Assembly: GCF_021401125.1 (NCBI RefSeq)
Contig: NZ_JACBFQ010000004.1
Location: forward strand, 186,001 to 250,000
DNA length: 64,000 nt
Reading direction: 5' to 3'
Source: Xanthobacter sp. NM-59
GTDB lineage: Bacteria; Pseudomonadota; Alphaproteobacteria; Rhizobiales; Xanthobacteraceae
Shown: one piece after another, positions 1 to 64,000 of the stretch
How the letters are laid out: each line of letters begins with the position of its first letter
Numbering within the stretch: position 1 is the stretch's first letter
Notes under the pieces: generated by a model
What the model saw: only the letters and a program-made list of their open reading frames with translations
Told to the model about the DNA's origin: nothing
The model's database searches: none
Position numbers and translations under genes: made by a program

Positions 1-423
1 GAAGCCCTCAAGATTGGCCAGCAGGATCGGCTTGCGGTGCCGGCCGAGCTGGGCCCAGGTGATCTGCTCGACCAGCTCCTCCAGCGTGCCGACGCCGCCT
101 GGCAGCGCCACGAACGCGTCGGCGCGCTCGAACATGAGCCGTTTGCGCTCATGCATGCCGCCGACTTCGATCATTTCCGCCTCGTGGCGGAAGGCGCGCT
201 CCGCCTTCTTGAGGAAGGTCGGGATGATGCCCGTGACGGCGCCGCCGGCCAGCGCGGCCGCGCTCGCCACATCACCCATCAGCCCCACGCCACCGCCGCC
301 ATAGACGAGTCGGATGCCGTTCTCGGCAAGGATTCTTCCAAACTGTTGCGCCCCCTCCGAGAAGACGGGGGAGCGGCCGCGGGACGATCCGCAATAAACA
401 CAGACGCTTTCAATTTTAGCCAT
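1..423 (-). CDS. LOG-family phosphoribohydrolase (3' end outside window)
   Basis: The first 141 codons of a TIGR00730/LOG (LONELY GUY) family protein run off the left edge. Family members cleave nucleoside 5'-monophosphates, including cytokinin ribotides, to free base and ribose 5-phosphate in the cytoplasm. Visible features are the N-terminal VCVYCGSSRG strand-loop, the glycine-rich YGGGGVGLMG (about residues 41-50) and the diagnostic PGGVGTLEE (108-116), preceded by the conserved ERKRLM helix. The ATG at 423 opens the typical MAKIESVCVYCG start. Older annotations call this family lysine decarboxylase, which is misleading. True substrate unknown; the C-terminus is not visible. Confidence 0.9.
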   Translation of the reverse strand, partial: MAKIESVCVYCGSSRGRSPVFSEGAQQFGRILAENGIRLVYGGGGVGLMGDVASAAALAGGAVTGIIPTFLKKAERAFRHEAEMIEVGGMHERKRLMFERADAFVALPGGVGTLEELVEQITWAQLGRHRKPILLANLEGF

Positions 424-514
424 GGCCCCACTTTAGCACTGTTTTTCGCAGCGTACCCCAGCTTCGCCGCAGGCCGCGACGCCGGCGTGACAGCGGGTCT
501 TGAAAGGGTCATGA

Positions 515-534
515 TCATCGTTTATCGACGATGA
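515..534. promoter_or_regulatory. Candidate ArsR operator, 7+7 inverted repeat
   Basis: TCATCGT and ACGATGA form a perfect inverted repeat with a 6-base spacer, three bases before the proposed ATG of the ArsR gene. Position and symmetry fit an autoregulatory operator that would block the arsR-ABC transcript. The link to this regulator is inferred from location only. Confidence 0.45.
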
Positions 535-537
535 ACG

Positions 538-897
538 ATGAATCCTCCTCCCCTTGTCGCCGCCTGCGCGGATCCCGATCCCGAGGCCCTCGATGGGCTG
601 GCCGAGGGCTTGCGGGCGCTGGCCCATCCAGCGCGCCTCACGGTGCTTCTGCGGCTGGCGCGGGAGAACCGCTGCGTGTGCGGGGAGATCGTGCGCGGGC
701 TGCCATTGGCCCAGTCCACCGTATCGCAGCATCTGAAGGTTCTGGCGGAAGCGGGCCTTATCCGCAGCCGCGCGGAAGGGGCGCGCATCAGCTATTGCCT
801 CGATCGTGAGGCCGTCCTGGCGCTTCGCGCCGAGTTGCAGGCCGTGTTCGATCTCCTGCTCCGTGAGGGAGCGGACGAGCCCACGGCGGAAAGTTAG
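538..897 (+). CDS. ArsR/SmtB-family transcriptional regulator
   Basis: A 119-residue winged-helix repressor of the usual ArsR length. It has the ArsR entry LRALAHPARLTVLLRL (about 25-40), a Cys-X-Cys pair at C46/C48 in the position of the ArsR ELCVCDL metal motif, and the recognition helix STVSQHLKVLAEAGLI. The gene ends 6 bases before the ATM1-type exporter, so the two are very probably co-transcribed, and the regulator likely controls that exporter in response to a thiophilic metal or oxidant. A 7+7 inverted repeat sits just upstream. The ATG at 538 has no clear Shine-Dalgarno, so the exact start is uncertain. The inducer cannot be read from sequence. Confidence 0.85.
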   Translation: MNPPPLVAACADPDPEALDGLAEGLRALAHPARLTVLLRLARENRCVCGEIVRGLPLAQSTVSQHLKVLAEAGLIRSRAEGARISYCLDREAVLALRAELQAVFDLLLREGADEPTAES

Positions 898-903
898 GTT
901 TTC

Positions 904-2883
904 ATGTCTGACGGTTCCAAGGCTGGCGGCGCGGGCCTCGCCGCGCCCGCCCCGCGCGCTTCCGGCGCGGCGGGCGAGCGCATGTTCGGCACCCTATCGC
1001 GCCTGTGGCCTTATCTGTGGCCACGGGATCGGGCCGACCTGCGCACCCGGGTCATCATCACCATGGTGCTGCTGTTCGGCTCGAAGGGCGCCACCATGGT
1101 GGTGCCCTTCGTGTTCAAATGGGCGACCGACGCTTTGACGTCCGAGGTGAATGGCGAGCCCACCCCCTCCGGCTGGGCCTATGTGCTTGCGGCGCCCGTC
1201 GCCTTGACCCTGGCCTACGGACTGGCGCGCATCGTCATGGCGGCCATCACCCAGCTGCGCGACGGCATCTTCGCCAAGGTGGCGCTGAATGCGGTTCGAA
1301 AGCTGGCCATCGAGACCTTCCAGCATATGCATGATCTGTCGCTGCGCTTCCATCTGGAGCGCAAGACGGGCGGCTTGACGCGTGTTCTGGAACGGGCCCG
1401 CAATGGCATCGAGACCATCGTGCGCATGGCGGTGCTCCAGCTTGCGCCCACCATCGTCGAGCTGGTGATGGTGCTGGGCGTGCTGCTGTTCGCGTTCGAC
1501 TGGCGTTACGTCGTGGTGGTGGCGCTCACCATCGCCGCTTATGGCATCTTCACCTATCGCGCCAGCGAATGGCGTCTGGCCATTCGCAAGGAAATGAATG
1601 ACAGCGACACCGAGGCCAACACCAAGGCCGTGGATAGCCTGCTGAACTACGAAACGGTCAAGTATTTTGGTGCCGAGCGGTGGGAAAATGCCCGCTACGA
1701 TCGCTCCATGGCGCGCTATGAGAAGGCGACGATCCACACTTACACGTCTCTGGCCTGGCTTAATGCCGGGCAGGCTGTCATTTACTCGGTCGGCCTTGCC
1801 GTCATCATGGTGATGTGCGTGTTCGACATCCGTGCCGGACGGCAGACGGTGGGCTCCTTCGTCATGATCAATGTCATGATGCTGCAGCTTTACGTGCCGC
1901 TGAATTTCCTCGGCTTCATCTATCGCGAGATCAAGCAGGCCCTGCTCGATATCGAGGCGATGTTCGCCGTTCTGGCGCGCGATCCGGAGATCAAGGACAA
2001 GGCGGGCGCGGCCGATCTGGTGGTGCGCGGCGGCACTGTGCGGTTTGAGGACGTGCGCTTTTCCTATGAAGGCAATCGCGAGATCCTCAAGGGCGTCTCG
2101 TTCGAGGTGCCGGCGGGCCGCACGCTCGCCATCGTGGGTTCCTCGGGCGCGGGCAAGAGCACGCTGTCGCGCCTGCTGTTCCGCTTTTACGACATTTCCT
2201 CCGGCCGCATCCTCATCGATGGGCAGGATATCCGCGACGTGACCCAATCGTCGTTGCGGGCTGCCATCGGCATGGTCCCGCAGGATACGGTGCTGTTCAA
2301 CGACACCATCGCCTACAACATCCGCTATGGCCGCCAGGATGCATCCGAGGGCGAGGTGGAGGAAGCGGCGCGGCTGGCCCGCATCGACGGCTTCATCCGC
2401 TCCACTCCCAAGGGCTACAAGACCGAGGTGGGCGAGCGCGGCCTGAAGCTCTCCGGCGGCGAGAAGCAGCGTGTGGCCATCGCCCGCACCTTGCTGAAGG
2501 CGCCGCCCATCCTGGTGCTGGACGAGGCGACCTCCGCCCTCGACAGCCACACCGAGCGCGATATCCAGGAAGCCCTCGACAAGGTGTCGGAAGGGCGCAC
2601 CACGCTCGTCATCGCCCACCGCCTGTCCACCATCGTTGGGGCGGACGAGATCCTGGTGATGGCCGACGGGCAGGTGGCCGAGCGCGGTAGCCATGCGGCT
2701 TTGTTGGCGCGCGGCGGGCTCTATGCCGATCTCTGGCATCGCCAGCAGCAGGCGGAGGAGGCGGCGGCTTCCACCGCCGCCGCGGGCGCCGAAGGCGAAG
2801 GGCAGCAAGCCAGTCTCGATCCCGCCCAGCTCGAGGATGCCGCAGACGACTACCAGGACAACGCTTCCCGGGCCGTGGGCTGA
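904..2883 (+). CDS. ATM1-type half-size ABC exporter
   Basis: A 659-residue fused membrane-ATPase ABC exporter of the Atm1/HMT1 class. Bacterial members export glutathione conjugates and glutathione-metal complexes; the mitochondrial homologue serves iron-sulfur biogenesis. An N-terminal membrane domain with about six spans (residues 45-350) precedes the nucleotide-binding domain: Walker A GSSGAGKST (Lys418), signature LSGGEKQ (from 516), Walker B LVLDEA (D540/E541) and the H-loop in VIAHRLST. The tail beyond residue 610 is Ala/Glu-rich and low complexity. Co-transcription with the preceding ArsR gene suggests metal- or stress-induced detoxification rather than constitutive Fe-S export. It probably works as a homodimer. 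Confidence 0.9.
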   Translation: MSDGSKAGGAGLAAPAPRASGAAGERMFGTLSRLWPYLWPRDRADLRTRVIITMVLLFGSKGATMVVPFVFKWATDALTSEVNGEPTPSGWAYVLAAPVALTLAYGLARIVMAAITQLRDGIFAKVALNAVRKLAIETFQHMHDLSLRFHLERKTGGLTRVLERARNGIETIVRMAVLQLAPTIVELVMVLGVLLFAFDWRYVVVVALTIAAYGIFTYRASEWRLAIRKEMNDSDTEANTKAVDSLLNYETVKYFGAERWENARYDRSMARYEKATIHTYTSLAWLNAGQAVIYSVGLAVIMVMCVFDIRAGRQTVGSFVMINVMMLQLYVPLNFLGFIYREIKQALLDIEAMFAVLARDPEIKDKAGAADLVVRGGTVRFEDVRFSYEGNREILKGVSFEVPAGRTLAIVGSSGAGKSTLSRLLFRFYDISSGRILIDGQDIRDVTQSSLRAAIGMVPQDTVLFNDTIAYNIRYGRQDASEGEVEEAARLARIDGFIRSTPKGYKTEVGERGLKLSGGEKQRVAIARTLLKAPPILVLDEATSALDSHTERDIQEALDKVSEGRTTLVIAHRLSTIVGADEILVMADGQVAERGSHAALLARGGLYADLWHRQQQAEEAAASTAAAGAEGEGQQASLDPAQLEDAADDYQDNASRAVG

Positions 2884-2919
2884 GCGCACGGGACAACCGG
2901 CGCCGATTCCGACGCATTG

Positions 2920-2942
2920 GCCCCTGTGCACGACACAGGGGC
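2920..2942. terminator. Hairpin between convergent genes
   Basis: GCCCCTGTG, a 5-base loop and CACAGGGGC form a perfect 9-bp stem followed by GTTTCC on the plus strand. It lies between the ABC exporter and the convergent secreted-protein gene, so it could end both transcripts, though the U tract is poor. Confidence 0.65.
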
Positions 2943-2985
2943 GTTTCCGGCCCAACCGGCGCCGCAGGTTGCCCGCACCGACGGA

Positions 2986-3375
2986 TTAAGGCCGGGCGAC
3001 GCTCCACGCGCCGTCGAGCAATCCGTCTCCCATGGCCTCGCCGGGCTTCTGGTCCTTGGCGAAATGATACAGGGGCTTGCCCTTATAGGCCCATTGCATG
3101 GTGCCGTCGTCGCGGGTGACGAGGGTCCAGGCGCCCATGGCCTTGGCATCCATGCCGGCTTTCAGCGGCGGCCAATTCTTGGCGCAGGCCGCGGCGCAGG
3201 CGGATTTGCCTGGCGCATCCTTGGCGAAGACGTAAAGGGTCATGCCCGAGGCATCCACCAGGGCATTGCCCTTCGGGGTTTCCATGATCATTGCAGGTTC
3301 GGCCGCCAGGGCGGGGCCAATGGCGAGAAGACCCAGGCACACGGCGGTAGCAGGGGCAAGAAGCGATCGGCCCAT
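2986..3375 (-). CDS. Small secreted protein of the COG4315 type
   Basis: A 129-residue exported protein with a clear signal peptide (MGRSLLAPATAVCLGLLAIG, cleavage near ALAA) followed by two copies of the 'secreted repeat of unknown function' (PF03640-like): DASGMTLYVFAKD...CAAACAKNWPPL and a second with GKPLYHFAKD. The start at 3375 is chosen because AGGAGG lies at ideal distance; upstream in-frame codons have no such site. Function is unknown. Members are small periplasmic or lipoprotein-like proteins; this one lacks an obvious lipobox. Confidence 0.8.
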   Translation of the reverse strand: MGRSLLAPATAVCLGLLAIGPALAAEPAMIMETPKGNALVDASGMTLYVFAKDAPGKSACAAACAKNWPPLKAGMDAKAMGAWTLVTRDDGTMQWAYKGKPLYHFAKDQKPGEAMGDGLLDGAWSVARP

Positions 3376-3528
3376 GGTCGACCTCCTGACACAATCGCGG
3401 CGGCCGCTCTCGGGAAATCCTTGCGCACCAAGCCGTCGCTTAGAGAGGGCGCATCCGGCCGGTGAACGCTCGCGGGCGCGCCGCGTTCCGTCGAAACCGG
3501 CCATCACGGCCGTGTGAGCGACATTACC

Positions 3529-3559
3529 GAACCGTAATGCCATCGCCAGGGAACCGTAA
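3529..3559. promoter_or_regulatory. Direct repeats GAACCGTAA upstream of degP
   Basis: GAACCGTAA occurs at 3529-3537 and exactly again at 3551-3559, 22 bases apart (two helical turns), about 80-110 bases before the degP start. The first copy is also part of an inverted CATTAC-N6-GTAATG. Tandem sites at 11/22-base spacing are typical of OmpR-family regulators, and one is encoded downstream of degP. Binding is inference. Confidence 0.4.
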
Positions 3560-3636
3560 GGCTCGGACATCTACTTTCACCCTCGAACCTGCCGATGACG
3601 CAGGACACCCGACGCTAAAAAGTGAGATCCGATCGC

Positions 3637-5208
3637 ATGACCCGCTCTGACAAGACCCCCTCCGTGACGAAGCGCCGTCGCCAGGCTCTACTCGCTGGCG
3701 TGTTCGGCCTCGCGGTCGCCGGCATGGTGGCTGGTGAGTTCCTGCCGGGCACTGCGACTCCCGCTTACGCGCAGATCACCACCAGCCAGCCGGCTGGGAC
3801 CTTCTCCTTCGCCGACATCGTCGAGAAGGTGTCGCCTGCGGTCGTGTCCGTGAAGGTGAAGAAGGATGTGGGCGACCAAGTCGCTTCCAATGACGGCGAG
3901 GGCCTTGGCAGCGGCAACATTCCGCCCCAGATCGAGCAGTTCATGAAGCGCTTCGGCTTCGGTGAGGGCCGTGGCCCGATGGGTCCCATGGGCCCCAACG
4001 GTCCGATGGGGCCGCGCGGCCATCGCGGCCCGGGCGGTGAGCGCCCCGTGGTTGGCCAGGGCTCCGGATTCATCATCTCTGCCGACGGCTATGTGGTGAC
4101 CAACAACCACGTGGTGGACGGCGCCGACGAGGTGGATGTGACCACCACCGACGGCAAGGAGCACGTGGCCAAGGTGATCGGCACCGATCCGCGCACCGAC
4201 GTCGCCCTTCTGAAGATCCAGGATGCCAAGGACCTGCCCTGGGTGAAGCTGGCCGACAGCGCCCCGCGCGTGGGTGACTGGGTGATGGCGGTCGGCAATC
4301 CGTTCGGCCTCGGCGGCACGGTGACTGCGGGCATCGTCTCGGCTCGCGGCCGCGACATCGGCTCGGGTCCCTATGACGACTTCATTCAGATCGACGCCCC
4401 CATCAACCGGGGCAATTCCGGCGGTCCGACCTTCTCGCTGAACGGTGAGGTGATCGGCATGAATACCGCCATCGTCTCCCCCTCGGGCGGCAATGTGGGC
4501 ATCGCCTTCGCCATTCCCTCCGAGACCGTGAAGACGGTGGTGAACCAGCTCCGCGAGAACGGCTCGGTGGCGCGCGGCTATATCGGCGTGCAGATCCAGC
4601 CGGTAACCGAGGATCTCGCCTCCGGTCTCGGCATCAAGGAGACCGAGGGCGCGCTGGTGGCCCAGGTTCAGCCCAACACCCCCGGCGCCAAGGCGGGGCT
4701 GAAGGCGGGCGACGTGATCGTCAAGCTCAACAACGAGCCGATCAAGGACGCCCGTGAGCTCACCCGCAAGGTGGGCATGCTGAAGCCGGGCACCGAGGTG
4801 CAGCTCGCGGTGATCCGCGATGCCAAGCCCATCACCGTGGCGGTGAAGCTGGACCAGCTGCCCAACGACCAGGTGGCCCGCGCCGAGCAGGCGGATGAGG
4901 ATGCGGGCGCCAAGGGCCTGCCGCGCCTCGGCCTGCAGCTCGCCCCGGCCAAGGGTGTGGACGGTGCCGGCAGTGAAGGTGTGGTCGTCACCGGCGTGGA
5001 CCCCAACGGCCCCGCCGCCGCCCGCGGCTTCCGCACCGGCGACGTGATCCTGAAGGTGGGTGACAAGGCTGTTTCCAGCCCCAAGGATGTGCGCGACGGG
5101 CTCGCCGCCGCCAAGGCTGAGAACCGCAAGGCGGTGCTCATGCAGGTGAAGAACGAGCAGGGCGTGCGCTTCGTCGCCATCACCCTCGACAGCAAGGCCA
5201 AGGGCTGA
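3637..5208 (+). CDS. degP: DegP/HtrA-family periplasmic serine protease (Do)
   Basis: Periplasmic quality-control protease and chaperone, 523 residues from ATG 3637 (a GTG at 3622 would add five). A basic N-terminus and hydrophobic stretch ending near AYAQ form the signal peptide. The trypsin-like catalytic triad is visible: His158 in TNNHVVDG, Asp188 in RTDVALLK and Ser261 in GNSGGP, followed by two PDZ domains (about 320-410 and 435-515). Between residues 105 and 135 a collagen-like run of Gly-X-Y triplets rich in GPM/GPR precedes the protease domain, unusual for this family. A two-component pair lies downstream after a terminator and may regulate it, as CpxRA does in E. coli. Confidence 0.92.
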   Translation: MTRSDKTPSVTKRRRQALLAGVFGLAVAGMVAGEFLPGTATPAYAQITTSQPAGTFSFADIVEKVSPAVVSVKVKKDVGDQVASNDGEGLGSGNIPPQIEQFMKRFGFGEGRGPMGPMGPNGPMGPRGHRGPGGERPVVGQGSGFIISADGYVVTNNHVVDGADEVDVTTTDGKEHVAKVIGTDPRTDVALLKIQDAKDLPWVKLADSAPRVGDWVMAVGNPFGLGGTVTAGIVSARGRDIGSGPYDDFIQIDAPINRGNSGGPTFSLNGEVIGMNTAIVSPSGGNVGIAFAIPSETVKTVVNQLRENGSVARGYIGVQIQPVTEDLASGLGIKETEGALVAQVQPNTPGAKAGLKAGDVIVKLNNEPIKDARELTRKVGMLKPGTEVQLAVIRDAKPITVAVKLDQLPNDQVARAEQADEDAGAKGLPRLGLQLAPAKGVDGAGSEGVVVTGVDPNGPAAARGFRTGDVILKVGDKAVSSPKDVRDGLAAAKAENRKAVLMQVKNEQGVRFVAITLDSKAKG

Positions 5209-5243
5209 GGAAAGGCCTGGGGCTGATCAACATCAAGAAGTTC

Positions 5244-5267
5244 CCGGGCTGATCCCAAACAGCCCGG
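5244..5267 (+). terminator. Hairpin just after degP
   Basis: CCGGGCTG, an 8-base loop and CAGCCCGG give a perfect stem 36 bases after the degP stop. There is no U tract, so it may protect the 3' end or support the stronger terminator further on. Confidence 0.4.
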
Positions 5268-5377
5268 CCAGTGCCGATCGGCGGGGTTCGCCCCCTACCC
5301 CTCGCCCCGCCGATCGGACCGTTTCCGGTGCCGTGCCCGACGATCCCCGTCGCCCCCACCGTCGGCCGGAACCGCAA

Positions 5378-5417
5378 GCGCGGGAAGCTCCAGAGGGCTT
5401 CCCGCGCTTTTCTTTTT
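5378..5417 (+). terminator. Strong intrinsic terminator
   Basis: GCGCGGGAAGC and GCTTCCCGCGC form an 11-bp stem with an 8-base loop, followed directly by TTTTCTTTTT. It separates degP from the downstream two-component operon. Confidence 0.9.
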
Positions 5418-5490
5418 GCGCACGTGCCCTGCGCCTCTCGCGGCCCGCCTTTGGCCGGTCCCCTTTCGCTCGAAATCGCTTTAGAGTGGC

Positions 5491-6207
5491 ATGAACGCGA
5501 ATCTCGATCTGGATACCCTCACCGCCATGCGCCTCCTCCTTGTCGAGGACGACCGCGACGCCGCCGAATATCTCCGCAAGGCCTTCCGCGAGGCCGGCCA
5601 CGTGGTGGACCATGCCGCCGACGGGGAAGAGGGGCTCGCCCTTGCCCTCGCCGACAAATACGACGTGCTTGTGGTGGACCGCATGCTGCCGCTGCGCGAT
5701 GGCTTGTCGCTGGTCGCGGAGCTGCGCGGGCGCGGCCATGCCACCCCCGTGCTCATCCTGTCCGCCCTCGGCCAGGTGGATGACCGGGTGCAGGGTCTCA
5801 GGGCCGGTGGCGACGATTATCTTCCCAAGCCCTATGCCTTCACGGAGCTGCTGGCGCGGGTGGAGGCGCTCGCCCGGCGCGGCGGACCGCAGGCCACTGA
5901 CACCCTCTACAAGGTGGCGGACCTGGAGCTGGACCGCCTGGCCCACCGGGTGACGCGGGGCGGCAAGGAAATTCCCCTGCAGCCGCGGGAGTTCCGCCTG
6001 CTGGAATATCTCATGCGCCATGCCGGACAGGTGGTGACCCGCACCATGCTGTTGGAAAATGTGTGGGACTATCATTTCGACCCGCAGACCAACGTCATCG
6101 ACGTGCATGTGTCGCGGCTGCGCTCCAAGGTGGATAAGGGCTTCGAGGTGCCGCTGATCCACACCGTGCGCGGAGCCGGCTACATGGTGCGGGCGGGGCT
6201 GGCGTGA
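5491..6207 (+). CDS. OmpR/PhoB-family response regulator
   Basis: A 238-residue two-domain regulator. The receiver begins at RLLLVEDDRD, with phospho-acceptor Asp63 in VVDRMLPLRDG and the conserved Lys in PKPYAF. The C-terminal winged helix shows LQPREFRLLEYLM, TNVIDVHVSRLRSKV and a VRGAGYM end. A second ATG at 5527, right before the receiver, is an equally credible start. The stop overlaps the GTG start of the sensor kinase (GTGA), so the pair is translationally coupled. The kind of signal cannot be told; a role in envelope stress is suggested only by degP next door. Confidence 0.92.
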   Translation: MNANLDLDTLTAMRLLLVEDDRDAAEYLRKAFREAGHVVDHAADGEEGLALALADKYDVLVVDRMLPLRDGLSLVAELRGRGHATPVLILSALGQVDDRVQGLRAGGDDYLPKPYAFTELLARVEALARRGGPQATDTLYKVADLELDRLAHRVTRGGKEIPLQPREFRLLEYLMRHAGQVVTRTMLLENVWDYHFDPQTNVIDVHVSRLRSKVDKGFEVPLIHTVRGAGYMVRAGLA

Positions 6208-7694
6208 CAAGCGCGCCGCGCGTGCCCCTGGGGCGGGAGATCGCGGGGGCGGCCGTGCGCGTCTTCGGGCAGCTTTCGCGCCTGGTGCGCACCACCGCCT
6301 TCAAGCTGCTGGCGGCCTATCTCGCCGTGTTCGCCGTGTTCGCGGTCTCGGTCATCGGCTACACGGCGTGGCACACCCGCGAGCTCATCCAGAACCAGGT
6401 GGCCGACGATCTCGACCGCGAGGTCCGCTATCTGGCGGACCAGTACCGCGTCGGTGGTATCCAGCGGCTGGTCTATGTGATCGACCGGCGTTCCCGCCGG
6501 CCCGGCTCGTCCATTTACATGCTGGCGAATTTCCAGGGCGAGGTGCTCGCCGCCAACGTGTCGGACCTGTCGCTGGGCCTGCTGGATGCGGCGGGCACGC
6601 GCTTCACAACCTATAATCGGCAGGATGACGGCGGCGCCAGCCGCAGCCATGTGGCGTTCGTGCAGGTGTTCATATTGCCGGGCGGCTATCGCCTGCTGGT
6701 GGGGCGTGACATCGAAGAGCGTGACACGCTGCGCGATCTCGTGGCCCGGCCGGCGCAATGGGCTGTGGTGCTCATCGTGGTGCTGGGGCTGGCCGGCGGC
6801 GTGTTCGTGACGCGGCGCGTGCTGAAGCGCATCGATGCCATGACCGCCACCACCGAGACCATCATGGCCGGCGACCTTTCCGGCCGGCTGGCCCTGACCG
6901 GAACCGGCGACGAGTTCGACCGGCTGGCCCATTCCCTCAATGTCATGCTGGAGCGCATAGAGGCCCTCATGCAGGGTCTGAAGGAGGTGTCCGACAATAT
7001 CGCCCACGATCTGAAGACGCCGCTGACCCGCCTGCGCAACCGCGCGGAGGAGGCCCTGCGCACCGCGCGCGGCGAGGAGGAATGGCGGGCCGCGCTGGAG
7101 ACCACCATTGAGGAGAGTGACGGCCTCATCCGAACTTTCAACGCGCTGCTGATGATCGCTCGCGCGGAGGCCGGGCAGGCGCGCGACAACATGACCGACG
7201 TGGACCTGGCGGATATCGCCGAGAACGTCTCCGAACTCTATGACCCCCTGGCGGACGAGCAGGGGCTCGACCTGACGGTGACGCTGGAGCCGGTTTTCGT
7301 GCATGGCGTGCGCGAGCTGCTGGCGCAGGCGCTTTCCAATCTCCTCGACAATGCCATCAAATACGGCCGCCCGCCCGAAGGGGAGCGCGGGCGCATCGAG
7401 GTCAGCCTCAAGCGCGATGGGGGGCATGCGGTGCTGACCGTCGCCGATTCAGGCCCAGGCATCTCGGCTGCGGACCGCGAGCGGGTGGTGGAGCGCTTCG
7501 TTCGGCTGGAAGCAAGCCGCACCCGGCCGGGTTCCGGGCTAGGCCTGTCGCTGGTGGCCGCCGTGGCGCGGCTGCATGGAGGCGAACTTTCCTTTGCCGA
7601 CAATGCGCCCGGCCTTGTCGCCAGCCTGCGTCTTCCGGCCAAGGTGGTGCGGGATGGCGCGAGTGCAACCGCGGATCTGGCCAGCCGACGTTAA
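6204..7694 (+). CDS. Two-component sensor histidine kinase
   Basis: A 496-residue membrane kinase partnered with the preceding regulator. A first membrane span (about 32-55), a periplasmic region of some 130 residues, a second span around VVLIVVLGLAGGVFV, a HAMP linker, then the HisKA dimerisation helix with phospho-acceptor His268 in IAHDLKTPLTR. The ATPase domain shows the N box (NLLDNAIKYG, about 379-388), G1 DSGPGIS and G2 GSGLGLSLV. The start is GTG at 6204 inside the preceding stop. The periplasmic domain has no motif I recognise, so the ligand is unknown. Confidence 0.92.
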   Translation: MTSAPRVPLGREIAGAAVRVFGQLSRLVRTTAFKLLAAYLAVFAVFAVSVIGYTAWHTRELIQNQVADDLDREVRYLADQYRVGGIQRLVYVIDRRSRRPGSSIYMLANFQGEVLAANVSDLSLGLLDAAGTRFTTYNRQDDGGASRSHVAFVQVFILPGGYRLLVGRDIEERDTLRDLVARPAQWAVVLIVVLGLAGGVFVTRRVLKRIDAMTATTETIMAGDLSGRLALTGTGDEFDRLAHSLNVMLERIEALMQGLKEVSDNIAHDLKTPLTRLRNRAEEALRTARGEEEWRAALETTIEESDGLIRTFNALLMIARAEAGQARDNMTDVDLADIAENVSELYDPLADEQGLDLTVTLEPVFVHGVRELLAQALSNLLDNAIKYGRPPEGERGRIEVSLKRDGGHAVLTVADSGPGISAADRERVVERFVRLEASRTRPGSGLGLSLVAAVARLHGGELSFADNAPGLVASLRLPAKVVRDGASATADLASRR

Positions 7695-7812
7695 CCCCGG
7701 TGAGGCACAAAGGCGGGGCGAGGCGACCGAATCGGCGGGCACGCCTCAGAATCGGTCTCACTGTCATCTGAGGGGTTGCACATTGTGCGCTCCCGTGCCT
7801 TTAGGTCAGTCC

Positions 7813-10797
7813 ATGCGCGCGCCCCATGCTCCGGACCACGTGTCGGATTCGTCCGAAGGAACCGTCCTCGCCGTCATGATGCGGGAAGCGCCCGTTGTTC
7901 ATGACGCTGCCGCCGCCGATCTGCGGCTCTCCCATGCGGTCGAGCGGCTGGAGCCGGCGGAGCGGGAACGACTGGACGCGCTTTTCGCCGCCGGCCCCGC
8001 GTCGCGGGATGTGGTGCGCGGTGTCGCGGAGGGCTCGCCCTTTCTCATGGAGCTGATCCGCTCCGAACCGCAGCGCCTGCTGCGCATCCTGGGGAGTGAT
8101 CCCGCAGTCCACCTTGAACGGCTGATCTCCACCTGCGCCGCCGCCTGCCTCGCTGCCACCGAGGAAGCAGAGGCGATGCGGGCCCTGCGGCGCATGCGCA
8201 GCGAGGCGGCCCTTCTTATCGCCCTTGCGGACATCGGCGGGGCCTTCGACCTGGTGGATGTGACGGCCGCTCTGAGCGATGTGGCCGATGCGGCCGTGCG
8301 CGGGGCGCTGGACTTCCTGCTGACGGATGCCGCCCGTGCGGGCCGCCTTTCACCCGTCGACCCAGCGCAGCCGGCGCTCGGCTGCGGCTTCGCGGTCATC
8401 GCCATGGGCAAGCATGGCGCCCGCGAGCTCAACTATTCCAGCGACATCGACCTGATCGTGGTCTACGACCGCGACCGCGCGCCGTTGGCGGAAGACGTCG
8501 TCGCTTCCCCCTTCTTCGTGAAGGTCACGAAGGGGCTGGTGCGCATGCTCCAGGAACGCACCGGCGACGGCTATGTGCTGCGTGTGGATTTGCGCCTGCG
8601 GCCCGATCCCGGCTCCACCCAGGTTGCCCTCTCCATCAACGCCGCCCTCGATTATTACGAGCGCGAGGGCGCCACCTGGGAACGCGCCGCCTATATCAAG
8701 GCCCGCCCTGTGGCCGGCGACCTCGATCTGGGGCGGCGCTACCTCACCGAGCTGTCGCCGTTCGTGTGGCGGCGCGTGCTGGATTTCCAGGCCATCGCCG
8801 ATGTCCACGCCATGAAGCGGGAGATCCATGCCTTCCGTGGCCATGACGTGGTGGCGGTGGAGGGCCACAATGTGAAGCTCGGGCGCGGTGGTATCCGCGA
8901 GATCGAGTTCTTCGTGCAGACCCAGCAGCTCATCGCCGGCGGGCGCGATCCCCTGCTGCGCACCTCGCGCACGCTGGAGGCGCTGGAGGCGCTGACCGCC
9001 CATCGCTGGATCGCCCCCAATGTGCGCGACGAGCTGACCGAGGCCTACCTGTTCCTGCGCCGGGTGGAGCACCGCATCCAGATGGTGGCGGATGCGCAGA
9101 CCCATGAGCTGCCCGAGAGCCGCGAGACCATGGAGGGCTTCGCGCGTTTCATGGGCTATGCCGACCGCGACGCCTTCGCCGCCGCGCTGGTGGAGCGCCT
9201 GCAGCGGGTGCAGGGGCACTATGCCCAGCTGTTCGAGGATGCGCCGCCGCCGGCCGTGCTCGATGCCGACCTCCTGTTTCCGCCGGATGAGAATGACCGC
9301 CCCACCATGGCCGCGCTGGCCCGCCTGGGCTTTCGCGAGCCGGCGGCGGCGAGCGGCATCGTGCGCGGGTGGCTGGCCGGGCAACCCCGCGCGCTCAAGA
9401 CCGAGAGCGCGCGCCTGCACCTTGCGCGCATCGTGCCGCTGCTGCTGGAATCCCTGGCCCGCGGTGGCGATCCCGACGGGGCGCTGATCGCGGCGGACCG
9501 TTTCCTCACGGACCTTTCCGGGCCACACCTGCTGGCGGCGCTGGATCGCCACCCTGATCTGGTGCGGCTTCTGGCGACCATTCTCACGGCGGCGCCGCGC
9601 CTGGGCGAAACCCTCGCCCGGCGGCCGTCATTGGCGGATGCGCTGCTCGATCCCGCCTTTTTCGATGTTCTGCCCGACGAACGCAGCCTTGAAACCCATC
9701 TTGAGTTTCTGCTGGACGGCGCCGACACGGAGGAGGAGCAGTTCGACCGGGCGCGGCGGTTCCGGCAGGAACAGCACGTGCTCATCGGCGTGCGCATCGC
9801 CTCGGGCACCCTGGCGGCGGCGCGGGCGGGCGAGGCTTATGCGCGCCTTGCGGAAGTCATCATCCGCGCGCTGCACCGGCGCGTGTGGGCGCGCTTCGTG
9901 GAGGCGCACGGCAGCATTGCGGGCGCGCGCACGGCGGTGCTGGCCATGGGCAAGCTGGGCGGTCGCGAGATGACCGCCGGCTCGGACCTCGACCTGATCG
10001 TGCTCTACGATTATGCCGCCGACGCCGACCCCACCTCCGATGGCGAGCGGCCGCTGCAGGGCGCCCAGTATTTTGCGCGCTTCACCCAGCGCCTGGTGAC
10101 GGCGCTCACCTCCCTCACCAATGCGGGCAAGCTCTATGATGTGGACCTGAGGCTGCGCCCCTCTGGCCGCTCTGGGCCTTTGGCGACGCGCCTCACCTCC
10201 TTTGCCGCCTATCAGCAGGAGGAGGCCTGGACCTGGGAGCACATGGCGCTCACCCGGGCCCGCGTCATCGCGTCTGATGACGACTTCCGGATCCGCGTTG
10301 AGGAAGTCATCTGCTCGGTGATGCGCCAGCCGCGGGACCGGCGCACCCTGGCCCGCGACATCCTCGACATGCGCCACGCCATCGCCGCTGAGAAGGGCGA
10401 GGACGACAAATGGAACCTCAAGCACGCCGCCGGCGGGCAGGTGGACGTGGAGTTCCTGGCCCAATACCTCGTTCTGGCCCATGCTGAGCGTCATCCGGAG
10501 ATCGTCGACACTGCGACCGCCCGCATCCTGGCCCATGCCGAGCGGCTCGATCTGCTGGAGGCGGAGGATGCCAATGTCCTCATCCGTGCCTGCCGGCTCT
10601 ACCAGGACCTGACGCAGGTGCTGCGCCTGTCGGTGGATGCCCATGTGGTGCCGGCCGATGCCAGCCCGGCGCTGAGGGCCCTGCTCGCCCGCGCTGGCGA
10701 GATGCCGGACTTCGCCACCCTGGAAGCCTATCTCACCGAGACCCAGCAGAAGGTGCGGGCCATCTTCGAGCGAATCCTTCAGGCCGGCGCCGCCTGA
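7813..10797 (+). CDS. glnE: Bifunctional glutamine synthetase adenylyltransferase/deadenylase
   Basis: GlnE adenylylates and deadenylylates glutamine synthetase in response to PII and glutamine, tuning nitrogen assimilation in the cytoplasm. From ATG 7813 it has 994 residues, near the usual 950-1000. Two nucleotidyltransferase domains each carry the G-K-x-G-x-R-E...SD(I/L)DLI signature: GKHGARELNYSSDIDLI (from 199; deadenylase half) and GKLGGREMTAGSDLDLI (from 713; adenylylase half). RGGIREIEFFVQ and AAGGQVDVEFLAQ follow the respective halves. The reading frame is open to 7576, overlapping the kinase, but that extension is not GlnE-like. It follows the two-component genes by about 120 bases. 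Confidence 0.95.
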   Translation: MRAPHAPDHVSDSSEGTVLAVMMREAPVVHDAAAADLRLSHAVERLEPAERERLDALFAAGPASRDVVRGVAEGSPFLMELIRSEPQRLLRILGSDPAVHLERLISTCAAACLAATEEAEAMRALRRMRSEAALLIALADIGGAFDLVDVTAALSDVADAAVRGALDFLLTDAARAGRLSPVDPAQPALGCGFAVIAMGKHGARELNYSSDIDLIVVYDRDRAPLAEDVVASPFFVKVTKGLVRMLQERTGDGYVLRVDLRLRPDPGSTQVALSINAALDYYEREGATWERAAYIKARPVAGDLDLGRRYLTELSPFVWRRVLDFQAIADVHAMKREIHAFRGHDVVAVEGHNVKLGRGGIREIEFFVQTQQLIAGGRDPLLRTSRTLEALEALTAHRWIAPNVRDELTEAYLFLRRVEHRIQMVADAQTHELPESRETMEGFARFMGYADRDAFAAALVERLQRVQGHYAQLFEDAPPPAVLDADLLFPPDENDRPTMAALARLGFREPAAASGIVRGWLAGQPRALKTESARLHLARIVPLLLESLARGGDPDGALIAADRFLTDLSGPHLLAALDRHPDLVRLLATILTAAPRLGETLARRPSLADALLDPAFFDVLPDERSLETHLEFLLDGADTEEEQFDRARRFRQEQHVLIGVRIASGTLAAARAGEAYARLAEVIIRALHRRVWARFVEAHGSIAGARTAVLAMGKLGGREMTAGSDLDLIVLYDYAADADPTSDGERPLQGAQYFARFTQRLVTALTSLTNAGKLYDVDLRLRPSGRSGPLATRLTSFAAYQQEEAWTWEHMALTRARVIASDDDFRIRVEEVICSVMRQPRDRRTLARDILDMRHAIAAEKGEDDKWNLKHAAGGQVDVEFLAQYLVLAHAERHPEIVDTATARILAHAERLDLLEAEDANVLIRACRLYQDLTQVLRLSVDAHVVPADASPALRALLARAGEMPDFATLEAYLTETQQKVRAIFERILQAGAA

Positions 10798-10889
10798 CCG
10801 GGGCGGGATGCAGGGGCTGCGGCATTGAGCCGTGCCGGATGGCTTGCCCGGCCGGCTCGTCCTCCCCTATGATATTCCGCAGCGTAAAC

Positions 10890-10903
10890 TTGATTTCGAT
10901 CAA
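10890..10903. promoter_or_regulatory. Perfect FNR/FixK box
   Basis: TTGAT-TTCG-ATCAA matches the FNR/Anr/FixK consensus TTGAT-N4-ATCAA exactly. With the box centred at -41.5 the transcript would begin near 10938, right at the start of the P-type ATPase gene. This predicts low-oxygen activation of the ATPase and probably the stress protein behind it. Confidence 0.8.
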
Positions 10904-10941
10904 GTAATGGCGCGCCATGGGGGCGTCACACGCGCTTTGTG

Positions 10942-13707
10942 ATGCCGTCATCAGGGGCAGGTGCATTGACCTTGGCAGATCAGGACCACCGTTCGGCCGC
11001 TTCCTCTTCCTCGCAGAACAGCACCGCCGACTGGCACGCTCTGGTGCCATCGCAAGTTTTCATTGCGCTGGACACGGGCGCATCGGGAATTTCGAGCGAA
11101 GAGGCGCGCCATCGTCTTGAGCGCCATGGCCCCAATGCCCTGCCGGAGGCGCCGGCGCGCAACCCGATCTTTCGTTTTCTGGCGCAGTTCAATAACGCCC
11201 TCATCTATTTCCTGCTGGCGTCCGCCGTCGCGGCGCTGGCACTCGGCCATACCATCGACGCGGTGGTCATCGTCGCGGTGGTGAGCGTCAATGCGGTGGT
11301 GGGCTTCATTCAGGAGGGCAAGGCCGAACAGGCGTTGAGTGCCATTCGCGACCTTATCGCGCCCCATGCAGCCGTGATGCGGGACGGCGTGCGCACCTCG
11401 ATTCCGGTGCGCGAGCTGGTGCCGGGTGATCTGGTGCTGCTGGAAGCCGGCGACCGTGTGCCGGCGGATCTGCGCCTCGTGCATGCCCGAAACCTGCTGG
11501 TCGACGAGGCGATGCTGACCGGGGAGTCGGTTGCGGCGGAGAAGCACGAGGGTTCCGTCGCTGTCGATGCGCCGCTGGGGGATCGCGCCTCCATGGCGTT
11601 TTCAGGCACGCTGGTGGCGGCCGGGCAGGGGGCGGGCATCGCCGTGGCGACGGGCCGCGACACGCAGATCGGCCATATCAGCACCCTCATCGCCAAGGTC
11701 GAGCCGCTCACGACCCCGCTGCTGAAGCAGATCAACAGCTTTGGCCGCGGCTTCACCATCGTCGCCTTCCTGGCCTCCATTGCGCTGTTCGCTTTCGCGG
11801 TGCTGCTGCGGGGCTATGACTGGGTCGAGGCCCTCATTGCCGTGGTGGCCCTCGCGGTCGGCGCCATTCCCGAGGGGCTGCCGGCGGTCATCACCATCAC
11901 GCTCGCGATCGGCGTGCAGCGCATGGCCTCGCGCCGGGCGGTCATCCGCCGCCTGCCTGCGGTGGAGACGCTGGGCGCCACCTCAATCATCTGCTCCGAC
12001 AAGACCGGCACGCTCACCCGCAACGAGATGACGGCCCGCCGTCTGGTCACCGCGACCCACCAGCTGGAGGTCGATGGCTCTGGCTACGCGCCGCAGGGCG
12101 CCTTCAAGGCGATCGGGTCCGACGATGATGTGGCGGCCCTGGAGGCTGCGGAGGAGCTTATCCGTTGCGGTCTGCTCTGCAATGACGCGGCCCTCGCCCA
12201 TGCCGACGGGCACTGGCGCGTGAGCGGGGACCCCATGGAGGGGGCGCTTGTGACCCTTGCCGTAAAGGCAGGGCTCGATCCCGATCATCTGCGCTCCGAA
12301 TGGCAGCGGCAGGACGAGATCCCCTTTGATGCCCAGCATCGGTTCATGGCCAGCCGGCATCGCCATCCGGGCGGCGGCGCGGTGCTGTTCGTGAAGGGTG
12401 CGCCGGAAGCGCTGCTGGGCCGCTGCCGCACGCAGGCCGGCGCGGCGGGCGTCGAGGCGCTGGACGCTGGCCATTGGAGCGAGGCCATCGCCCGGGCCGC
12501 GGGCAAGGGCGAGCGCGTGCTCGGCTTCGCTATGAAGGCCCAGGCCCAGGGCGTCGCGGAAGGGCGGCTCGGCTTTGCCGATGTGGATGGCCTGTGCTTT
12601 CTGGGCCTGGTCGGCTTCATCGATCCGCCCCGGCCGGAGGTCATCGATGCCATCGCCGAATGCCGCTCGGCGGGCATCTCGGTGAAGATGATCACCGGCG
12701 ACCATGCGGCCACTGCCGCCGCCATCGCCGGCCAGCTCGGCCTTTCTGATCACCTGGAGGTGGCCACGGGCGCCGAGGTGGATGCGGCCTCGGACGCGGA
12801 GCTCGCCTTACTGGCGACACGGGCCAGCGTGTTCGCGCGCACAAGCCCGGAACACAAGCTGCGCATCGTTCGGGCCCTGCAATCCACCGGCGCCGTGGTG
12901 GCGATGACTGGCGACGGGGTCAATGACGCCCCCGCGCTCAAGCAGGCGGACGTGGGCGTGGCCATGGGCGTCAAGGGCACGGAGGCCGCGAAGGAGGCCT
13001 CGGAGATGGTGCTGCTGGACGACAATTTCGTGTCCATCGTCTCCGCCGTGCATGAGGGGCGCACCGTGTACGACAATGTGCGCAAGGTGATCGCCTGGAC
13101 GCTGCCCACCAATGGCGGCGAGGTTCTGGCCGTCGTCACGGCGATCGTATTCGGCTTCGTCATGCCCATGTCGGCGGCGCAGATCCTCTGGATCAACCTC
13201 ATCACCACCATCACGCTGGGTCTGGTGCTGGCGTTCGAGCCCGCCGAGCCGGATGTGATGCGCCGCCCGCCCCGCCGTGCGGATGCTCCACTGCTGACGC
13301 GGTTCCTGCTGTGGCGTGTGTTCTTCGTTTCGGTCCTGTTCGCCGCCGGCACGCTTTCCATTTTCTTTTACGCACTGGGCGAAGGTCGGGATCTGGCCAC
13401 GGCGCGCACGCTGGTGGTGAATGCCATCGTGGTGCTTGAAATCTTCTACCTGTTCAACGTGCGCTTCATGCACATGACCTCGCTGACCTGGCGGGGTGCG
13501 CTGGGAACGCCGGCGGTGCTGCTGGCGCTGGCGGGCGTCATTGCCGCGCAATTCGCGCTGACCTATCTGCCGGTCATGCATGAATTGTTCGGCACCACCC
13601 CGGTAACACTGTCCGATGGATTGATCATCATCGCTGCGGGGGTGATCTTCATGGCCATTCTCGAGGGCGAGAAGGTGGTCATGCGCCGGTTCGGCTTGGC
13701 CGATTGA
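10942..13707 (+). CDS. P-type cation-transporting ATPase (P2-like, Ca2+/monovalent type)
   Basis: A P-type ion pump of about 921 residues, organised like P2A/P2-type calcium or cation pumps. In order: N-terminal cation-ATPase domain with RLERHGPNALPE, first membrane pair, actuator loop with the TGES motif (about 190), spans with PEGLPAV, phosphorylation site Asp353 in SDKTGTLTRNEM, nucleotide domain with KGAPEALL, hinge TGDGVNDAPALKQAD, and a C-terminal block of about six spans. No heavy-metal CPx motif is present, so it is not a P1B pump. The start is uncertain: GTG 10939, ATG 10942 and in-frame TTG codons at 10966/10972 are possible, and a promoter driven by the upstream FNR box would favour the later ones. 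The transported ion is not determinable here. Confidence 0.9.
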   Translation: MPSSGAGALTLADQDHRSAASSSSQNSTADWHALVPSQVFIALDTGASGISSEEARHRLERHGPNALPEAPARNPIFRFLAQFNNALIYFLLASAVAALALGHTIDAVVIVAVVSVNAVVGFIQEGKAEQALSAIRDLIAPHAAVMRDGVRTSIPVRELVPGDLVLLEAGDRVPADLRLVHARNLLVDEAMLTGESVAAEKHEGSVAVDAPLGDRASMAFSGTLVAAGQGAGIAVATGRDTQIGHISTLIAKVEPLTTPLLKQINSFGRGFTIVAFLASIALFAFAVLLRGYDWVEALIAVVALAVGAIPEGLPAVITITLAIGVQRMASRRAVIRRLPAVETLGATSIICSDKTGTLTRNEMTARRLVTATHQLEVDGSGYAPQGAFKAIGSDDDVAALEAAEELIRCGLLCNDAALAHADGHWRVSGDPMEGALVTLAVKAGLDPDHLRSEWQRQDEIPFDAQHRFMASRHRHPGGGAVLFVKGAPEALLGRCRTQAGAAGVEALDAGHWSEAIARAAGKGERVLGFAMKAQAQGVAEGRLGFADVDGLCFLGLVGFIDPPRPEVIDAIAECRSAGISVKMITGDHAATAAAIAGQLGLSDHLEVATGAEVDAASDAELALLATRASVFARTSPEHKLRIVRALQSTGAVVAMTGDGVNDAPALKQADVGVAMGVKGTEAAKEASEMVLLDDNFVSIVSAVHEGRTVYDNVRKVIAWTLPTNGGEVLAVVTAIVFGFVMPMSAAQILWINLITTITLGLVLAFEPAEPDVMRRPPRRADAPLLTRFLLWRVFFVSVLFAAGTLSIFFYALGEGRDLATARTLVVNAIVVLEIFYLFNVRFMHMTSLTWRGALGTPAVLLALAGVIAAQFALTYLPVMHELFGTTPVTLSDGLIIIAAGVIFMAILEGEKVVMRRFGLAD

Positions 13708-13805
13708 AGGCGATGCGGTGGTGGCCTCGCGCGGGTCACGCCATGGGTGCGGGCGCGACATAGGGCGGTTTTACGTCACATGGCCGCGATTTGGGGGAAA
13801 TCGAG

Positions 13806-14711
13806 ATGACGCAACAGCCGGACACCATCGGCACGCCGCGCCGCATCATGCTCGCGAGCGACCTCAGCGCCCGGTGCGACCGCGCGCTGGATCGCGCCGT
13901 CGCCTTGGCCAGGGCCTGGAGGGCGGAACTGGTGGTCGTTCATGCCCTGGATGCCCAGGATGTGCCCGCATCCGCAGGCGTGAACGATCTGGCGGATCTG
14001 CCGTCATGGCAACGTGGCCCGGAACCCGCCCGCATCGTCGCGGAGGCGCTCCAGCATGATCTGGATGGTTCACCGGTGCCGGTCATCTCGATTGTCGAGC
14101 CGGGCGATCCCGTTGAGCTGATCCTGAAGGCGGCGGAGGAGCACGGCTGCGGGCTTATCGTTACCGCCGTCGCGCGCGATGAGGTCCTCGGACGGTTCCT
14201 GCTGGGGGCGACCGTCGACAAGGTTTTGCGCCGGGCGCGGGTGCCTGTGCTGGTAGTGCGCCAGAGGCCGCGGCATCCCTATGGGGGCATCGTGGTGGCT
14301 GCCGATGTCTCCCCCGCGTCGCGGGCCGCCCTGCGCACGACCGCCGGCTTTTTTCCAGACACGCCCTTTCACGTGTTCCACGCGTTCGACCCGCCGCTCG
14401 ATGGATTGCTGAGCGACCCGCAGGGCTATCGCACTGCTTTCGGTGAGCTGGCGGCGCGCGACCTGGAAGCCTTCCTGTCCCAGGTGGGAATTCCGCCCCG
14501 CCAGGTGGTGGACGTTCTGGTGGAGCGAGGCGACCCGGCCCGGCTCATTCAGCAATATGTGACGGCGTTCCGGGCCGATCTCGTTGTGCTGGGCACCGAG
14601 GGCAAGGGGGCGCTGCTGGAATTGTTGGTGGGCTCTACGGCCAAGTCTGTTCTTGATGGCCTCAGCTGTGATGCCCTGGTGGTTCCCGTGGCTGCCGATT
14701 CTGAGGACTAG
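13806..14711 (+). CDS. Tandem universal stress protein (UspA x2)
   Basis: A 301-residue protein made of two UspA domains. The first (about 10-150) begins RRIMLASDLSARCDRALDRAV; the second (about 158-295) begins YGGIVVAADVSPASRAAL. Each ends in the ATP-binding G-x2-G-x9-G(S/A) type loop: LGRFLLGATVDKVLRRARVPVLVV and GALLELLVGSTAKSVL. ATG 13806 is favoured, with a purine-rich GGGGGAAA upstream. It follows the P-type ATPase by about 100 bases on the same strand, without an obvious terminator, so it is probably in the same low-oxygen transcript. FNR/FixK-controlled Usp proteins are common in facultative proteobacteria. Confidence 0.9.
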   Translation: MTQQPDTIGTPRRIMLASDLSARCDRALDRAVALARAWRAELVVVHALDAQDVPASAGVNDLADLPSWQRGPEPARIVAEALQHDLDGSPVPVISIVEPGDPVELILKAAEEHGCGLIVTAVARDEVLGRFLLGATVDKVLRRARVPVLVVRQRPRHPYGGIVVAADVSPASRAALRTTAGFFPDTPFHVFHAFDPPLDGLLSDPQGYRTAFGELAARDLEAFLSQVGIPPRQVVDVLVERGDPARLIQQYVTAFRADLVVLGTEGKGALLELLVGSTAKSVLDGLSCDALVVPVAADSED

Positions 14712-14733
14712 CGGGGCTCCATCCTGAAGGCCA

Positions 14734-14764
14734 GTCGCGGCGGCCCCAATATGCCCGCCGCGAC
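14734..14764. terminator. Hairpin between convergent usp and hydrolase genes
   Basis: GTCGCGGCGG and CCGCCGCGAC form a perfect 10-bp stem with an 11-base loop, between convergent genes. No strong U tract on either strand. Confidence 0.6.
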
Positions 14765-14781
14765 CGCATGCGCAAACCGGC

Positions 14782-16455
14782 CTATTTCTGGTGAACCGCC
14801 TTCGACTTGCCGCTCTTGCGGGGCGTCGACTGGCGCGTGAACGTCCCGAGGCCGTTCTCGTTGAAGAACTCGATGGTCATCGTGGAGGCGCTCTTGCCCT
14901 TCACGGCGAACGTCACCTCGGACACGGTGCCGGGAGGCGCGCTTTCCCCGGAGGGCACAAAGGTAAAGACGTCGCCGTTCCAGTGTCCCAGGCTGGCGGT
15001 TTCAGGCTTGGGGCCGACGCTGAGCATCAGCCGTTCGCCCTCAACGGACACGGTAGCGGGGCCGAAATAGGGGTTGGTGTAGCTGCCGGCATAGGTTTCG
15101 AGCTTCTGGGCCGGCTCCGGCTTGGTTGGCGCCGGAAGGCCGCTGAGCACGCCCAGTGGATGGTAGAGCGGCGCCATCAGGCCCGTATAGGCGGCGAACC
15201 AATCCCGCGTGATGGAGCCGAACTGCACATAGTCCATGAACTGCATGGCCAGCGCCTCGGCCGCGCCCACGGGCTGCGCATTGGTCAGCACGGCGATGCC
15301 GAGCTTTTCCGAGGGCAGCAGCGCGAAGGTGGTGCCCGCGCCCAGCATGAATGCGCCCGAGTGTGAGATGACGACGCGTCCCGAGGGCGCGATGTTGAGA
15401 CCGAAGCCGTGGCCGTAGAAAGCGGGGCGCGCTGTGGTTGTATCCGACGGCGTGGAGATGATCTGCGCCGTCATGGCGGGCAGCAAGGCCGATGCGGGCG
15501 CGATTTCCTTGCCGTCGAACGTGCCGTTGCCGAGCACGAATGACAGCCAGCGGCCCATGTCGCGCGCGGAAGAACTCACCCCGCCAGCGGGCGACTGTGC
15601 GTCCGGGTCGCGCTGGTACTTGGCGACGAAGGCGCCATTCTCGCGAACATGGGGGATGGCGCGGTTCGCGCGTGCCATGAAGTCCGAAAACCTTGAGGAG
15701 GTCGCGCTCATTCCCAGGGGCTTGTAGAGCACCTCGTCGGAAAGCTCGGCCCAATCCTTGTGGGCGGCGGTGGCGACGGCCTCGCCCGCGGCGGTGACGC
15801 CGTAATTCGTATAGGCGTAGGAGATCCGGAAGGGGGCGAGGGGCAGCAGCTTCAGCCGTTCCAGGATCTGCCTGCGGTCGAAGCCCATATCCTCCAGCTC
15901 GTCGCCGGCATGGTCGGGCAGTCCCGACCGGTGGGTGTAGAGGTCAGCCAGGGTCACATGCTCGCTGACCCACGGATCTTTCAGGGCGAACCAGGGCAGC
16001 AGCTTCTTTACTGGGGTGTCCCAGGTCACGGACCCTGTGCCGATCTGCTGCGCCACGACGCTCGCACCGATGGCCTTGGAGAGCGAGGCGAGTTGAAACA
16101 CCGTGTCGCCGTCGACGGCGTCTTTCTCGCCCGCCTTGCGGACGCCGAAGCCCTTCAGATAGACGGTCTTGCCGTCGCGCACGACCACCACGGCCATGCC
16201 GGGCACGCCGGAGCGCTTCATCAGGGCAGTGGCGAAGTCGTCGAGCTTTCCGATCGCGGTCTCGACCTGGCCCTTGGGAATGCCGAGCGCGACGGATTCG
16301 GATGGCGGCAGCTTTGAGTCGATGGCCAGATTCATTTCTGCCCGCGCCGCCACCTGCGACGACGCGATGGCGGTCATGCAAACGCCTGCGAACAGCGCGG
16401 TGCGGCAGGGCGAAAGGAAGGTGCGGGGCAGGCGAAGAAACGGCAACAGGTTCAT
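14782..16455 (-). CDS. Periplasmic serine hydrolase, class C beta-lactamase fold
   Basis: A 557-residue exported protein of the beta-lactamase/transpeptidase-like (PF00144) family. A signal peptide (first about 38 residues, ending QVAARA) precedes the catalytic domain with the SxxK nucleophile motif S124-L-S-K127, the YxN motif Y215-T-N217 and an HSG motif (about residue 354) in place of the KTG box. A C-terminal DUF3471-like beta domain follows (about 430-540). Such proteins are often D-amino-acid peptidases or esterases rather than resistance enzymes; AmpC is about 380 residues, so the added domain argues against a true cephalosporinase. It lies downstream of the PleC-like kinase on the same strand, about 35 bases away. 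Confidence 0.88.
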   Translation of the reverse strand: MNLLPFLRLPRTFLSPCRTALFAGVCMTAIASSQVAARAEMNLAIDSKLPPSESVALGIPKGQVETAIGKLDDFATALMKRSGVPGMAVVVVRDGKTVYLKGFGVRKAGEKDAVDGDTVFQLASLSKAIGASVVAQQIGTGSVTWDTPVKKLLPWFALKDPWVSEHVTLADLYTHRSGLPDHAGDELEDMGFDRRQILERLKLLPLAPFRISYAYTNYGVTAAGEAVATAAHKDWAELSDEVLYKPLGMSATSSRFSDFMARANRAIPHVRENGAFVAKYQRDPDAQSPAGGVSSSARDMGRWLSFVLGNGTFDGKEIAPASALLPAMTAQIISTPSDTTTARPAFYGHGFGLNIAPSGRVVISHSGAFMLGAGTTFALLPSEKLGIAVLTNAQPVGAAEALAMQFMDYVQFGSITRDWFAAYTGLMAPLYHPLGVLSGLPAPTKPEPAQKLETYAGSYTNPYFGPATVSVEGERLMLSVGPKPETASLGHWNGDVFTFVPSGESAPPGTVSEVTFAVKGKSASTMTIEFFNENGLGTFTRQSTPRKSGKSKAVHQK

Positions 16456-16489
16456 GTGGTGACCCTATGGTGCTCCGCGGGTGTCCCGA

Positions 16490-18817
<2,328 letters not shown>

Positions 18818-19206
18818 CGCCGGTCTCCTTCGGGTCATTCGGAAGCCTTGAGCGGCCTAAGCTCAAGCCTTCCACGTCCTCGATCTGGAGGGACGTGCCG
18901 CATCTCTCCGAATCGTGACCATTGGAATCGAATCGCGGGTGATTTGTCCAGGGTCGGAGGTGTGTCAAGAGTTAAAAAATAGGGCTCTTCGGGGGCGAAA
19001 ATCGCGTGCGGAGAGTCGTTCTCGGGGCTTGGAGGAGCCCTGGTATGCAGTTGGGGAAAACGGGGACAAGTGATGGGCAGCGCCGGGGAGGTAATAGGGC
19101 GTCAACCCGCCTGTGCGGCAGGAAGGGGGTGAGGAAAAAAGATTTTCCTCAAGCGAAAAGAATTTTAGAAGCGGTGGTTCTCGGAACCCGGAAGCGAGGA
19201 GACGAC
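18818..19206. other. Divergent intergenic region, kinase / Fae homologue
   Basis: 389 bases between divergent genes. It holds the kinase leader hairpin, a TTGACA hexamer on the minus strand (18968-18963) with only a weak -10 partner 17 bases on, and, nearest the Fae homologue, an A-rich stretch (19130-19170). No convincing small gene is seen. Confidence 0.5.
18841..18873 (-). promoter_or_regulatory. 13+13 inverted repeat in the kinase leader
   Basis: GGAAGCCTTGAGC and GCTCAAGCCTTCC pair with a single mismatch around a 7-base loop, 24 bases upstream of the preferred kinase start. It could be an operator or an mRNA leader hairpin affecting translation. Confidence 0.4.
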
Positions 19207-19746
19207 ATGACGGACATTTGGTTCAAGACCGGCGAGGCCACGGTGCTGGCGAAGGAAGGGCAGGCCACGGACGCCATGCCGGAGGTGCTGATCGGCTCCG
19301 TGCGCGGGCCCGTTGGGCAGGCGTTCGCCTCCATGATGGGGCAGTCGGCCGGGCACACGCGCATGTTTGTGGTGCGTGACCTCAATCAGATGGTGCGTCC
19401 GGCGACCATGATGACCTGCAAGGTCACCATCCCGTCCGCTGAATATGTTGAGCTGCTCGGCGGCGTGGTGCAGGGCGCCATGGGCGACGCCATCGTCGAT
19501 TGCCTGAGCGAGGGTATCCTGCCGAAGGATCAGGCCGACGAGCTCTGCATGATCATCATGGTGTGGCTCGACCCCCGGTGCCCGGAGGATCCGAACCTCG
19601 ACAAGGCGGATCTCTATCGCACCAATTACGAGGCCACGAAGCTCGCCATTTCCCGTGCCATGACCGGCAAGCCGACGGCGGATGAGCTGATCGCCAACCG
19701 CAAGAGCGTGAAGCACTACGCGCTCGACGGCATCGTGGAATACTGA
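19207..19746 (+). CDS. Formaldehyde-activating enzyme (Fae) homologue without the catalytic His
   Basis: A 179-residue Fae-fold protein. True Fae condenses formaldehyde with tetrahydromethanopterin in the cytoplasm. Matching landmarks are the LIGSVRGPVGQAF block, VTIPSAEYVELLGG-VQGAMGDAIVDCLSEGILPKDQADEL, the YNYEATK-like TNYEATKLAISRAMTGKP and the terminal RKSVKHY. In canonical Fae the proposed acid/base His sits six residues before the Gly of the IIGPRG block (HIDLIIG); here that slot reads MPEVLIG, so the His is replaced (Met24). This argues for a paralogue of Fae2/Fae3 or sensor type rather than the housekeeping enzyme. Strong GAGGAG Shine-Dalgarno. No pterin-pathway genes are nearby. Confidence 0.85.
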   Translation: MTDIWFKTGEATVLAKEGQATDAMPEVLIGSVRGPVGQAFASMMGQSAGHTRMFVVRDLNQMVRPATMMTCKVTIPSAEYVELLGGVVQGAMGDAIVDCLSEGILPKDQADELCMIIMVWLDPRCPEDPNLDKADLYRTNYEATKLAISRAMTGKPTADELIANRKSVKHYALDGIVEY

Positions 19747-19753
19747 GCCGCGG

Positions 19754-19784
19754 CCGCGCCGGCGCCTACGGGCCGCCGGCGCGG
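19754..19784. terminator. GC-rich hairpin between fae homologue and lysR
   Basis: CCGCGCCGGCG and CGCCGGCGCGG form a perfect 11-bp stem with a 9-base loop, 8 bases after the stop of the Fae homologue and between convergent genes. U tract is minimal. Confidence 0.6.
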
Positions 19785-19796
19785 TGCAGATTTGGC

Positions 19797-20756
19797 TCAG
19801 CTCGCGCCCCCTGAGGGGGCATGGCCTGGCAGAGCGCCGCCCAACGGTCGGGCCGCGCCCGCGAGGAACCGGCGGCCGAAGATTTCCGCAAGAAAATCGA
19901 GGAACACCCGGACCTTCAGGTCCAAGGTGGCGCGGGCGGGAAACAGGGCGACCGTTTCCAGCGGCTCGCGGCGTTCCCAGTCCGGCATGATGATTTCCAG
20001 CTCTCCGGCCTCGATGCGGCGTTCGCTCAGGCAATGGGAGAGCAGCGCGATGCCGCCGCCGGAGAGGGCCTGGCGCATGGCGAGAACGGGGTCGTTGGTC
20101 ACAAGGTGCGGCTCGATCTTCAGCTCGACGCCGCCGCCGGGCCCCTCCAGGGCCCACATGAGCGGCCCGGGCGCGGAGCGGATGCCGATGAGCTCGTGTT
20201 GTGCGAGCTCCCGCGGATGTGTGGGGCGCCCGTGCTCTGCCAGATAGGCCGGACTTGCCATCAGATGCAGGGGGGAGAGGCCGAGGGCGCGGACGTGATA
20301 GCTGGAATCGCGCACCGGCCCGTGCCGCACCGCGAGGTCAAAGCCGTGCTCCACCAGGTCGAGGGCGTGGTTGTCCAGGGTGATGTGGAGCTGGACCTTT
20401 GGATAGCGGGCGCGAAACGCTCCAAGCTCCGGCTCCAGAAAGAGGATGCCCGTGGAGTGGGGCATCAGCACTTTCAGCGGCCCCTCCGGCTCCTGGGCCA
20501 GGGCCCGCACCTGGGCGTCGGCCTGATCGAGAAGGGCCACGGCGCTGACGCAGCGCTGGTAATAGGCCTGCCCCGCGTCTGAGGGCCATACCCGGCGCGT
20601 GGTGCGGTGGAGCAGCTGAACGCCGAGGCGCTCTTCCAGAGCCTTGATCTTGCGGCTCACAGACGTGGCAGGCAGACCCAGTTGCTGGGCGGCGCCGTGA
20701 AAGCTGCCGCGCTCCACCACCCGCACGAACACCTCGACATCATCGAACCTGGCCAT
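19797..20756 (-). CDS. LysR-family transcriptional regulator
   Basis: A 319-residue LysR regulator of standard length. The N-terminal winged HTH is FVRVVERGSFHGAAQQLGLPATSVSRKIKALEERLGVQLLHRTTR (about 10-53, cited for position; key residues are the SFxxAA, SxSRxI and LLxRTTR motifs). A LysR substrate-binding domain follows (about 90-295). It resembles the DhaR/PecT-like subgroup that acts on nearby or divergent promoters. It is convergent with the Fae homologue, separated by a terminator, and divergent from nothing obvious, so its target is unknown. Confidence 0.9.
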   Translation of the reverse strand: MARFDDVEVFVRVVERGSFHGAAQQLGLPATSVSRKIKALEERLGVQLLHRTTRRVWPSDAGQAYYQRCVSAVALLDQADAQVRALAQEPEGPLKVLMPHSTGILFLEPELGAFRARYPKVQLHITLDNHALDLVEHGFDLAVRHGPVRDSSYHVRALGLSPLHLMASPAYLAEHGRPTHPRELAQHELIGIRSAPGPLMWALEGPGGGVELKIEPHLVTNDPVLAMRQALSGGGIALLSHCLSERRIEAGELEIIMPDWERREPLETVALFPARATLDLKVRVFLDFLAEIFGRRFLAGAARPLGGALPGHAPSGGAS

Positions 20757-20866
20757 GGGTCGCGTTCCTTGAAGGGCCTCCCCCCATGTTGGCCCCGTTT
20801 GAGGCGCCCGGCAGGTGCCGGGCGCATCTTGTTCAACAGATAAGCACGCGCTCGTGCAGCGCCAGA

Positions 20867-21160
20867 TCAGTTGGTGCCCAGGCCACGGTCACCCTGGTCG
20901 AGGAAGAGCGCATCGTTGCTCGGGTGCGCAGGCTGGCTGAAGATGGCGTCGATCTGCTGGGCGCGGTGCGAGGCCTGGGTGCTGTAGCCAAGCGCAGTGT
21001 CGGACGCGGCCGAGCGGGGCTCGTGTGCTTCCTGCCAGGACTGGGCGGCGACGGCCGCAGACTCGGCATTCTCGCGCGAGATGCCTTCATCCGCACTGGC
21101 AATGCCGGCGAACGACAGAGATGCGGCGAGGGTCACGGTCGCGATGGTGAGGGTACGCAT
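20867..21160 (-). CDS. Small exported protein of unknown function
   Basis: 97 residues with a convincing signal peptide (MRTLTIATVTLAASLSFAG, cleavage after IASA) and a short hydrophilic mature part of about 75 residues rich in Ala, Ser and Gln. A GGGAG Shine-Dalgarno precedes ATG 21160. Composition recalls small DUF4148-like periplasmic proteins, but I cannot assign a family. Single gene; neighbours give no functional hint. Confidence 0.7.
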   Translation of the reverse strand: MRTLTIATVTLAASLSFAGIASADEGISRENAESAAVAAQSWQEAHEPRSAASDTALGYSTQASHRAQQIDAIFSQPAHPSNDALFLDQGDRGLGTN

Positions 21161-21306
21161 GGGTCTTCTCCCTTTTTCTGCTGCGGTTCGCTTGAGCCGC
21201 TTTCGATGAGGGAGATTTAGGCCTCGAACGCCGGCGGGATAATGCGTGACGTTCGAATGACTTTATGCCGTTTTCGGCAGCAATGCGGGACGCCTTGCGT
21301 CTGTGC

Positions 21307-21333
21307 GGACGGCCCCCTTGAAAGGGGCCGTCC
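21307..21333 (-). terminator. Hairpin after pepN
   Basis: GGACGGCCCC and GGGGCCGTCC form a perfect 10-bp stem with a 7-base loop, 27 bases beyond the pepN stop. No U tract, but position fits the end of the pepN transcript. Confidence 0.6.
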
Positions 21334-21359
21334 CTGGTTTCTCAGCTACCGATGTGCCT

Positions 21360-23990
21360 TCAGCTGAGGGCGCGGGTCGCGATGTCGGAAACGTCGGCGG
21401 ACAGGCCCGGCGTCTCCGCCACGCGGCGCAACGCCGCCTCAGCACTGGCGCGGCGCACGGGCTCCAGCTGGCGCCAGGTCTTGAAGGACGACAGCAGGCG
21501 GGAGGCGACCTGCGGGTTCTTCGGATCCAGCGTCAGCACCACGTCAGCCACGAACCCATGGCCGGCGCCGTCGGGGCGATTGAACTGGGTGGGGTTTCCG
21601 GCGGCGAACGCGCCGATGAGCGAGCGCACCCGGTTGGGGTTGCCCAGCGAGAACGCCGGGTGCTCCATCAGCCCCTTCACCCGCTCCAGCGTGTCGGGCG
21701 CCGCGATCTGCGCCTGCAGGATGAACCACTTGTCGATGACCAGGGCATCCGCCTTGAAGCGCTCGTAGAAGGCGGCCAACGCCCGCTCACGCTCGGGCAC
21801 GTCATGCTGCGCCAGCACGGCCAGGGCGGCGAGACGGTCGGTCATGTTGTCGGCCTGCTCGAACTGAGCCGCCGCCCGCGCGATGCCTTCCGCTGATCCG
21901 GCAACCGCCAGATAGTCGAGGGCGAGATTGCGCAGCGCGCGCCGGCCGGCGGAGGCGGCATCCGGGGTGAAGGTGCCGGCGCTTGAAAGCGCGCCATAGG
22001 TCTGCGCGAATCCGTCGGCGAGCGCGGTGCCCAACGCGATCTTGAGCGTCTTGCGGGCGGCGTAGATGGCGTCCGGGTCGACGTCGGTTGCGAGCTCGCG
22101 CGCGACCTCGCCTTCCCCCGGCAGTGCCAGCGCCTGGGCCTTGAAGGCGGGATCGAGAGCCTTGTCCGCGAGTAGGCCGCGCGCCGCGCCGGTGAGGGCT
22201 GCGGGCTCGGCCGCGGCATGCGAGCGGGCCGCCTCCTTCAGCAGGCCCAGCGCAAGGCCCTGCAACGCATCAAAGCGGTTGAAGGGGTCCGCGTCATGGG
22301 CCGCGAGGAAGACGCGATCATCGGCGGAAAGATCGCTCACCACATTCACCGGGGCGGAAAAGCCGCGGTTGAGGGAGGGCACGGGGCGGGCGTCGATGCC
22401 GGTGAAGACGAAGCTCTGCTCGGCCGCCTTCAGCTCCAGCACGCCGCGTTCGACCACCCTGTTGCCGAGGGTCAGCGGCATGTCATTGCCATCCGGTCCC
22501 ACAAGGCCCAGCGCCAGCGGAATGACCATGGGCTGCTTGGTGGGCTGGCCGGGGGTCGGCGGAATCGATTGCGCAACGTCAAGGCGATAGGTGCGGGCGG
22601 CTTCGTCGTAGGTGCCCTTCACCGTCAGGACCGGCGTGCCGGATTGCTCATACCAAAGGGCAAACTGGGAGAGGTCGCGGCCGGTGGCCTCGGCGAACGC
22701 CGCCAGGAAGTCTTCAATGGTGGCCGCCTCCCCGTCATGGGTCTTGAAGTAAAGATCCATGCCGGCGCGGAACCCATCCTCGCCCAGCAAGGTCTTCAGC
22801 ATGCGCACCACCTCGGCGCCTTTTTCATAGACTGTCGCGGTGTAGAAGTTGTTGATCTCGCGATAGGTCTGCGGACGCACCGGATGGGAGAGCGGGCCGG
22901 AATCCTCCGTGAACTGCGCAGCCTTCAGCGCCCGCACGTCAGCGATGCGCTTCACCGGGCGCGAGCGCTGGTCGGATGAGAATTCCTGGTCGCGGAAGAC
23001 GGTGAGGCCCTCCTTCAGGCACAGCTGGAACCAGTCGCGGCAGGTAATGCGATTGCCGCTCCAATTGTGGAAGTATTCATGGGCGATGACCCCTTCGATG
23101 CCGGAATAATCGGCGTCGGTGGCGGTCTGTGGGCTGGCGAGGACATACTTGTCGTTGAAGACATTGAGTCCCTTATTCTCCATCGCGCCCATGTTGAAGT
23201 CGGAGACGGCGACGATGTTGAACACGTCGAGATCATATTCGCGGCCGAACGCCTCCTCATCCCAGCGCATGGAGCGCTTCAGCGCGTCCATGGCATAGCC
23301 GGCGCGATCCTGCTTGCCTTCCTCCACATAGATGCCGAGCTCCACCGGCCGGCCGGAGGCGGTGACGAAATGATCAGCCACCTTGGCGAGCTTGCCGCCC
23401 ACCAGAGCGAACAGATAGGAGGGCTTCGGCCACGGGTCGTGCCACACCGCGTAATGCCGGTTGGTGCCGGGAATGGGCCCGCTCTTCTCCAGATTCCCGT
23501 TGGAGAGCAGGATCGGCGCCTCGTCCTTCTCCGCCTCGATGCGGGTGGTGTAGACGGCGAGCACGTCCGGCCGGTCGGGGAAATAGGTGATGCGGCGGAA
23601 GCCTTCCGGCTCGCACTGGGTGCAGTAGTTTCCGGACGAGCGGTAAAGCCCCATGAGCTGGGTGTTGGCGGTGGGGTCCACCAGGGTCTCGATTTCCAGC
23701 GTGAAGCTGTCAGCCGGTGGGTGGGCGAGCGTGAGCTGCTCCGGCGTCGCCTCGAAACTGGTGCCGGCGAGCGGCTCGCCATTGATCGCGAGCCGCAACA
23801 GGGTCAGGCCGTCGCCCTCAAGCACCACCGGGGCGTCGGCCGTGCCCTTCGGGTTGCGGCGCAGGGCGAGGCGGGCGGTGACGCGGGTCTGTGTGGGATG
23901 CAGCGCGAAATCGAGATCCACCTTATCCACCAGCCACTCCGGCGGTCGGTAATCAGCAAGGCGGATCGGCTGCGGCTCGGCATCACGCAT
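21360..23990 (-). CDS. pepN: Aminopeptidase N (M1 zinc metallopeptidase)
   Basis: Cytoplasmic broad-specificity aminopeptidase, 876 residues from ATG 23990 (E. coli PepN is 870). An open frame continues to 24035, but the AGGAG before 23990 decides the start. Key motifs: GAMEN substrate-binding loop in NMGAMENKGLNVFN, zinc site HEYFH-x18-E (His304, Glu305, His308, distal Glu327), and the conserved catalytic Tyr region further on. The C-terminal half carries the DUF3458 Ig-like and alpha-helical domains typical of gammaproteobacterial-type PepN. It acts late in protein and peptide breakdown. A terminator follows it. Confidence 0.95.
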   Translation of the reverse strand: MRDAEPQPIRLADYRPPEWLVDKVDLDFALHPTQTRVTARLALRRNPKGTADAPVVLEGDGLTLLRLAINGEPLAGTSFEATPEQLTLAHPPADSFTLEIETLVDPTANTQLMGLYRSSGNYCTQCEPEGFRRITYFPDRPDVLAVYTTRIEAEKDEAPILLSNGNLEKSGPIPGTNRHYAVWHDPWPKPSYLFALVGGKLAKVADHFVTASGRPVELGIYVEEGKQDRAGYAMDALKRSMRWDEEAFGREYDLDVFNIVAVSDFNMGAMENKGLNVFNDKYVLASPQTATDADYSGIEGVIAHEYFHNWSGNRITCRDWFQLCLKEGLTVFRDQEFSSDQRSRPVKRIADVRALKAAQFTEDSGPLSHPVRPQTYREINNFYTATVYEKGAEVVRMLKTLLGEDGFRAGMDLYFKTHDGEAATIEDFLAAFAEATGRDLSQFALWYEQSGTPVLTVKGTYDEAARTYRLDVAQSIPPTPGQPTKQPMVIPLALGLVGPDGNDMPLTLGNRVVERGVLELKAAEQSFVFTGIDARPVPSLNRGFSAPVNVVSDLSADDRVFLAAHDADPFNRFDALQGLALGLLKEAARSHAAAEPAALTGAARGLLADKALDPAFKAQALALPGEGEVARELATDVDPDAIYAARKTLKIALGTALADGFAQTYGALSSAGTFTPDAASAGRRALRNLALDYLAVAGSAEGIARAAAQFEQADNMTDRLAALAVLAQHDVPERERALAAFYERFKADALVIDKWFILQAQIAAPDTLERVKGLMEHPAFSLGNPNRVRSLIGAFAAGNPTQFNRPDGAGHGFVADVVLTLDPKNPQVASRLLSSFKTWRQLEPVRRASAEAALRRVAETPGLSADVSDIATRALS

Positions 23991-24110
23991 GGAACTGGGC
24001 TCCTGTCGGCACCGGGGCATGGGGGGATTGCGCAAGGGCGCAACCCGCGGTGCGCTTCGGCCGGCAAGAGTAGTGCGCGATCGTGGCGGAGGAAAGCCGC
24101 GCCGCGCCCC

Positions 24111-24923
24111 TCAGCCGTGGCGCCAGACCTTGATGGCGGACAGAAGCAGGATCACGCCCAAAACGGGCAGCAGCAAAGAGGAGGGCACGAGCCCAAGCAG
24201 GTGGCCGCCCATGAACGCTCCCGCGATGGAGCCGATCGCCATGATGCCGACGAATGCCTTGTTCCGCCCCAGCACCGCGAAGCTGCGATCCTGGCTGTAG
24301 CGGGCAAAGCCCACCAGCATGGTTGGCAGAGAGATGGCGAGGGACAGGCTGCCCGCCAGCTTGATGTCGGCGCCGAACAGCAGAACCAGCGTGGGGATCA
24401 GCAATTCGCCCCCCGCGACTCCCAGCAACGACGCGAAAATGCCGATGACGAAGCCGGCAATCGTGCCCAGCATCATGAGCGCGCCGCCGTGGAAAGGCAC
24501 CTGCGCGCCGTCCGGATCATGGAGCAACACCAGTACCACGGCGATGATGCCAAGCATCACCGCGATCACCCGGAACAAGGTGCGGGAGGCCAGCTTCGTC
24601 GCCCAGCCGGCCCCGAGCCACGCGCCGATGAGGCTGCCCGCCAGCAGGTTGAGGATGATGTCCCAGTGCGCCGCCAGCGCGGACAAAGGCACGGTGGACA
24701 TGCGGAAGGGCAGGGCGAAGGCCACCACCACGAGGCTCATGGCCTTGTTGAGGATAACGGCTTCCAGGGCGCCGAAGCCGAACGCGCCGATGAGCAGCGG
24801 CAGCCGGAATTCCGCGCCGCCAAGGCCAATGAGCCCGCCCAGCGCCCCGATGCTTCCGCCCCCGGCAAACGCGCCCAGGAGGCGGGGCCAAGCACGCTGA
24901 GGGGCCGCAAGGCGGGCATTCAT
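24111..24923 (-). CDS. TauE/SafE-family membrane permease
   Basis: 270 residues and seven to eight membrane spans, in two internally related halves. Family signatures are GGLIGLGGAEFRLP near the N-terminus and ASLLGVAGGELLIPTL in the second half. TauE/SafE proteins export sulfite, sulfoacetate or other small anions; some import. Substrate cannot be told from sequence. No sulfur-metabolism genes are adjacent; pepN follows 120 bases downstream on the same strand and is unlikely to be functionally linked. Confidence 0.85.
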   Translation of the reverse strand: MNARLAAPQRAWPRLLGAFAGGGSIGALGGLIGLGGAEFRLPLLIGAFGFGALEAVILNKAMSLVVVAFALPFRMSTVPLSALAAHWDIILNLLAGSLIGAWLGAGWATKLASRTLFRVIAVMLGIIAVVLVLLHDPDGAQVPFHGGALMMLGTIAGFVIGIFASLLGVAGGELLIPTLVLLFGADIKLAGSLSLAISLPTMLVGFARYSQDRSFAVLGRNKAFVGIMAIGSIAGAFMGGHLLGLVPSSLLLPVLGVILLLSAIKVWRHG

Positions 24924-25000
24924 GGCTGGGCTCTTCCCGATGACACGCTAAGCTCCAGCATGACATCGAAGCCGGCTGCACGCATCGGCCATCTGGTGCA

Positions 25001-25027
25001 GACTGGGCGCCTCGGGGGCGCCCAGTC
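25001..25027 (-). terminator. Hairpin after hisG
   Basis: GACTGGGCGCC and GGCGCCCAGTC form an 11-bp perfect stem with a 5-base loop, 15 bases past the hisG stop. U tract absent. Confidence 0.6.
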
Positions 25028-25041
25028 GTCGCACATTGGGT

Positions 25042-26040
25042 TCAGCCGAGAGCCTGCTTCGCGCCAAGCCGCGCTTCCAGGGCCCCGAAAAGGGGGTTGT
25101 CCGAGGCGAACACGTATTCGATGGGCGCGACCGTCACCATGCTGGCGCCCCGCTCCCGCAGGAAGGTGGCGAGGCCGTGCAGCGTGTCTGGCGGGCAATG
25201 GAGGGTGAGCATGCCCGACGAGGTCGGCCCGCCAAAGGGCGCCACGCAGCGGAACTGCGCCACGGCTTCGTCCACCAGCGAGGCGTCGCAGCTCGAAAAG
25301 CGGGTGCGCACCTCGCGCTTGGTGCGGGCGCGCTTTTCCGCGCCCAGCCGGTCGAACATGGCGCGCGCGGCGGCCAGGGCCTGTGGGCTCCACGGCGCGG
25401 TGAGCGAGGCGACGAGATTGGCTTCGGACTTCAGGATGATGCCGTCATCCACCACCTTGAGGCCGTTGGCCGCCAGCGTGCTGCCGGTGGTGGTGATGTC
25501 CACGATCAGCTCGGCCGAGCCCGAGGCGGGGGTGCCCTCGGTGGCGCCGGCGCTCTCCACAATGCGGTAGTCGACAATGCCGGAGCGGGCGAAGAAGCCG
25601 CGGGTGAGGTTCACATACTTGGTCGCCACGCGGATCCGCCGCCCGGTGCGGCCGTGGAAGTGGGTGGCCACGTCGTCCAGATCCGCCATGGTGCGCACAT
25701 CGATCCAGGCTTGCGGCACCGCGACCACCACATTGGCATAGCCGAAGCCCAGCTTCTCCAGCAGGGCGACGCGGGTATCCGGGTCGAGGATGTTCTCCCG
25801 CACCAGATCCTCGCCGGTGACGCCCAGGTGGGCGGTGCCGGACGCCAGCGCGGCGGCGATCTCGGAGGCGGAGAGATAGGCCACCTCCACATTGTCCACG
25901 CCGGCCAGCGCGCCGCGATATTCACGGGCGCCGCGCGCCTGGGTCAGCGGCATGCCGGCGCGGGCGAAGAAGGCGTGAACGTTCTCCTGCAGGCGCCCCT
26001 TGGACGGTACGGCGAGGATGAGCGGGCTGGAAGCGGTCAT
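25042..26040 (-). CDS. hisG: ATP phosphoribosyltransferase catalytic subunit
   Basis: HisG joins ATP and PRPP in the first step of histidine biosynthesis. 332 residues. The N-terminal [13 protein letters not shown], the LGVTGEDL block and the PRPP-binding [18 protein letters not shown] (about 185-203) are diagnostic. It overlaps hisZ by 4 bases (ATGA). Dependence on HisZ is typical of short-form HisG; this protein is longer than the usual 215-230 residues of that form and has an extra C-terminal portion, as in other alphaproteobacteria. Confidence 0.93.
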
Positions 26041-27188
26041 GACAGGGTCCCGCGGGAAGTGAGGGCGTCGAGGCGTTCCACCCAGGCGGCAAGGCCAACC
26101 CCGGTCACCTCCGACGAGGAGCCGAGGCGTGGCAGCAGGCGATCATAGCGCCCACCCGCCACCAGGGCGCCGCCAGCGCGGCCGGCGGGGTCGTGCAGCT
26201 CGAACACCATGCCGCTGTAATAATCGAGCGGCCGCCCGAAAGCCGTGGAGAAGCGCACGTCCGCGAGGTTCACGTCGTGGGCGGTCAGGAAGCCCGTGCG
26301 CCGGTCGAACAGGTCGAGCACAGGATCAAGGTCGATGCCCGCATCCTCCACAAGCGCGCGCATCTGCGCCGATGCCGCATCCGGCTGGCCGGTGATGGAG
26401 AGGTAGCGGGTGAGGACGGTCGCCGTTTCCTGGGGCAGGCCGTCAGCCTCCAGCGAGGCCTTTTCCAGAAAGCGCTCGGCGATTTCCGAGACGGTACGCC
26501 CGCCGACGGTGGAAATGCCGGCGATGGAGAGGAGATCGGTGATGAGGGCGCGGGCGGCTTCCGGGTCGGCCCCCGCCAAGGCGTTGAGCACGCCGGAATG
26601 GGCGGTGGTCGTGTCACCGGCGGCGGGGCGGGTGAAGTCCGCGCCGAGTCGGCCCTGGCCGAAATCCTTCAACAGGCGCCGGCGCAGGGCCGGGGCCAGG
26701 GGCAGGGCTTCCAGCAGGGCGCTGAACAGGCCCACATCGCCGAGCCGGATCTCCGGTTGCTCGACGCCGTAGAGCGTGCACACGTCAAGCCCGAGGGCGA
26801 GGATTTCCGCGTCCGCTGCCTCGATATCCGTCCGGCCGAAGGATTCCACGCCGGCCTGGCGAAATTCCCCGGAGCCTTCGCCGCGAAAGCGGAAGACAGG
26901 CCCCAGATAGCTCACCGCCGCGGGCAGCGGCATCTGATGTTCGAGCACGGCGCGGGCCACGGGAATGGTGAGGTCCGGCCGCAGGCACAGCTCGCGGCCT
27001 TCCGCGTCGGCGGTCAGGAACATGCGCCGGCGGATGCTCTCGCCCGACAGGTCCAGGAACACGTCGGCCGGCTGGAGGATGGGCGGATCAAGGCGCACAT
27101 AGCCGGCCGCATCGAAGCGGGCGATGAGGGCCTCTTCGAGGATGCGGGGGTCGTGCACAGGGAGGGACGCGGGCGCCGCGGCGGACAT
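26037..27188 (-). CDS. hisZ: ATP phosphoribosyltransferase regulatory subunit
   Basis: HisZ is a histidyl-tRNA-synthetase-like paralogue without synthetase activity that activates and feedback-regulates HisG. 383 residues from ATG 27188 (an ATG at 27203 is possible but less likely). Class II synthetase-like landmarks: [14 protein letters not shown] (motif 2 region), [17 protein letters not shown], and a C-terminal [11 protein letters not shown]. No anticodon-binding domain follows. Its stop overlaps the hisG start, giving coupled synthesis of the two subunits. Divergent from xseB. Confidence 0.9.
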
Positions 27189-27319
27189 GGTTCCACTTTC
27201 CATCTGAATGCTGGGCTTCTAGCAAAGGGGGCGCGGCAGGGCCACCCCGTCGCGGCCGCTTCAAGGTGGAGGCTGGCTTCAGCTATGGTGGCGGCGCGGG
27301 AAATTGGAGGGAGACGGCC

Positions 27320-27610
27320 ATGGTCGAGGCAGGAACGGGCGGCGCGCCCAAGGGTGCGAAGACGGGGAAGGCGGCGGATGTGGCCAGCCTCTCCTTCGAG
27401 CAGGCCCTGGCGGAGCTGGAGGCAATCGTCGCGAGCCTGGAAAAGGGCAACGTGCCGCTGGAAGAATCCATCGCCATCTACGAGCGCGGCGAGGCGCTGA
27501 AAAAGCGCTGCGAGGCCTTGCTCAAGCAGGCGGAAGCTCGGGTCGAAACCATTACCCGCGACGCCGAGGGGCGCCCCGCCGGTCTGGCGCCTCTCGATCC
27601 GGAGGCCTGA
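27320..27610 (+). CDS. xseB: Exodeoxyribonuclease VII small subunit
   Basis: A 96-residue helical subunit of ExoVII, which degrades single-stranded DNA together with XseA. The family core is [34 protein letters not shown] (about 25-58; the paired ELExIVxxLExG and LExSixxYExG helices). Start ATG 27320 is chosen for the GGAGGGAG site just before it; the open frame extends upstream to 27266. XseA is not in this window. Confidence 0.9.
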
Positions 27611-27646
27611 TCGCGTCCCGTTTTGAACCAGGGGCGGGAGGAAAGG

Positions 27647-27909
27647 GGGAACGGGCCGTGACCGAATCGCTGTCCGCTCCCAGTTCCGGTCCTGTTCCCG
27701 GTTTTCGGGCCCGTGCCGGAATGGGACACCGTTTTCGCGCCGTGGGTCCGGATCGCGAACGAAGGCGGGACGAATCACTTTTTATAGCCGGTTCGCGCTT
27801 CGTGCCCGGCTCAAGGGATCGGTGTCCCCATATGGGACGAGGCTGAGTGGAAAGCGGGAACGCAGCGGGACCGAATCGCTGACACCGTCCGCATCACCGT
27901 TTGTTCCCG
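27647..27909. repeat. Two-copy structured intergenic repeat
   Basis: The 313-base gap between xseB and the next gene contains two direct copies of one module (27647-27700 and 27856-27909). Each begins GGGAAC, has GACCGAATCGCTG in the middle and ends GTTCCCG, so each can also fold as a hairpin. Between them lie GGGACACCG (27723-27731) and its inverse CGGTGTCCC (27820-27828), and a GTCCC-CATAT-GGGAC palindrome (27824-27838). No gene is visible. It may be a REP-like element or a structured RNA. Confidence 0.6.
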
Positions 27910-27923
27910 CCCAGTGCCGAAGC

Positions 27924-28517
27924 TCAATAAATGCCGGGGATGATGCGCTTGGTGCGGCGGACATAGGCGTCATATTCCGCGCCGAAGGCCTCGCGCATCA
28001 TCTGCTCTTCCCGTCCCACCCGGAAAAAGAACAGGATGCCGAAGCCCACCAGTCCGGCGGGGCCCGCGATCCAGTTCGGCAGCAGCAGCGCCTGCGCCAG
28101 CGCCCACATGAAAAAGGCGGAATACATGGGGTGCCGCACCTGGCCATAGACGCCGGTGGTGACCAGCTCGTGCTTTTCCTTGATTTCCAGTGTCACCGAC
28201 CAATAGCGGCCGATGGCCTTGTGGGTGGCCCAGAACAGCCAAAGGGCCGCCAGGAACACCAGGACGCCCGCCACCACCTGCACCATGGTGATGGGATAGG
28301 AGGCGAAGCGCGGCCAGCCGGTGAGGGCGTAGATGCCGGGCGTGATGCCGAGCCCCAGGGTGGAGATGGTGAGCAGCGTCATATCTCGCGCGTTGCGGTG
28401 GCGGGCGTTGGTCACCTTCATGCGGCGCGCCTTGCGCTCGAACGGGATGCGCAGCACGTACCAGCACACCACGCCGATCGCCCATGCGATCTTGGAAAAG
28501 GCGAGAAGGGTCATCAC
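27924..28517 (-). CDS. Isoprenylcysteine carboxyl methyltransferase-like membrane protein
   Basis: 197 residues with about five membrane spans. The C-terminal signature GVYGQVRHPMYSAFF (about 128-142) followed by GREEQMMREAFGAEYDAYVRRTKRIIPGIY-type ending is that of the ICMT/PEMT (PF04140/PF04191) methyltransferase fold; bacterial members methylate lipids or small molecules, and the substrate here is unknown. It starts 4 bases after the hydrolase gene, so the two form an operon and may share a lipid-related role. Confidence 0.8.
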   Translation of the reverse strand: MMTLLAFSKIAWAIGVVCWYVLRIPFERKARRMKVTNARHRNARDMTLLTISTLGLGITPGIYALTGWPRFASYPITMVQVVAGVLVFLAALWLFWATHKAIGRYWSVTLEIKEKHELVTTGVYGQVRHPMYSAFFMWALAQALLLPNWIAGPAGLVGFGILFFFRVGREEQMMREAFGAEYDAYVRRTKRIIPGIY

Positions 28518-28521
28518 GCTC

Positions 28522-29802
28522 TCAGGGGTTCGAGGAAGCTCGCGGGGCCGGGCCCTGAGCGGAGGGCCGCAGCTGGCCGCCCTCGTTCAGATAGGCCAGA
28601 AGGCCGCCGGTGTCCGCCGCCAGGGCATCGAAGCGCACCGGCGCGCACACATAAGCATAAAAGTCGTGCGGCGCCCGCTTGTCGCCGGCCAGGAAGCACT
28701 GGCAGTGCAGTCGCATCACGTCCAGCTGGAAACGGCGGTAGGTGGCGGGGGTGATCATGTCGCGGATGGGTACATGGCGCAGCAGGGGGCGGGTGGAGAA
28801 ATCCCCCGGCCGCAGGTTGTGCGCCACCATCGTCGCCCGTTCCAGCGTGACGGGGTTCACCTTGTAGAAGCTCACGATATCGTCGCGGGACTGGATTTCG
28901 AGCCAGCCGATGGCGGGCGCCGCCGCGAGCCGAGCCGCCGCCCGGCGCAGCCTTTCCCCAGCCGGATGCAGCGCGAACTTGGCGGTGGTGCTGCCAAGGG
29001 TCAGCAGCCGCACCGGCACCTTTTGGCCGAAGGCCGGGTCCGCCTCCACCGCCGCCGCTAGGGCGCAGATGGCATGCATGGCGCCCAGGCTGTGGCCGGC
29101 GACAACCACCTCATCCACATCGTCCCGCGCCGCCACATCGGCGATGCGCCGGGCGAAGGCGGCCACCCGCGCATCCACCTCCGGATGGCGGCCATGGGCG
29201 AAATCGACCGAGAATTCAGCGAGGTCGAGGGATTGCTTGAGGTGCAGCCGCCGACCGGGCCAGCGCATCAGCAGCAGCCCGCAGGCGAGGGCCAGCGCTC
29301 CACCCGCAACCGTGGCCCCCATGGTTCCCGTGAGCGGCACCAGCGCTCGCCCCACCTCCAGCCCAAGCGCGAGCGCGGTGCCCCACAGCGCGGCCAGCAT
29401 CAAATAGGTGAGGAGAAAGAAGATGCCGTAGCGCCGGCTGGAGCGGAAATAGCGGGCCAGCGTGCCGCTCGTGATCATGTCGGCGATGGTGCTGATCTGG
29501 CCCTTGAGGTGGGACCATGCCGAGCGCTCCATGTCGGCGCGGGCGAGATCATCCCAGGCTAGGATCTCGAAATTGGCCTGTGTTTCCCAGCCGGGGCCGG
29601 CGGCCCGCGCCCGCCAGAGGGCGCCCGTGGGGGTGGCCTGCGGGGCCGCGTCGAGGCAGCGCGTCTCGACCGACCACACGGAGCCGAACCGCTTGAGCTC
29701 GCGGCCAAACACCCGGAAATGGTCGTCGACGGTCATGGGGTGGTACCCCGCCGCGAAAAAGAAGTGCCGGCGCATTTCGCGGCTGCTGGAACCGTCCCGC
29801 AT
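28522..29802 (-). CDS. Predicted membrane alpha/beta hydrolase (lipase-like)
   Basis: 426 residues. Two hydrophobic segments near 120-175 are followed by a hydrolase domain whose nucleophile elbow VVVAGHSLGAMHA (about 230-242) is typical of lipases and esterases. The region around LEIQSRDDIVSFYK probably supplies the acid. No closer family is recognised. The membrane anchor in the first half and the adjoining ICMT-like methyltransferase suggest action on lipids. The start could also be the ATG at 29775. Upstream is an AT-rich stretch with likely promoter. Confidence 0.65.
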   Translation of the reverse strand: MRDGSSSREMRRHFFFAAGYHPMTVDDHFRVFGRELKRFGSVWSVETRCLDAAPQATPTGALWRARAAGPGWETQANFEILAWDDLARADMERSAWSHLKGQISTIADMITSGTLARYFRSSRRYGIFFLLTYLMLAALWGTALALGLEVGRALVPLTGTMGATVAGGALALACGLLLMRWPGRRLHLKQSLDLAEFSVDFAHGRHPEVDARVAAFARRIADVAARDDVDEVVVAGHSLGAMHAICALAAAVEADPAFGQKVPVRLLTLGSTTAKFALHPAGERLRRAAARLAAAPAIGWLEIQSRDDIVSFYKVNPVTLERATMVAHNLRPGDFSTRPLLRHVPIRDMITPATYRRFQLDVMRLHCQCFLAGDKRAPHDFYAYVCAPVRFDALAADTGGLLAYLNEGGQLRPSAQGPAPRASSNP

Positions 29803-29952
29803 GCGGGCGCCTTCTAGAGGATTTTTACGTTTTGTTAAGCGCTAAACCGGCTCGGCCGGGTTGGGGCACGGGTCGTCGGCGGGCAGCGAAGGCTTGTGTT
29901 CAAGGCGGGGAAAGGGCAAGGAAATGCCCGGCCGGTGGTCTCGCCTTGTGGA

Positions 29953-30855
29953 ATGTCGCCGGCTCAGAACCGAGGCCGTCCATTGTCCGCCACACCTAAC
30001 GTCGGCACGCCGCGGCTTACTGTGGTGTTCGTGACCTATAATAGCGGCGCCGTCATTGCCCGCGCGGTCGCGAGCGTGCCCGATGGCTGCGACGTGATCA
30101 TCGTCGACAATGCGAGCCCTGAGGGCACGCCGTGGCGCGCGAGCCTTCCCCGTCCGGCCGAGGTGGTGGACATGGGGCGCAATGCCGGCTTCGGCGCCGC
30201 CTGCAATGCCGGTGCGCGGCGGGCGGCTACGCCCTATGTGATGTTCCTCAATCCCGACGCCGCGCTCGCCCCCGATGCGGTGGATCAGCTGTTCGAGGCT
30301 GCCGGCATTTATGGCGACGAGGCCATCCTCATGCCCGCCATCATCGGCGACAATGGTCGGCTGATGCGCAAGCAGGGTACCATTCTAGACCAGGTGCCGC
30401 GCCGCGCCCGGCTAAAGGCGGGGGAGATTGCCGGCGACTACTGCACCGGCTTCCTCCACGGCGCCGCCTTCATGATGGCGCGGGCCTCCTTCCTCTCCCT
30501 GGGCGGGTTCGACGAGGCCATCTTTCTTTATCATGAAGACGATGATCTTTCCCTGCGCGCCCGCGCGCGGCGCATGCCGATCACCGTCGTTGCTGCTGCG
30601 CAGGCGGTTCACAGCGGCGGGCGCTCATCCACGCCGAGCTTCGCCCAGACCTTCGCCATCAACCGGTTCAAGCAGCAATCCGAGCGCTATGTCCGCACGA
30701 AATACGGGCGCGGACGCGGTATCGCCGGCATGGTGCTGAAGCTCCTCGGGGGCTGCCTTCTGGCTGGATTGCTCCTCAATCCCCATCGGGTCGCGGTACG
30801 GGCCGGCAAGTTGCGCGGCTTATTCGACCAGATCCCCGTGCCAACCTTGAAGTGA
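29953..30855 (+). CDS. Family 2 glycosyltransferase
   Basis: About 300 residues of GT-A fold. The N-terminal strand TVVFVTYNSG, IIVDNAS and MGRNAGFGAACNAGARRA form the nucleotide-sugar site; FLNPDAAL provides the metal-binding D-x-D-like motif, and GGFDEAIFLYHEDDDLSLRARARR carries the ED acceptor-site residues. This pattern is that of rhamnosyltransferase-like GT2 enzymes (RfbF/WbbL type). A C-terminal hydrophobic segment (about 255-275) suggests membrane association. The frame opens at a GTG at 29896; ATG 29953 is preferred. The next gene begins 6 bases after the stop, giving a two-gene glycan unit. Confidence 0.85.
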   Translation: MSPAQNRGRPLSATPNVGTPRLTVVFVTYNSGAVIARAVASVPDGCDVIIVDNASPEGTPWRASLPRPAEVVDMGRNAGFGAACNAGARRAATPYVMFLNPDAALAPDAVDQLFEAAGIYGDEAILMPAIIGDNGRLMRKQGTILDQVPRRARLKAGEIAGDYCTGFLHGAAFMMARASFLSLGGFDEAIFLYHEDDDLSLRARARRMPITVVAAAQAVHSGGRSSTPSFAQTFAINRFKQQSERYVRTKYGRGRGIAGMVLKLLGGCLLAGLLLNPHRVAVRAGKLRGLFDQIPVPTLK

Positions 30856-30861
30856 TTCGAA

Positions 30862-31866
30862 ATGACCCTTGATCGCACATCCGGGCAAGAGCTCGTTATC
30901 GATCGCCGTCGCGTGGCGCGTCATCTTTTGACCGCCGCCGGCAAGATCCTGGTGCATCGCAATCCGCAGCGAAACCTTCGCAAGGTTCTCACCCTGCTTG
31001 GGATGATGCCCCGTTCAGCCTCGGCCCCGCTCTACACCGAGGATACCGAGGTGGAGGCCCAGCGTTGCGTGGTGCGCCGCCCCCTGTCGGAGGGGCCGGG
31101 GCCGGTGTGCCTGCTGGTGACCTACAGCCCCGACGGCCGGCTGTGGCCGCATCTGGTCAGCTATGCCCGGAGCTTGCGGGCCACTGGGTGCCGCGTGGTG
31201 CTGATCGCCACCACTGAGCGCACCGACCTGTGCTGCGAGGACCCCGGGCCGGATGTCGTCGATGCGGTGGTGGTGCGGGAAAACCATGGCCTCGACTTCG
31301 CCGCCTGGACTGCCGTGCTGCGGCTGTGGCCGTGGCTGTGGGAGACCTCCGCCCTCTGGTTCGCGAACGACAGCGTCTATCACTCTCCGGGCCTGTTCCC
31401 GGCGTTCGCGGACTATGTGAAGGCCAGCACCGCCGACGTGGTCGCGGCGACCGGCTCCAACCAGATCGAGCCTCATTTCCAAAGCTATTTCTTCGTCCTG
31501 AAGTCCGGAGCCCTGGCCCGCCCGCAGACCCGCGCCTTTTTCGACTCCGTCCGGGCCCTGGTCGACAAGGACGAGGTGATCCGCTCCTACGAGGTGAAGC
31601 TGGAAAGCGCGCTGGAAGCCGCAGGCAATCGTGTGGATGTCTTCTATGCCCCTCGCAATAAGGACAACCCCACCATGAAGGACTGGCGCCGCCTCAATGC
31701 CGCGGGCTTGCCCTTTGTGAAGGTCCAGCTGCTGCGCGACAATCCCTCGGGCGTCGACCTGAAGGACTGGCGCGGGCATCTGGCCCAATATGGCTTCGAG
31801 CCCGATGAGGTGCAGCTGCATCTGGGGTCGCTGGGCCTGCGGGCGGCTGCCCTGCTGGCTTTCTGA
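30862..31866 (+). CDS. RgpF-like rhamnan/glycan synthesis protein
   Basis: 334 residues matching the rhamnan synthesis protein F (PF05045) pattern: LLVTYSPDGRLWPHLVSYARSL, RENHGLDFAAWTAVL, ALWFANDSVYHSP (with the N-D-S motif), and SYFFVLKSGAL...FFDSVRAL. Such proteins are glycosyltransferases acting on rhamnose-containing cell-surface polymers. It is in one operon with the preceding GT2 gene. Its polymer is unknown, and no nucleotide-sugar genes are close. Confidence 0.78.
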   Translation: MTLDRTSGQELVIDRRRVARHLLTAAGKILVHRNPQRNLRKVLTLLGMMPRSASAPLYTEDTEVEAQRCVVRRPLSEGPGPVCLLVTYSPDGRLWPHLVSYARSLRATGCRVVLIATTERTDLCCEDPGPDVVDAVVVRENHGLDFAAWTAVLRLWPWLWETSALWFANDSVYHSPGLFPAFADYVKASTADVVAATGSNQIEPHFQSYFFVLKSGALARPQTRAFFDSVRALVDKDEVIRSYEVKLESALEAAGNRVDVFYAPRNKDNPTMKDWRRLNAAGLPFVKVQLLRDNPSGVDLKDWRGHLAQYGFEPDEVQLHLGSLGLRAAALLAF

Positions 31867-32047
31867 GCCGCGGTGCGAAGCTGGCGAGCGACGGCGTGGC
31901 CGAGGCTCGCGTGCCTTGAAGCCGCCTCATGGGGGCACGAGAAGTTGCGCAGGCCACAGGTCTAATGGTTAATGCCGCGCGTTGCGCCGTATCATTTCCC
32001 TGTGTAAGCCTCGCTTGTCGCCGGCGGGTCCGGCGCGGAGTGGTTCC

Positions 32048-33979
32048 GTGACGTCTTTGAAGACCCCGTTGCTCGATACCATCAAGGATGCCGCCGACGT
32101 GCGGCGCCTGCCCCAGGAGAAGCTCTCCCAGCTTGCGGCCGAACTGCGCGCGGAGACCATCGATGCGGTGTCCGTCACTGGCGGGCATTTGGGCGCGGGC
32201 CTTGGCGTGGTGGAGCTGACGGTTGCGCTGCATCACGTCTTCAACACCCCCCACGACCGGCTCATCTGGGACGTGGGGCACCAGTGCTATCCCCACAAGA
32301 TTCTCACCGGCCGCCGCGACCGCATCCGCACCCTGCGCCAGGGCGGTGGCCTTTCCGGCTTCACCAAGCGCTCGGAGAGCGTCTACGACCCGTTCGGCGC
32401 GGCCCATTCCTCCACCTCCATCTCGGCCGGGCTCGGCATGGCGGTGGCGCGGGACCTTTCGGGCGGGGACCGCAATGTGGTGTGCGTGATCGGCGACGGC
32501 GCCATGTCCGCCGGCATGGCCTATGAGGCCATGAACAATGCGGGCGCCATGGATTCGCGCCTCATCGTCATCCTCAACGACAACGACATGTCCATCGCGC
32601 CTCCAACGGGGGCCATGTCGGCCTATCTGGCTCGGCTCATTTCCGGGCAGACCTATCTGTCGCTGCGGGAGATCGGCAAGCAGCTCGCCGGTCGCCTGCC
32701 CAAGTTCGTGGAGCGCGGCGCCCAGCGTGCGGAGGAGTTCGCGCGCGGATTCTGGACCGGCGGCACCCTGTTCGAGGAGCTGGGCTTCTATTATGTGGGC
32801 CCCATCGACGGGCACAATCTCGACCACCTGCTTCCGGTGCTGCGGAATGTGCGCGACGCCAAGCGCGGACCGATCCTGGTCCACGTGGTGACCCAGAAAG
32901 GCAAGGGCTACGCCCCGGCCGAGGCCAGCGCCGACAAGTATCACGGCGTCGTCAAGTTCGACGTCCTCACCGGCACGCAGCAGAAGGCGAAGTCCAACGC
33001 GCCTTCCTACACCCGCGTGTTCGCCGAAAGCCTGATCGCGGAAGCCGGGCGTGACGAGAAAGTGGTGGCCATTACCGCCGCCATGCCCTCGGGAACGGGG
33101 CTGGACCTGTTCGGACAGACGCATCCCGCCCGCACCTTCGATGTCGGCATCGCCGAGCAGCATGCGGTGACGTTTGCGGCCGGGCTTGCGACCGAGGGCT
33201 TCAAGCCGTTCTGCGCCATCTACTCCACCTTCCTCCAGCGCGGCTACGACCAGGTGGTGCATGACGTCGCCCTGCAGGGCCTGCCGGTGCGCTTCATTAT
33301 CGATCGCGCGGGCCTCGTGGGGGCGGACGGGGCCACCCATGCAGGCGCCTTCGATGTTGCTTTCCTGGCCTGTCTGCCGGGCATGGTGCTGATGGCGCCG
33401 GCCGACGAGGCGGAGCTGACCCACATGGTCGCCACCGCCGTGGCCTATGACGAAGGCCCCTGTGCCATACGCTTCCCGCGTGGGGAAGGCGTGGGCGTGG
33501 AGCGGCCGGATCGTGGGGAAGTGCTGCCCATCGGCAAGGGACGGCTGGTTTCAGGCTCAGGCGAGGGCGACATTGCCCTTCTGTCGCTGGGCACGCGCCT
33601 TGGCGAGTGCCTGAAGGCGGCCGAACGGTTGGAGGCGCAGGGCTTCAAGGTGAGCGTGGCCGATGCCCGCTTCGCCAAGCCGCTGGATCGTGATCTGCTG
33701 CTGCGTTTGGCTGCCGGCCACAAGGTGCTGCTCACTGTGGAAGAGGGGGCGGTTGGCGGCTTCGGCAGCCACGTGCTCCAGCTGCTGACCGACGAGGGCA
33801 TGCTCGACCATGGCGATCTGAAGGTACGATCCATGGCGCTGCCCGATATCTATATCGACCAGGACAGCCAGGCGCGCCAGCTCGCCGAGGCGGGCCTTGA
33901 TGCGGATGCCATTGTCTCCAAGGCCGAAGCCGTTCTGGGCGCCGGCCGCACGGGCCGGGGCCTGTCGCGGGCCGGCTGA
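32048..33979 (+). CDS. dxs: 1-deoxy-D-xylulose-5-phosphate synthase
   Basis: Dxs condenses pyruvate and glyceraldehyde 3-phosphate with thiamine diphosphate, the first step of the MEP isoprenoid pathway. 643 residues from GTG 32048, chosen for the GGAG at -9; E. coli Dxs is 620. The ThDP site is [18 protein letters not shown] through NDNDMSI, and the catalytic Glu lies in [25 protein letters not shown] and [13 protein letters not shown] are family blocks. The C-terminal transketolase-like domain ends normally. In alphaproteobacteria it often lies with xseB and ispA; here xseB is 5 kb upstream. Confidence 0.95.
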
Positions 33980-33999
33980 GTGCCGGCGGCGGCTCGGCC

Positions 34000-34191
34000 G
34001 TGCCAACGCACGACAGGCAGCTCGCATTGAGGGAAGAGGCGGTTGCGTGCGCGGCGCAATCGGGTGGCTCGGAGCTGGTGCCGCTGTCCAGCGCAGCTGT
34101 GGAATGGGTCGCCAGCGCTGTCCTTGCTTCAGCGAAGCAAAGAGAAGTCCAAGTCATTGAGTTGACGCGTTTGCTGCACGCCGAGCGGTGA
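34000..34191 (+). CDS. Possible small helical protein
   Basis: A 63-residue frame beginning with GTG, just after dxs. The predicted product is mostly helical (EWVASAVLASAKQREVQVIELTRLLHAE), with Cys27-like and Ser-rich middle parts. No Shine-Dalgarno is clear and no family recognised. It may be spurious. Confidence 0.25.
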   Translation: MPTHDRQLALREEAVACAAQSGGSELVPLSSAAVEWVASAVLASAKQREVQVIELTRLLHAER

Positions 34192-34262
34192 CCGCCCGGC
34201 TCGCGAGCGCTCGAAGAGATGCTGCGGCTTAATCCGCCAGGGGCATTCCCCCTGAGGCTTGA

Positions 34263-34291
34263 GGCCAGCAAGAGCTTTCCCTTCGCTGGCC
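34263..34291 (-). terminator. Hairpin after the MBL gene
   Basis: GGCCAGC and GCTGGCC give a 7-bp stem immediately downstream of the MBL hydrolase stop. Confidence 0.4.
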
Positions 34292-34292
34292 C

Positions 34293-35221
34293 TTACCCGC
34301 GCTCCAGAACGGCGGCAACATTGCGCCGGTGCACTGCCTCATAGGGCTCGAAATAAGTGATGGCGCCGGTGGCGAATGCTGCGGCGGCGAAGGTGCGCAG
34401 GTCCTGCGTCGCCAGCTCGGGCTCGGCCTTCACACGCAGCAGCTGTTCCACATAGAGGCGGGTGGCCTCGATCAGCTCCGGCCCATACCCACCGGCGGCG
34501 ATCACCTCAGGCGCGCCATGATTGGGCAGGATGCGCGTCGCGCCCAGGGCCGCGAGGGCATCAAGATTGCGAAGGTGGATCGCAAGCCGGTCGGCCTCGT
34601 CCACATAGGTGATGGGGTCTTCAAGCGTGTCTCCGGCCAGCAGGACGCCGCCGGGCAGCAGGGCCACGACCCCGTCGCGGCTGTGAATGTCCAGGTGATG
34701 GAGCTGCACCGGAATGCCGCCGACCTGAATGTCCTGGCGCCCGTGGAAGATGTGGTTGGGCATGACCAGAGGTTTGATGGGCGGGTCGCCGCGTTCCAGC
34801 CGCGCCCGGTGGGCTGCCAGCAGCTCGGCGGTTTCCGCGCTGGCGATGATCTCGCCATCGGCGAACACCGCATTGCCCGCCACATGGTCGTCGTGCCAGT
34901 GGCTCAGCACCAGCCGTAGCCGTCGCACCCCCCGGGCCTCCAGGGACTCACGGATGAGGCGGGCGTGGATGAGCGAGATGTGCGGGTCGTAGACCAGCGC
35001 TTCTTCCCCATCGATCACCGCATAGGAGGCGATGCCGAGCGTATAGGCGCCATCGTCGAGCCAGTTCTCCGCAGCGCTGTGCAGGCGCGTGCCCGCGATG
35101 CGGCCGTCATAGAAGGCCAGCACATGCGGGGCCGGTTCCAGAATGCGCAGGGTGGACCCAGGCCGAGCGAATACAGGTGCTCCGGTGGCGGCGATGCTTC
35201 CGCCACCGGACGAAGGGGTGC

Positions 35222-35225
<4 letters not shown>
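34293..35225 (-). CDS. Metallo-beta-lactamase-fold hydrolase
   Basis: A 310-residue MBL-fold enzyme. The zinc-binding motif [11 protein letters not shown] (about 107-117), a later His in HIHSRD and the Asp of LLAGDTLED (about 186-194) and HGAPE form the dinuclear site. Its stop-start relation with the mutase is ATGA overlap (35222-35225), so it is translated with methylmalonyl-CoA mutase. Role unknown; MBL enzymes in acyl-CoA clusters can be thioesterases or glyoxalase-II-like hydrolases. It is not obviously a beta-lactamase. Confidence 0.82.
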
Positions 35226-37378
<2,153 letters not shown>

Positions 37379-37489
37379 GGTTCTATCCCCTTGAATGCGT
37401 CGGCTTGTCTTTCAGCTCGCGAGATGGGCCGCGAGCCGGCCTTGAAATCGTGATGCGCGCGATCGCGCATTTGGCGAACCGTGGCGCGC

Positions 37490-37921
37490 CTAAGCGCGCT
37501 TGGCGAACCAGGAGCCGGAGCATTTCGGCTTCGGCGAGGTCCAATCCCCGGAGGCGGCGTCACCTTCCACCAGCCCCTTCGCGACGACGCGATGGTGGCC
37601 GTGGGCGAGAGCCATGTTCACCACGCCGAGCTTGTTGATGCCTCCAGTGGCTTTCACCGGCCAAAAGCCCGCATAGGTGACTTTGCCACCCTTCACTTTC
37701 TGCTTGAAGTCGAAAGTGCTGTCGCAGGCGCCACCTTCGGGGGCGGTACGCACATCCCAGGTTCCGTCGTGGCGGGAGGCCGCGGCGGCGGGAACCGCGA
37801 GCACAAGGCTCGCGGCAAGGGCCGCCAGGAGGGATGTCGTGCCTCCCAAGCGCCGGGGACCGTAAGCCCTCCGGTATCGTGAGGCGGCTGCAAGCGCTGG
37901 CGCCACGTTCGCCACCCTCAC
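37490..37921 (-). CDS. Small exported protein between mutA and mutB
   Basis: 143 residues from a GTG that overlaps the mutA stop by 4 bases; a later start in front of the signal peptide (LLAALAASLVLAVPAAAA) is also possible. The mature part of about 95 residues begins HDGTWDV and has two Cys (GGACDS and PKPKCSGS) that could pair. It resembles small periplasmic proteins of Rhizobiales with a GTW-motif beta barrel, but I cannot name a family. Position inside the mutase operon is odd for an exported protein. Confidence 0.72.
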   Translation of the reverse strand: MRVANVAPALAAASRYRRAYGPRRLGGTTSLLAALAASLVLAVPAAAASRHDGTWDVRTAPEGGACDSTFDFKQKVKGGKVTYAGFWPVKATGGINKLGVVNMALAHGHHRVVAKGLVEGDAASGDWTSPKPKCSGSWFAKRA

Positions 37922-39741
37922 TTCAGGCCGGCGGCCGCCTGGGCGGCGGCCAGCGTTTCGAGCACGTTGCAGCCGACGAAGATGAAGCCATCCACGCCCG
38001 CTGCCTTCAGCTCCGCCTCGATGGCGGTGGGCTTGCCCGCCAGCCAGACCGCGCCGGCACCGGCCGCCTTGAGGGCCTTGGCCGCCGCAGCGGCGTCGGT
38101 GCCATAGACCTCGTCGGAGGAGGCAAGGCAGGCGAAGGGCGTGCCGGCGGCCTTGAAGGCGGCCACCAGGGCGTCGAGATCGGCGAAGCCGTCCGGCACC
38201 GCGGCGCTGATGCCGCCAGCCTCGAAGAAGTTCTTGGCGAAGGTGGCACGGGCGGTGAAGGCTGCGACCGGGCCAAGAGTTGCGAGGAACACCTTGGGGG
38301 CGGCGGCCTCAGCCTTGTTACGCAGGTCCTCGAAGGGCTCGGCGGTGCGGTAGGAGCCCAGGGCGCCATCGGCGACAGGGGCCGCCGCCGGCAGGGGCGC
38401 GAGCACTTCCGGCATCTCCTGCACGAGGATGGGGAATTCCGAAGTGCCGGTGATGGGCGCCTTGCGGGTGGCCACATCCTTGTCGCGGCGGGCCTTCACT
38501 TCGGCAATCTCGCCCTGGAGCCAGCGATCGGTCAGAACGTCGATGAGGCCGCCACGATGCTCGATGGTGCGGAACAGGTCCCAGGCCTTTTCAGCCAGCC
38601 CGTCGGTGTGGGCTTCCACCGCGCCAGCGCCGGCGGCAGGGTCGGCCACGCGGTGCACATTGGATTCCTCGATCAGCATCACCTGGGTGTTGCGGGCGAG
38701 GCGGCGGGCGAAGGCATCCGGCAGGCCCAGCGTCTGGGTGAAGGGCAGCACGGTGACGCTGTCCGCCCCGCCGACGCCGGCCGCGAACGCCGCCACGGTG
38801 GCGCGCAGCAGGTTCACATAGGGGTCGCGCCGGGTCATGGAGCGCCACGCGGTGGTGCCATGCACGGTGAGCGGTTTGGCGGGCAGGCCGCACTCGCGCA
38901 GCACCGCGCCCCACAGCAGGCGGATGGCGCGGAACTTGGCGATGGTCGCGGTCTGGTTCACGTCCGCCACCAGCGACACCTCGATGCGGCGCGCGGCTTC
39001 CTCCAGCGGCACGCCGGCATTGGTGTAGATCTTCAGGTAGGCCACGGCGGTGGCCAGAACCGCCGCCAGCTCCTGCGCATCGGAAGCACCCGCCTCGTGG
39101 AAGATGGAACCTTCCGCGCGGGCGATGGTGCCGGCAAAGCCTTTGTCCGCCAGGGTCGCGGAGGTCTCGCAGAATCGCTTGGCCAGGTCCGACCAGCTCA
39201 TGGGCAGATGACCCATGAGGGCGAAGCTGCCCATGGGATTGAGGCCGAACGAAACCTTCACCGCCTTGGGGTCGAGCCCGCGCGTTTCCGCCAGAGCGGC
39301 GAAGGCGAGGGCATTTTCGCGGCCCGTGAAGCCGCCCAGCTCCAGGCGGGTCTCGATAAGGTCGAGCATCACGCCCTTCAGGACGGCATCGAGATCGGCG
39401 CCGTTGGGCAGGCCGAAGCCGTAGGACTGGGGCGAGGTGGCGAACACCAGCGAGAGGCCAGAAGCCCCGCCGTCCAGATCCTCCAGCGCCTGGGCGTTGG
39501 ACGCCGTCAGGTCAGGCTGGTCCACCCGCATGGAGATGGTCCAGGGTGCGGCGGCGGCGCGGCCCGCCAGGATGGGGGCGGCCGGCTTGCGCGGCGGCAG
39601 GGCGTCCAGTGCGAGACCCTCATAGGTGGGGGTCACCATCTTCTTGTCGTAGGGCACGCCCTTGAGCACGCCCTCCAGCAGCTTCAGCCAGTCCTCGCGG
39701 GTCACGGTCGGCAGGTCGGTGGCGAAGGGCAGGGTGGTCAT
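37918..39741 (-). CDS. mutA: Methylmalonyl-CoA mutase small subunit
   Basis: Structural partner of MutB in heterodimeric methylmalonyl-CoA mutase. 607 residues from ATG 39741, where a GGAGG lies at correct distance; upstream in-frame codons reach 39867 but are not conserved-like. It keeps the barrel (WRSMTRRDPYVNLLRATVAAFAAGVGGADSVTVLPF) but its C-terminal cobalamin-like domain lacks the D-x-H-x2-G motif, as expected for MutA. First mutase gene in the operon order mutA, secreted protein, mutB, MBL. Confidence 0.92.
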   Translation of the reverse strand: MTTLPFATDLPTVTREDWLKLLEGVLKGVPYDKKMVTPTYEGLALDALPPRKPAAPILAGRAAAAPWTISMRVDQPDLTASNAQALEDLDGGASGLSLVFATSPQSYGFGLPNGADLDAVLKGVMLDLIETRLELGGFTGRENALAFAALAETRGLDPKAVKVSFGLNPMGSFALMGHLPMSWSDLAKRFCETSATLADKGFAGTIARAEGSIFHEAGASDAQELAAVLATAVAYLKIYTNAGVPLEEAARRIEVSLVADVNQTATIAKFRAIRLLWGAVLRECGLPAKPLTVHGTTAWRSMTRRDPYVNLLRATVAAFAAGVGGADSVTVLPFTQTLGLPDAFARRLARNTQVMLIEESNVHRVADPAAGAGAVEAHTDGLAEKAWDLFRTIEHRGGLIDVLTDRWLQGEIAEVKARRDKDVATRKAPITGTSEFPILVQEMPEVLAPLPAAAPVADGALGSYRTAEPFEDLRNKAEAAAPKVFLATLGPVAAFTARATFAKNFFEAGGISAAVPDGFADLDALVAAFKAAGTPFACLASSDEVYGTDAAAAAKALKAAGAGAVWLAGKPTAIEAELKAAGVDGFIFVGCNVLETLAAAQAAAGLK

Positions 39742-39889
39742 GGCTGAGCCTCCGAAGGCAAGAAGTTTGAGGTGTGGCGGCTCGCGGGTCGGCGAAAAGC
39801 GCCGCGCGGTGCGCACCAGGAAGATTGGCCCCCGTGCCGCTCCGCTGTCGCGGGCCGCATCGGGCAAGAGGGGAGCGGGAGGGCGCCCA

Positions 39890-41119
39890 TCAGCGCGCCT
39901 CCTGGGTGGCGAGGGCGCGTTCCGCGTCGATCATGTAATCGCGCAGCACCGGTACATCGTCCCGCTTTTCCGAGAGCAGGAGCTGGAACACCATGTTGGA
40001 GCCGTGCAGGAAGCCCAGTTCCACGGCCGCGAGGTAGAATTCCCACATGCGGCCGAAGCGTTCGCCCATCATGGCATCCACCTCCGCGCGCTTGGCCATG
40101 AAGTTTCGCCGCCACGCGCGGATGGTCCAGTAATAATGCAGCCGCAGCACCTCGCAATCGTCCACCCACAGGTGGGTGCGCTCGGTTGAGGCGAACACTT
40201 CCGATAAGGCAGGCACATAGCCACCGGGGAAGATGTATTTGCGGATGAAGGGCGCCGTGGTGCCGGGCGGCGACATGCGGCCGATGGCGTGCACCAGAGC
40301 AAAACCGCCCTCGTTCAGAAGATTGCGGATGGTGGTGAAGTATTCGTCATAATGGGCGACGCCCACATGCTCCATCATGCCGATGGAGACCACACGGTCG
40401 AACTTGCCCTTCAACTGGCGATAATCCACCTCGCGAAAATCGATGCTGTCGGCGACGCCCGCGGCTTCGGCCAGCCGGCGGCTTTCCGCCAGCTGCTCGG
40501 GCGAGACATTAATGGCGGTGACCTTCGCACCGCATTCCTTGGCCATGTAGATGGCGAGCGCGCCCCAGCCCGAGCCGATCTCCGCCACCCGCATGCCGGG
40601 CGTGATTTTCAGCTTGGCGGCGATGTGGCGGAACTTGTTGCGCTGGGCATCGGCGAGCGGCTCTTCCGGCTCGCGGAAATAGGCGCAGGAATAGGTCATG
40701 GTCTCATCCAGCCACAGCCGGTAGAAGGCGGCCGGATGGTCGTAATGGCTGGAGACGTTTTCCTTCGCCTTGCCGATGGGGTTGGCCTGCTGGAAGCGGC
40801 GCACCGAGCGCCACGCCTGCCGCAGGGCCTGCTGCACCGGATGGCTGCCGAGACCCTTTCGGTTGACGGAGAACAGGTAGAGCAGGTCGAACACGCCCGC
40901 CCCGTCCTCAAAGGTGAGGCGGCCATCCATGAAGGCCTCGGCGGCGGCGAGCTCGGGGTTGAAGAAAAGTTCCTTCTCCACCTTCCGGTCATGCATGCGC
41001 ACCGTGACGGAGGGACCACCTTCGCCCGAGCCGAACACGTGGCGCGTGCCGTCAGCAGTGATGACCGTGAGGCGGCCCTTGTCCACGAACCGCTTCAGGA
41101 GATGGGAGAGCAGGCGCAT
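39890..41119 (-). CDS. cfa: Cyclopropane-fatty-acyl-phospholipid synthase
   Basis: Cfa transfers a methylene group from SAM to the double bond of membrane phospholipids, usually under stationary-phase, acid or osmotic stress. 409 residues. An N-terminal domain (1-130), then SSHYDHPAAFYRLWLDETMTYSCAYF, SAM-binding VAEIGSGWGALAIYMA (about 170-185), MMEHVG, and the C-terminal YYWTIRAWRRNF. It lies between pccA and mutA on the same strand, 195 bases downstream of pccA with a palindromic repeat between, so linkage to the propionate genes may be incidental. Confidence 0.93.
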   Translation of the reverse strand: MRLLSHLLKRFVDKGRLTVITADGTRHVFGSGEGGPSVTVRMHDRKVEKELFFNPELAAAEAFMDGRLTFEDGAGVFDLLYLFSVNRKGLGSHPVQQALRQAWRSVRRFQQANPIGKAKENVSSHYDHPAAFYRLWLDETMTYSCAYFREPEEPLADAQRNKFRHIAAKLKITPGMRVAEIGSGWGALAIYMAKECGAKVTAINVSPEQLAESRRLAEAAGVADSIDFREVDYRQLKGKFDRVVSIGMMEHVGVAHYDEYFTTIRNLLNEGGFALVHAIGRMSPPGTTAPFIRKYIFPGGYVPALSEVFASTERTHLWVDDCEVLRLHYYWTIRAWRRNFMAKRAEVDAMMGERFGRMWEFYLAAVELGFLHGSNMVFQLLLSEKRDDVPVLRDYMIDAERALATQEAR

Positions 41120-41239
41120 AGGTCAGACGTCCTTCCGCGGGAGGGCCGACCGAAGGTAGCGCGCCGATCCGGTCTTGTCCCGGTCGTGGGCGCAGAAAGA
41201 CAGGATGCCCAAGGACCGGCGCAGGCCGGGCCTCGGGGC

Positions 41240-41270
41240 GCGGGGGCCCGGGACGAGCCCGGGCATGACG
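41240..41270. repeat. Interspersed palindrome CCCGGG-type
   Basis: GCCCGGG-ACGA-GCCCGGGC followed by ATGACGGC is the short palindrome found scattered in many Rhizobiales genomes. It lies in the 195-base gap between pccA and cfa. Extra copies in this genome were not seen in the window. Confidence 0.55.
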
Positions 41271-41313
41271 GCGCGCAGGCGCATGGAAGGAATGGCCCCG
41301 CGCGCCGCGATCA

Positions 41314-43341
<2,028 letters not shown>

Positions 43342-43400
43342 AGCGTGCGGTTCCTTGAAGCGCCGGTGGCATGGGCGCTGAAAATCTTAAGGAGCGGTTC

Positions 43401-43494
43401 CCCCTCCCAACCCTCCCCCGCAGGCGGGAGAGGGCTTTCGCCTGACCCCCATGCCAACTCCCTCTCCTGCTTTCAGGGGAGGGCTTGGGAGGGG
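43401..43494. repeat. 94-base imperfect palindromic element
   Basis: Outer arms 43401-43419 and 43476-43494 (CCCCTCCCAACCCTCCCC versus GGGGAGGGCTTGGGAGGGG) pair almost fully, and inside is a CCCGC-AG-GCGGG hairpin. It fills the gap between pccB and pccA. This 'CCCTCCC/GGGAGGG' element is common in Rhizobiales genomes as a dispersed repeat and would place a strong hairpin inside the operon transcript. Confidence 0.7.
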
Positions 43495-43538
43495 AGGGCG
43501 AGCTTGGTGGGAAGGGCCTTTAAATCAGTCCCAGCCGC

Positions 43539-45071
<1,533 letters not shown>

Positions 45072-45239
45072 GCGACGCCCCCCTTTAGCGGGTTTGTATA
45101 GGACTGAAGTGTAACGGCGGCCGGCGCGAAGAAAAGCACGGTTTCCGCGCCTTCCTTCGATGCCCTGACCGGCGTGTGCCGCTCAGGTGGCTAACAGCAC
45201 TCTCAAGGGATTTGAATGTGTAAAAGTTTTGTGTTGTGA

Positions 45240-45258
45240 TTTGTGAAGGCTTCACAAA
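45240..45258. promoter_or_regulatory. Candidate PccR operator, 8+8 inverted repeat
   Basis: TTTGTGAA-GGC-TTCACAAA is a perfect inverted repeat in the gap between pccB and its divergent regulator. It ends 36 bases before the preferred TTG start of the regulator. PccR/RamB-type proteins bind TTTGC/TTTG-containing inverted sites; the half-site TTTG...CAAA here agrees. Binding is inferred. Confidence 0.65.
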
Positions 45259-45294
45259 TGCGATGTGTCGAACGCCGCGCGGGGGAGGGGTCGG

Positions 45295-46719
45295 TTGCGT
45301 CAGAAGGTTTATGCCGGCCATGCGGTTCGCCGCCTGCGCGAAAAGCTTGGGCTCAAGCAGAGCGAGCTCGCCCAGCGGCTGGGGGTTTCCCCCTCTTATG
45401 TGAATCAGATCGAGAGCAACCAGCGCCCGCTCACGGCCTCCGTGCTCATCGCCATTTCGCGCACTTTCGCGGTGGACATCACCACTTTCGGGGCCGAGGA
45501 CCTGGACCGGCTGGTGGCGGACCTGCGCGAGGTGACGGCCGACCCCTTGTTCAGTGACCTGGGCCTGGGCCTTCAGGATGTGAAGGCGGTGGCCAATCTT
45601 TCCCCGGCCTTCGCCCATGCCTTCCTGCGCATGCATGTGGCGCTGCGGCGCACGGCTGAGTGGCGGGCCTCGCTGGACGATATGCTGACCGCCGGCGTTC
45701 CCCCTCGGGCCGACGAGGCGAAGCTCATTCCCTATGAGGAAGTGCGCGACTTTTTCCATTACATCGACAATTACGTGGACAGCCTGGACCGGGCCGCGGA
45801 GGTGACGGCGCTGGCCCTGGGCGTGCTCGATCGGGCCGACCCGGCGGGCGCCTTTGCCGGCCACCTGGCCCATCGCCATGGGGTGACGGTGGAGCTGGGC
45901 CACGCGGACCCGGCCGCTCCGATCTCCCAATATGACCCGCGCCTGCGCCGGCTGACCCTTTCGGGCGTGCTGTCCATGCCCGCGCGCGCGTTCCGCATGG
46001 CCGCCACCATCGCCCAGCTCGAACATGCGGATCTGGTGGCGGAAACGGTGGCTTCCGCCCGTTTTCGCAGCCAGACGGCGGCCGAAATCTGCCGTCTCGC
46101 GCTGTTCAATTATTTCGCGGGGGCGATGATGCTGCCCTATCGCCGCTTCCTCGATCTCGCTCGCTCGCTGCGGCACGATCTCGACCGGCTGGTTCTGGAG
46201 ACGGGCGCGAGCCTGGAGCAGGTGTGCCACCGCCTGTCCACCCTGCAGCGGCCGGGCGCGAAGGGCGTGCCCTTCTATTTCGCCAAGGTGGATCGGGCGG
46301 GCAACATCACCAAACGCCACTCCGCGACCCGCTTCCAGTTCGCGCGCCATGGCGGGGCCTGCGCCGCCTGGAACGTGCATGAGGCCTTCGAGATGCCGGG
46401 CCGCACCCTCGTTCAGCTGGGGGAAATGCCGGATGGCGTGCGCTACATCTGTCTGGCCCGGGCGGTGAATGCGCCGCCGCTGCGCCATGGCGGGCCGGTG
46501 CGCGCCTTTGCCCTGGGGCTCGGCTGCGAGGTCTCTTTCGCCCATGACATGGTGTATGCGGACGGTCTGGACCTGAAGGCGGCACCGGTGGCGCCGCTGG
46601 GCGTTTCGTGCCGCATCTGCCCGCGGCCGGATTGCGAGCTGCGCGCGTTTCCGCCCCTCGACCGGGACATCCGCATTGATGAGAATGTGCGCGATATCAT
46701 TCCGTTCACCATCTCGTGA
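45295..46719 (+). CDS. pccR: XRE/ScfR-family regulator of propionyl-CoA metabolism (PccR-like)
   Basis: 474 residues. N-terminal HTH (about 10-60: LREKLGLKQSELAQRLGVSPSYVNQIE), a middle IrrE-like domain and a C-terminal short-chain-fatty-acyl regulator (DUF2083/ScfR) domain ending in the conserved GVSCRICPRPDCELRAFPP with three Cys. Relatives PccR/MccR and RamB switch propionyl-CoA or acetate genes in response to acyl-CoA. TTG 45295 is chosen because of the strong GGGGAGGGG seven bases before it; GTG 45265 would add ten residues. It is divergent from pccB, so regulation of that operon is expected. Confidence 0.88.
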   Translation: MRQKVYAGHAVRRLREKLGLKQSELAQRLGVSPSYVNQIESNQRPLTASVLIAISRTFAVDITTFGAEDLDRLVADLREVTADPLFSDLGLGLQDVKAVANLSPAFAHAFLRMHVALRRTAEWRASLDDMLTAGVPPRADEAKLIPYEEVRDFFHYIDNYVDSLDRAAEVTALALGVLDRADPAGAFAGHLAHRHGVTVELGHADPAAPISQYDPRLRRLTLSGVLSMPARAFRMAATIAQLEHADLVAETVASARFRSQTAAEICRLALFNYFAGAMMLPYRRFLDLARSLRHDLDRLVLETGASLEQVCHRLSTLQRPGAKGVPFYFAKVDRAGNITKRHSATRFQFARHGGACAAWNVHEAFEMPGRTLVQLGEMPDGVRYICLARAVNAPPLRHGGPVRAFALGLGCEVSFAHDMVYADGLDLKAAPVAPLGVSCRICPRPDCELRAFPPLDRDIRIDENVRDIIPFTIS

Positions 46720-46768
46720 CGCAATTCGGCCGCGCTCTCGCTCGTGAAACGCCTCGCCTTCGCACATG

Positions 46769-46789
46769 AAACGCCATGACGGGGCGTTT
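46769..46789 (+). terminator. Hairpin after pccR
   Basis: AAACGCC and GGCGTTT form a 7-bp stem with a 7-base loop about 50 bases after the regulator stop. Weak terminator candidate. Confidence 0.35.
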
Positions 46790-46925
46790 ACAGTGCGTGC
46801 GTCGACTGGACCGAGTCGCCGGTGGCACCGCCTTCACGCGGGATCACGCGGGCTGCTCCAAATGATTGAGTCTGGCGCCCTCCGTCCGGCCTTGCCGTAC
46901 CCGAAGGCGCTCAAGGGAGTGCTCC

Positions 46926-48857
46926 ATGAAGATGCTGAGACTTGCCGGCATGGTCGCCGGCTTGGCAGTGGCGGGCATCGGGGGGGTGGCAAAGGCGGCC
47001 GCGCCGGGATTCTCCACGGCGAATGTGAATATCCGCACCGGCCCTGACACGCAGTTTCCGTCCCTGGGTGTCATCCCCGAAGGTTCGCCCGTCGAGATCG
47101 AGGGCTGCCTGCAGGATGAATCCTGGTGCGATGTGGATTGGAATGGCTATCGCGGCTGGGTTTACAGCGAATATCTCGGTTATGAGGCGCCCGCCGCAGT
47201 GGGCGTGCCCGTGGCCGAGCGCCGGGTCGAGGTGGTGCCGGACCTGGGATTGGCCGCCATCGGCATTCCAATCGTGGCGTTCGCCGCTGCCGATTACTGG
47301 AATCGCAACTACGTCAATCGGCCGTATTATGTGAACCAGCCCTGGTACAATGATCGCTATCGCTGGGAGGCCTATGCTCCGCCGCCCCGTCCGGGCTGGC
47401 GTCCGCCGCCGCCCGGGCCGCGTCCGCCGGGCTGGTGGCGCAGCAATTACGTGCCGCCGCCGAACATGCCGCCGCCGCCGCCTCCCGGTGTGTGGCACCG
47501 TCCCCCGCCGCCTCCGCTCCCGCCGCCGGGACCGGGCCCCATGCCCCGTCCGATGCCGGGTCCCGGTGTGATGCCTGGTCCGGGCGTGATGCCGGGCCCT
47601 GCGCCGATGCCTGGCGTCGTCCCCGGTGCGCCGGTGAAGGTGATCACGCCCCCGCCGGGAGTGGCTCCGGTCAAGGTCATCACGCCTCCGCCCGGAGTGG
47701 CGCCGGTGAAGGTGGTTCCGCCGGTGCCGGGTGCGCCGCTGAATTCGGTCACGCCCGTGGCTCCGGGTGGTCCGATCAAGGTGCCGGCCGTGCCGCCGCC
47801 TCCCGGTGGGCCTATCGTTGCCCCGGGGGCACCCGTGCGGCCTGTGCCGGGCGCTCCCGGTGTGCAGCCGGTTGTCCCCGGTGCCCCGGGCGTTCAGCCT
47901 GGCGCTCCCGTGCGTCCGGCTCCCGGCGCCCCGGGCGTTCAGCCTGGTGCTCCCGTGCGTCCGGCTCCCGGCGCTCCTGGCGTTCAGCCTGGTGCTCCCG
48001 TGCGTCCGGCTCCCGGCGCTCCTGGCGTTCAGCCTGGTGCTCCCGTGCGTCCGGCTCCCGGCGCTCCGGGCGTTCAGCCTGGTGCTCCCGTGCGTCCGGC
48101 TCCCGGCGCTCCGGGCGTTCAGCCTGGCGCTCCCGTGCGTCCGGCTCCCGGCGCTCCTGGCGTTCAGCCTGGCGCTCCCGTGCGTCCGGCTCCCGGCGCC
48201 CCGGGCGTTCAGCCTGGCGCTCCTGGGCGTCCGGCTCCCGGCGCTCCTGGCGTTCAGCCTGGCGCTCCTGGGCGTCCGGCTCCCGGGGCCCCTGGCGTTC
48301 AGCCTGGTGCTCCTGGGCGTCCGGCTCCCGGGGCCCCTGGCGTTCAGCCTGGCGCTCCTGGGCGTCCGGCTCCCGGCGCACCGGGGGCTCAGCCTGGTGC
48401 TCCCGGGCGTCCGGCTCCCGGCGCACCGGGGGCTCAGCCTGGTGCTCCCGGGCGTCCGGCACCGGGTGCTCCTGGCACGCAGCCTGGCGCTCAACGTCCG
48501 CCGCAACAGCAGATGCAGCAGCAACAACGTCAGCAGCCGCAGATGCAGCAACAGCAGCGTCAGCAACAGCAGATGCAGCAGCAACAGCGTCAGCAACAGC
48601 AGATGCAGCAGCAGCAGCGTCAGCAACAGCAGATGCAGCAGCAACAGCGTCAGCAACAGCAGATGCAGCAGCAGCAGCGTCAGCAGCAGCAAATGCAACA
48701 ACAGCAGCGCCAGCAACAGCAGATGCAGCAACAGCAGCGTCAGCAACAGCAGATGCAGCAACAGCAGCGTCAGCAGCAACGCCAGCAACAGCCGCAGCAG
48801 CAGCGGGGCAACAAGCCTCAGTGCAACGGGCCCAATTGCCCGCCGCAGCGTCCGTGA
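46926..48857 (+). CDS. Secreted SH3-domain protein with Pro- and Gln-rich tandem repeats
   Basis: 643 residues. A signal peptide (MKMLRLAGMVAGLAVAGIG, cleavage near AKA) leads into a bacterial SH3 domain (about 28-90, NVNIRTGPDTQFPSLGVIPEG...WCDVDWNGYRGWVYSEYL), which in this family often binds cell-wall peptides. The rest is low complexity: a Pro-rich linker, 14 units of a 15-residue PAPGAPGVQPGAPVR-type repeat, then nine units of a 10-residue Gln/Met/Arg repeat. AGGGAG precedes ATG 46926. Repeat number is probably variable, and length may differ between strains. Function unknown; surface or cell-wall spacer plausible. Confidence 0.82.
   Translation: MKMLRLAGMVAGLAVAGIGGVAKAAAPGFSTANVNIRTGPDTQFPSLGVIPEGSPVEIEGCLQDESWCDVDWNGYRGWVYSEYLGYEAPAAVGVPVAERRVEVVPDLGLAAIGIPIVAFAAADYWNRNYVNRPYYVNQPWYNDRYRWEAYAPPPRPGWRPPPPGPRPPGWWRSNYVPPPNMPPPPPPGVWHRPPPPPLPPPGPGPMPRPMPGPGVMPGPGVMPGPAPMPGVVPGAPVKVITPPPGVAPVKVITPPPGVAPVKVVPPVPGAPLNSVTPVAPGGPIKVPAVPPPPGGPIVAPGAPVRPVPGAPGVQPVVPGAPGVQPGAPVRPAPGAPGVQPGAPVRPAPGAPGVQPGAPVRPAPGAPGVQPGAPVRPAPGAPGVQPGAPVRPAPGAPGVQPGAPVRPAPGAPGVQPGAPVRPAPGAPGVQPGAPGRPAPGAPGVQPGAPGRPAPGAPGVQPGAPGRPAPGAPGVQPGAPGRPAPGAPGAQPGAPGRPAPGAPGAQPGAPGRPAPGAPGTQPGAQRPPQQQMQQQQRQQPQMQQQQRQQQQMQQQQRQQQQMQQQQRQQQQMQQQQRQQQQMQQQQRQQQQMQQQQRQQQQMQQQQRQQQQMQQQQRQQQRQQQPQQQRGNKPQCNGPNCPPQRP
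47889..48495. repeat. 45-base tandem repeats (14 units)
   Basis: Fourteen consecutive 45-base units of GGCGTTCAGCCTGGTGCTCC-type sequence code for the 15-residue Pro/Gly/Ala repeat. Units 1-7 read ...PVR, units 8 on read ...PGR, and the last three vary at V>A>T, showing decay toward the 3' side. The regular period keeps several other frames open, which makes false overlapping genes. Confidence 0.92.
48511..48795. repeat. 30-base tandem repeats (9 units)
   Basis: ATG codons recur exactly every 30 bases from 48513 to 48753, encoding QMQQQQRQQQ-type units. CAG/CAA alternation between units shows silent divergence. Prone to slippage. Confidence 0.9.
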
Positions 48858-48972
48858 TTGCTGAGGGAACCGGGCGGCTTCGGCCGCCCGGTTCCTCCTC
48901 TTTTCGCGCCATTGATCGGCGCCGCGTTGAAAAGCGTAATCGTGGGCATCGACGGAGCGTGCGCATCGGTCT

Positions 48973-50391
48973 ATGCCCCTGCCCATGTCCGATCGCGCCC
49001 CTTCCGACATTGCGGTGCCTGCCGCTTCCCCCTCGGCTGCAGAGCCGGCTCAGCCCGTGTTGCGCTTCGCGCCTTCCCCCACCGGGCTGCTGCATGTGGG
49101 CAATGCCCGCACCGCGCTGCTCAATGCCCTGCTGGCCCGTCGCGGCCACGGCACGTTCATCCTTCGCCTGGACGACACCGATAGCGCGCGCTCGCGCGTC
49201 GAGTTCGCGGATGCCATCGGCGAGGATCTCACGTGGCTGGGCATCGAGCCGGATGCGCTCTATCGCCAGTCCGAGCGCCTCGCGTTGTATGAGAGCGCGG
49301 CCGCGCGCCTAAGGGCCGCCGGCCGGCTCTACCCGGCCTATGAAACCGAGGACGAACTGGAGCTGAAACGCCGCCTGCAGCGTGCGCGCGGCCTGCCACC
49401 CGTCTATGACCGCGCGGCCCTTGCGCTGACTGAGGTCCAGCGCGCCGAGCTGGAGGCACAGGGGCGCAGGCCCCATTGGCGCTTCCGTCTCGATCACCGC
49501 ACCGTGTCGTGGGACGATGCCGTGCGCGGGCCCCAGCAGGTGGACACGGCGAGCCTTTCGGATCCCGTCCTGGTGCGAGCAGATAGTAGCTTCCTTTACA
49601 CCCTGCCTTCGGTGGTGGACGACCTCGCCATGGGTGTCACGATGGTGGTGCGCGGCGAGGACCATGTGACCAACACCGCGGTGCAGATCGAGATCATGGA
49701 AGCCCTGGGCGGCCGCGCGCCCTGTTTCGCCCACCACAATCTCCTGACCCTGCCCAGCGGGGAGGGGCTGTCGAAGCGGCTCGGCCATCTCTCGCTGAGG
49801 GCCTTGCGCGAGGCGGGGGAGGAGGCCCTGGCTGTGGCCGCCGCGGCGGTGCTGGTGGGCACCTCCCATGCTCTGCAGCCGGTGGGGAGCCTGGACGAGC
49901 TGGCGGGCATGGTGGATCTCGCTCACATTTCCCGCGCGCCGGCGCGGTTCGACCCCCATGACGTGACCAGCCTCACCGCCCGCACTCTTCATGGTTTGCC
50001 TTATGAGGCCGTCGCGTCGCGGCTCGCTGCGGCAGGCATCGAGGGCGGCGAGGCGTTCTGGCTGGCGGTGCGCGGAAACCTCTCCACTTTTGCCGATGCG
50101 GCGGCCTGGTGGGCGGTGTGTTCGCTGCCGCAGGAGGCCGCCGTCGAGCCTGACGATCAGACATTCCTAGCCGCCGCGGCCGCCCTGCTGCCGCCGGAGC
50201 CTTGGGATGGTGCCACCTATGGCGCGTGGATCAAATCGGTGAAGGCGCAGAGCGGGCGTGCCGGGAAGGCGCTGTTCCACCCCATCCGCCGCGCCCTGAC
50301 GGGCCGCGACACCGGCCCCGAGCTGGCGAGCCTGCTGCCGCTCATGGGGCGTGAGCGCGTGGCCGCGCGCCTGAATGGGCAGGCCGGCTGA
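48973..50391 (+). CDS. gltX: Glutamyl-tRNA synthetase (second GltX-type)
   Basis: 472 residues, class Ib synthetase. The catalytic core shows [29 protein letters not shown] with the HVGN form of the HIGH motif and the LSKRLG form of KMSKS (about 260). DTDSARS and [13 protein letters not shown] lie between. An alphaproteobacterium often has two GltX proteins, one charging tRNA-Gln as well for the GatCAB route; which one this is cannot be told. The N-terminus has a 24-residue Ala/Pro/Ser-rich extension, and ATG 48985 is an alternative start. Confidence 0.88.
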
Positions 50392-50725
50392 CCGCGGCGC
50401 GGAAGACGGCCGCTCCGTGGGCGGGCAGAGGGGCGGAAAAGAGGGCAGGGGCGAGGGCTCGCGCGACCTTGAGAGCATCGGCCGCACGGCGCGCGTCGCC
50501 GATGCCGTGGCGCGCGCATCTGCGGCCTGAGGGGGACACCGCGCGGAAGCAGGTCGTGTCGTGGGCCGGCACTGTTGAGGGCCCGACGCCCCATCGCCAC
50601 CCCGCCGAGAGCCAGTGCGCGCGCGGGTCGCGCTGGAGCCAGAGTGCCGGAAGCCGTCGGCCTCCAGAGCGCTCCGCATCCCTGGCCCCGCTGCGAGAAT
50701 CATGCGGGCCGGAGGGGCCCGCCGC
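50392..50725. other. Gap after gltX
   Basis: 334 bases between convergent genes. Only a short GCGGGCC-N5-GGCCCGC hairpin (50704-50722) before the DUF2865 stop is notable. Frames on both strands are long but have no start signals or recognisable domains. Confidence 0.4.
50704..50722 (-). terminator. Hairpin after DUF2865 gene
   Basis: GCGGGCC and GGCCCGC form a 7-bp stem right after the DUF2865 stop; no U tract. Confidence 0.35.
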
Positions 50726-51862
50726 CTACTGCTGCTGCGCGTTCTGCGAGCGGGGCAGGGGAATGATGCGGACGGGCCGCTGGCCGGGCTGCTCAGAGGC
50801 GGGGGCCATGGGCGCCGAGACGTTGGCCGCCGTGCTGCCGGCGGGGCCGGCATCGGTGGCTGTGGCCGGCGCGGTGCTGGCGCTCTTGCCCTTCGCGCCG
50901 GGAGCTGAGTCCACTGGCTTGGGCTGCGACATCTCGCGGGCCTGCTCTTCGGTCACCAGGATGTCGCCCTTCTGAAGGGTGGTCTCGTCCTCGATGCCCG
51001 CGAGCGCCTGCGCCCAGGACTGACCCGGCGCCCGGCAGGTGCAGGAGGAAACCAGCTCCTTGCGGTAGCGCAGGGCGTTCGGCGTGGACATGTAGGACTG
51101 GCCGGAAACGCTGTATGCGTTGCGGATGTCGTCACCCGAAAGGGTGAAGAGCTGGGCATCCGCGTTGGGGCACAGCCGCTTGCAGAGCGCGTCCTCGGAC
51201 GCATAGCGGTTGGAGTTGGAGGAGCGCGACAACGGGAAATAATAGCCGTCGCACATGCGCACGCACACGGTGCGCGAGCCGCCGCCAGTGGACTTGCTGG
51301 CCGGGGCCACCGCGTTCAGGTCCACATCCGGCGCGCCCTCGTCGGAATCGCTCTGCACCGGCGCGCCGAAAATGGCCTCGAGGAAGTTGCGGGGGCGTTG
51401 GGGCTGCTGGGACGGCGACGCCGAGCGCACGGCGGCGGTGTATTGCGAGCCGCAATTGTTCTGGGCGAGCGCGAGAATGAGCGCGCGGCGCTGGCCGGCC
51501 TGATCGGAGCTGCCGCCGCGCTCGAGCCCGGCGATGGAGGACCGCAGCCGCGAGATCTGGTCGTCGATCTGGTCGCACTGGGGCGGACGGCCGGGATTCT
51601 GGAAGATGAGGAAGCCGCGGGGGGCGTCGCATCCCATGTTGCGGGCCTGGGCGGTGTAGCGCTCCAGGTCGCTGCGGAGCTTGGACGCCTGGGCCTGCCG
51701 GGAGGCCCAGGAATCGGCGCCCCGGTCAAGGGAGGAGAGGGAGGCCTCGAGCTGGGCGCAGGTGGAGCTTTGCTGCGCCCACGCGCCCGCCGCGCCGGCT
51801 GGCAGGGCCGCCGCCACCAGAAGCCCACGGGCGATGGCGCCCAAGCGTCGCGAAAATCCCAT
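50726..51862 (-). CDS. DUF2865-domain exported protein
   Basis: 378 residues from ATG 51862, with a clear signal peptide (ending near AGAWAQ). A coiled-coil, Gln/Arg-rich region with cysteines in DAPRGFLIFQNPGRPPQCDQI precedes the DUF2865 core: RTVCVRMCDGYYFPLSRSSNS, ALCKRLCPNADAQLF, YSVSGQSYMSTPNALRYR and SSCTCRAP, a Cys-rich fold likely held by disulfides in the periplasm. The tail is Ala/Pro/Ser-rich and disordered. Function unknown; the domain is restricted to alphaproteobacteria. AAGG lies before the start. Confidence 0.85.
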   Translation of the reverse strand: MGFSRRLGAIARGLLVAAALPAGAAGAWAQQSSTCAQLEASLSSLDRGADSWASRQAQASKLRSDLERYTAQARNMGCDAPRGFLIFQNPGRPPQCDQIDDQISRLRSSIAGLERGGSSDQAGQRRALILALAQNNCGSQYTAAVRSASPSQQPQRPRNFLEAIFGAPVQSDSDEGAPDVDLNAVAPASKSTGGGSRTVCVRMCDGYYFPLSRSSNSNRYASEDALCKRLCPNADAQLFTLSGDDIRNAYSVSGQSYMSTPNALRYRKELVSSCTCRAPGQSWAQALAGIEDETTLQKGDILVTEEQAREMSQPKPVDSAPGAKGKSASTAPATATDAGPAGSTAANVSAPMAPASEQPGQRPVRIIPLPRSQNAQQQ

Positions 51863-52064
51863 CCTCAGCCTTCTCAAGGTCAGTCGATGCCGCGGGCGTA
51901 AGCCGCCTGATGGTCCGTCTATAGCCCGCGGCGCGTTTCAAATGGTGACCAAACTGTGGAATCCGCCCCCGGCACGCATCCGCGCGCGTTTCGTGCAACG
52001 CCCTGGCGCCCCTGGGTCGGGGGCTCGCAGGCGACGCGGCCTTCACGCCGGTTTGAGCGCCGCG

Positions 52065-53159
52065 TCAGCTCTTGCCGCGGTTGCGGATGTTGAAGCTGTC
52101 GAAGGCATATTCCGCGATCTGCCACCACACCAGCTGGTCGGTGCGGATGGCGTTCATGGAATCGAGCGCCTCCTTGAAGGCGGGGTTGGAAGCCGCCAGC
52201 TCCTTGTAGAGTTCCAGCGCCGCCTTGTGCCCGGCATCCATGATGGCGGGCGGGAAGGGGCGCAGCTCCGCGCCCTGCTGCACCAGGCGGCGCAAGGCGG
52301 GCGGGTTCACCGAATCGTACTTGGCCAGCATCCACGAATTGGCCGCCTCGCAGGCGAGCTTCACGATGGACTGGTAGTGTTTGGGCAGCGCCGCCCAGCG
52401 CTCATTGTTGACGATCAGGTGGAGCATGGCCCCACCTTCCCACCAACCGGGGTAATAGTAGTATTTCGCCACCTTCACGAGACCGAGCTTCTCGTCGTCA
52501 TAAGGGCCGACGAACTCGGTGGCGTCGATGGAGCCGCGCTCCAGGGCCGGATAGACGTCGCCGGGCGCGATCTGCTGGGGCACCACGCCCAGCTTGGCCA
52601 ACACCTGCCCCCCAAGGCCGCCGATGCGGAACTTGAGGCCCTTCAGGTCGTCGAGGGAGGTGAGTTCCTTGCGGAAGAAGCCGCCCATCTGGCAGCCCGA
52701 ATTGCCGGCGGCAAAGGCGGTGACGTTGTAATCGGCAAGAATGCGATTGGTCAGCTCCGCGCCGCCGCCGAAGTGCCACCAGGAGTGCTGCTGGCGCGAA
52801 TTGAAGCCGAACGGCACGCCGGTGCCGAATGCCAGGGCGGTGTTCTTGCCCGTATAGAAATAGGTGGCCGTGTGCGCGCATTCCACGGAGCCGGTGGAAA
52901 CTGCGTCCAGCGCCTGGAGCCCCGGCACGATCTCGCCGGCGGGAAAGGTCTGGATCTGGAACTTGCCGTCCGTCGCCTCGGACACATACTGGGCGAGGAT
53001 CTGGGCGGTGCCGTAAATGGTGTCGAGGGAGCGCGGAAAGGACGAGGTCAGGCGCCATTTCACTTCGGGGGCGCTCTGGGCCACGGCCGGCGCGGCCACC
53101 GCCGTGCTGGCGGCGACGGCTGCCGTGGCGCCCATGAATTGGCGGCGCTTCATGTCCAT
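52065..53159 (-). CDS. TRAP transporter substrate-binding protein (orphan)
   Basis: 364 residues, DctP/TakP-like family that delivers organic acids (often 2-oxo or dicarboxylates) to TRAP permeases. The N-terminus has a Tat-like MDMKRRQFMG followed by a hydrophobic run (signal). Core landmarks: LTSSFPRSLDTIYGTAQILAQYV, GFNSRQQHSWWHFGG, KGLKFRIGGLGGQVLAKLG (the conserved Arg ligand) and IDATEFVGPYDDEKLGL. AAGGAG decides ATG 53159. No DctQ/DctM permease genes are near, so it must use a permease encoded elsewhere. Confidence 0.9.
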   Translation of the reverse strand: MDMKRRQFMGATAAVAASTAVAAPAVAQSAPEVKWRLTSSFPRSLDTIYGTAQILAQYVSEATDGKFQIQTFPAGEIVPGLQALDAVSTGSVECAHTATYFYTGKNTALAFGTGVPFGFNSRQQHSWWHFGGGAELTNRILADYNVTAFAAGNSGCQMGGFFRKELTSLDDLKGLKFRIGGLGGQVLAKLGVVPQQIAPGDVYPALERGSIDATEFVGPYDDEKLGLVKVAKYYYYPGWWEGGAMLHLIVNNERWAALPKHYQSIVKLACEAANSWMLAKYDSVNPPALRRLVQQGAELRPFPPAIMDAGHKAALELYKELAASNPAFKEALDSMNAIRTDQLVWWQIAEYAFDSFNIRNRGKS

Positions 53160-53396
53160 CAACAATCTCCTTCGGCCGGCGCGCGGCGGTCCGCGCTCCG
53201 GTTGCGTCTTTATCCCTTCCGGCGCCTGGGCGAGGGGTGGCCCTCGGGCCGGGTGAACCGGCTGGGCTCGCGGGCGTCCTGCGGTGGCGGGAAGGCAGGG
53301 GTGTCACGGGCCGCGGCCGCCGTCAATCGGAATGCGCCGCTTCCGCTTTCGCCCGTGGCATCCCATATGGGGGCCATGCGTGGTCCGAGGGGCTTT

Positions 53397-53924
53397 ATGA
53401 TGGCAAACGGGACTTTTATGCGGCGCGCCGCAATGCTCGCTCTGGCGGGCCTTCTTCTGTCCGCCGGTGGCGCGCTGGCCGCCGAGCCCGATCTCATCTT
53501 CAAGAAATCCACCGTCTGGAAGTTCCTGACCCCTGACGACAAGCTGGCGGTCTACGGCATCGACGATCCGCTGGTGGAGGGCGTGGCCTGCCACTACACC
53601 ACCCCGGAGAAGGGCGGCGTTTCCGGCATGCTCGGCGTGGCCGAGGAGCTGTCGGACATCTCCCTGGCCTGTCGCCAAGTGGGCCCCATCTCCTTCAAGG
53701 GCAAGTTCGACCAGGGCGATGTGGTGTTCCGCGAAGGACGCTCCTTCTTCTTCAAGAAGATGCAGATCGTCCGCGGCTGCGACACCAAGCGCAATGTGCT
53801 GGTCTATCTCGTCTATTCTGACAAGCTCATTGATGGCAGCCCGAAGAACTCCACCTCCACCGTGCCCATCATGCCGTGGGGCGGCACGGGTGAGGTGCCG
53901 CGCTGCGCCGATTACCTGAAATGA
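53397..53924 (+). CDS. creA: CreA-family exported protein
   Basis: 175 residues with an N-terminal signal peptide (after MMANGTFMRRAAMLALAG, cleavage near ALAA). The CreA (PF05981) pattern VWKFLTPDDKLAVYGIDDPLVEGVACHYTTPEKGG...SDISLACRQVGPI and FKKMQIVRGCDTKRNVLVYLVYSDKLIDGSPKNSTSTVPIMPWG is very well conserved. CreA is a periplasmic protein of unknown function, named for its place near creBC in E. coli. Two adjacent ATG codons make the exact start uncertain. Confidence 0.9.
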   Translation: MMANGTFMRRAAMLALAGLLLSAGGALAAEPDLIFKKSTVWKFLTPDDKLAVYGIDDPLVEGVACHYTTPEKGGVSGMLGVAEELSDISLACRQVGPISFKGKFDQGDVVFREGRSFFFKKMQIVRGCDTKRNVLVYLVYSDKLIDGSPKNSTSTVPIMPWGGTGEVPRCADYLK

Positions 53925-53942
53925 GGCCCGGCGCCAGCGTCT

Positions 53943-54248
53943 TCAGCGCGAGCAGGTGATGGCGACGGAGCTCGCGCACGCGGGGCCGGCGCAACTTGCG
54001 TGGGTGGCCGGGGAAGGGGCCGGTGCCAGGGGCTCGTTCTCTACCCGGCCGAAATCGAGGGCGCGGGAATAGTCATGGGTGCGGCACCAGGCGGTGGCCA
54101 CCCGCTCGCCGCAGGGCGCGCCCGAGGCCAGGCATCCGTCGACCCCATAGCCGTCGGAATTGTCGATGATGAAGATGCGCGTATCCGCCAGCGCGGCGGT
54201 CGAGAGAAGGCAGGCGCCGGCAAGGGCCAGCACGCGAAGGATGGACAT
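53943..54248 (-). CDS. Small exported protein with conserved Cys pair
   Basis: 101 residues with a signal peptide (MSILRVLALAGACLLSTAAL, cleavage after LA). The mature part has IIDNSDGYGVDGCLASGAPCGERVATAWCRTHDYSRAL, a pattern of small Rhizobiales exported proteins with three Cys in spaced positions; two further Cys lie in the C-terminal CAGPACASS. It overlaps no neighbour and is convergent with creA (19 bases). Function unknown. Confidence 0.75.
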   Translation of the reverse strand: MSILRVLALAGACLLSTAALADTRIFIIDNSDGYGVDGCLASGAPCGERVATAWCRTHDYSRALDFGRVENEPLAPAPSPATHASCAGPACASSVAITCSR

Positions 54249-54702
54249 GGGCAGAGGTATCGCTTCCGGTTGAAGCCACGGCGGCCGGCTCCACTGCGGC
54301 GTGGTGCGCCTCTGGGCCTGCCGCCCGCTCGTTCGATGCCGCCGGCATAGCTGCGTCGGGCGGGGGCGGTCAATCTGCGAATGTCGCACTGCAGCGTCGC
54401 GCCGGGGGCAGGGCGGGGGCCGGGCCGACGGCCGCCGCGCAAGGCTCCGGTGAAGCGAAAATCCTTGACGGATGGGCCGCGCCCGACCATTGTCCGCCGC
54501 CATGAACGGCCCTTTTTCCATCTTCGGCATTCGTCTGCCGATTATTTGCGGTTAGCCCGAGAAGCTGGCCGCGGCCGTCCCTTGCTGCACCCTTAAAGCC
54601 CTTTAAGGACCTGGACGCCCCGGCCGGCGGACCGGCACGCGCGTTCGCGCGCGTTTCGAGGCGAGCGCGCCTGTCGCGCCTTTACGGGAAGCGGAGCGAT
54701 CC
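54249..54702. other. Gap upstream of cysS
   Basis: 454 bases between divergent genes. A 17-codon ATG frame (54502-54555, ending ICG) and the palindrome at 54591-54608 lie here, and the last 60 bases are a run of GCGCG. No T-box or riboswitch pattern seen. Confidence 0.45.
54591..54608. promoter_or_regulatory. Palindrome CCTTAAAG-CC-CTTTAAGG
   Basis: A perfect 8+8 inverted repeat with a 2-base centre, 95 bases before the cysS ATG. It is an AT-rich island in a GC-rich leader. Function is unknown; operator or leader hairpin possible. Confidence 0.35.
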
Positions 54703-56091
54703 ATGGAGCTGCGGCTTCACAATACCCTGACCCGGTCGAGGGACGCGCTGCGTCCGCTCGATCCCCTGAACGTGCGCATGTATGTGTGCGGGCCCACGGT
54801 CTACGACCATGCCCACATCGGCAATGCCCGCCCGGTGATCGTGTTCGACGTGCTGTTCCGCCTGCTGCGCCGTCTTTATGGCGCCGAGCACGTGAAATAT
54901 GTGCGCAACATCACGGACGTGGACGACAAGATCAACGCCCGCGCGGCCGATCGCGGCATCTCCATCCGCGAGCTGACCGAGGAGACCTATCGCTGGTTCC
55001 GGGAGGACACGGCGGCGCTGGGCTGCCTGCCCCCCACCGTGGAGCCGCGCGCCACCGAGCACATCGCCGAGATGCGCACCCTCATCGAACGGCTGGTGGC
55101 GGCCGGGCACGCTTATGTGGAGCAGGAGCACGTGCTGTTCAACGTGCCCTCCATGCCCGATTACGGCCAGCTCTCCCGCCGCCCCCTCGACGAGATGATT
55201 GCCGGGGCCAGGGTGGATGTGGCGCCCTATAAGCGCGACCCCATGGACTTCGTGCTGTGGAAGCCCTCCGACATGGGCGTTCCGGGCTGGGATTCGCCCT
55301 GCGGCATCAAGACCCCCGGCCGGCCGGGCTGGCATATCGAATGCTCGGCCATGTCGTGGCGCCATCTGGGCGAGACCTTCGACATCCATGGCGGCGGCAT
55401 CGACCTCATCTTCCCCCATCATGAAAACGAGATCGCCCAGTCGCGCTGCGCCTTCCATACGGGCGTGATGGCGCAGATGTGGCTCCATAACGGCTTCCTG
55501 ATGCTGGAAGGCGAGAAGATGTCGAAGTCGCTCGGCAACTTCGTCACCATCCGCGAGCTGCTGGAGGAGTGGCCGGGGGAGGTGCTGCGCCTCACCATGC
55601 TGTCCACCCATTATCGCCAGCCCATCAACTGGACCCGCCAGGGCCTGGGCTTCGCCGCCAAGACGCTGGACAAATGGTATCGCGTCATCGGCGACGTGGA
55701 GGCCGAGAGCGGGGCGGACAATCCCTTCGAGCACGAGATTGCCGAGCGGCTGTCGGACGATCTCAACACCCCGTCCGCCATCTCCCACCTGCACCATCTC
55801 GCCGATGTGGCGGAGCATGAGGAGGCCTCCTCCGCCTTGCGCCGCCGCTTCAAGGGCGCGGCCAACCTCATGGGCCTGCTCACCGAAACCGAGAGCGCCT
55901 GGCGCGCGCGGGCGAAGGAGTCGGTCGCCCTGGACGAGGCCACCATCGGCGCGCTCATCGCCGAGCGTCTGGCCGCCCGCAAGTCCAAGGACTTCAAGCG
56001 CGCCGACCAGATCCGCGAGGAGCTGGCCGCCAAGGGCATCGTGCTCATGGACAATAAGGACGGCACCACCAGCTGGGAGGTGGCGCGATGA
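54703..56091 (+). CDS. cysS: Cysteinyl-tRNA synthetase
   Basis: Charges tRNA-Cys. 462 residues (usual about 460). HIGH motif HIGN starts at His38 in [18 protein letters not shown], and KMSKS at Lys272 ([17 protein letters not shown]). Zinc ligands are in [10 protein letters not shown] and [11 protein letters not shown]...[15 protein letters not shown]. The stop overlaps the GNAT gene (ATGA), the first of two such overlaps in this operon. Confidence 0.96.
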
Positions 56092-56582
56092 GCGAGCGTG
56101 TGTCCCTGCGCCCTTTCCTGCCGGCCGACACGCCGGCGCTGGCGGCCTTGTTCCGCGCCTCCATCGAGGAGCTGACCGGCGACGATTATGACGAGGACCA
56201 GCAGGAAGCCTGGGCCGCCGCCGCCGATGACGAGGAGGCGTTCGGCGCCCGCCTGTCCAGCCTGCTGACGCTGGTGGCCCTGCGCGCCGGCGCACCGGTG
56301 GGCTTCGTGGCGCTGAAGGACGACAGCCATATCGACCTGCTCTATGTGCTGCCCCAGGCGGCGGAAAGCGGCGTCGGCACCGCCTTGTGCGATGCCGCCG
56401 AGACGCTGGCGCGCGGGCGCGGCTCCAAGGCGCTGACGGTGGATGCCAGCGACACCGCCCTGGGCTTCTTCCAGCAGCGCGGCTACCAGCCGGAGCGCCG
56501 CAATACGGTGTCTCTGGGCGGCGAGTGGCTGAGCAACACCACCCTGCGCAAATCCCTGGGCGAAGGAGGCCGCCTGCAATGA
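56088..56582 (+). CDS. GNAT-family N-acetyltransferase
   Basis: 164 residues. The GNAT core has [41 protein letters not shown], that is, motif A with the Q/R-x2-G-x-G/A-like AESGVGTAL loop for acetyl-CoA, and the following [16 protein letters not shown] strand. Acidic N-terminal half. It overlaps both cysS and cimA by 4 bases, so it is translationally coupled to both. Substrate unknown. Confidence 0.87.
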
Positions 56583-58174
56583 CCCGCGAGCGCCTTTATC
56601 TCTTCGACACCACCTTGCGCGATGGTGCGCAGACCAATGGCGTCGACTTCACGCTGGCGGACAAGCTGAAGGTTCTGGGCCTGCTGGACCGGCTGGGGGT
56701 GGACTATGTGGAAGCCGGCTATCCCGGCGCCAATCCCACCGACACCCAGCTGTTCTCAGAGGTCCACCCGGCCAGCGCGCGCGTGACTGCCTTCGGCATG
56801 ACCAAGCGGCCGGGCCGCTCCGCCTCCAACGATCCCGGCATCGCCGCGCTCTTGGATGCGAAGGCCGATGCCATCTGCTTCGTGGCCAAGTCCTCCGCCT
56901 ATCAGGTGCGGGTGGCGCTGGAGACCACCAAAGAGGAGAACCTTGTCTCCATCCGTGACAGCGTTCAGGCGGCCGTGGCCGCTGGCCGCGAGGCGCTGGT
57001 GGATTGCGAGCACTTCTTCGACGGCTACAAGGAAGACCCTGAATTCGCCCTTTCCTGCGCTCGCACCGCCTTTGAGGCCGGCGCGCGCTGGGTGGTGCTG
57101 TGCGATACCAATGGCGGCACCCTTCCCGAGGAAGTGGAGGCCATTGTCGCCGCGGTGGCGAAGGTGGTTCCGGGCGATCATCTGGGCATCCACGCCCATA
57201 ACGACACCGAGCAGGCGGTGGCCAATTCGCTGGCCGCCGTGCGCGGCGGGGCGCGGCAGATCCAGGGCACGCTCAATGGCCTGGGCGAGCGCTGCGGCAA
57301 TGCGAACCTGTGCTCCATCATCCCCACCTTGATGCTCAAGACCGATTACTCCGAGCGCTTCGACATCGGCGTGTCGCCGGAAGGGCTGGCGGACATGGTT
57401 CATGTCTCCCGCGCCCTGGACGAGATGCTGAACCGAGCGCCGAACCGCCATGCGCCCTATGTGGGCGAGAGCGCCTTTGCCACCAAGGCCGGCATCCACG
57501 CTTCCGCCATCCTGAAGGACCCGGCCACCTATGAGCATGTGCCGCCGGAAGCGGTGGGCAATCGCCGCAAGCTTCTGGTGTCGGATCAGGCGGGCAAGTC
57601 CAACGTCATCGCCGAGCTGGAGCGGCTGGGCGTGGCGGTGGACAAGGGCGACCCGCGCCTGTCGCGCCTCTTGGACGAGGTGAAGACCCGCGAGGCGCTG
57701 GGCTATTCCTATGAGGCGGCCGATGCCTCCTTCGCGCTGCTGGCGCGGCGGGCGCTCGGCTCGGCGCCGGACTTCTTCACGGTGGAGCGTTTCAGCGTGA
57801 ATGTGGAGCGCCGCTACAACGCCAAAGGCGAGCTCACCACCGTGGCCGAGGCCATCGTGAAGGTGAACGTGGGGGGCGAGGTGTTCATCTCCGCCGCCGA
57901 GGGCAACGGCCCGGTGAACGCCCTGGATGTCGCCCTGCGCAAGGATCTGGGCAAGTACCAGCCGCTGATCTCGGGCCTTCGCCTCACCGACTACCGGGTG
58001 CGCGTGCTGAATGGCGGCACCGAGGCGGTCACCCGCGTTCTGGTGGAGTGCGCCGACGAAAAGGGCGAGCGCTGGACCACCGTGGGCGTGTCGCCGAACA
58101 TCATTGATGCGTCCTTCGAGGCCCTGCTCGATTCCATCACCTGGAAGCTGATCCAGGAAGGCGCCACCGCCTGA
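56579..58174 (+). CDS. cimA: Citramalate synthase
   Basis: CimA condenses acetyl-CoA and pyruvate to (R)-citramalate, a route to isoleucine that bypasses threonine. 531 residues from ATG 56579. Landmarks of the 2-isopropylmalate synthase-like family: LFDTTLRDGAQTNGVDFTLADK, the GIHAHNDTEQAVANSLAAV metal site, GLGERCGNANLCSI and the C-terminal LeuA-like regulatory domain. The DGAQT(N) active-site variation and the distance from leuA-type sequences fit citramalate or 2-isopropylmalate chemistry; the CimA assignment rests on overall pattern and could be a LeuA-type paralogue. Confidence 0.85.
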   Translation: MTRERLYLFDTTLRDGAQTNGVDFTLADKLKVLGLLDRLGVDYVEAGYPGANPTDTQLFSEVHPASARVTAFGMTKRPGRSASNDPGIAALLDAKADAICFVAKSSAYQVRVALETTKEENLVSIRDSVQAAVAAGREALVDCEHFFDGYKEDPEFALSCARTAFEAGARWVVLCDTNGGTLPEEVEAIVAAVAKVVPGDHLGIHAHNDTEQAVANSLAAVRGGARQIQGTLNGLGERCGNANLCSIIPTLMLKTDYSERFDIGVSPEGLADMVHVSRALDEMLNRAPNRHAPYVGESAFATKAGIHASAILKDPATYEHVPPEAVGNRRKLLVSDQAGKSNVIAELERLGVAVDKGDPRLSRLLDEVKTREALGYSYEAADASFALLARRALGSAPDFFTVERFSVNVERRYNAKGELTTVAEAIVKVNVGGEVFISAAEGNGPVNALDVALRKDLGKYQPLISGLRLTDYRVRVLNGGTEAVTRVLVECADEKGERWTTVGVSPNIIDASFEALLDSITWKLIQEGATA

Positions 58175-58495
58175 GGCGCGAGATCAGGTCCCCCGCCCGG
58201 GTCAGCCCATTCCGCAGGCCCGGGCGGCGGTCGCCGGATGTGTCCTGAATCTCCGCCTGCGTGGCGCGGTGGCTCAGCATTTGACTGTATCTCATCTGGC
58301 TTCCACTTGCGCGAGCGGCCGGGGCGCTTGCGTCCGGTAAAGGAAGTCTGCTTTTCAAAAATGCAAAAACGCAGTGCGTTGTGGCAAGCCCAAGCTTGCG
58401 TCATGTCAATGTTGCCCCAATGAATTGGAGGACATTGGCAGCCACGTCGTGGTCATCCTGATCTCACGCGGATGCAAGAATAGGAATGTGTCATC
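58175..58495. other. Gap between cimA and doxX
   Basis: 321 bases. The first third has the hairpin; the rest is less GC-rich, with a CCAATGAATTGG palindrome (58417-58428) and repeated CAAGC/GCTTG around 58385-58400, suggesting a promoter for the DoxX gene. No gene seen. Confidence 0.45.
58193..58227 (+). terminator. Hairpin after cimA
   Basis: CCGCCCGGG and CCCGGGCGG form a 9-bp stem with a 17-base loop shortly after the cimA stop. No U tract. Confidence 0.5.
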
Positions 58496-58936
58496 ATGCC
58501 CGCCGCATCTGGAAGATTTGATTTCACAGAGCCTATGGTGGTTATTCGGGTCATCTGCGGTTTGTTTTATTTTCCGCATTCGATCTCAAAGATCGTCGGC
58601 TTCACCGGCACGGTGGGCTTTTTCACGCGGGCGGGCTTCTATCCGCCTGAGGGCTTTGTGGTGCTCTCGGTAATCATGGAGCTCACCAGTGCCATCGGTC
58701 TCACCCTTGGCCTGTTTCCCAAGTATCTCGGCATCCTCTCCGCCGGCCTGATGCTGGTGGCGGGCTATGCCACTGCGCGCGTTCACGGCCTCAGCTGGTT
58801 CTGGGCCGGGCACGGTGTGGAATATCTGGTGTTCTGGGGGGTGGCCTCGCTCGCGGTGGCCCTCGACGCCTGGAACAAGAACCCCGGCTTCTTCGGCTTC
58901 TTCGCCTGGCCGCTGCGCCGGGAGAAGGTTTCCTGA
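58496..58936 (+). CDS. DoxX-family membrane protein
   Basis: 146 residues with four predicted membrane spans and the DoxX signature: RVICGLFYFPHSISKIVGF at the N-terminus and SVIMELTSAIGLTLGLFPKYLG in the middle, ending with LDAWNKNPGFFGF. DoxX proteins were first seen as a subunit of an archaeal quinol oxidase; most bacterial ones are of unknown function, some in thiol or redox stress. AGGA lies before the ATG. Confidence 0.87.
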   Translation: MPAASGRFDFTEPMVVIRVICGLFYFPHSISKIVGFTGTVGFFTRAGFYPPEGFVVLSVIMELTSAIGLTLGLFPKYLGILSAGLMLVAGYATARVHGLSWFWAGHGVEYLVFWGVASLAVALDAWNKNPGFFGFFAWPLRREKVS

Positions 58937-58962
58937 GCGGCGCTGGGCGCTTTTGACGAAAA

Positions 58963-58992
58963 GGCCCCGGAGCGGGTGCTTCGGGGCCGTTT
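58963..58992. terminator. Bidirectional intrinsic terminator
   Basis: GGCCCCG and CGGGGCC pair around a 12-base loop, followed on the plus strand by GTTTTCTTTGTT and on the minus strand by TTTTCGTC. It ends doxX and the convergent ATPase cluster. Confidence 0.85.
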
Positions 58993-59026
58993 TCTTTGTT
59001 CGTCCTGTGCCTTGCCGCTGGCGGCC

Positions 59027-61090
59027 TCAGGCCGCCGCGTGCTTGCCGCGCCCCGCGAGCAGAGAGCGGATGAGCACGGCGATGGTGGTTCCGTTATGCA
59101 GGGCTGCTGTGGCGATAGGCGAGAGATAGCCCAGCACCGCGCCCGCCAGGATGGCCGAGTTCGCTCCCACCGCCACGTTGAAGTTCGAGCGGATGAGCCG
59201 CATGGTGGCCTGCGAAATCTCCACCATGTCCGCGAGCGAATCGAGCCGGTCGTCGGTGAGCACGATATCGGCCGTGGCGCGGGCGATATCGGCGGCGCGG
59301 GGCATGGCCACGCCCACATGCGCCGTCATCAGCGCCGGGCCGTCATTCACCCCGTCGCCCACGAAGGCCACCTTGGCTCCCGAGGCCTTCAGCTCCGCGA
59401 CGATGCGGGCCTTGTCCTCGGGCTGCTGCTCGTAGAACACGTCGTCGAGCCCCAGCGCCTCGCCCAGCGCCAGTGCCTTGGCCTTGGCGTCACCGGTGAT
59501 CATCACGATGCGCTTGATGCCCAGCTCGCGCAGGCGGGCCAGAGTGGCGGGGGTTTCCTCGCGCACCCGGTCGCGCAGGGCGAACATGGCCAGTGGCTTC
59601 TGGTTGCGGGCCGCATAGAGCAGCGACTTGCCCTCTTCCTGGAAGCTCGCCACCTGCGCGCGCTGGCGGGCGAAGGAGATGTTCTCGTCATCCTCCAGGT
59701 AATGGCGGCTGCCGAAGCGGATCATGTCGCCATCCACTTCCGCTTCCACGCCGTGGCCCACGATGAAGTTCACCTCTTCATGGGGCACATGGGCCAGCTT
59801 GCGCTGGCGGGCGAGCTTCACTACGGCGCGGGCGATGGGGTGGTTGGTGTGCTCGCCCAGAGAGGCCACCAGGGCCAGCGCCTCTTCCTCGTCCACATGG
59901 GGGTGGAGGGGGCAGACGTCCGTCACCTGCAGCGTGTTGTGGGTGAGGGTGCCGGTCTTGTCGAACACCAGGGTGTCCACATCGGCCAGCAGCTCAATGG
60001 CCTGGCCGCTCTTCACGAGGCAACCCTGCTTGGCCGCCTGGAACATGGCGGTCTTGAGCGCGATGGGGGTGCCGAGCTTCACGGTGCACGAATAGTCCAC
60101 CATGAACACCGATTCCATGCGCTTCCAGTCCCGCGTCAGCGCGAACACGCCGGCGGCCGAGCCGAGGGTGATGCCCACCCGCCGGTCCGCCAGCGCATCC
60201 GAAACCGACTGGATCTCCGCCGGCCGCTCCAGCGCATCCTGGATATAGCGGGCGATGCGGCCGGTGGTGGTGGCCTGGCCCACCCGCTCGGCGCGGATGA
60301 CGAGCCGGCCGTCGGTGACGATGCCACCCGCCAGAGCCGTGCCGCCCGGCGCGCGGGGGATGGGCAGGCTCTCGCCGGTGACGGCGGACTGGTCCACATA
60401 GGCGTCGCCCGCCACCACTGTGCCGTCCACTGGAATGGTTTCGCCGAGGCCGACCACCACATGCTCACCGCCGGTCAGGCTGTCGAACGGCACCTGGAGC
60501 ATCTCGCCCTGCCCGGCCTCGATCCAGACATCGTCGGGCGAGCGGTGGAGCAGGGAGCGCAGGAGTTCGTCCGAGCGCTCGATGGTGGTGGATTCGATAT
60601 ATTCCGCCAGCTCGACCAGAAGGCGCGTGAAGTTCGCGGTGGTGAACTCGCCGCGCGCGGTGGGCAGGCCCATGGCGATGGCGTCGAGCACTTCCACCTT
60701 CAGGCCGTGCTGAATGGCGGCGGCGATGCCACGAACGATGGTTGGCGCAATGTTCGCGTAGGTGAGCGCCGCGGCCGCCGGCCGCGGCAGCAGCCGGGCG
60801 GCCACCAGGGTCGCCGCCGACAACACCAGCGGCGCGGCATCGGAGGCCTCGCCCTGCACCAGAGGCGGGGCGTTGGCGGGGGGATTGGCGGCCCGGGCGA
60901 GGATCCGCGCCCGGGCATCGGCGCTGCCGTCATAGCTGACGATCAGGCCATGGCAGCCGGCATTCATGCGCACGGCCTTGACGCCGCGCACATCGCGCAC
61001 GGCAGTGGCCGCCCGCGCCAGCCGGGAAACGTCGCCGCCGAGCCGCAAGCGCATGCGGCCCGGGACTTCGTGAACGATGCGGACGCTCAC
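59027..61090 (-). CDS. P1B-type ATPase, SCT-motif, FezB-like
   Basis: 687 residues. Starts with a degenerate heavy-metal-associated domain (VPGRMRLRL...RGVKAVRMNAGCHGLIVSYD) that lacks the CxxC metal pair. The transport site in the fourth-type membrane segment reads DYSCTVKLGTPIAL with Cys335 and no CPx/CPC, while D377 in FDKTGTLTHNTLQ, the HTNHPIARAV form of the HP motif (about 411) and GDGVNDGPALMTAHVGVAM confirm a P1B pump. Short membrane part, with about six spans. This fits P1B-6 ATPases, the class of FezB in iron-storing ferrosomes. It is the last gene of a four-gene unit, 7 bases after its neighbour. Confidence 0.85.
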   Translation of the reverse strand: MSVRIVHEVPGRMRLRLGGDVSRLARAATAVRDVRGVKAVRMNAGCHGLIVSYDGSADARARILARAANPPANAPPLVQGEASDAAPLVLSAATLVAARLLPRPAAAALTYANIAPTIVRGIAAAIQHGLKVEVLDAIAMGLPTARGEFTTANFTRLLVELAEYIESTTIERSDELLRSLLHRSPDDVWIEAGQGEMLQVPFDSLTGGEHVVVGLGETIPVDGTVVAGDAYVDQSAVTGESLPIPRAPGGTALAGGIVTDGRLVIRAERVGQATTTGRIARYIQDALERPAEIQSVSDALADRRVGITLGSAAGVFALTRDWKRMESVFMVDYSCTVKLGTPIALKTAMFQAAKQGCLVKSGQAIELLADVDTLVFDKTGTLTHNTLQVTDVCPLHPHVDEEEALALVASLGEHTNHPIARAVVKLARQRKLAHVPHEEVNFIVGHGVEAEVDGDMIRFGSRHYLEDDENISFARQRAQVASFQEEGKSLLYAARNQKPLAMFALRDRVREETPATLARLRELGIKRIVMITGDAKAKALALGEALGLDDVFYEQQPEDKARIVAELKASGAKVAFVGDGVNDGPALMTAHVGVAMPRAADIARATADIVLTDDRLDSLADMVEISQATMRLIRSNFNVAVGANSAILAGAVLGYLSPIATAALHNGTTIAVLIRSLLAGRGKHAAA

Positions 61091-61097
61091 GACGCTC

Positions 61098-61733
61098 TCA
61101 GCTCTCGCTGGCGGGCGAGGCAGCGGGCACCACGTCCGCGGGCTCCACGGGGGCGGCGGGCGCGGTGGCGGCGGCCACCTCCGCCTCGGCGTCGTGCAGG
61201 CGCTCCTTCAGCTCCTCGACACTGCCTTGAAGGAAGCTCCACACCTGCACCGCGGTGCGCAGAATGGTGCGCTGGGCCGATTCATTGGTGAGCAGGTAGG
61301 CCGCGCCGGCGCCGACCACCAGGCCCTTGATGAGCGAATCGGCTGCCGGGTGCTGGTGCCAGTTGAAACCGGTGCCAGCCTGCGTGCCTTGCGGGCCCTG
61401 GGCGCCATTCGCGCCCGTGGCGCCGCCGGGAGCAAACGGGAATCCGGGCGGAGGAAAGCCGGGCGGGACCGCGCCGGCCCCGGCATTGTGGCCGTGCGAA
61501 CCGTGAGCACCTGCCGCTGGACCGCCCGCACCCTGGCCCCCCTGGGCGCCGCCCATGCCACGGCCGCCCCGACGCTGGGCGCCGTCCTGCCCGCCGTCCT
61601 GGGCACCGGCTTCGGACGTGGTTCCGCCCATCCCATTATCGCCGCCCTGGGGGGCGAAGCCCTCGCCGGGGCCGTAGCCATAGAAATGATAGTGGTAGTG
61701 CACGCCCTGGCTGGAGCCGTGGTCGTCGGACAT
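61098..61733 (-). CDS. His/Gly-rich membrane-anchored protein
   Basis: 211 residues: a short N-terminus with GVHYHYHFYGYGPGEGF (His and aromatic residues), a long Gly/Ala/Pro low-complexity region (about 30-130), one hydrophobic segment (GLVVGAGAAYLLTNE, about 140-155), then an amphipathic/charged tail (VEELKERLHDAEAEVAAATAPA). YtxH-like in layout, no sequence family recognised. It is followed 7 bases on by the P1B ATPase. The His-rich segment could bind metal; a membrane-shaping or granule-associated role is inference from context. Confidence 0.7.
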   Translation of the reverse strand: MSDDHGSSQGVHYHYHFYGYGPGEGFAPQGGDNGMGGTTSEAGAQDGGQDGAQRRGGRGMGGAQGGQGAGGPAAGAHGSHGHNAGAGAVPPGFPPPGFPFAPGGATGANGAQGPQGTQAGTGFNWHQHPAADSLIKGLVVGAGAAYLLTNESAQRTILRTAVQVWSFLQGSVEELKERLHDAEAEVAAATAPAAPVEPADVVPAASPASES

Positions 61734-61781
61734 GATGGAAACTCCTGAATTTCTGTTCGCGGATGGGGGTTCGGCGCGCGG

Positions 61782-62267
61782 TCACGCCTTGGGGGGAACC
61801 TCCGAGGAATCCGGCGACGCGGCGGCCTTGCTGAAGACGGAGGAGAAGACGGAGCGCACGTCGGGCCGGTTCAACAGCACCACGACACCGACCCCAATGG
61901 CCGTCCCGATCCAGAAATTGGAGCCGCTCGCCCGCGCGATGCGGGTGAGGTTGGACAGGCTGAATCCATCCTTCAGCACCCCCTCCAGGACATCCAGAGC
62001 ATCAATGCGCGGCGGGCCGCCCGCGCCCTGCGGGCCACCGGCTTGCGGCCCGTACCCACCCTGCGGTCCGTAGCCCGGCTGGGCGCCAAAGCCGCTCTGC
62101 GCGCCATAGCCCTGCTGGGGTCCGTAGCCGGACTGCTGGCCATAGCCGCCTTGCGGGCCGGCGCCGGCATTCCAGCCGCCATAAGAAGACCACTGGCCGG
62201 ACGCCTGCGGGCCGCCCTGGGTCGTGCCGGACTGCTGGTTGTCCCATTGCGGGTACTTCTTCGACAT
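61782..62267 (-). CDS. Gly/Gln/Tyr-rich membrane-anchored protein
   Basis: 161 residues from ATG 62267 (GAGGAC upstream). The N-terminal half is a repeat of GYGPQQGYGAQ-type units (Gly, Tyr, Gln, Pro), like a prion-like or phase-separating segment; the second half has ALDVLEGVLKDGFSLSNL and one span (FWIGTAIGVGVVVLLN). Together with the next protein in the operon it gives two different low-complexity proteins each with a single span, a striking pairing. Function unknown; an open frame upstream to 62366 overlaps the HMA gene but starts without signals. Confidence 0.68.
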   Translation of the reverse strand: MSKKYPQWDNQQSGTTQGGPQASGQWSSYGGWNAGAGPQGGYGQQSGYGPQQGYGAQSGFGAQPGYGPQGGYGPQAGGPQGAGGPPRIDALDVLEGVLKDGFSLSNLTRIARASGSNFWIGTAIGVGVVVLLNRPDVRSVFSSVFSKAAASPDSSEVPPKA

Positions 62268-62346
62268 CGGCTTCGTCCTCGAATCAAAATGCGAAAAGTG
62301 AAATGGCGGGACCTGGCTTTCCTGCGCGGCGCGCCGGGCGTCGGTT

Positions 62347-62652
62347 TCAAACCACGTGGGCCGCAAGCGCCCGCTCGACCTCCTCGGCGTCCGCCACCAG
62401 CAGGCGCGGCCAGAGCGCGGGGGGGATGAGATGGGGGTCGTATTCCACCACGACGGTCAGGGCCGCCGCGTTCAGCCGAGTCGTCTTCACGCCCCGGATG
62501 CGGCCCACCAGCATGACGAATGGCTCCGGATCCACCTTTGGCAGGTGCATGAGGGCGGCCAGATCCAGCTTCAGCCGGATGCGGCCGGGCACGTGGTGGG
62601 CGATGGAAACGAACCGACGCAGGTGCAGGAAAGGGGAAAGGTCTGGAATCAT
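62347..62652 (-). CDS. Small HMA-like protein of the ATPase cluster
   Basis: 101 residues. Its core HHVPGRIRLKL...RIRGVKTTRLNAAALTVVVEYD aligns with the N-terminus of the ATPase in this cluster (VPGRMRLRL...RGVKAVRMNAGCHGLIVSYD), so both carry the same degenerate HMA domain with GRxRL motif and no Cys pair. It is the first clear gene of the unit. Such stand-alone copies occur in fez clusters; role unknown, possibly a partner for the pump. Confidence 0.75.
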   Translation of the reverse strand: MIPDLSPFLHLRRFVSIAHHVPGRIRLKLDLAALMHLPKVDPEPFVMLVGRIRGVKTTRLNAAALTVVVEYDPHLIPPALWPRLLVADAEEVERALAAHVV

Positions 62653-63262
62653 CGAACCGTCTTGTCCTCGTCACCCGCCCGATTGGGAGTTTCCGGCCTT
62701 GCGCCGATGCTGGCACCATGGCGCCGCTGCGCCTGGCCAAGGGGTGCACGGGCGCCGGGCCTTTCGGATGGCGCGGCGGGGCGCCGCCGTGCCCCACGCC
62801 GGGGTTTCTCATTCATCGAGAAAATGCCGCCAACCTTCTGCGTATTCGGGCGAAGGTGGGCCGACTTAGAGCCATTCCAGGAGCTGTCTGGGCCGTGCGA
62901 TGAGCCGGCGAGCGCAGTCGCGCGCATCGCGTCGAACAGTCTCAGATGCGTCATCGGCTCTGACTCCGTCGATCTGTCGCGCGCAGGTGCGTGCCGGCGT
63001 GACGACCTATCCTATAGTCCTGCCACGTTTGTCGCGAAAACAGAACATATACTTTGACATATGTCACCGGAATCGAGTGTCGCGCTGAAAATGTTCGATG
63101 AAATCAAAGATTGGAATTAGTATAATCAAAAAATAACAGGATGACTGCTTTGGGGGGGTGAATGCGCGGTGCACAGGGGCTCTTGATGGCGCTGGCCAAC
63201 GGGCGCGCGCCATCAAGCCCGCCCGGGCAGGGCGGGGGCTCATTTCGTGCGGGGCAGTGAGG
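62653..63262. other. AT-rich regulatory gap upstream of the ATPase cluster
   Basis: 610 bases without a firm gene. Around 63010-63150 the base composition falls to AT-rich, unlike any other place in the window, and the perfect palindrome TGACATATGTCA lies at 63055-63066. A basic frame (62649-62954, overlapping the HMA start by ATGA) is open but has no motif or clear start signal. Promoters for the ATPase cluster are expected here. Confidence 0.5.
63055..63066. promoter_or_regulatory. Palindromic site TGACATATGTCA (FixK/FNR-like)
   Basis: A perfect 12-base palindrome, in the larger context TTTGACATATGTCACC. It matches the FixK/DNR-type pattern TTGAC-N4-GTCAA except for the last base (C). It lies about 400 bases upstream of the HMA gene on the same promoter side. 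Other dimeric regulators (TetR, MarR) are also possible. Confidence 0.4.
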
Positions 63263-63820
63263 TCAGCTGTAGAGGTGGCGCAGCAGGATGGAGGCGCCGA
63301 TGCCGATCAGCGTCACGCCCGCCAGCACTTCGGCGATCCGGCCCCAGCGCTCGGAAATAAGCCGCCCCATCAGCATGCCGCCGGAGGACATGAGGAAGGT
63401 CGCGAGGCCGATGGCGAGCGCGATGACCAGGATATTCACATCGAAGAAGGCGAGGGAGACGCCGACCGCCATGGCATCGAGGCTGGTGCCGATGGCCGTG
63501 GCGATGAGCACGGGCAGTGAAGCCTTCGGCGGCTCGGCCTCTTCCTCCCGGCGCATGGCGGCCCACATCATGTGCAGCCCCACCAGGCCCAGCAGGCCGA
63601 AGGCGATCCAGTGATCCACCGCCTCCACCAGGCTGCTGGCCGCCACGCCCGCGGCCCAGCCGACGACGGGGGTCAGCGCCTCCACCATGCCGAACACCGC
63701 ACCGGTGCGCAGGGCTTCGGAATAACGCGGCCGCCCAAGGGCGGCGCCGCGCCCCACGGAAACGACGAAGGCGTCCACGGACATGCTGAAGGCCAGCGCG
63801 GCAATGGCGAAAGGAGACAT
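63263..63820 (-). CDS. mntP: Manganese efflux pump MntP
   Basis: Exports Mn2+ and protects against manganese excess. 185 residues with six membrane spans in two related halves, starting [25 protein letters not shown] and repeated as [19 protein letters not shown], each with the conserved Asp (S-x-D-A motif) of the MntP/DUF204 family. A manganese riboswitch of the yybP-ykoY type is upstream, which supports the assignment. Confidence 0.93.
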
Positions 63821-63858
63821 GAATCAAGGTCCATCGGACGGCTGTGACCGCGTGCCGG

Positions 63859-64000
63859 CGCACCTCGTCCGATAGGGTGCGCGGATCACGACGGTCTTGC
63901 CGGGCCGAGGACTTCGGCTGGTCGCGCCACGCCCGACGCCAATCCGCGGCGCAGGTGCGAGTGTGTTGACGCGGCCCCGCTCAGTGGCGGTGGCTACTCC
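63859..64000 (-). promoter_or_regulatory. yybP-ykoY Mn2+ riboswitch (5' end at window edge)
   Basis: Read on the minus strand, the leader opens GGAGTAGCCACC, then has CGCGTCAACACACTCG (63957-63973 complement), which matches the mntP riboswitch core of E. coli almost letter for letter, and GGCAAGACC (63893-63901 complement). Between the aptamer and the mntP start a GCGCACC/GGTGCGC hairpin (63859-63882) could be the expression platform. Only the first one or two bases of the aptamer may lie outside the window. Confidence 0.85.

Follow-up and report, generated by a model that had tools for sequence, protein, structure and literature searches.

Whether a compact set of genes in Xanthobacter sp. 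NM-59 encodes an iron-storing organelle is the question raised by the minus strand of the window (the whole 64,000-nucleotide stretch of DNA that was analyzed) from position 62652 to 59027. The locus is probably a reduced fez operon that makes a ferrosome-type iron store; the gene set is seen directly, and the organelle is what we infer from it. A preliminary description had proposed a fez cluster, and this reading gains support from the place of the ATPase in a FezB clade (support 100/99) and from R. palustris-type homologues for three of the four genes.

All four genes are open, intact and on the same strand, and the described layout of an HMA-like protein, two low-complexity proteins with one membrane span each and a P1B ATPase with an SCT motif holds. 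The first gene (62347..62652, minus strand) encodes a stand-alone HMA_2-type protein of 101 aa that has an HHVPGRIRLKL signature and no cysteine. LC1 (61782..62267, minus strand; 161 aa) is rich in Gly, Ser and Gln (33, 18 and 16 residues of 161), contains repeats of the GYGPQ type and has a single hydrophobic segment in its C-terminal part (SNFWIGTAIGVGVVVLL; 15-residue peak 2.35). Its ORF opens at TTG 62366, and the likely ATG start at 62267 was picked from the reading frame and from X. agilis. The YtxH-like LC2 (61098..61733, minus strand; 211 aa, of which 44 are G and 36 are A) has a Gly-rich N-terminal part followed by one short hydrophobic segment (15-residue peak 1.81) and EELKERLHDAEAEV. 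Both hydrophobic segments are short, and over the 19 residues for which a threshold of 1.4 was used with other proteins, that of LC2 averages 1.39, slightly below it. The YtxH label is itself weak, at 13.2 bits here and with 3 of 13 family members matching YtxH at E<=0.01. The FezB-type P1B ATPase (59027..61090, minus strand; 687 aa) contains DYSCT, in which the described SCT motif is found, together with HNGTT, DKTGT and an N-terminal HMA_2-like domain without CXXC. Measured against X. agilis, dN/dS is 0.082 for the HMA protein, 0.182 for LC1, 0.271 for LC2 and 0.131 for the ATPase, with gaps in the LC1 and LC2 alignments. These values indicate purifying selection on all four genes, which are thus not chance reading frames.

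One genome in the comparison, G250, encodes a PufM identical to chain M of PDB 6z5r (253 of 253 residues); we take the source species of that structure to be R. palustris, and this identifies G250 as R. palustris. Its fez locus, L057, consists of six co-directional genes. R. palustris CGA009 is reported to make ferrosomes with six genes, RPA2333-2338 (PMC12016538), and a separate account describes a joint drop of rpa2333-2338 and iron genes under low light (PMC6879726). The window ATPase is 42% identical to the R. palustris-type FezB, the HMA protein is 39% identical over 88 residues to its R. palustris-type counterpart (a homologue in G224) and LC2 is 37% identical over 46 residues to the YtxH-like protein. 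The gap in gene-by-gene orthology left by the preliminary description is thereby closed for these three genes but not for LC1, whose profile has no match in the R. palustris-type locus. The two clusters are alike in strand, order, FezB, the stand-alone HMA_2 protein and the YtxH-like gene directly upstream of FezB. However, the window has four genes rather than six, LC1 is not found in the R. palustris type, and the two FezB proteins fall in different sub-clades. The window lacks counterparts of three of these six genes, those for TM2, a one-segment protein and a protein that combines HMA_2 with a membrane segment. The full six-gene set, which belongs to one species and was not taken as a definition of such clusters, is thus not found there, and TM2 itself varies among fez-clade loci (present in 16 of 25). 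Other neighbors are conserved in related fez loci, including that of G250. An LC2 homologue lies directly upstream of FezB in 24 of the 25 other loci (17 of 18 outside the set from which the profile was built), with no LC2 profile match at E<1e-3 in 16 control loci. The HMA protein has a homologue upstream of FezB in 20 of the 25, and the LC1 profile finds matches in 15 at E<1e-5.

The metal is suggested by the genes that accompany fez in other genomes. FeoB is next to fez, in the same orientation, in 4 of the 25 other loci, compared with 0 of 11 controls, which points to ferrous iron. Among annotated neighbors, Cereibacter has FeoA and TonB receptors, and Azospirillum has an iron ABC transporter. 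Of 24 fez operons, 11 have an upstream FNR-type box that matches at 9 or 10 of 10 positions; random stretches from these loci would give about 0.9. P. versutus has an exact box, and X. agilis a weak site. In the window, no FeoB lies beside the cluster, and the one FeoB_C match of the genome is on another contig. The window also has no good FNR box upstream; its best candidate for an FNR/FixK-type site (GTGACATATGTCAA; 63054..63067, minus strand) is weak, matching TTGAT-N4-ATCAA at 7 of 10 positions, a level reached by half of random stretches. Neither Irr nor RirA patterns occur in the window. Three RirA-type hits and one Irr half-site hit were seen at other loci. A short reading, MTHLRLFDA (62927..62954, minus strand; MAHLILF in X. 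agilis), may be a remnant of a feoA start, but this is only a lead: aligned with the start of feoA in G010, it scores no better than shuffles, of which 84 and 58 of 300 do as well.

The absence of FeoB beside the window cluster and of three genes of the six-gene type would suit a Fe2+ efflux or detoxification pump with metal-binding accessory proteins, reduced from fez in an organism that no longer makes the organelle. We consider this unlikely, as all four genes are under purifying selection and the four-gene form recurs in X. agilis, Paracoccus versutus, G010 and G058, which argues for a stable set rather than a decaying one. The cluster is patchy within the genus (3 of 14 genomes), and P. 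versutus carries a 69% copy. Larger versions also occur. Genome G154, whose PufM is identical to 1prc and which is presumably Blastochloris viridis, has a FezB that falls on the same side of the tree as that of the window, together with an HMA protein, LC1 and an LC2 with a Pro/Gly/Tyr-rich N-terminal part, but differs in having TM2 and an extra downstream HMA_2 gene. Another genome, G934, was considered as a Shewanella on the basis of six MtrB/PioB matches and was rejected, as the two tested reach only about 300 bits against 6r2q. By description, FezA/FezB of C. difficile and FezB/FezC of D. magneticus are likewise Fez ATPases with small membrane proteins (PMC12574912, PMC10979944). A set smaller than six genes may suffice in other bacteria, since the only genes that a review lists as required in C. 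difficile are FezA and FezB, although it does not state that they are sufficient (PMC12574912). In D. magneticus and D. indicum, FezC is reported to be a DUF4405-like cytochrome. DUF4405, which was not taken as a definition of fez clusters, gives no Pfam match in the four window genes, a search that a divergent FezC may escape, and none in four further kinds of R. palustris-type gene, so FezC is not universal.

The low-complexity proteins invite a different reading, in which LC1 and LC2 would group ATPase molecules within the plasma membrane as an efflux platform of the PacL/CtpC type and the metal would be exported without an organelle. The search for FezB homologues returned a Rhodococcus plasmid ATPase with a DUF1490 partner gene, and we take DUF1490 to be the PacL family, in line with word counts in the paper on PacL1 (PMC9374683). 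PacL1 is reported to span the membrane once, to contain a low-complexity repeat region and to scaffold a P1B ATPase (PMC9374683). PacL1-CtpC of mycobacteria resembles the window locus in pairing a P1B ATPase with a single-segment partner that has a low-complexity region. However, the DUF1490 partner is not homologous to the window proteins at profile level (none of the LC1, LC2 and TM2 profiles matches it, the best score being 3.4 bits), the Rhodococcus ATPase has CPC and falls outside the FezB clade, and R. palustris, with genes homologous to those of the window, is reported to make ferrosomes (PMC12016538). We therefore regard such a platform as quite unlikely.

In a tree of 26 FezB-like and 14 other P1B rows, from which FezB of D. 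magneticus, Shewanella and C. difficile were left out, the window ATPase and 25 other FezB-like proteins, including that of G250, form one clade with 100/99 support. The motif D[YF][SA]C is present in 26 of 26 FezB-like rows and HNG.T in 24 of 26; neither is found in the 14 controls. With DYSCT and HNGTT and no CPC, the window ATPase may belong to the P1B-6 class. FezB-like rows are also low in hydropathy, with a mean of 2.0 segments over 1.4 versus 5.4 in controls. Two results had been set beforehand as counting against a fez cluster, grouping of the ATPase with copper or zinc pumps and a lack of conserved neighbors in related fez loci, and neither was observed. A copper or zinc pump mistaken for FezB is highly improbable: general P1B profiles do score above their cut-offs (TIGR01525, 474 bits; the cadmium family TIGR01512, 345 bits), but the window ATPase has neither the CPC motif nor the N-terminal CXXC that are features of CopA and ZntA, and its clade is separate from the same genome's three CPC pumps. 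Because N-terminal CXXC is also absent from 10 of 14 control rows, this case rests on CPC and the tree.

The stand-alone HMA protein matches Pfam HMA_2 at 25.1 bits (E 2e-5), under the 30-bit cut-off, and 11 of 13 aligned family members match at E<=0.01. The HMA-like domain that the ATPase was said to have in common with this protein matches HMA_2 itself weakly (11.8 bits, E 0.23) but also matches the profile of stand-alone HMA proteins (E 8e-8). In relatives, the two align at 33-44% identity over 58-61 residues. The AlphaFold2 model of the HMA protein (pLDDT 80.6) has no PDB match at E<=0.001. Weaker matches include the copper-domain chains 6a71, 3cjk, 2aw0 and 2qif (probability 0.8-0.9), among many gyrase chains. 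For the ATPase, modeled from three rows, mean pLDDT is 39, and the model was set aside except for residues 1-70 (block means 69-87), whose predicted strand-helix order is that of the HMA protein.

In the ferrosome that we propose, LC1 and LC2 would gather FezB into a patch of the cytoplasmic membrane and help to bend this patch into vesicles. Two HMA_2-type units, the domain at the N terminus of FezB and the stand-alone protein, would serve FezB as it pumps Fe2+, the likely substrate, out of the cytoplasm. Inside the vesicle ferrous iron would then be stored, probably under low oxygen. A more detailed version, which we offer as speculative and rather unlikely, is a minimal ferrosome with low-complexity scaffold proteins, in which the stretches of LC1 and LC2 rich in Gly, Gln and Tyr condense at the membrane, shape the iron vesicle and replace the membrane genes of six-gene clusters, the unit having once traveled as a feo-fez operon that coupled Fe2+ uptake to low-oxygen storage.

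Searches of a literature collection with few subscription journals found no report joining Xanthobacter with ferrosomes and none treating ferrosomes in Rhodopseudomonas and Shewanella together. Ferrosomes in a member of Xanthobacteraceae had been described as a notable prospect; the setting is less surprising because a GTDB-based grouping places the R. palustris genome in the same family as the window, although NCBI assigns Rhodopseudomonas to Nitrobacteraceae and Xanthobacter to Xanthobacteraceae. Ferrosome-type gene sets now extend to Xanthobacter, in a four-gene form that recurs in several bacteria, and in some relatives fez is tied to ferrous-iron uptake genes (feo) and anaerobic-type boxes. 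Working profiles now exist for the HMA, LC1, TM2, LC2 and FezB families of fez genes and can be used for searches elsewhere, and the four-gene set in X. agilis makes it possible to ask which genes suffice for an iron organelle.

The four-gene set lies on the minus strand as successive open reading frames for a stand-alone HMA_2-type protein (62652-62347), two glycine-rich proteins with one hydrophobic segment each, LC1 (likely start 62267, end 61782) and the YtxH-like LC2 (61733-61098), and a P1B ATPase (61090-59027). An MntP-like gene (63820-63263) flanks the set on one side and a DoxX-like gene (58496-58936) on the other. The genus mate X. agilis LMG 16336 carries a 91% match to the ATPase, and comparison with X. 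agilis indicates purifying selection on each of the four genes, with dN/dS values of 0.082 (HMA), 0.182 (LC1), 0.271 (LC2) and 0.131 (ATPase).

An alignment of the window ATPase and ten relatives supplied the profile for genome searches, and a 40-row tree compared 26 sequences resembling FezB, the P1B ATPase of ferrosome (fez) clusters, with 14 other P1B ATPases, three of them the window genome's own pumps. A branch supported at 100/99 separates all 26 FezB-like rows from the others, in a tree whose flagged long branches include four controls and two members of the FezB clade (L024 and L099). Inside this clade, the window ATPase nests with X. agilis (100/99), then with genome G010 (98/96) and then with P. 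versutus (100/100). Twenty-five family genomes passed E<=1e-130, of which 12, counting the window's, lie inside the FezB clade; of the 13 weaker ones, all 10 placed in the tree (G060, G396 and G413 were left out) lie outside it. The distribution of motifs agrees with the split: D[YF][SA]C is present in 26/26 FezB rows and HNG.T in 24/26 (absent from L099 and from L106, whose frame is shortened), whereas both are found in 0/14 controls. At the same threshold, strongly hydrophobic segments are fewer in FezB than in other P1B pumps (mean 2.0 versus 5.4).

Gene neighbourhoods were compared by scanning profiles, built from a seed set, across 25 FezB-clade loci besides the window's and across 16 controls, five of these controls coming from the window's own genome with flanks of only 1.5 kb. 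LC2 is directly upstream of FezB in 24/25 loci (17 of the 18 non-seed loci), the remaining locus being L106, where FezB sits at a contig end. Among controls, LC2 was found in 0/16 at E<1e-3, with one match at 0.01 and, in a smaller scan, two at 0.005-0.006. The stand-alone HMA gene is upstream in 20/25 loci (not found there in L018, L024, L104, L105 and L106), LC1 is present at E<1e-5 in 15/25, and the fez gene family TM2 in 16/25. The order HMA-LC1-LC2-FezB without TM2 is shared by the window, X. agilis, G010, P. versutus and G058; G806 (L103) resembles this form but has one further HMA gene downstream. Outside the FezB clade, L061-L066 (three genomes of genus g25 and three from other genera in family f1) form a related group of P1B ATPases that lacks LC2 but is accompanied by an HMA_2 partner in 5/6 loci. 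In these ATPases DYGTGIR replaces CPC or DYSC, and the sixth locus is cut by a contig end.

Comparison with R. palustris was anchored in genus g29, where four genomes carry a FezB-like gene scoring about 900 bits. The reaction-centre M protein of one of them, G250, is identical at 253/253 positions to chain M of PDB 6z5r, which we take to be an R. palustris entry. Its fez locus (L057) contains six co-directional genes, encoding an HMA_2 protein with a membrane segment, a stand-alone HMA_2 protein, a one-segment protein, TM2, a YtxH-like protein and FezB. Six is also the size of the RPA2333-2338 set from which strain CGA009 of R. palustris is reported to make ferrosomes (PMC12016538). Window FezB is 42% identical to the FezB of G250 (E 3e-158), the HMA protein matches its R. 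palustris-type counterpart in G224 at 39% over 88 residues (E 2e-18), and LC2 matches that of G182 at 37% over 46 residues (E 1e-6 as a single comparison). A profile scan for LC1 found no counterpart in the R. palustris-type loci L057-L060. Conversely, across 497 window reading frames and by tblastn, neither TM2 nor the one-segment protein has a counterpart in the window, and the HMA_2-membrane protein matches the HMA gene and no other. The fez kind proposed in the preliminary description is borne out, with the window cluster in a reduced four-gene form.

Some of these loci lie beside iron genes. With one FeoB query, FeoB adjoins fez on the same strand in 4/25 loci (L015, L016, L056 and L104) versus 0/11 controls. 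By annotation, the neighbours in Cereibacter are FeoA and TonB receptors, Azospirillum has an iron ABC transporter there, and Arcobacter has TonB receptors together with ChaN and a DUF2202 gene. The last of these, on Arcobacter plasmid CP134847 (L027:3965-4645), follows the HMA gene in a fez-type operon and has a C-terminal hydrophobic segment; its matches to Rubrerythrin and DUF2202 are weak (18-19 bits, below cut-off), and its product is perhaps a membrane-tethered ferritin-like domain. In R. palustris, rpa2333-2338 belong to the set of genes reported to go down in low light, 56% of which are iron-related (PMC6879726).

In 11 of 24 loci (the 24 including the window but not L101 and L106), the 500 bp preceding the first gene (hand-picked, feoA in L015 and L016) hold a TTGAT-N4-ATCAA box that matches at 9 or 10 of 10 positions, versus about 0.9 expected from random stretches of the same loci as a sum of per-locus figures. 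The 11 loci amount to about seven independent groups. No such box was found upstream of the window operon, where the best site (7/10) is matched by half of random stretches; a looser one-mismatch pattern matches at 63054-63067, with four matches in the whole window versus 2.06 expected. Elsewhere in the window, an exact FNR-type site, TTGATTTCGATCAA (10890-10903), stands right before a P-type ATPase frame (10939-13707) that scores 128 bits against the FezB profile.

Homology and the links to iron genes suggest that FezB would move ferrous iron into vesicles, with LC1 and LC2 organising the vesicle membrane and the HMA_2 domains handing over or sensing iron. Across 13 HMA_2 members, H20, GR and N61 are invariant and H19 nearly so, and the window HMA protein lacks Cys. 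PacL-type platforms, described in PMC9374683 as including a single-segment low-complexity protein able to scaffold a P1B ATPase, support the idea of a scaffold role for LC1 and LC2. The same platforms furnish the main rival to a vesicle, a PacL-type assembly without an organelle.

FezB orthologues occur in 6/121 relatives at E<=1e-110, by a single-protein query that may miss divergent types, and, with the window's own included, in 3/14 genomes of the genus. At E<=1e-170, FezB is present in 2/289 class and 8/398 phylum genomes, own genome counted in both. In ten fez-less genus genomes, the cimA region keeps cysS and cimA in 10/10 and DoxX in four, and no fez genes or mntP were found in these 16-18 kb regions. 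The cluster therefore appears to have been added close to a conserved site, accompanied in the window and in X. agilis by mntP; G010 has fez about 4 kb from cimA in a stretch without mntP. Since the 69% copy in P. versutus, named under Paracoccaceae, branches next to Xanthobacter rows, horizontal transfer is likely. Additionally, g29 holds both FezB types, L056 (G234) on the window's side and L057-L060 in the opposite sub-clade, which suggests replacement by transfer. Photosynthetic reaction-centre genes are present in 10 of 11 fez-bearing genomes tested (G056, G058, G102, G133, G154, G182, G224, G234, G250 and G271, with G439 the exception), a set outside the window genome and its genus mates.

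The window cluster is an additional fez cluster, reduced to four genes. Its setting in a member of Xanthobacteraceae, considered notable at first, is less exceptional than supposed because the R. palustris genome and the window share the label f1 in the GTDB-based grouping, although their NCBI families differ.
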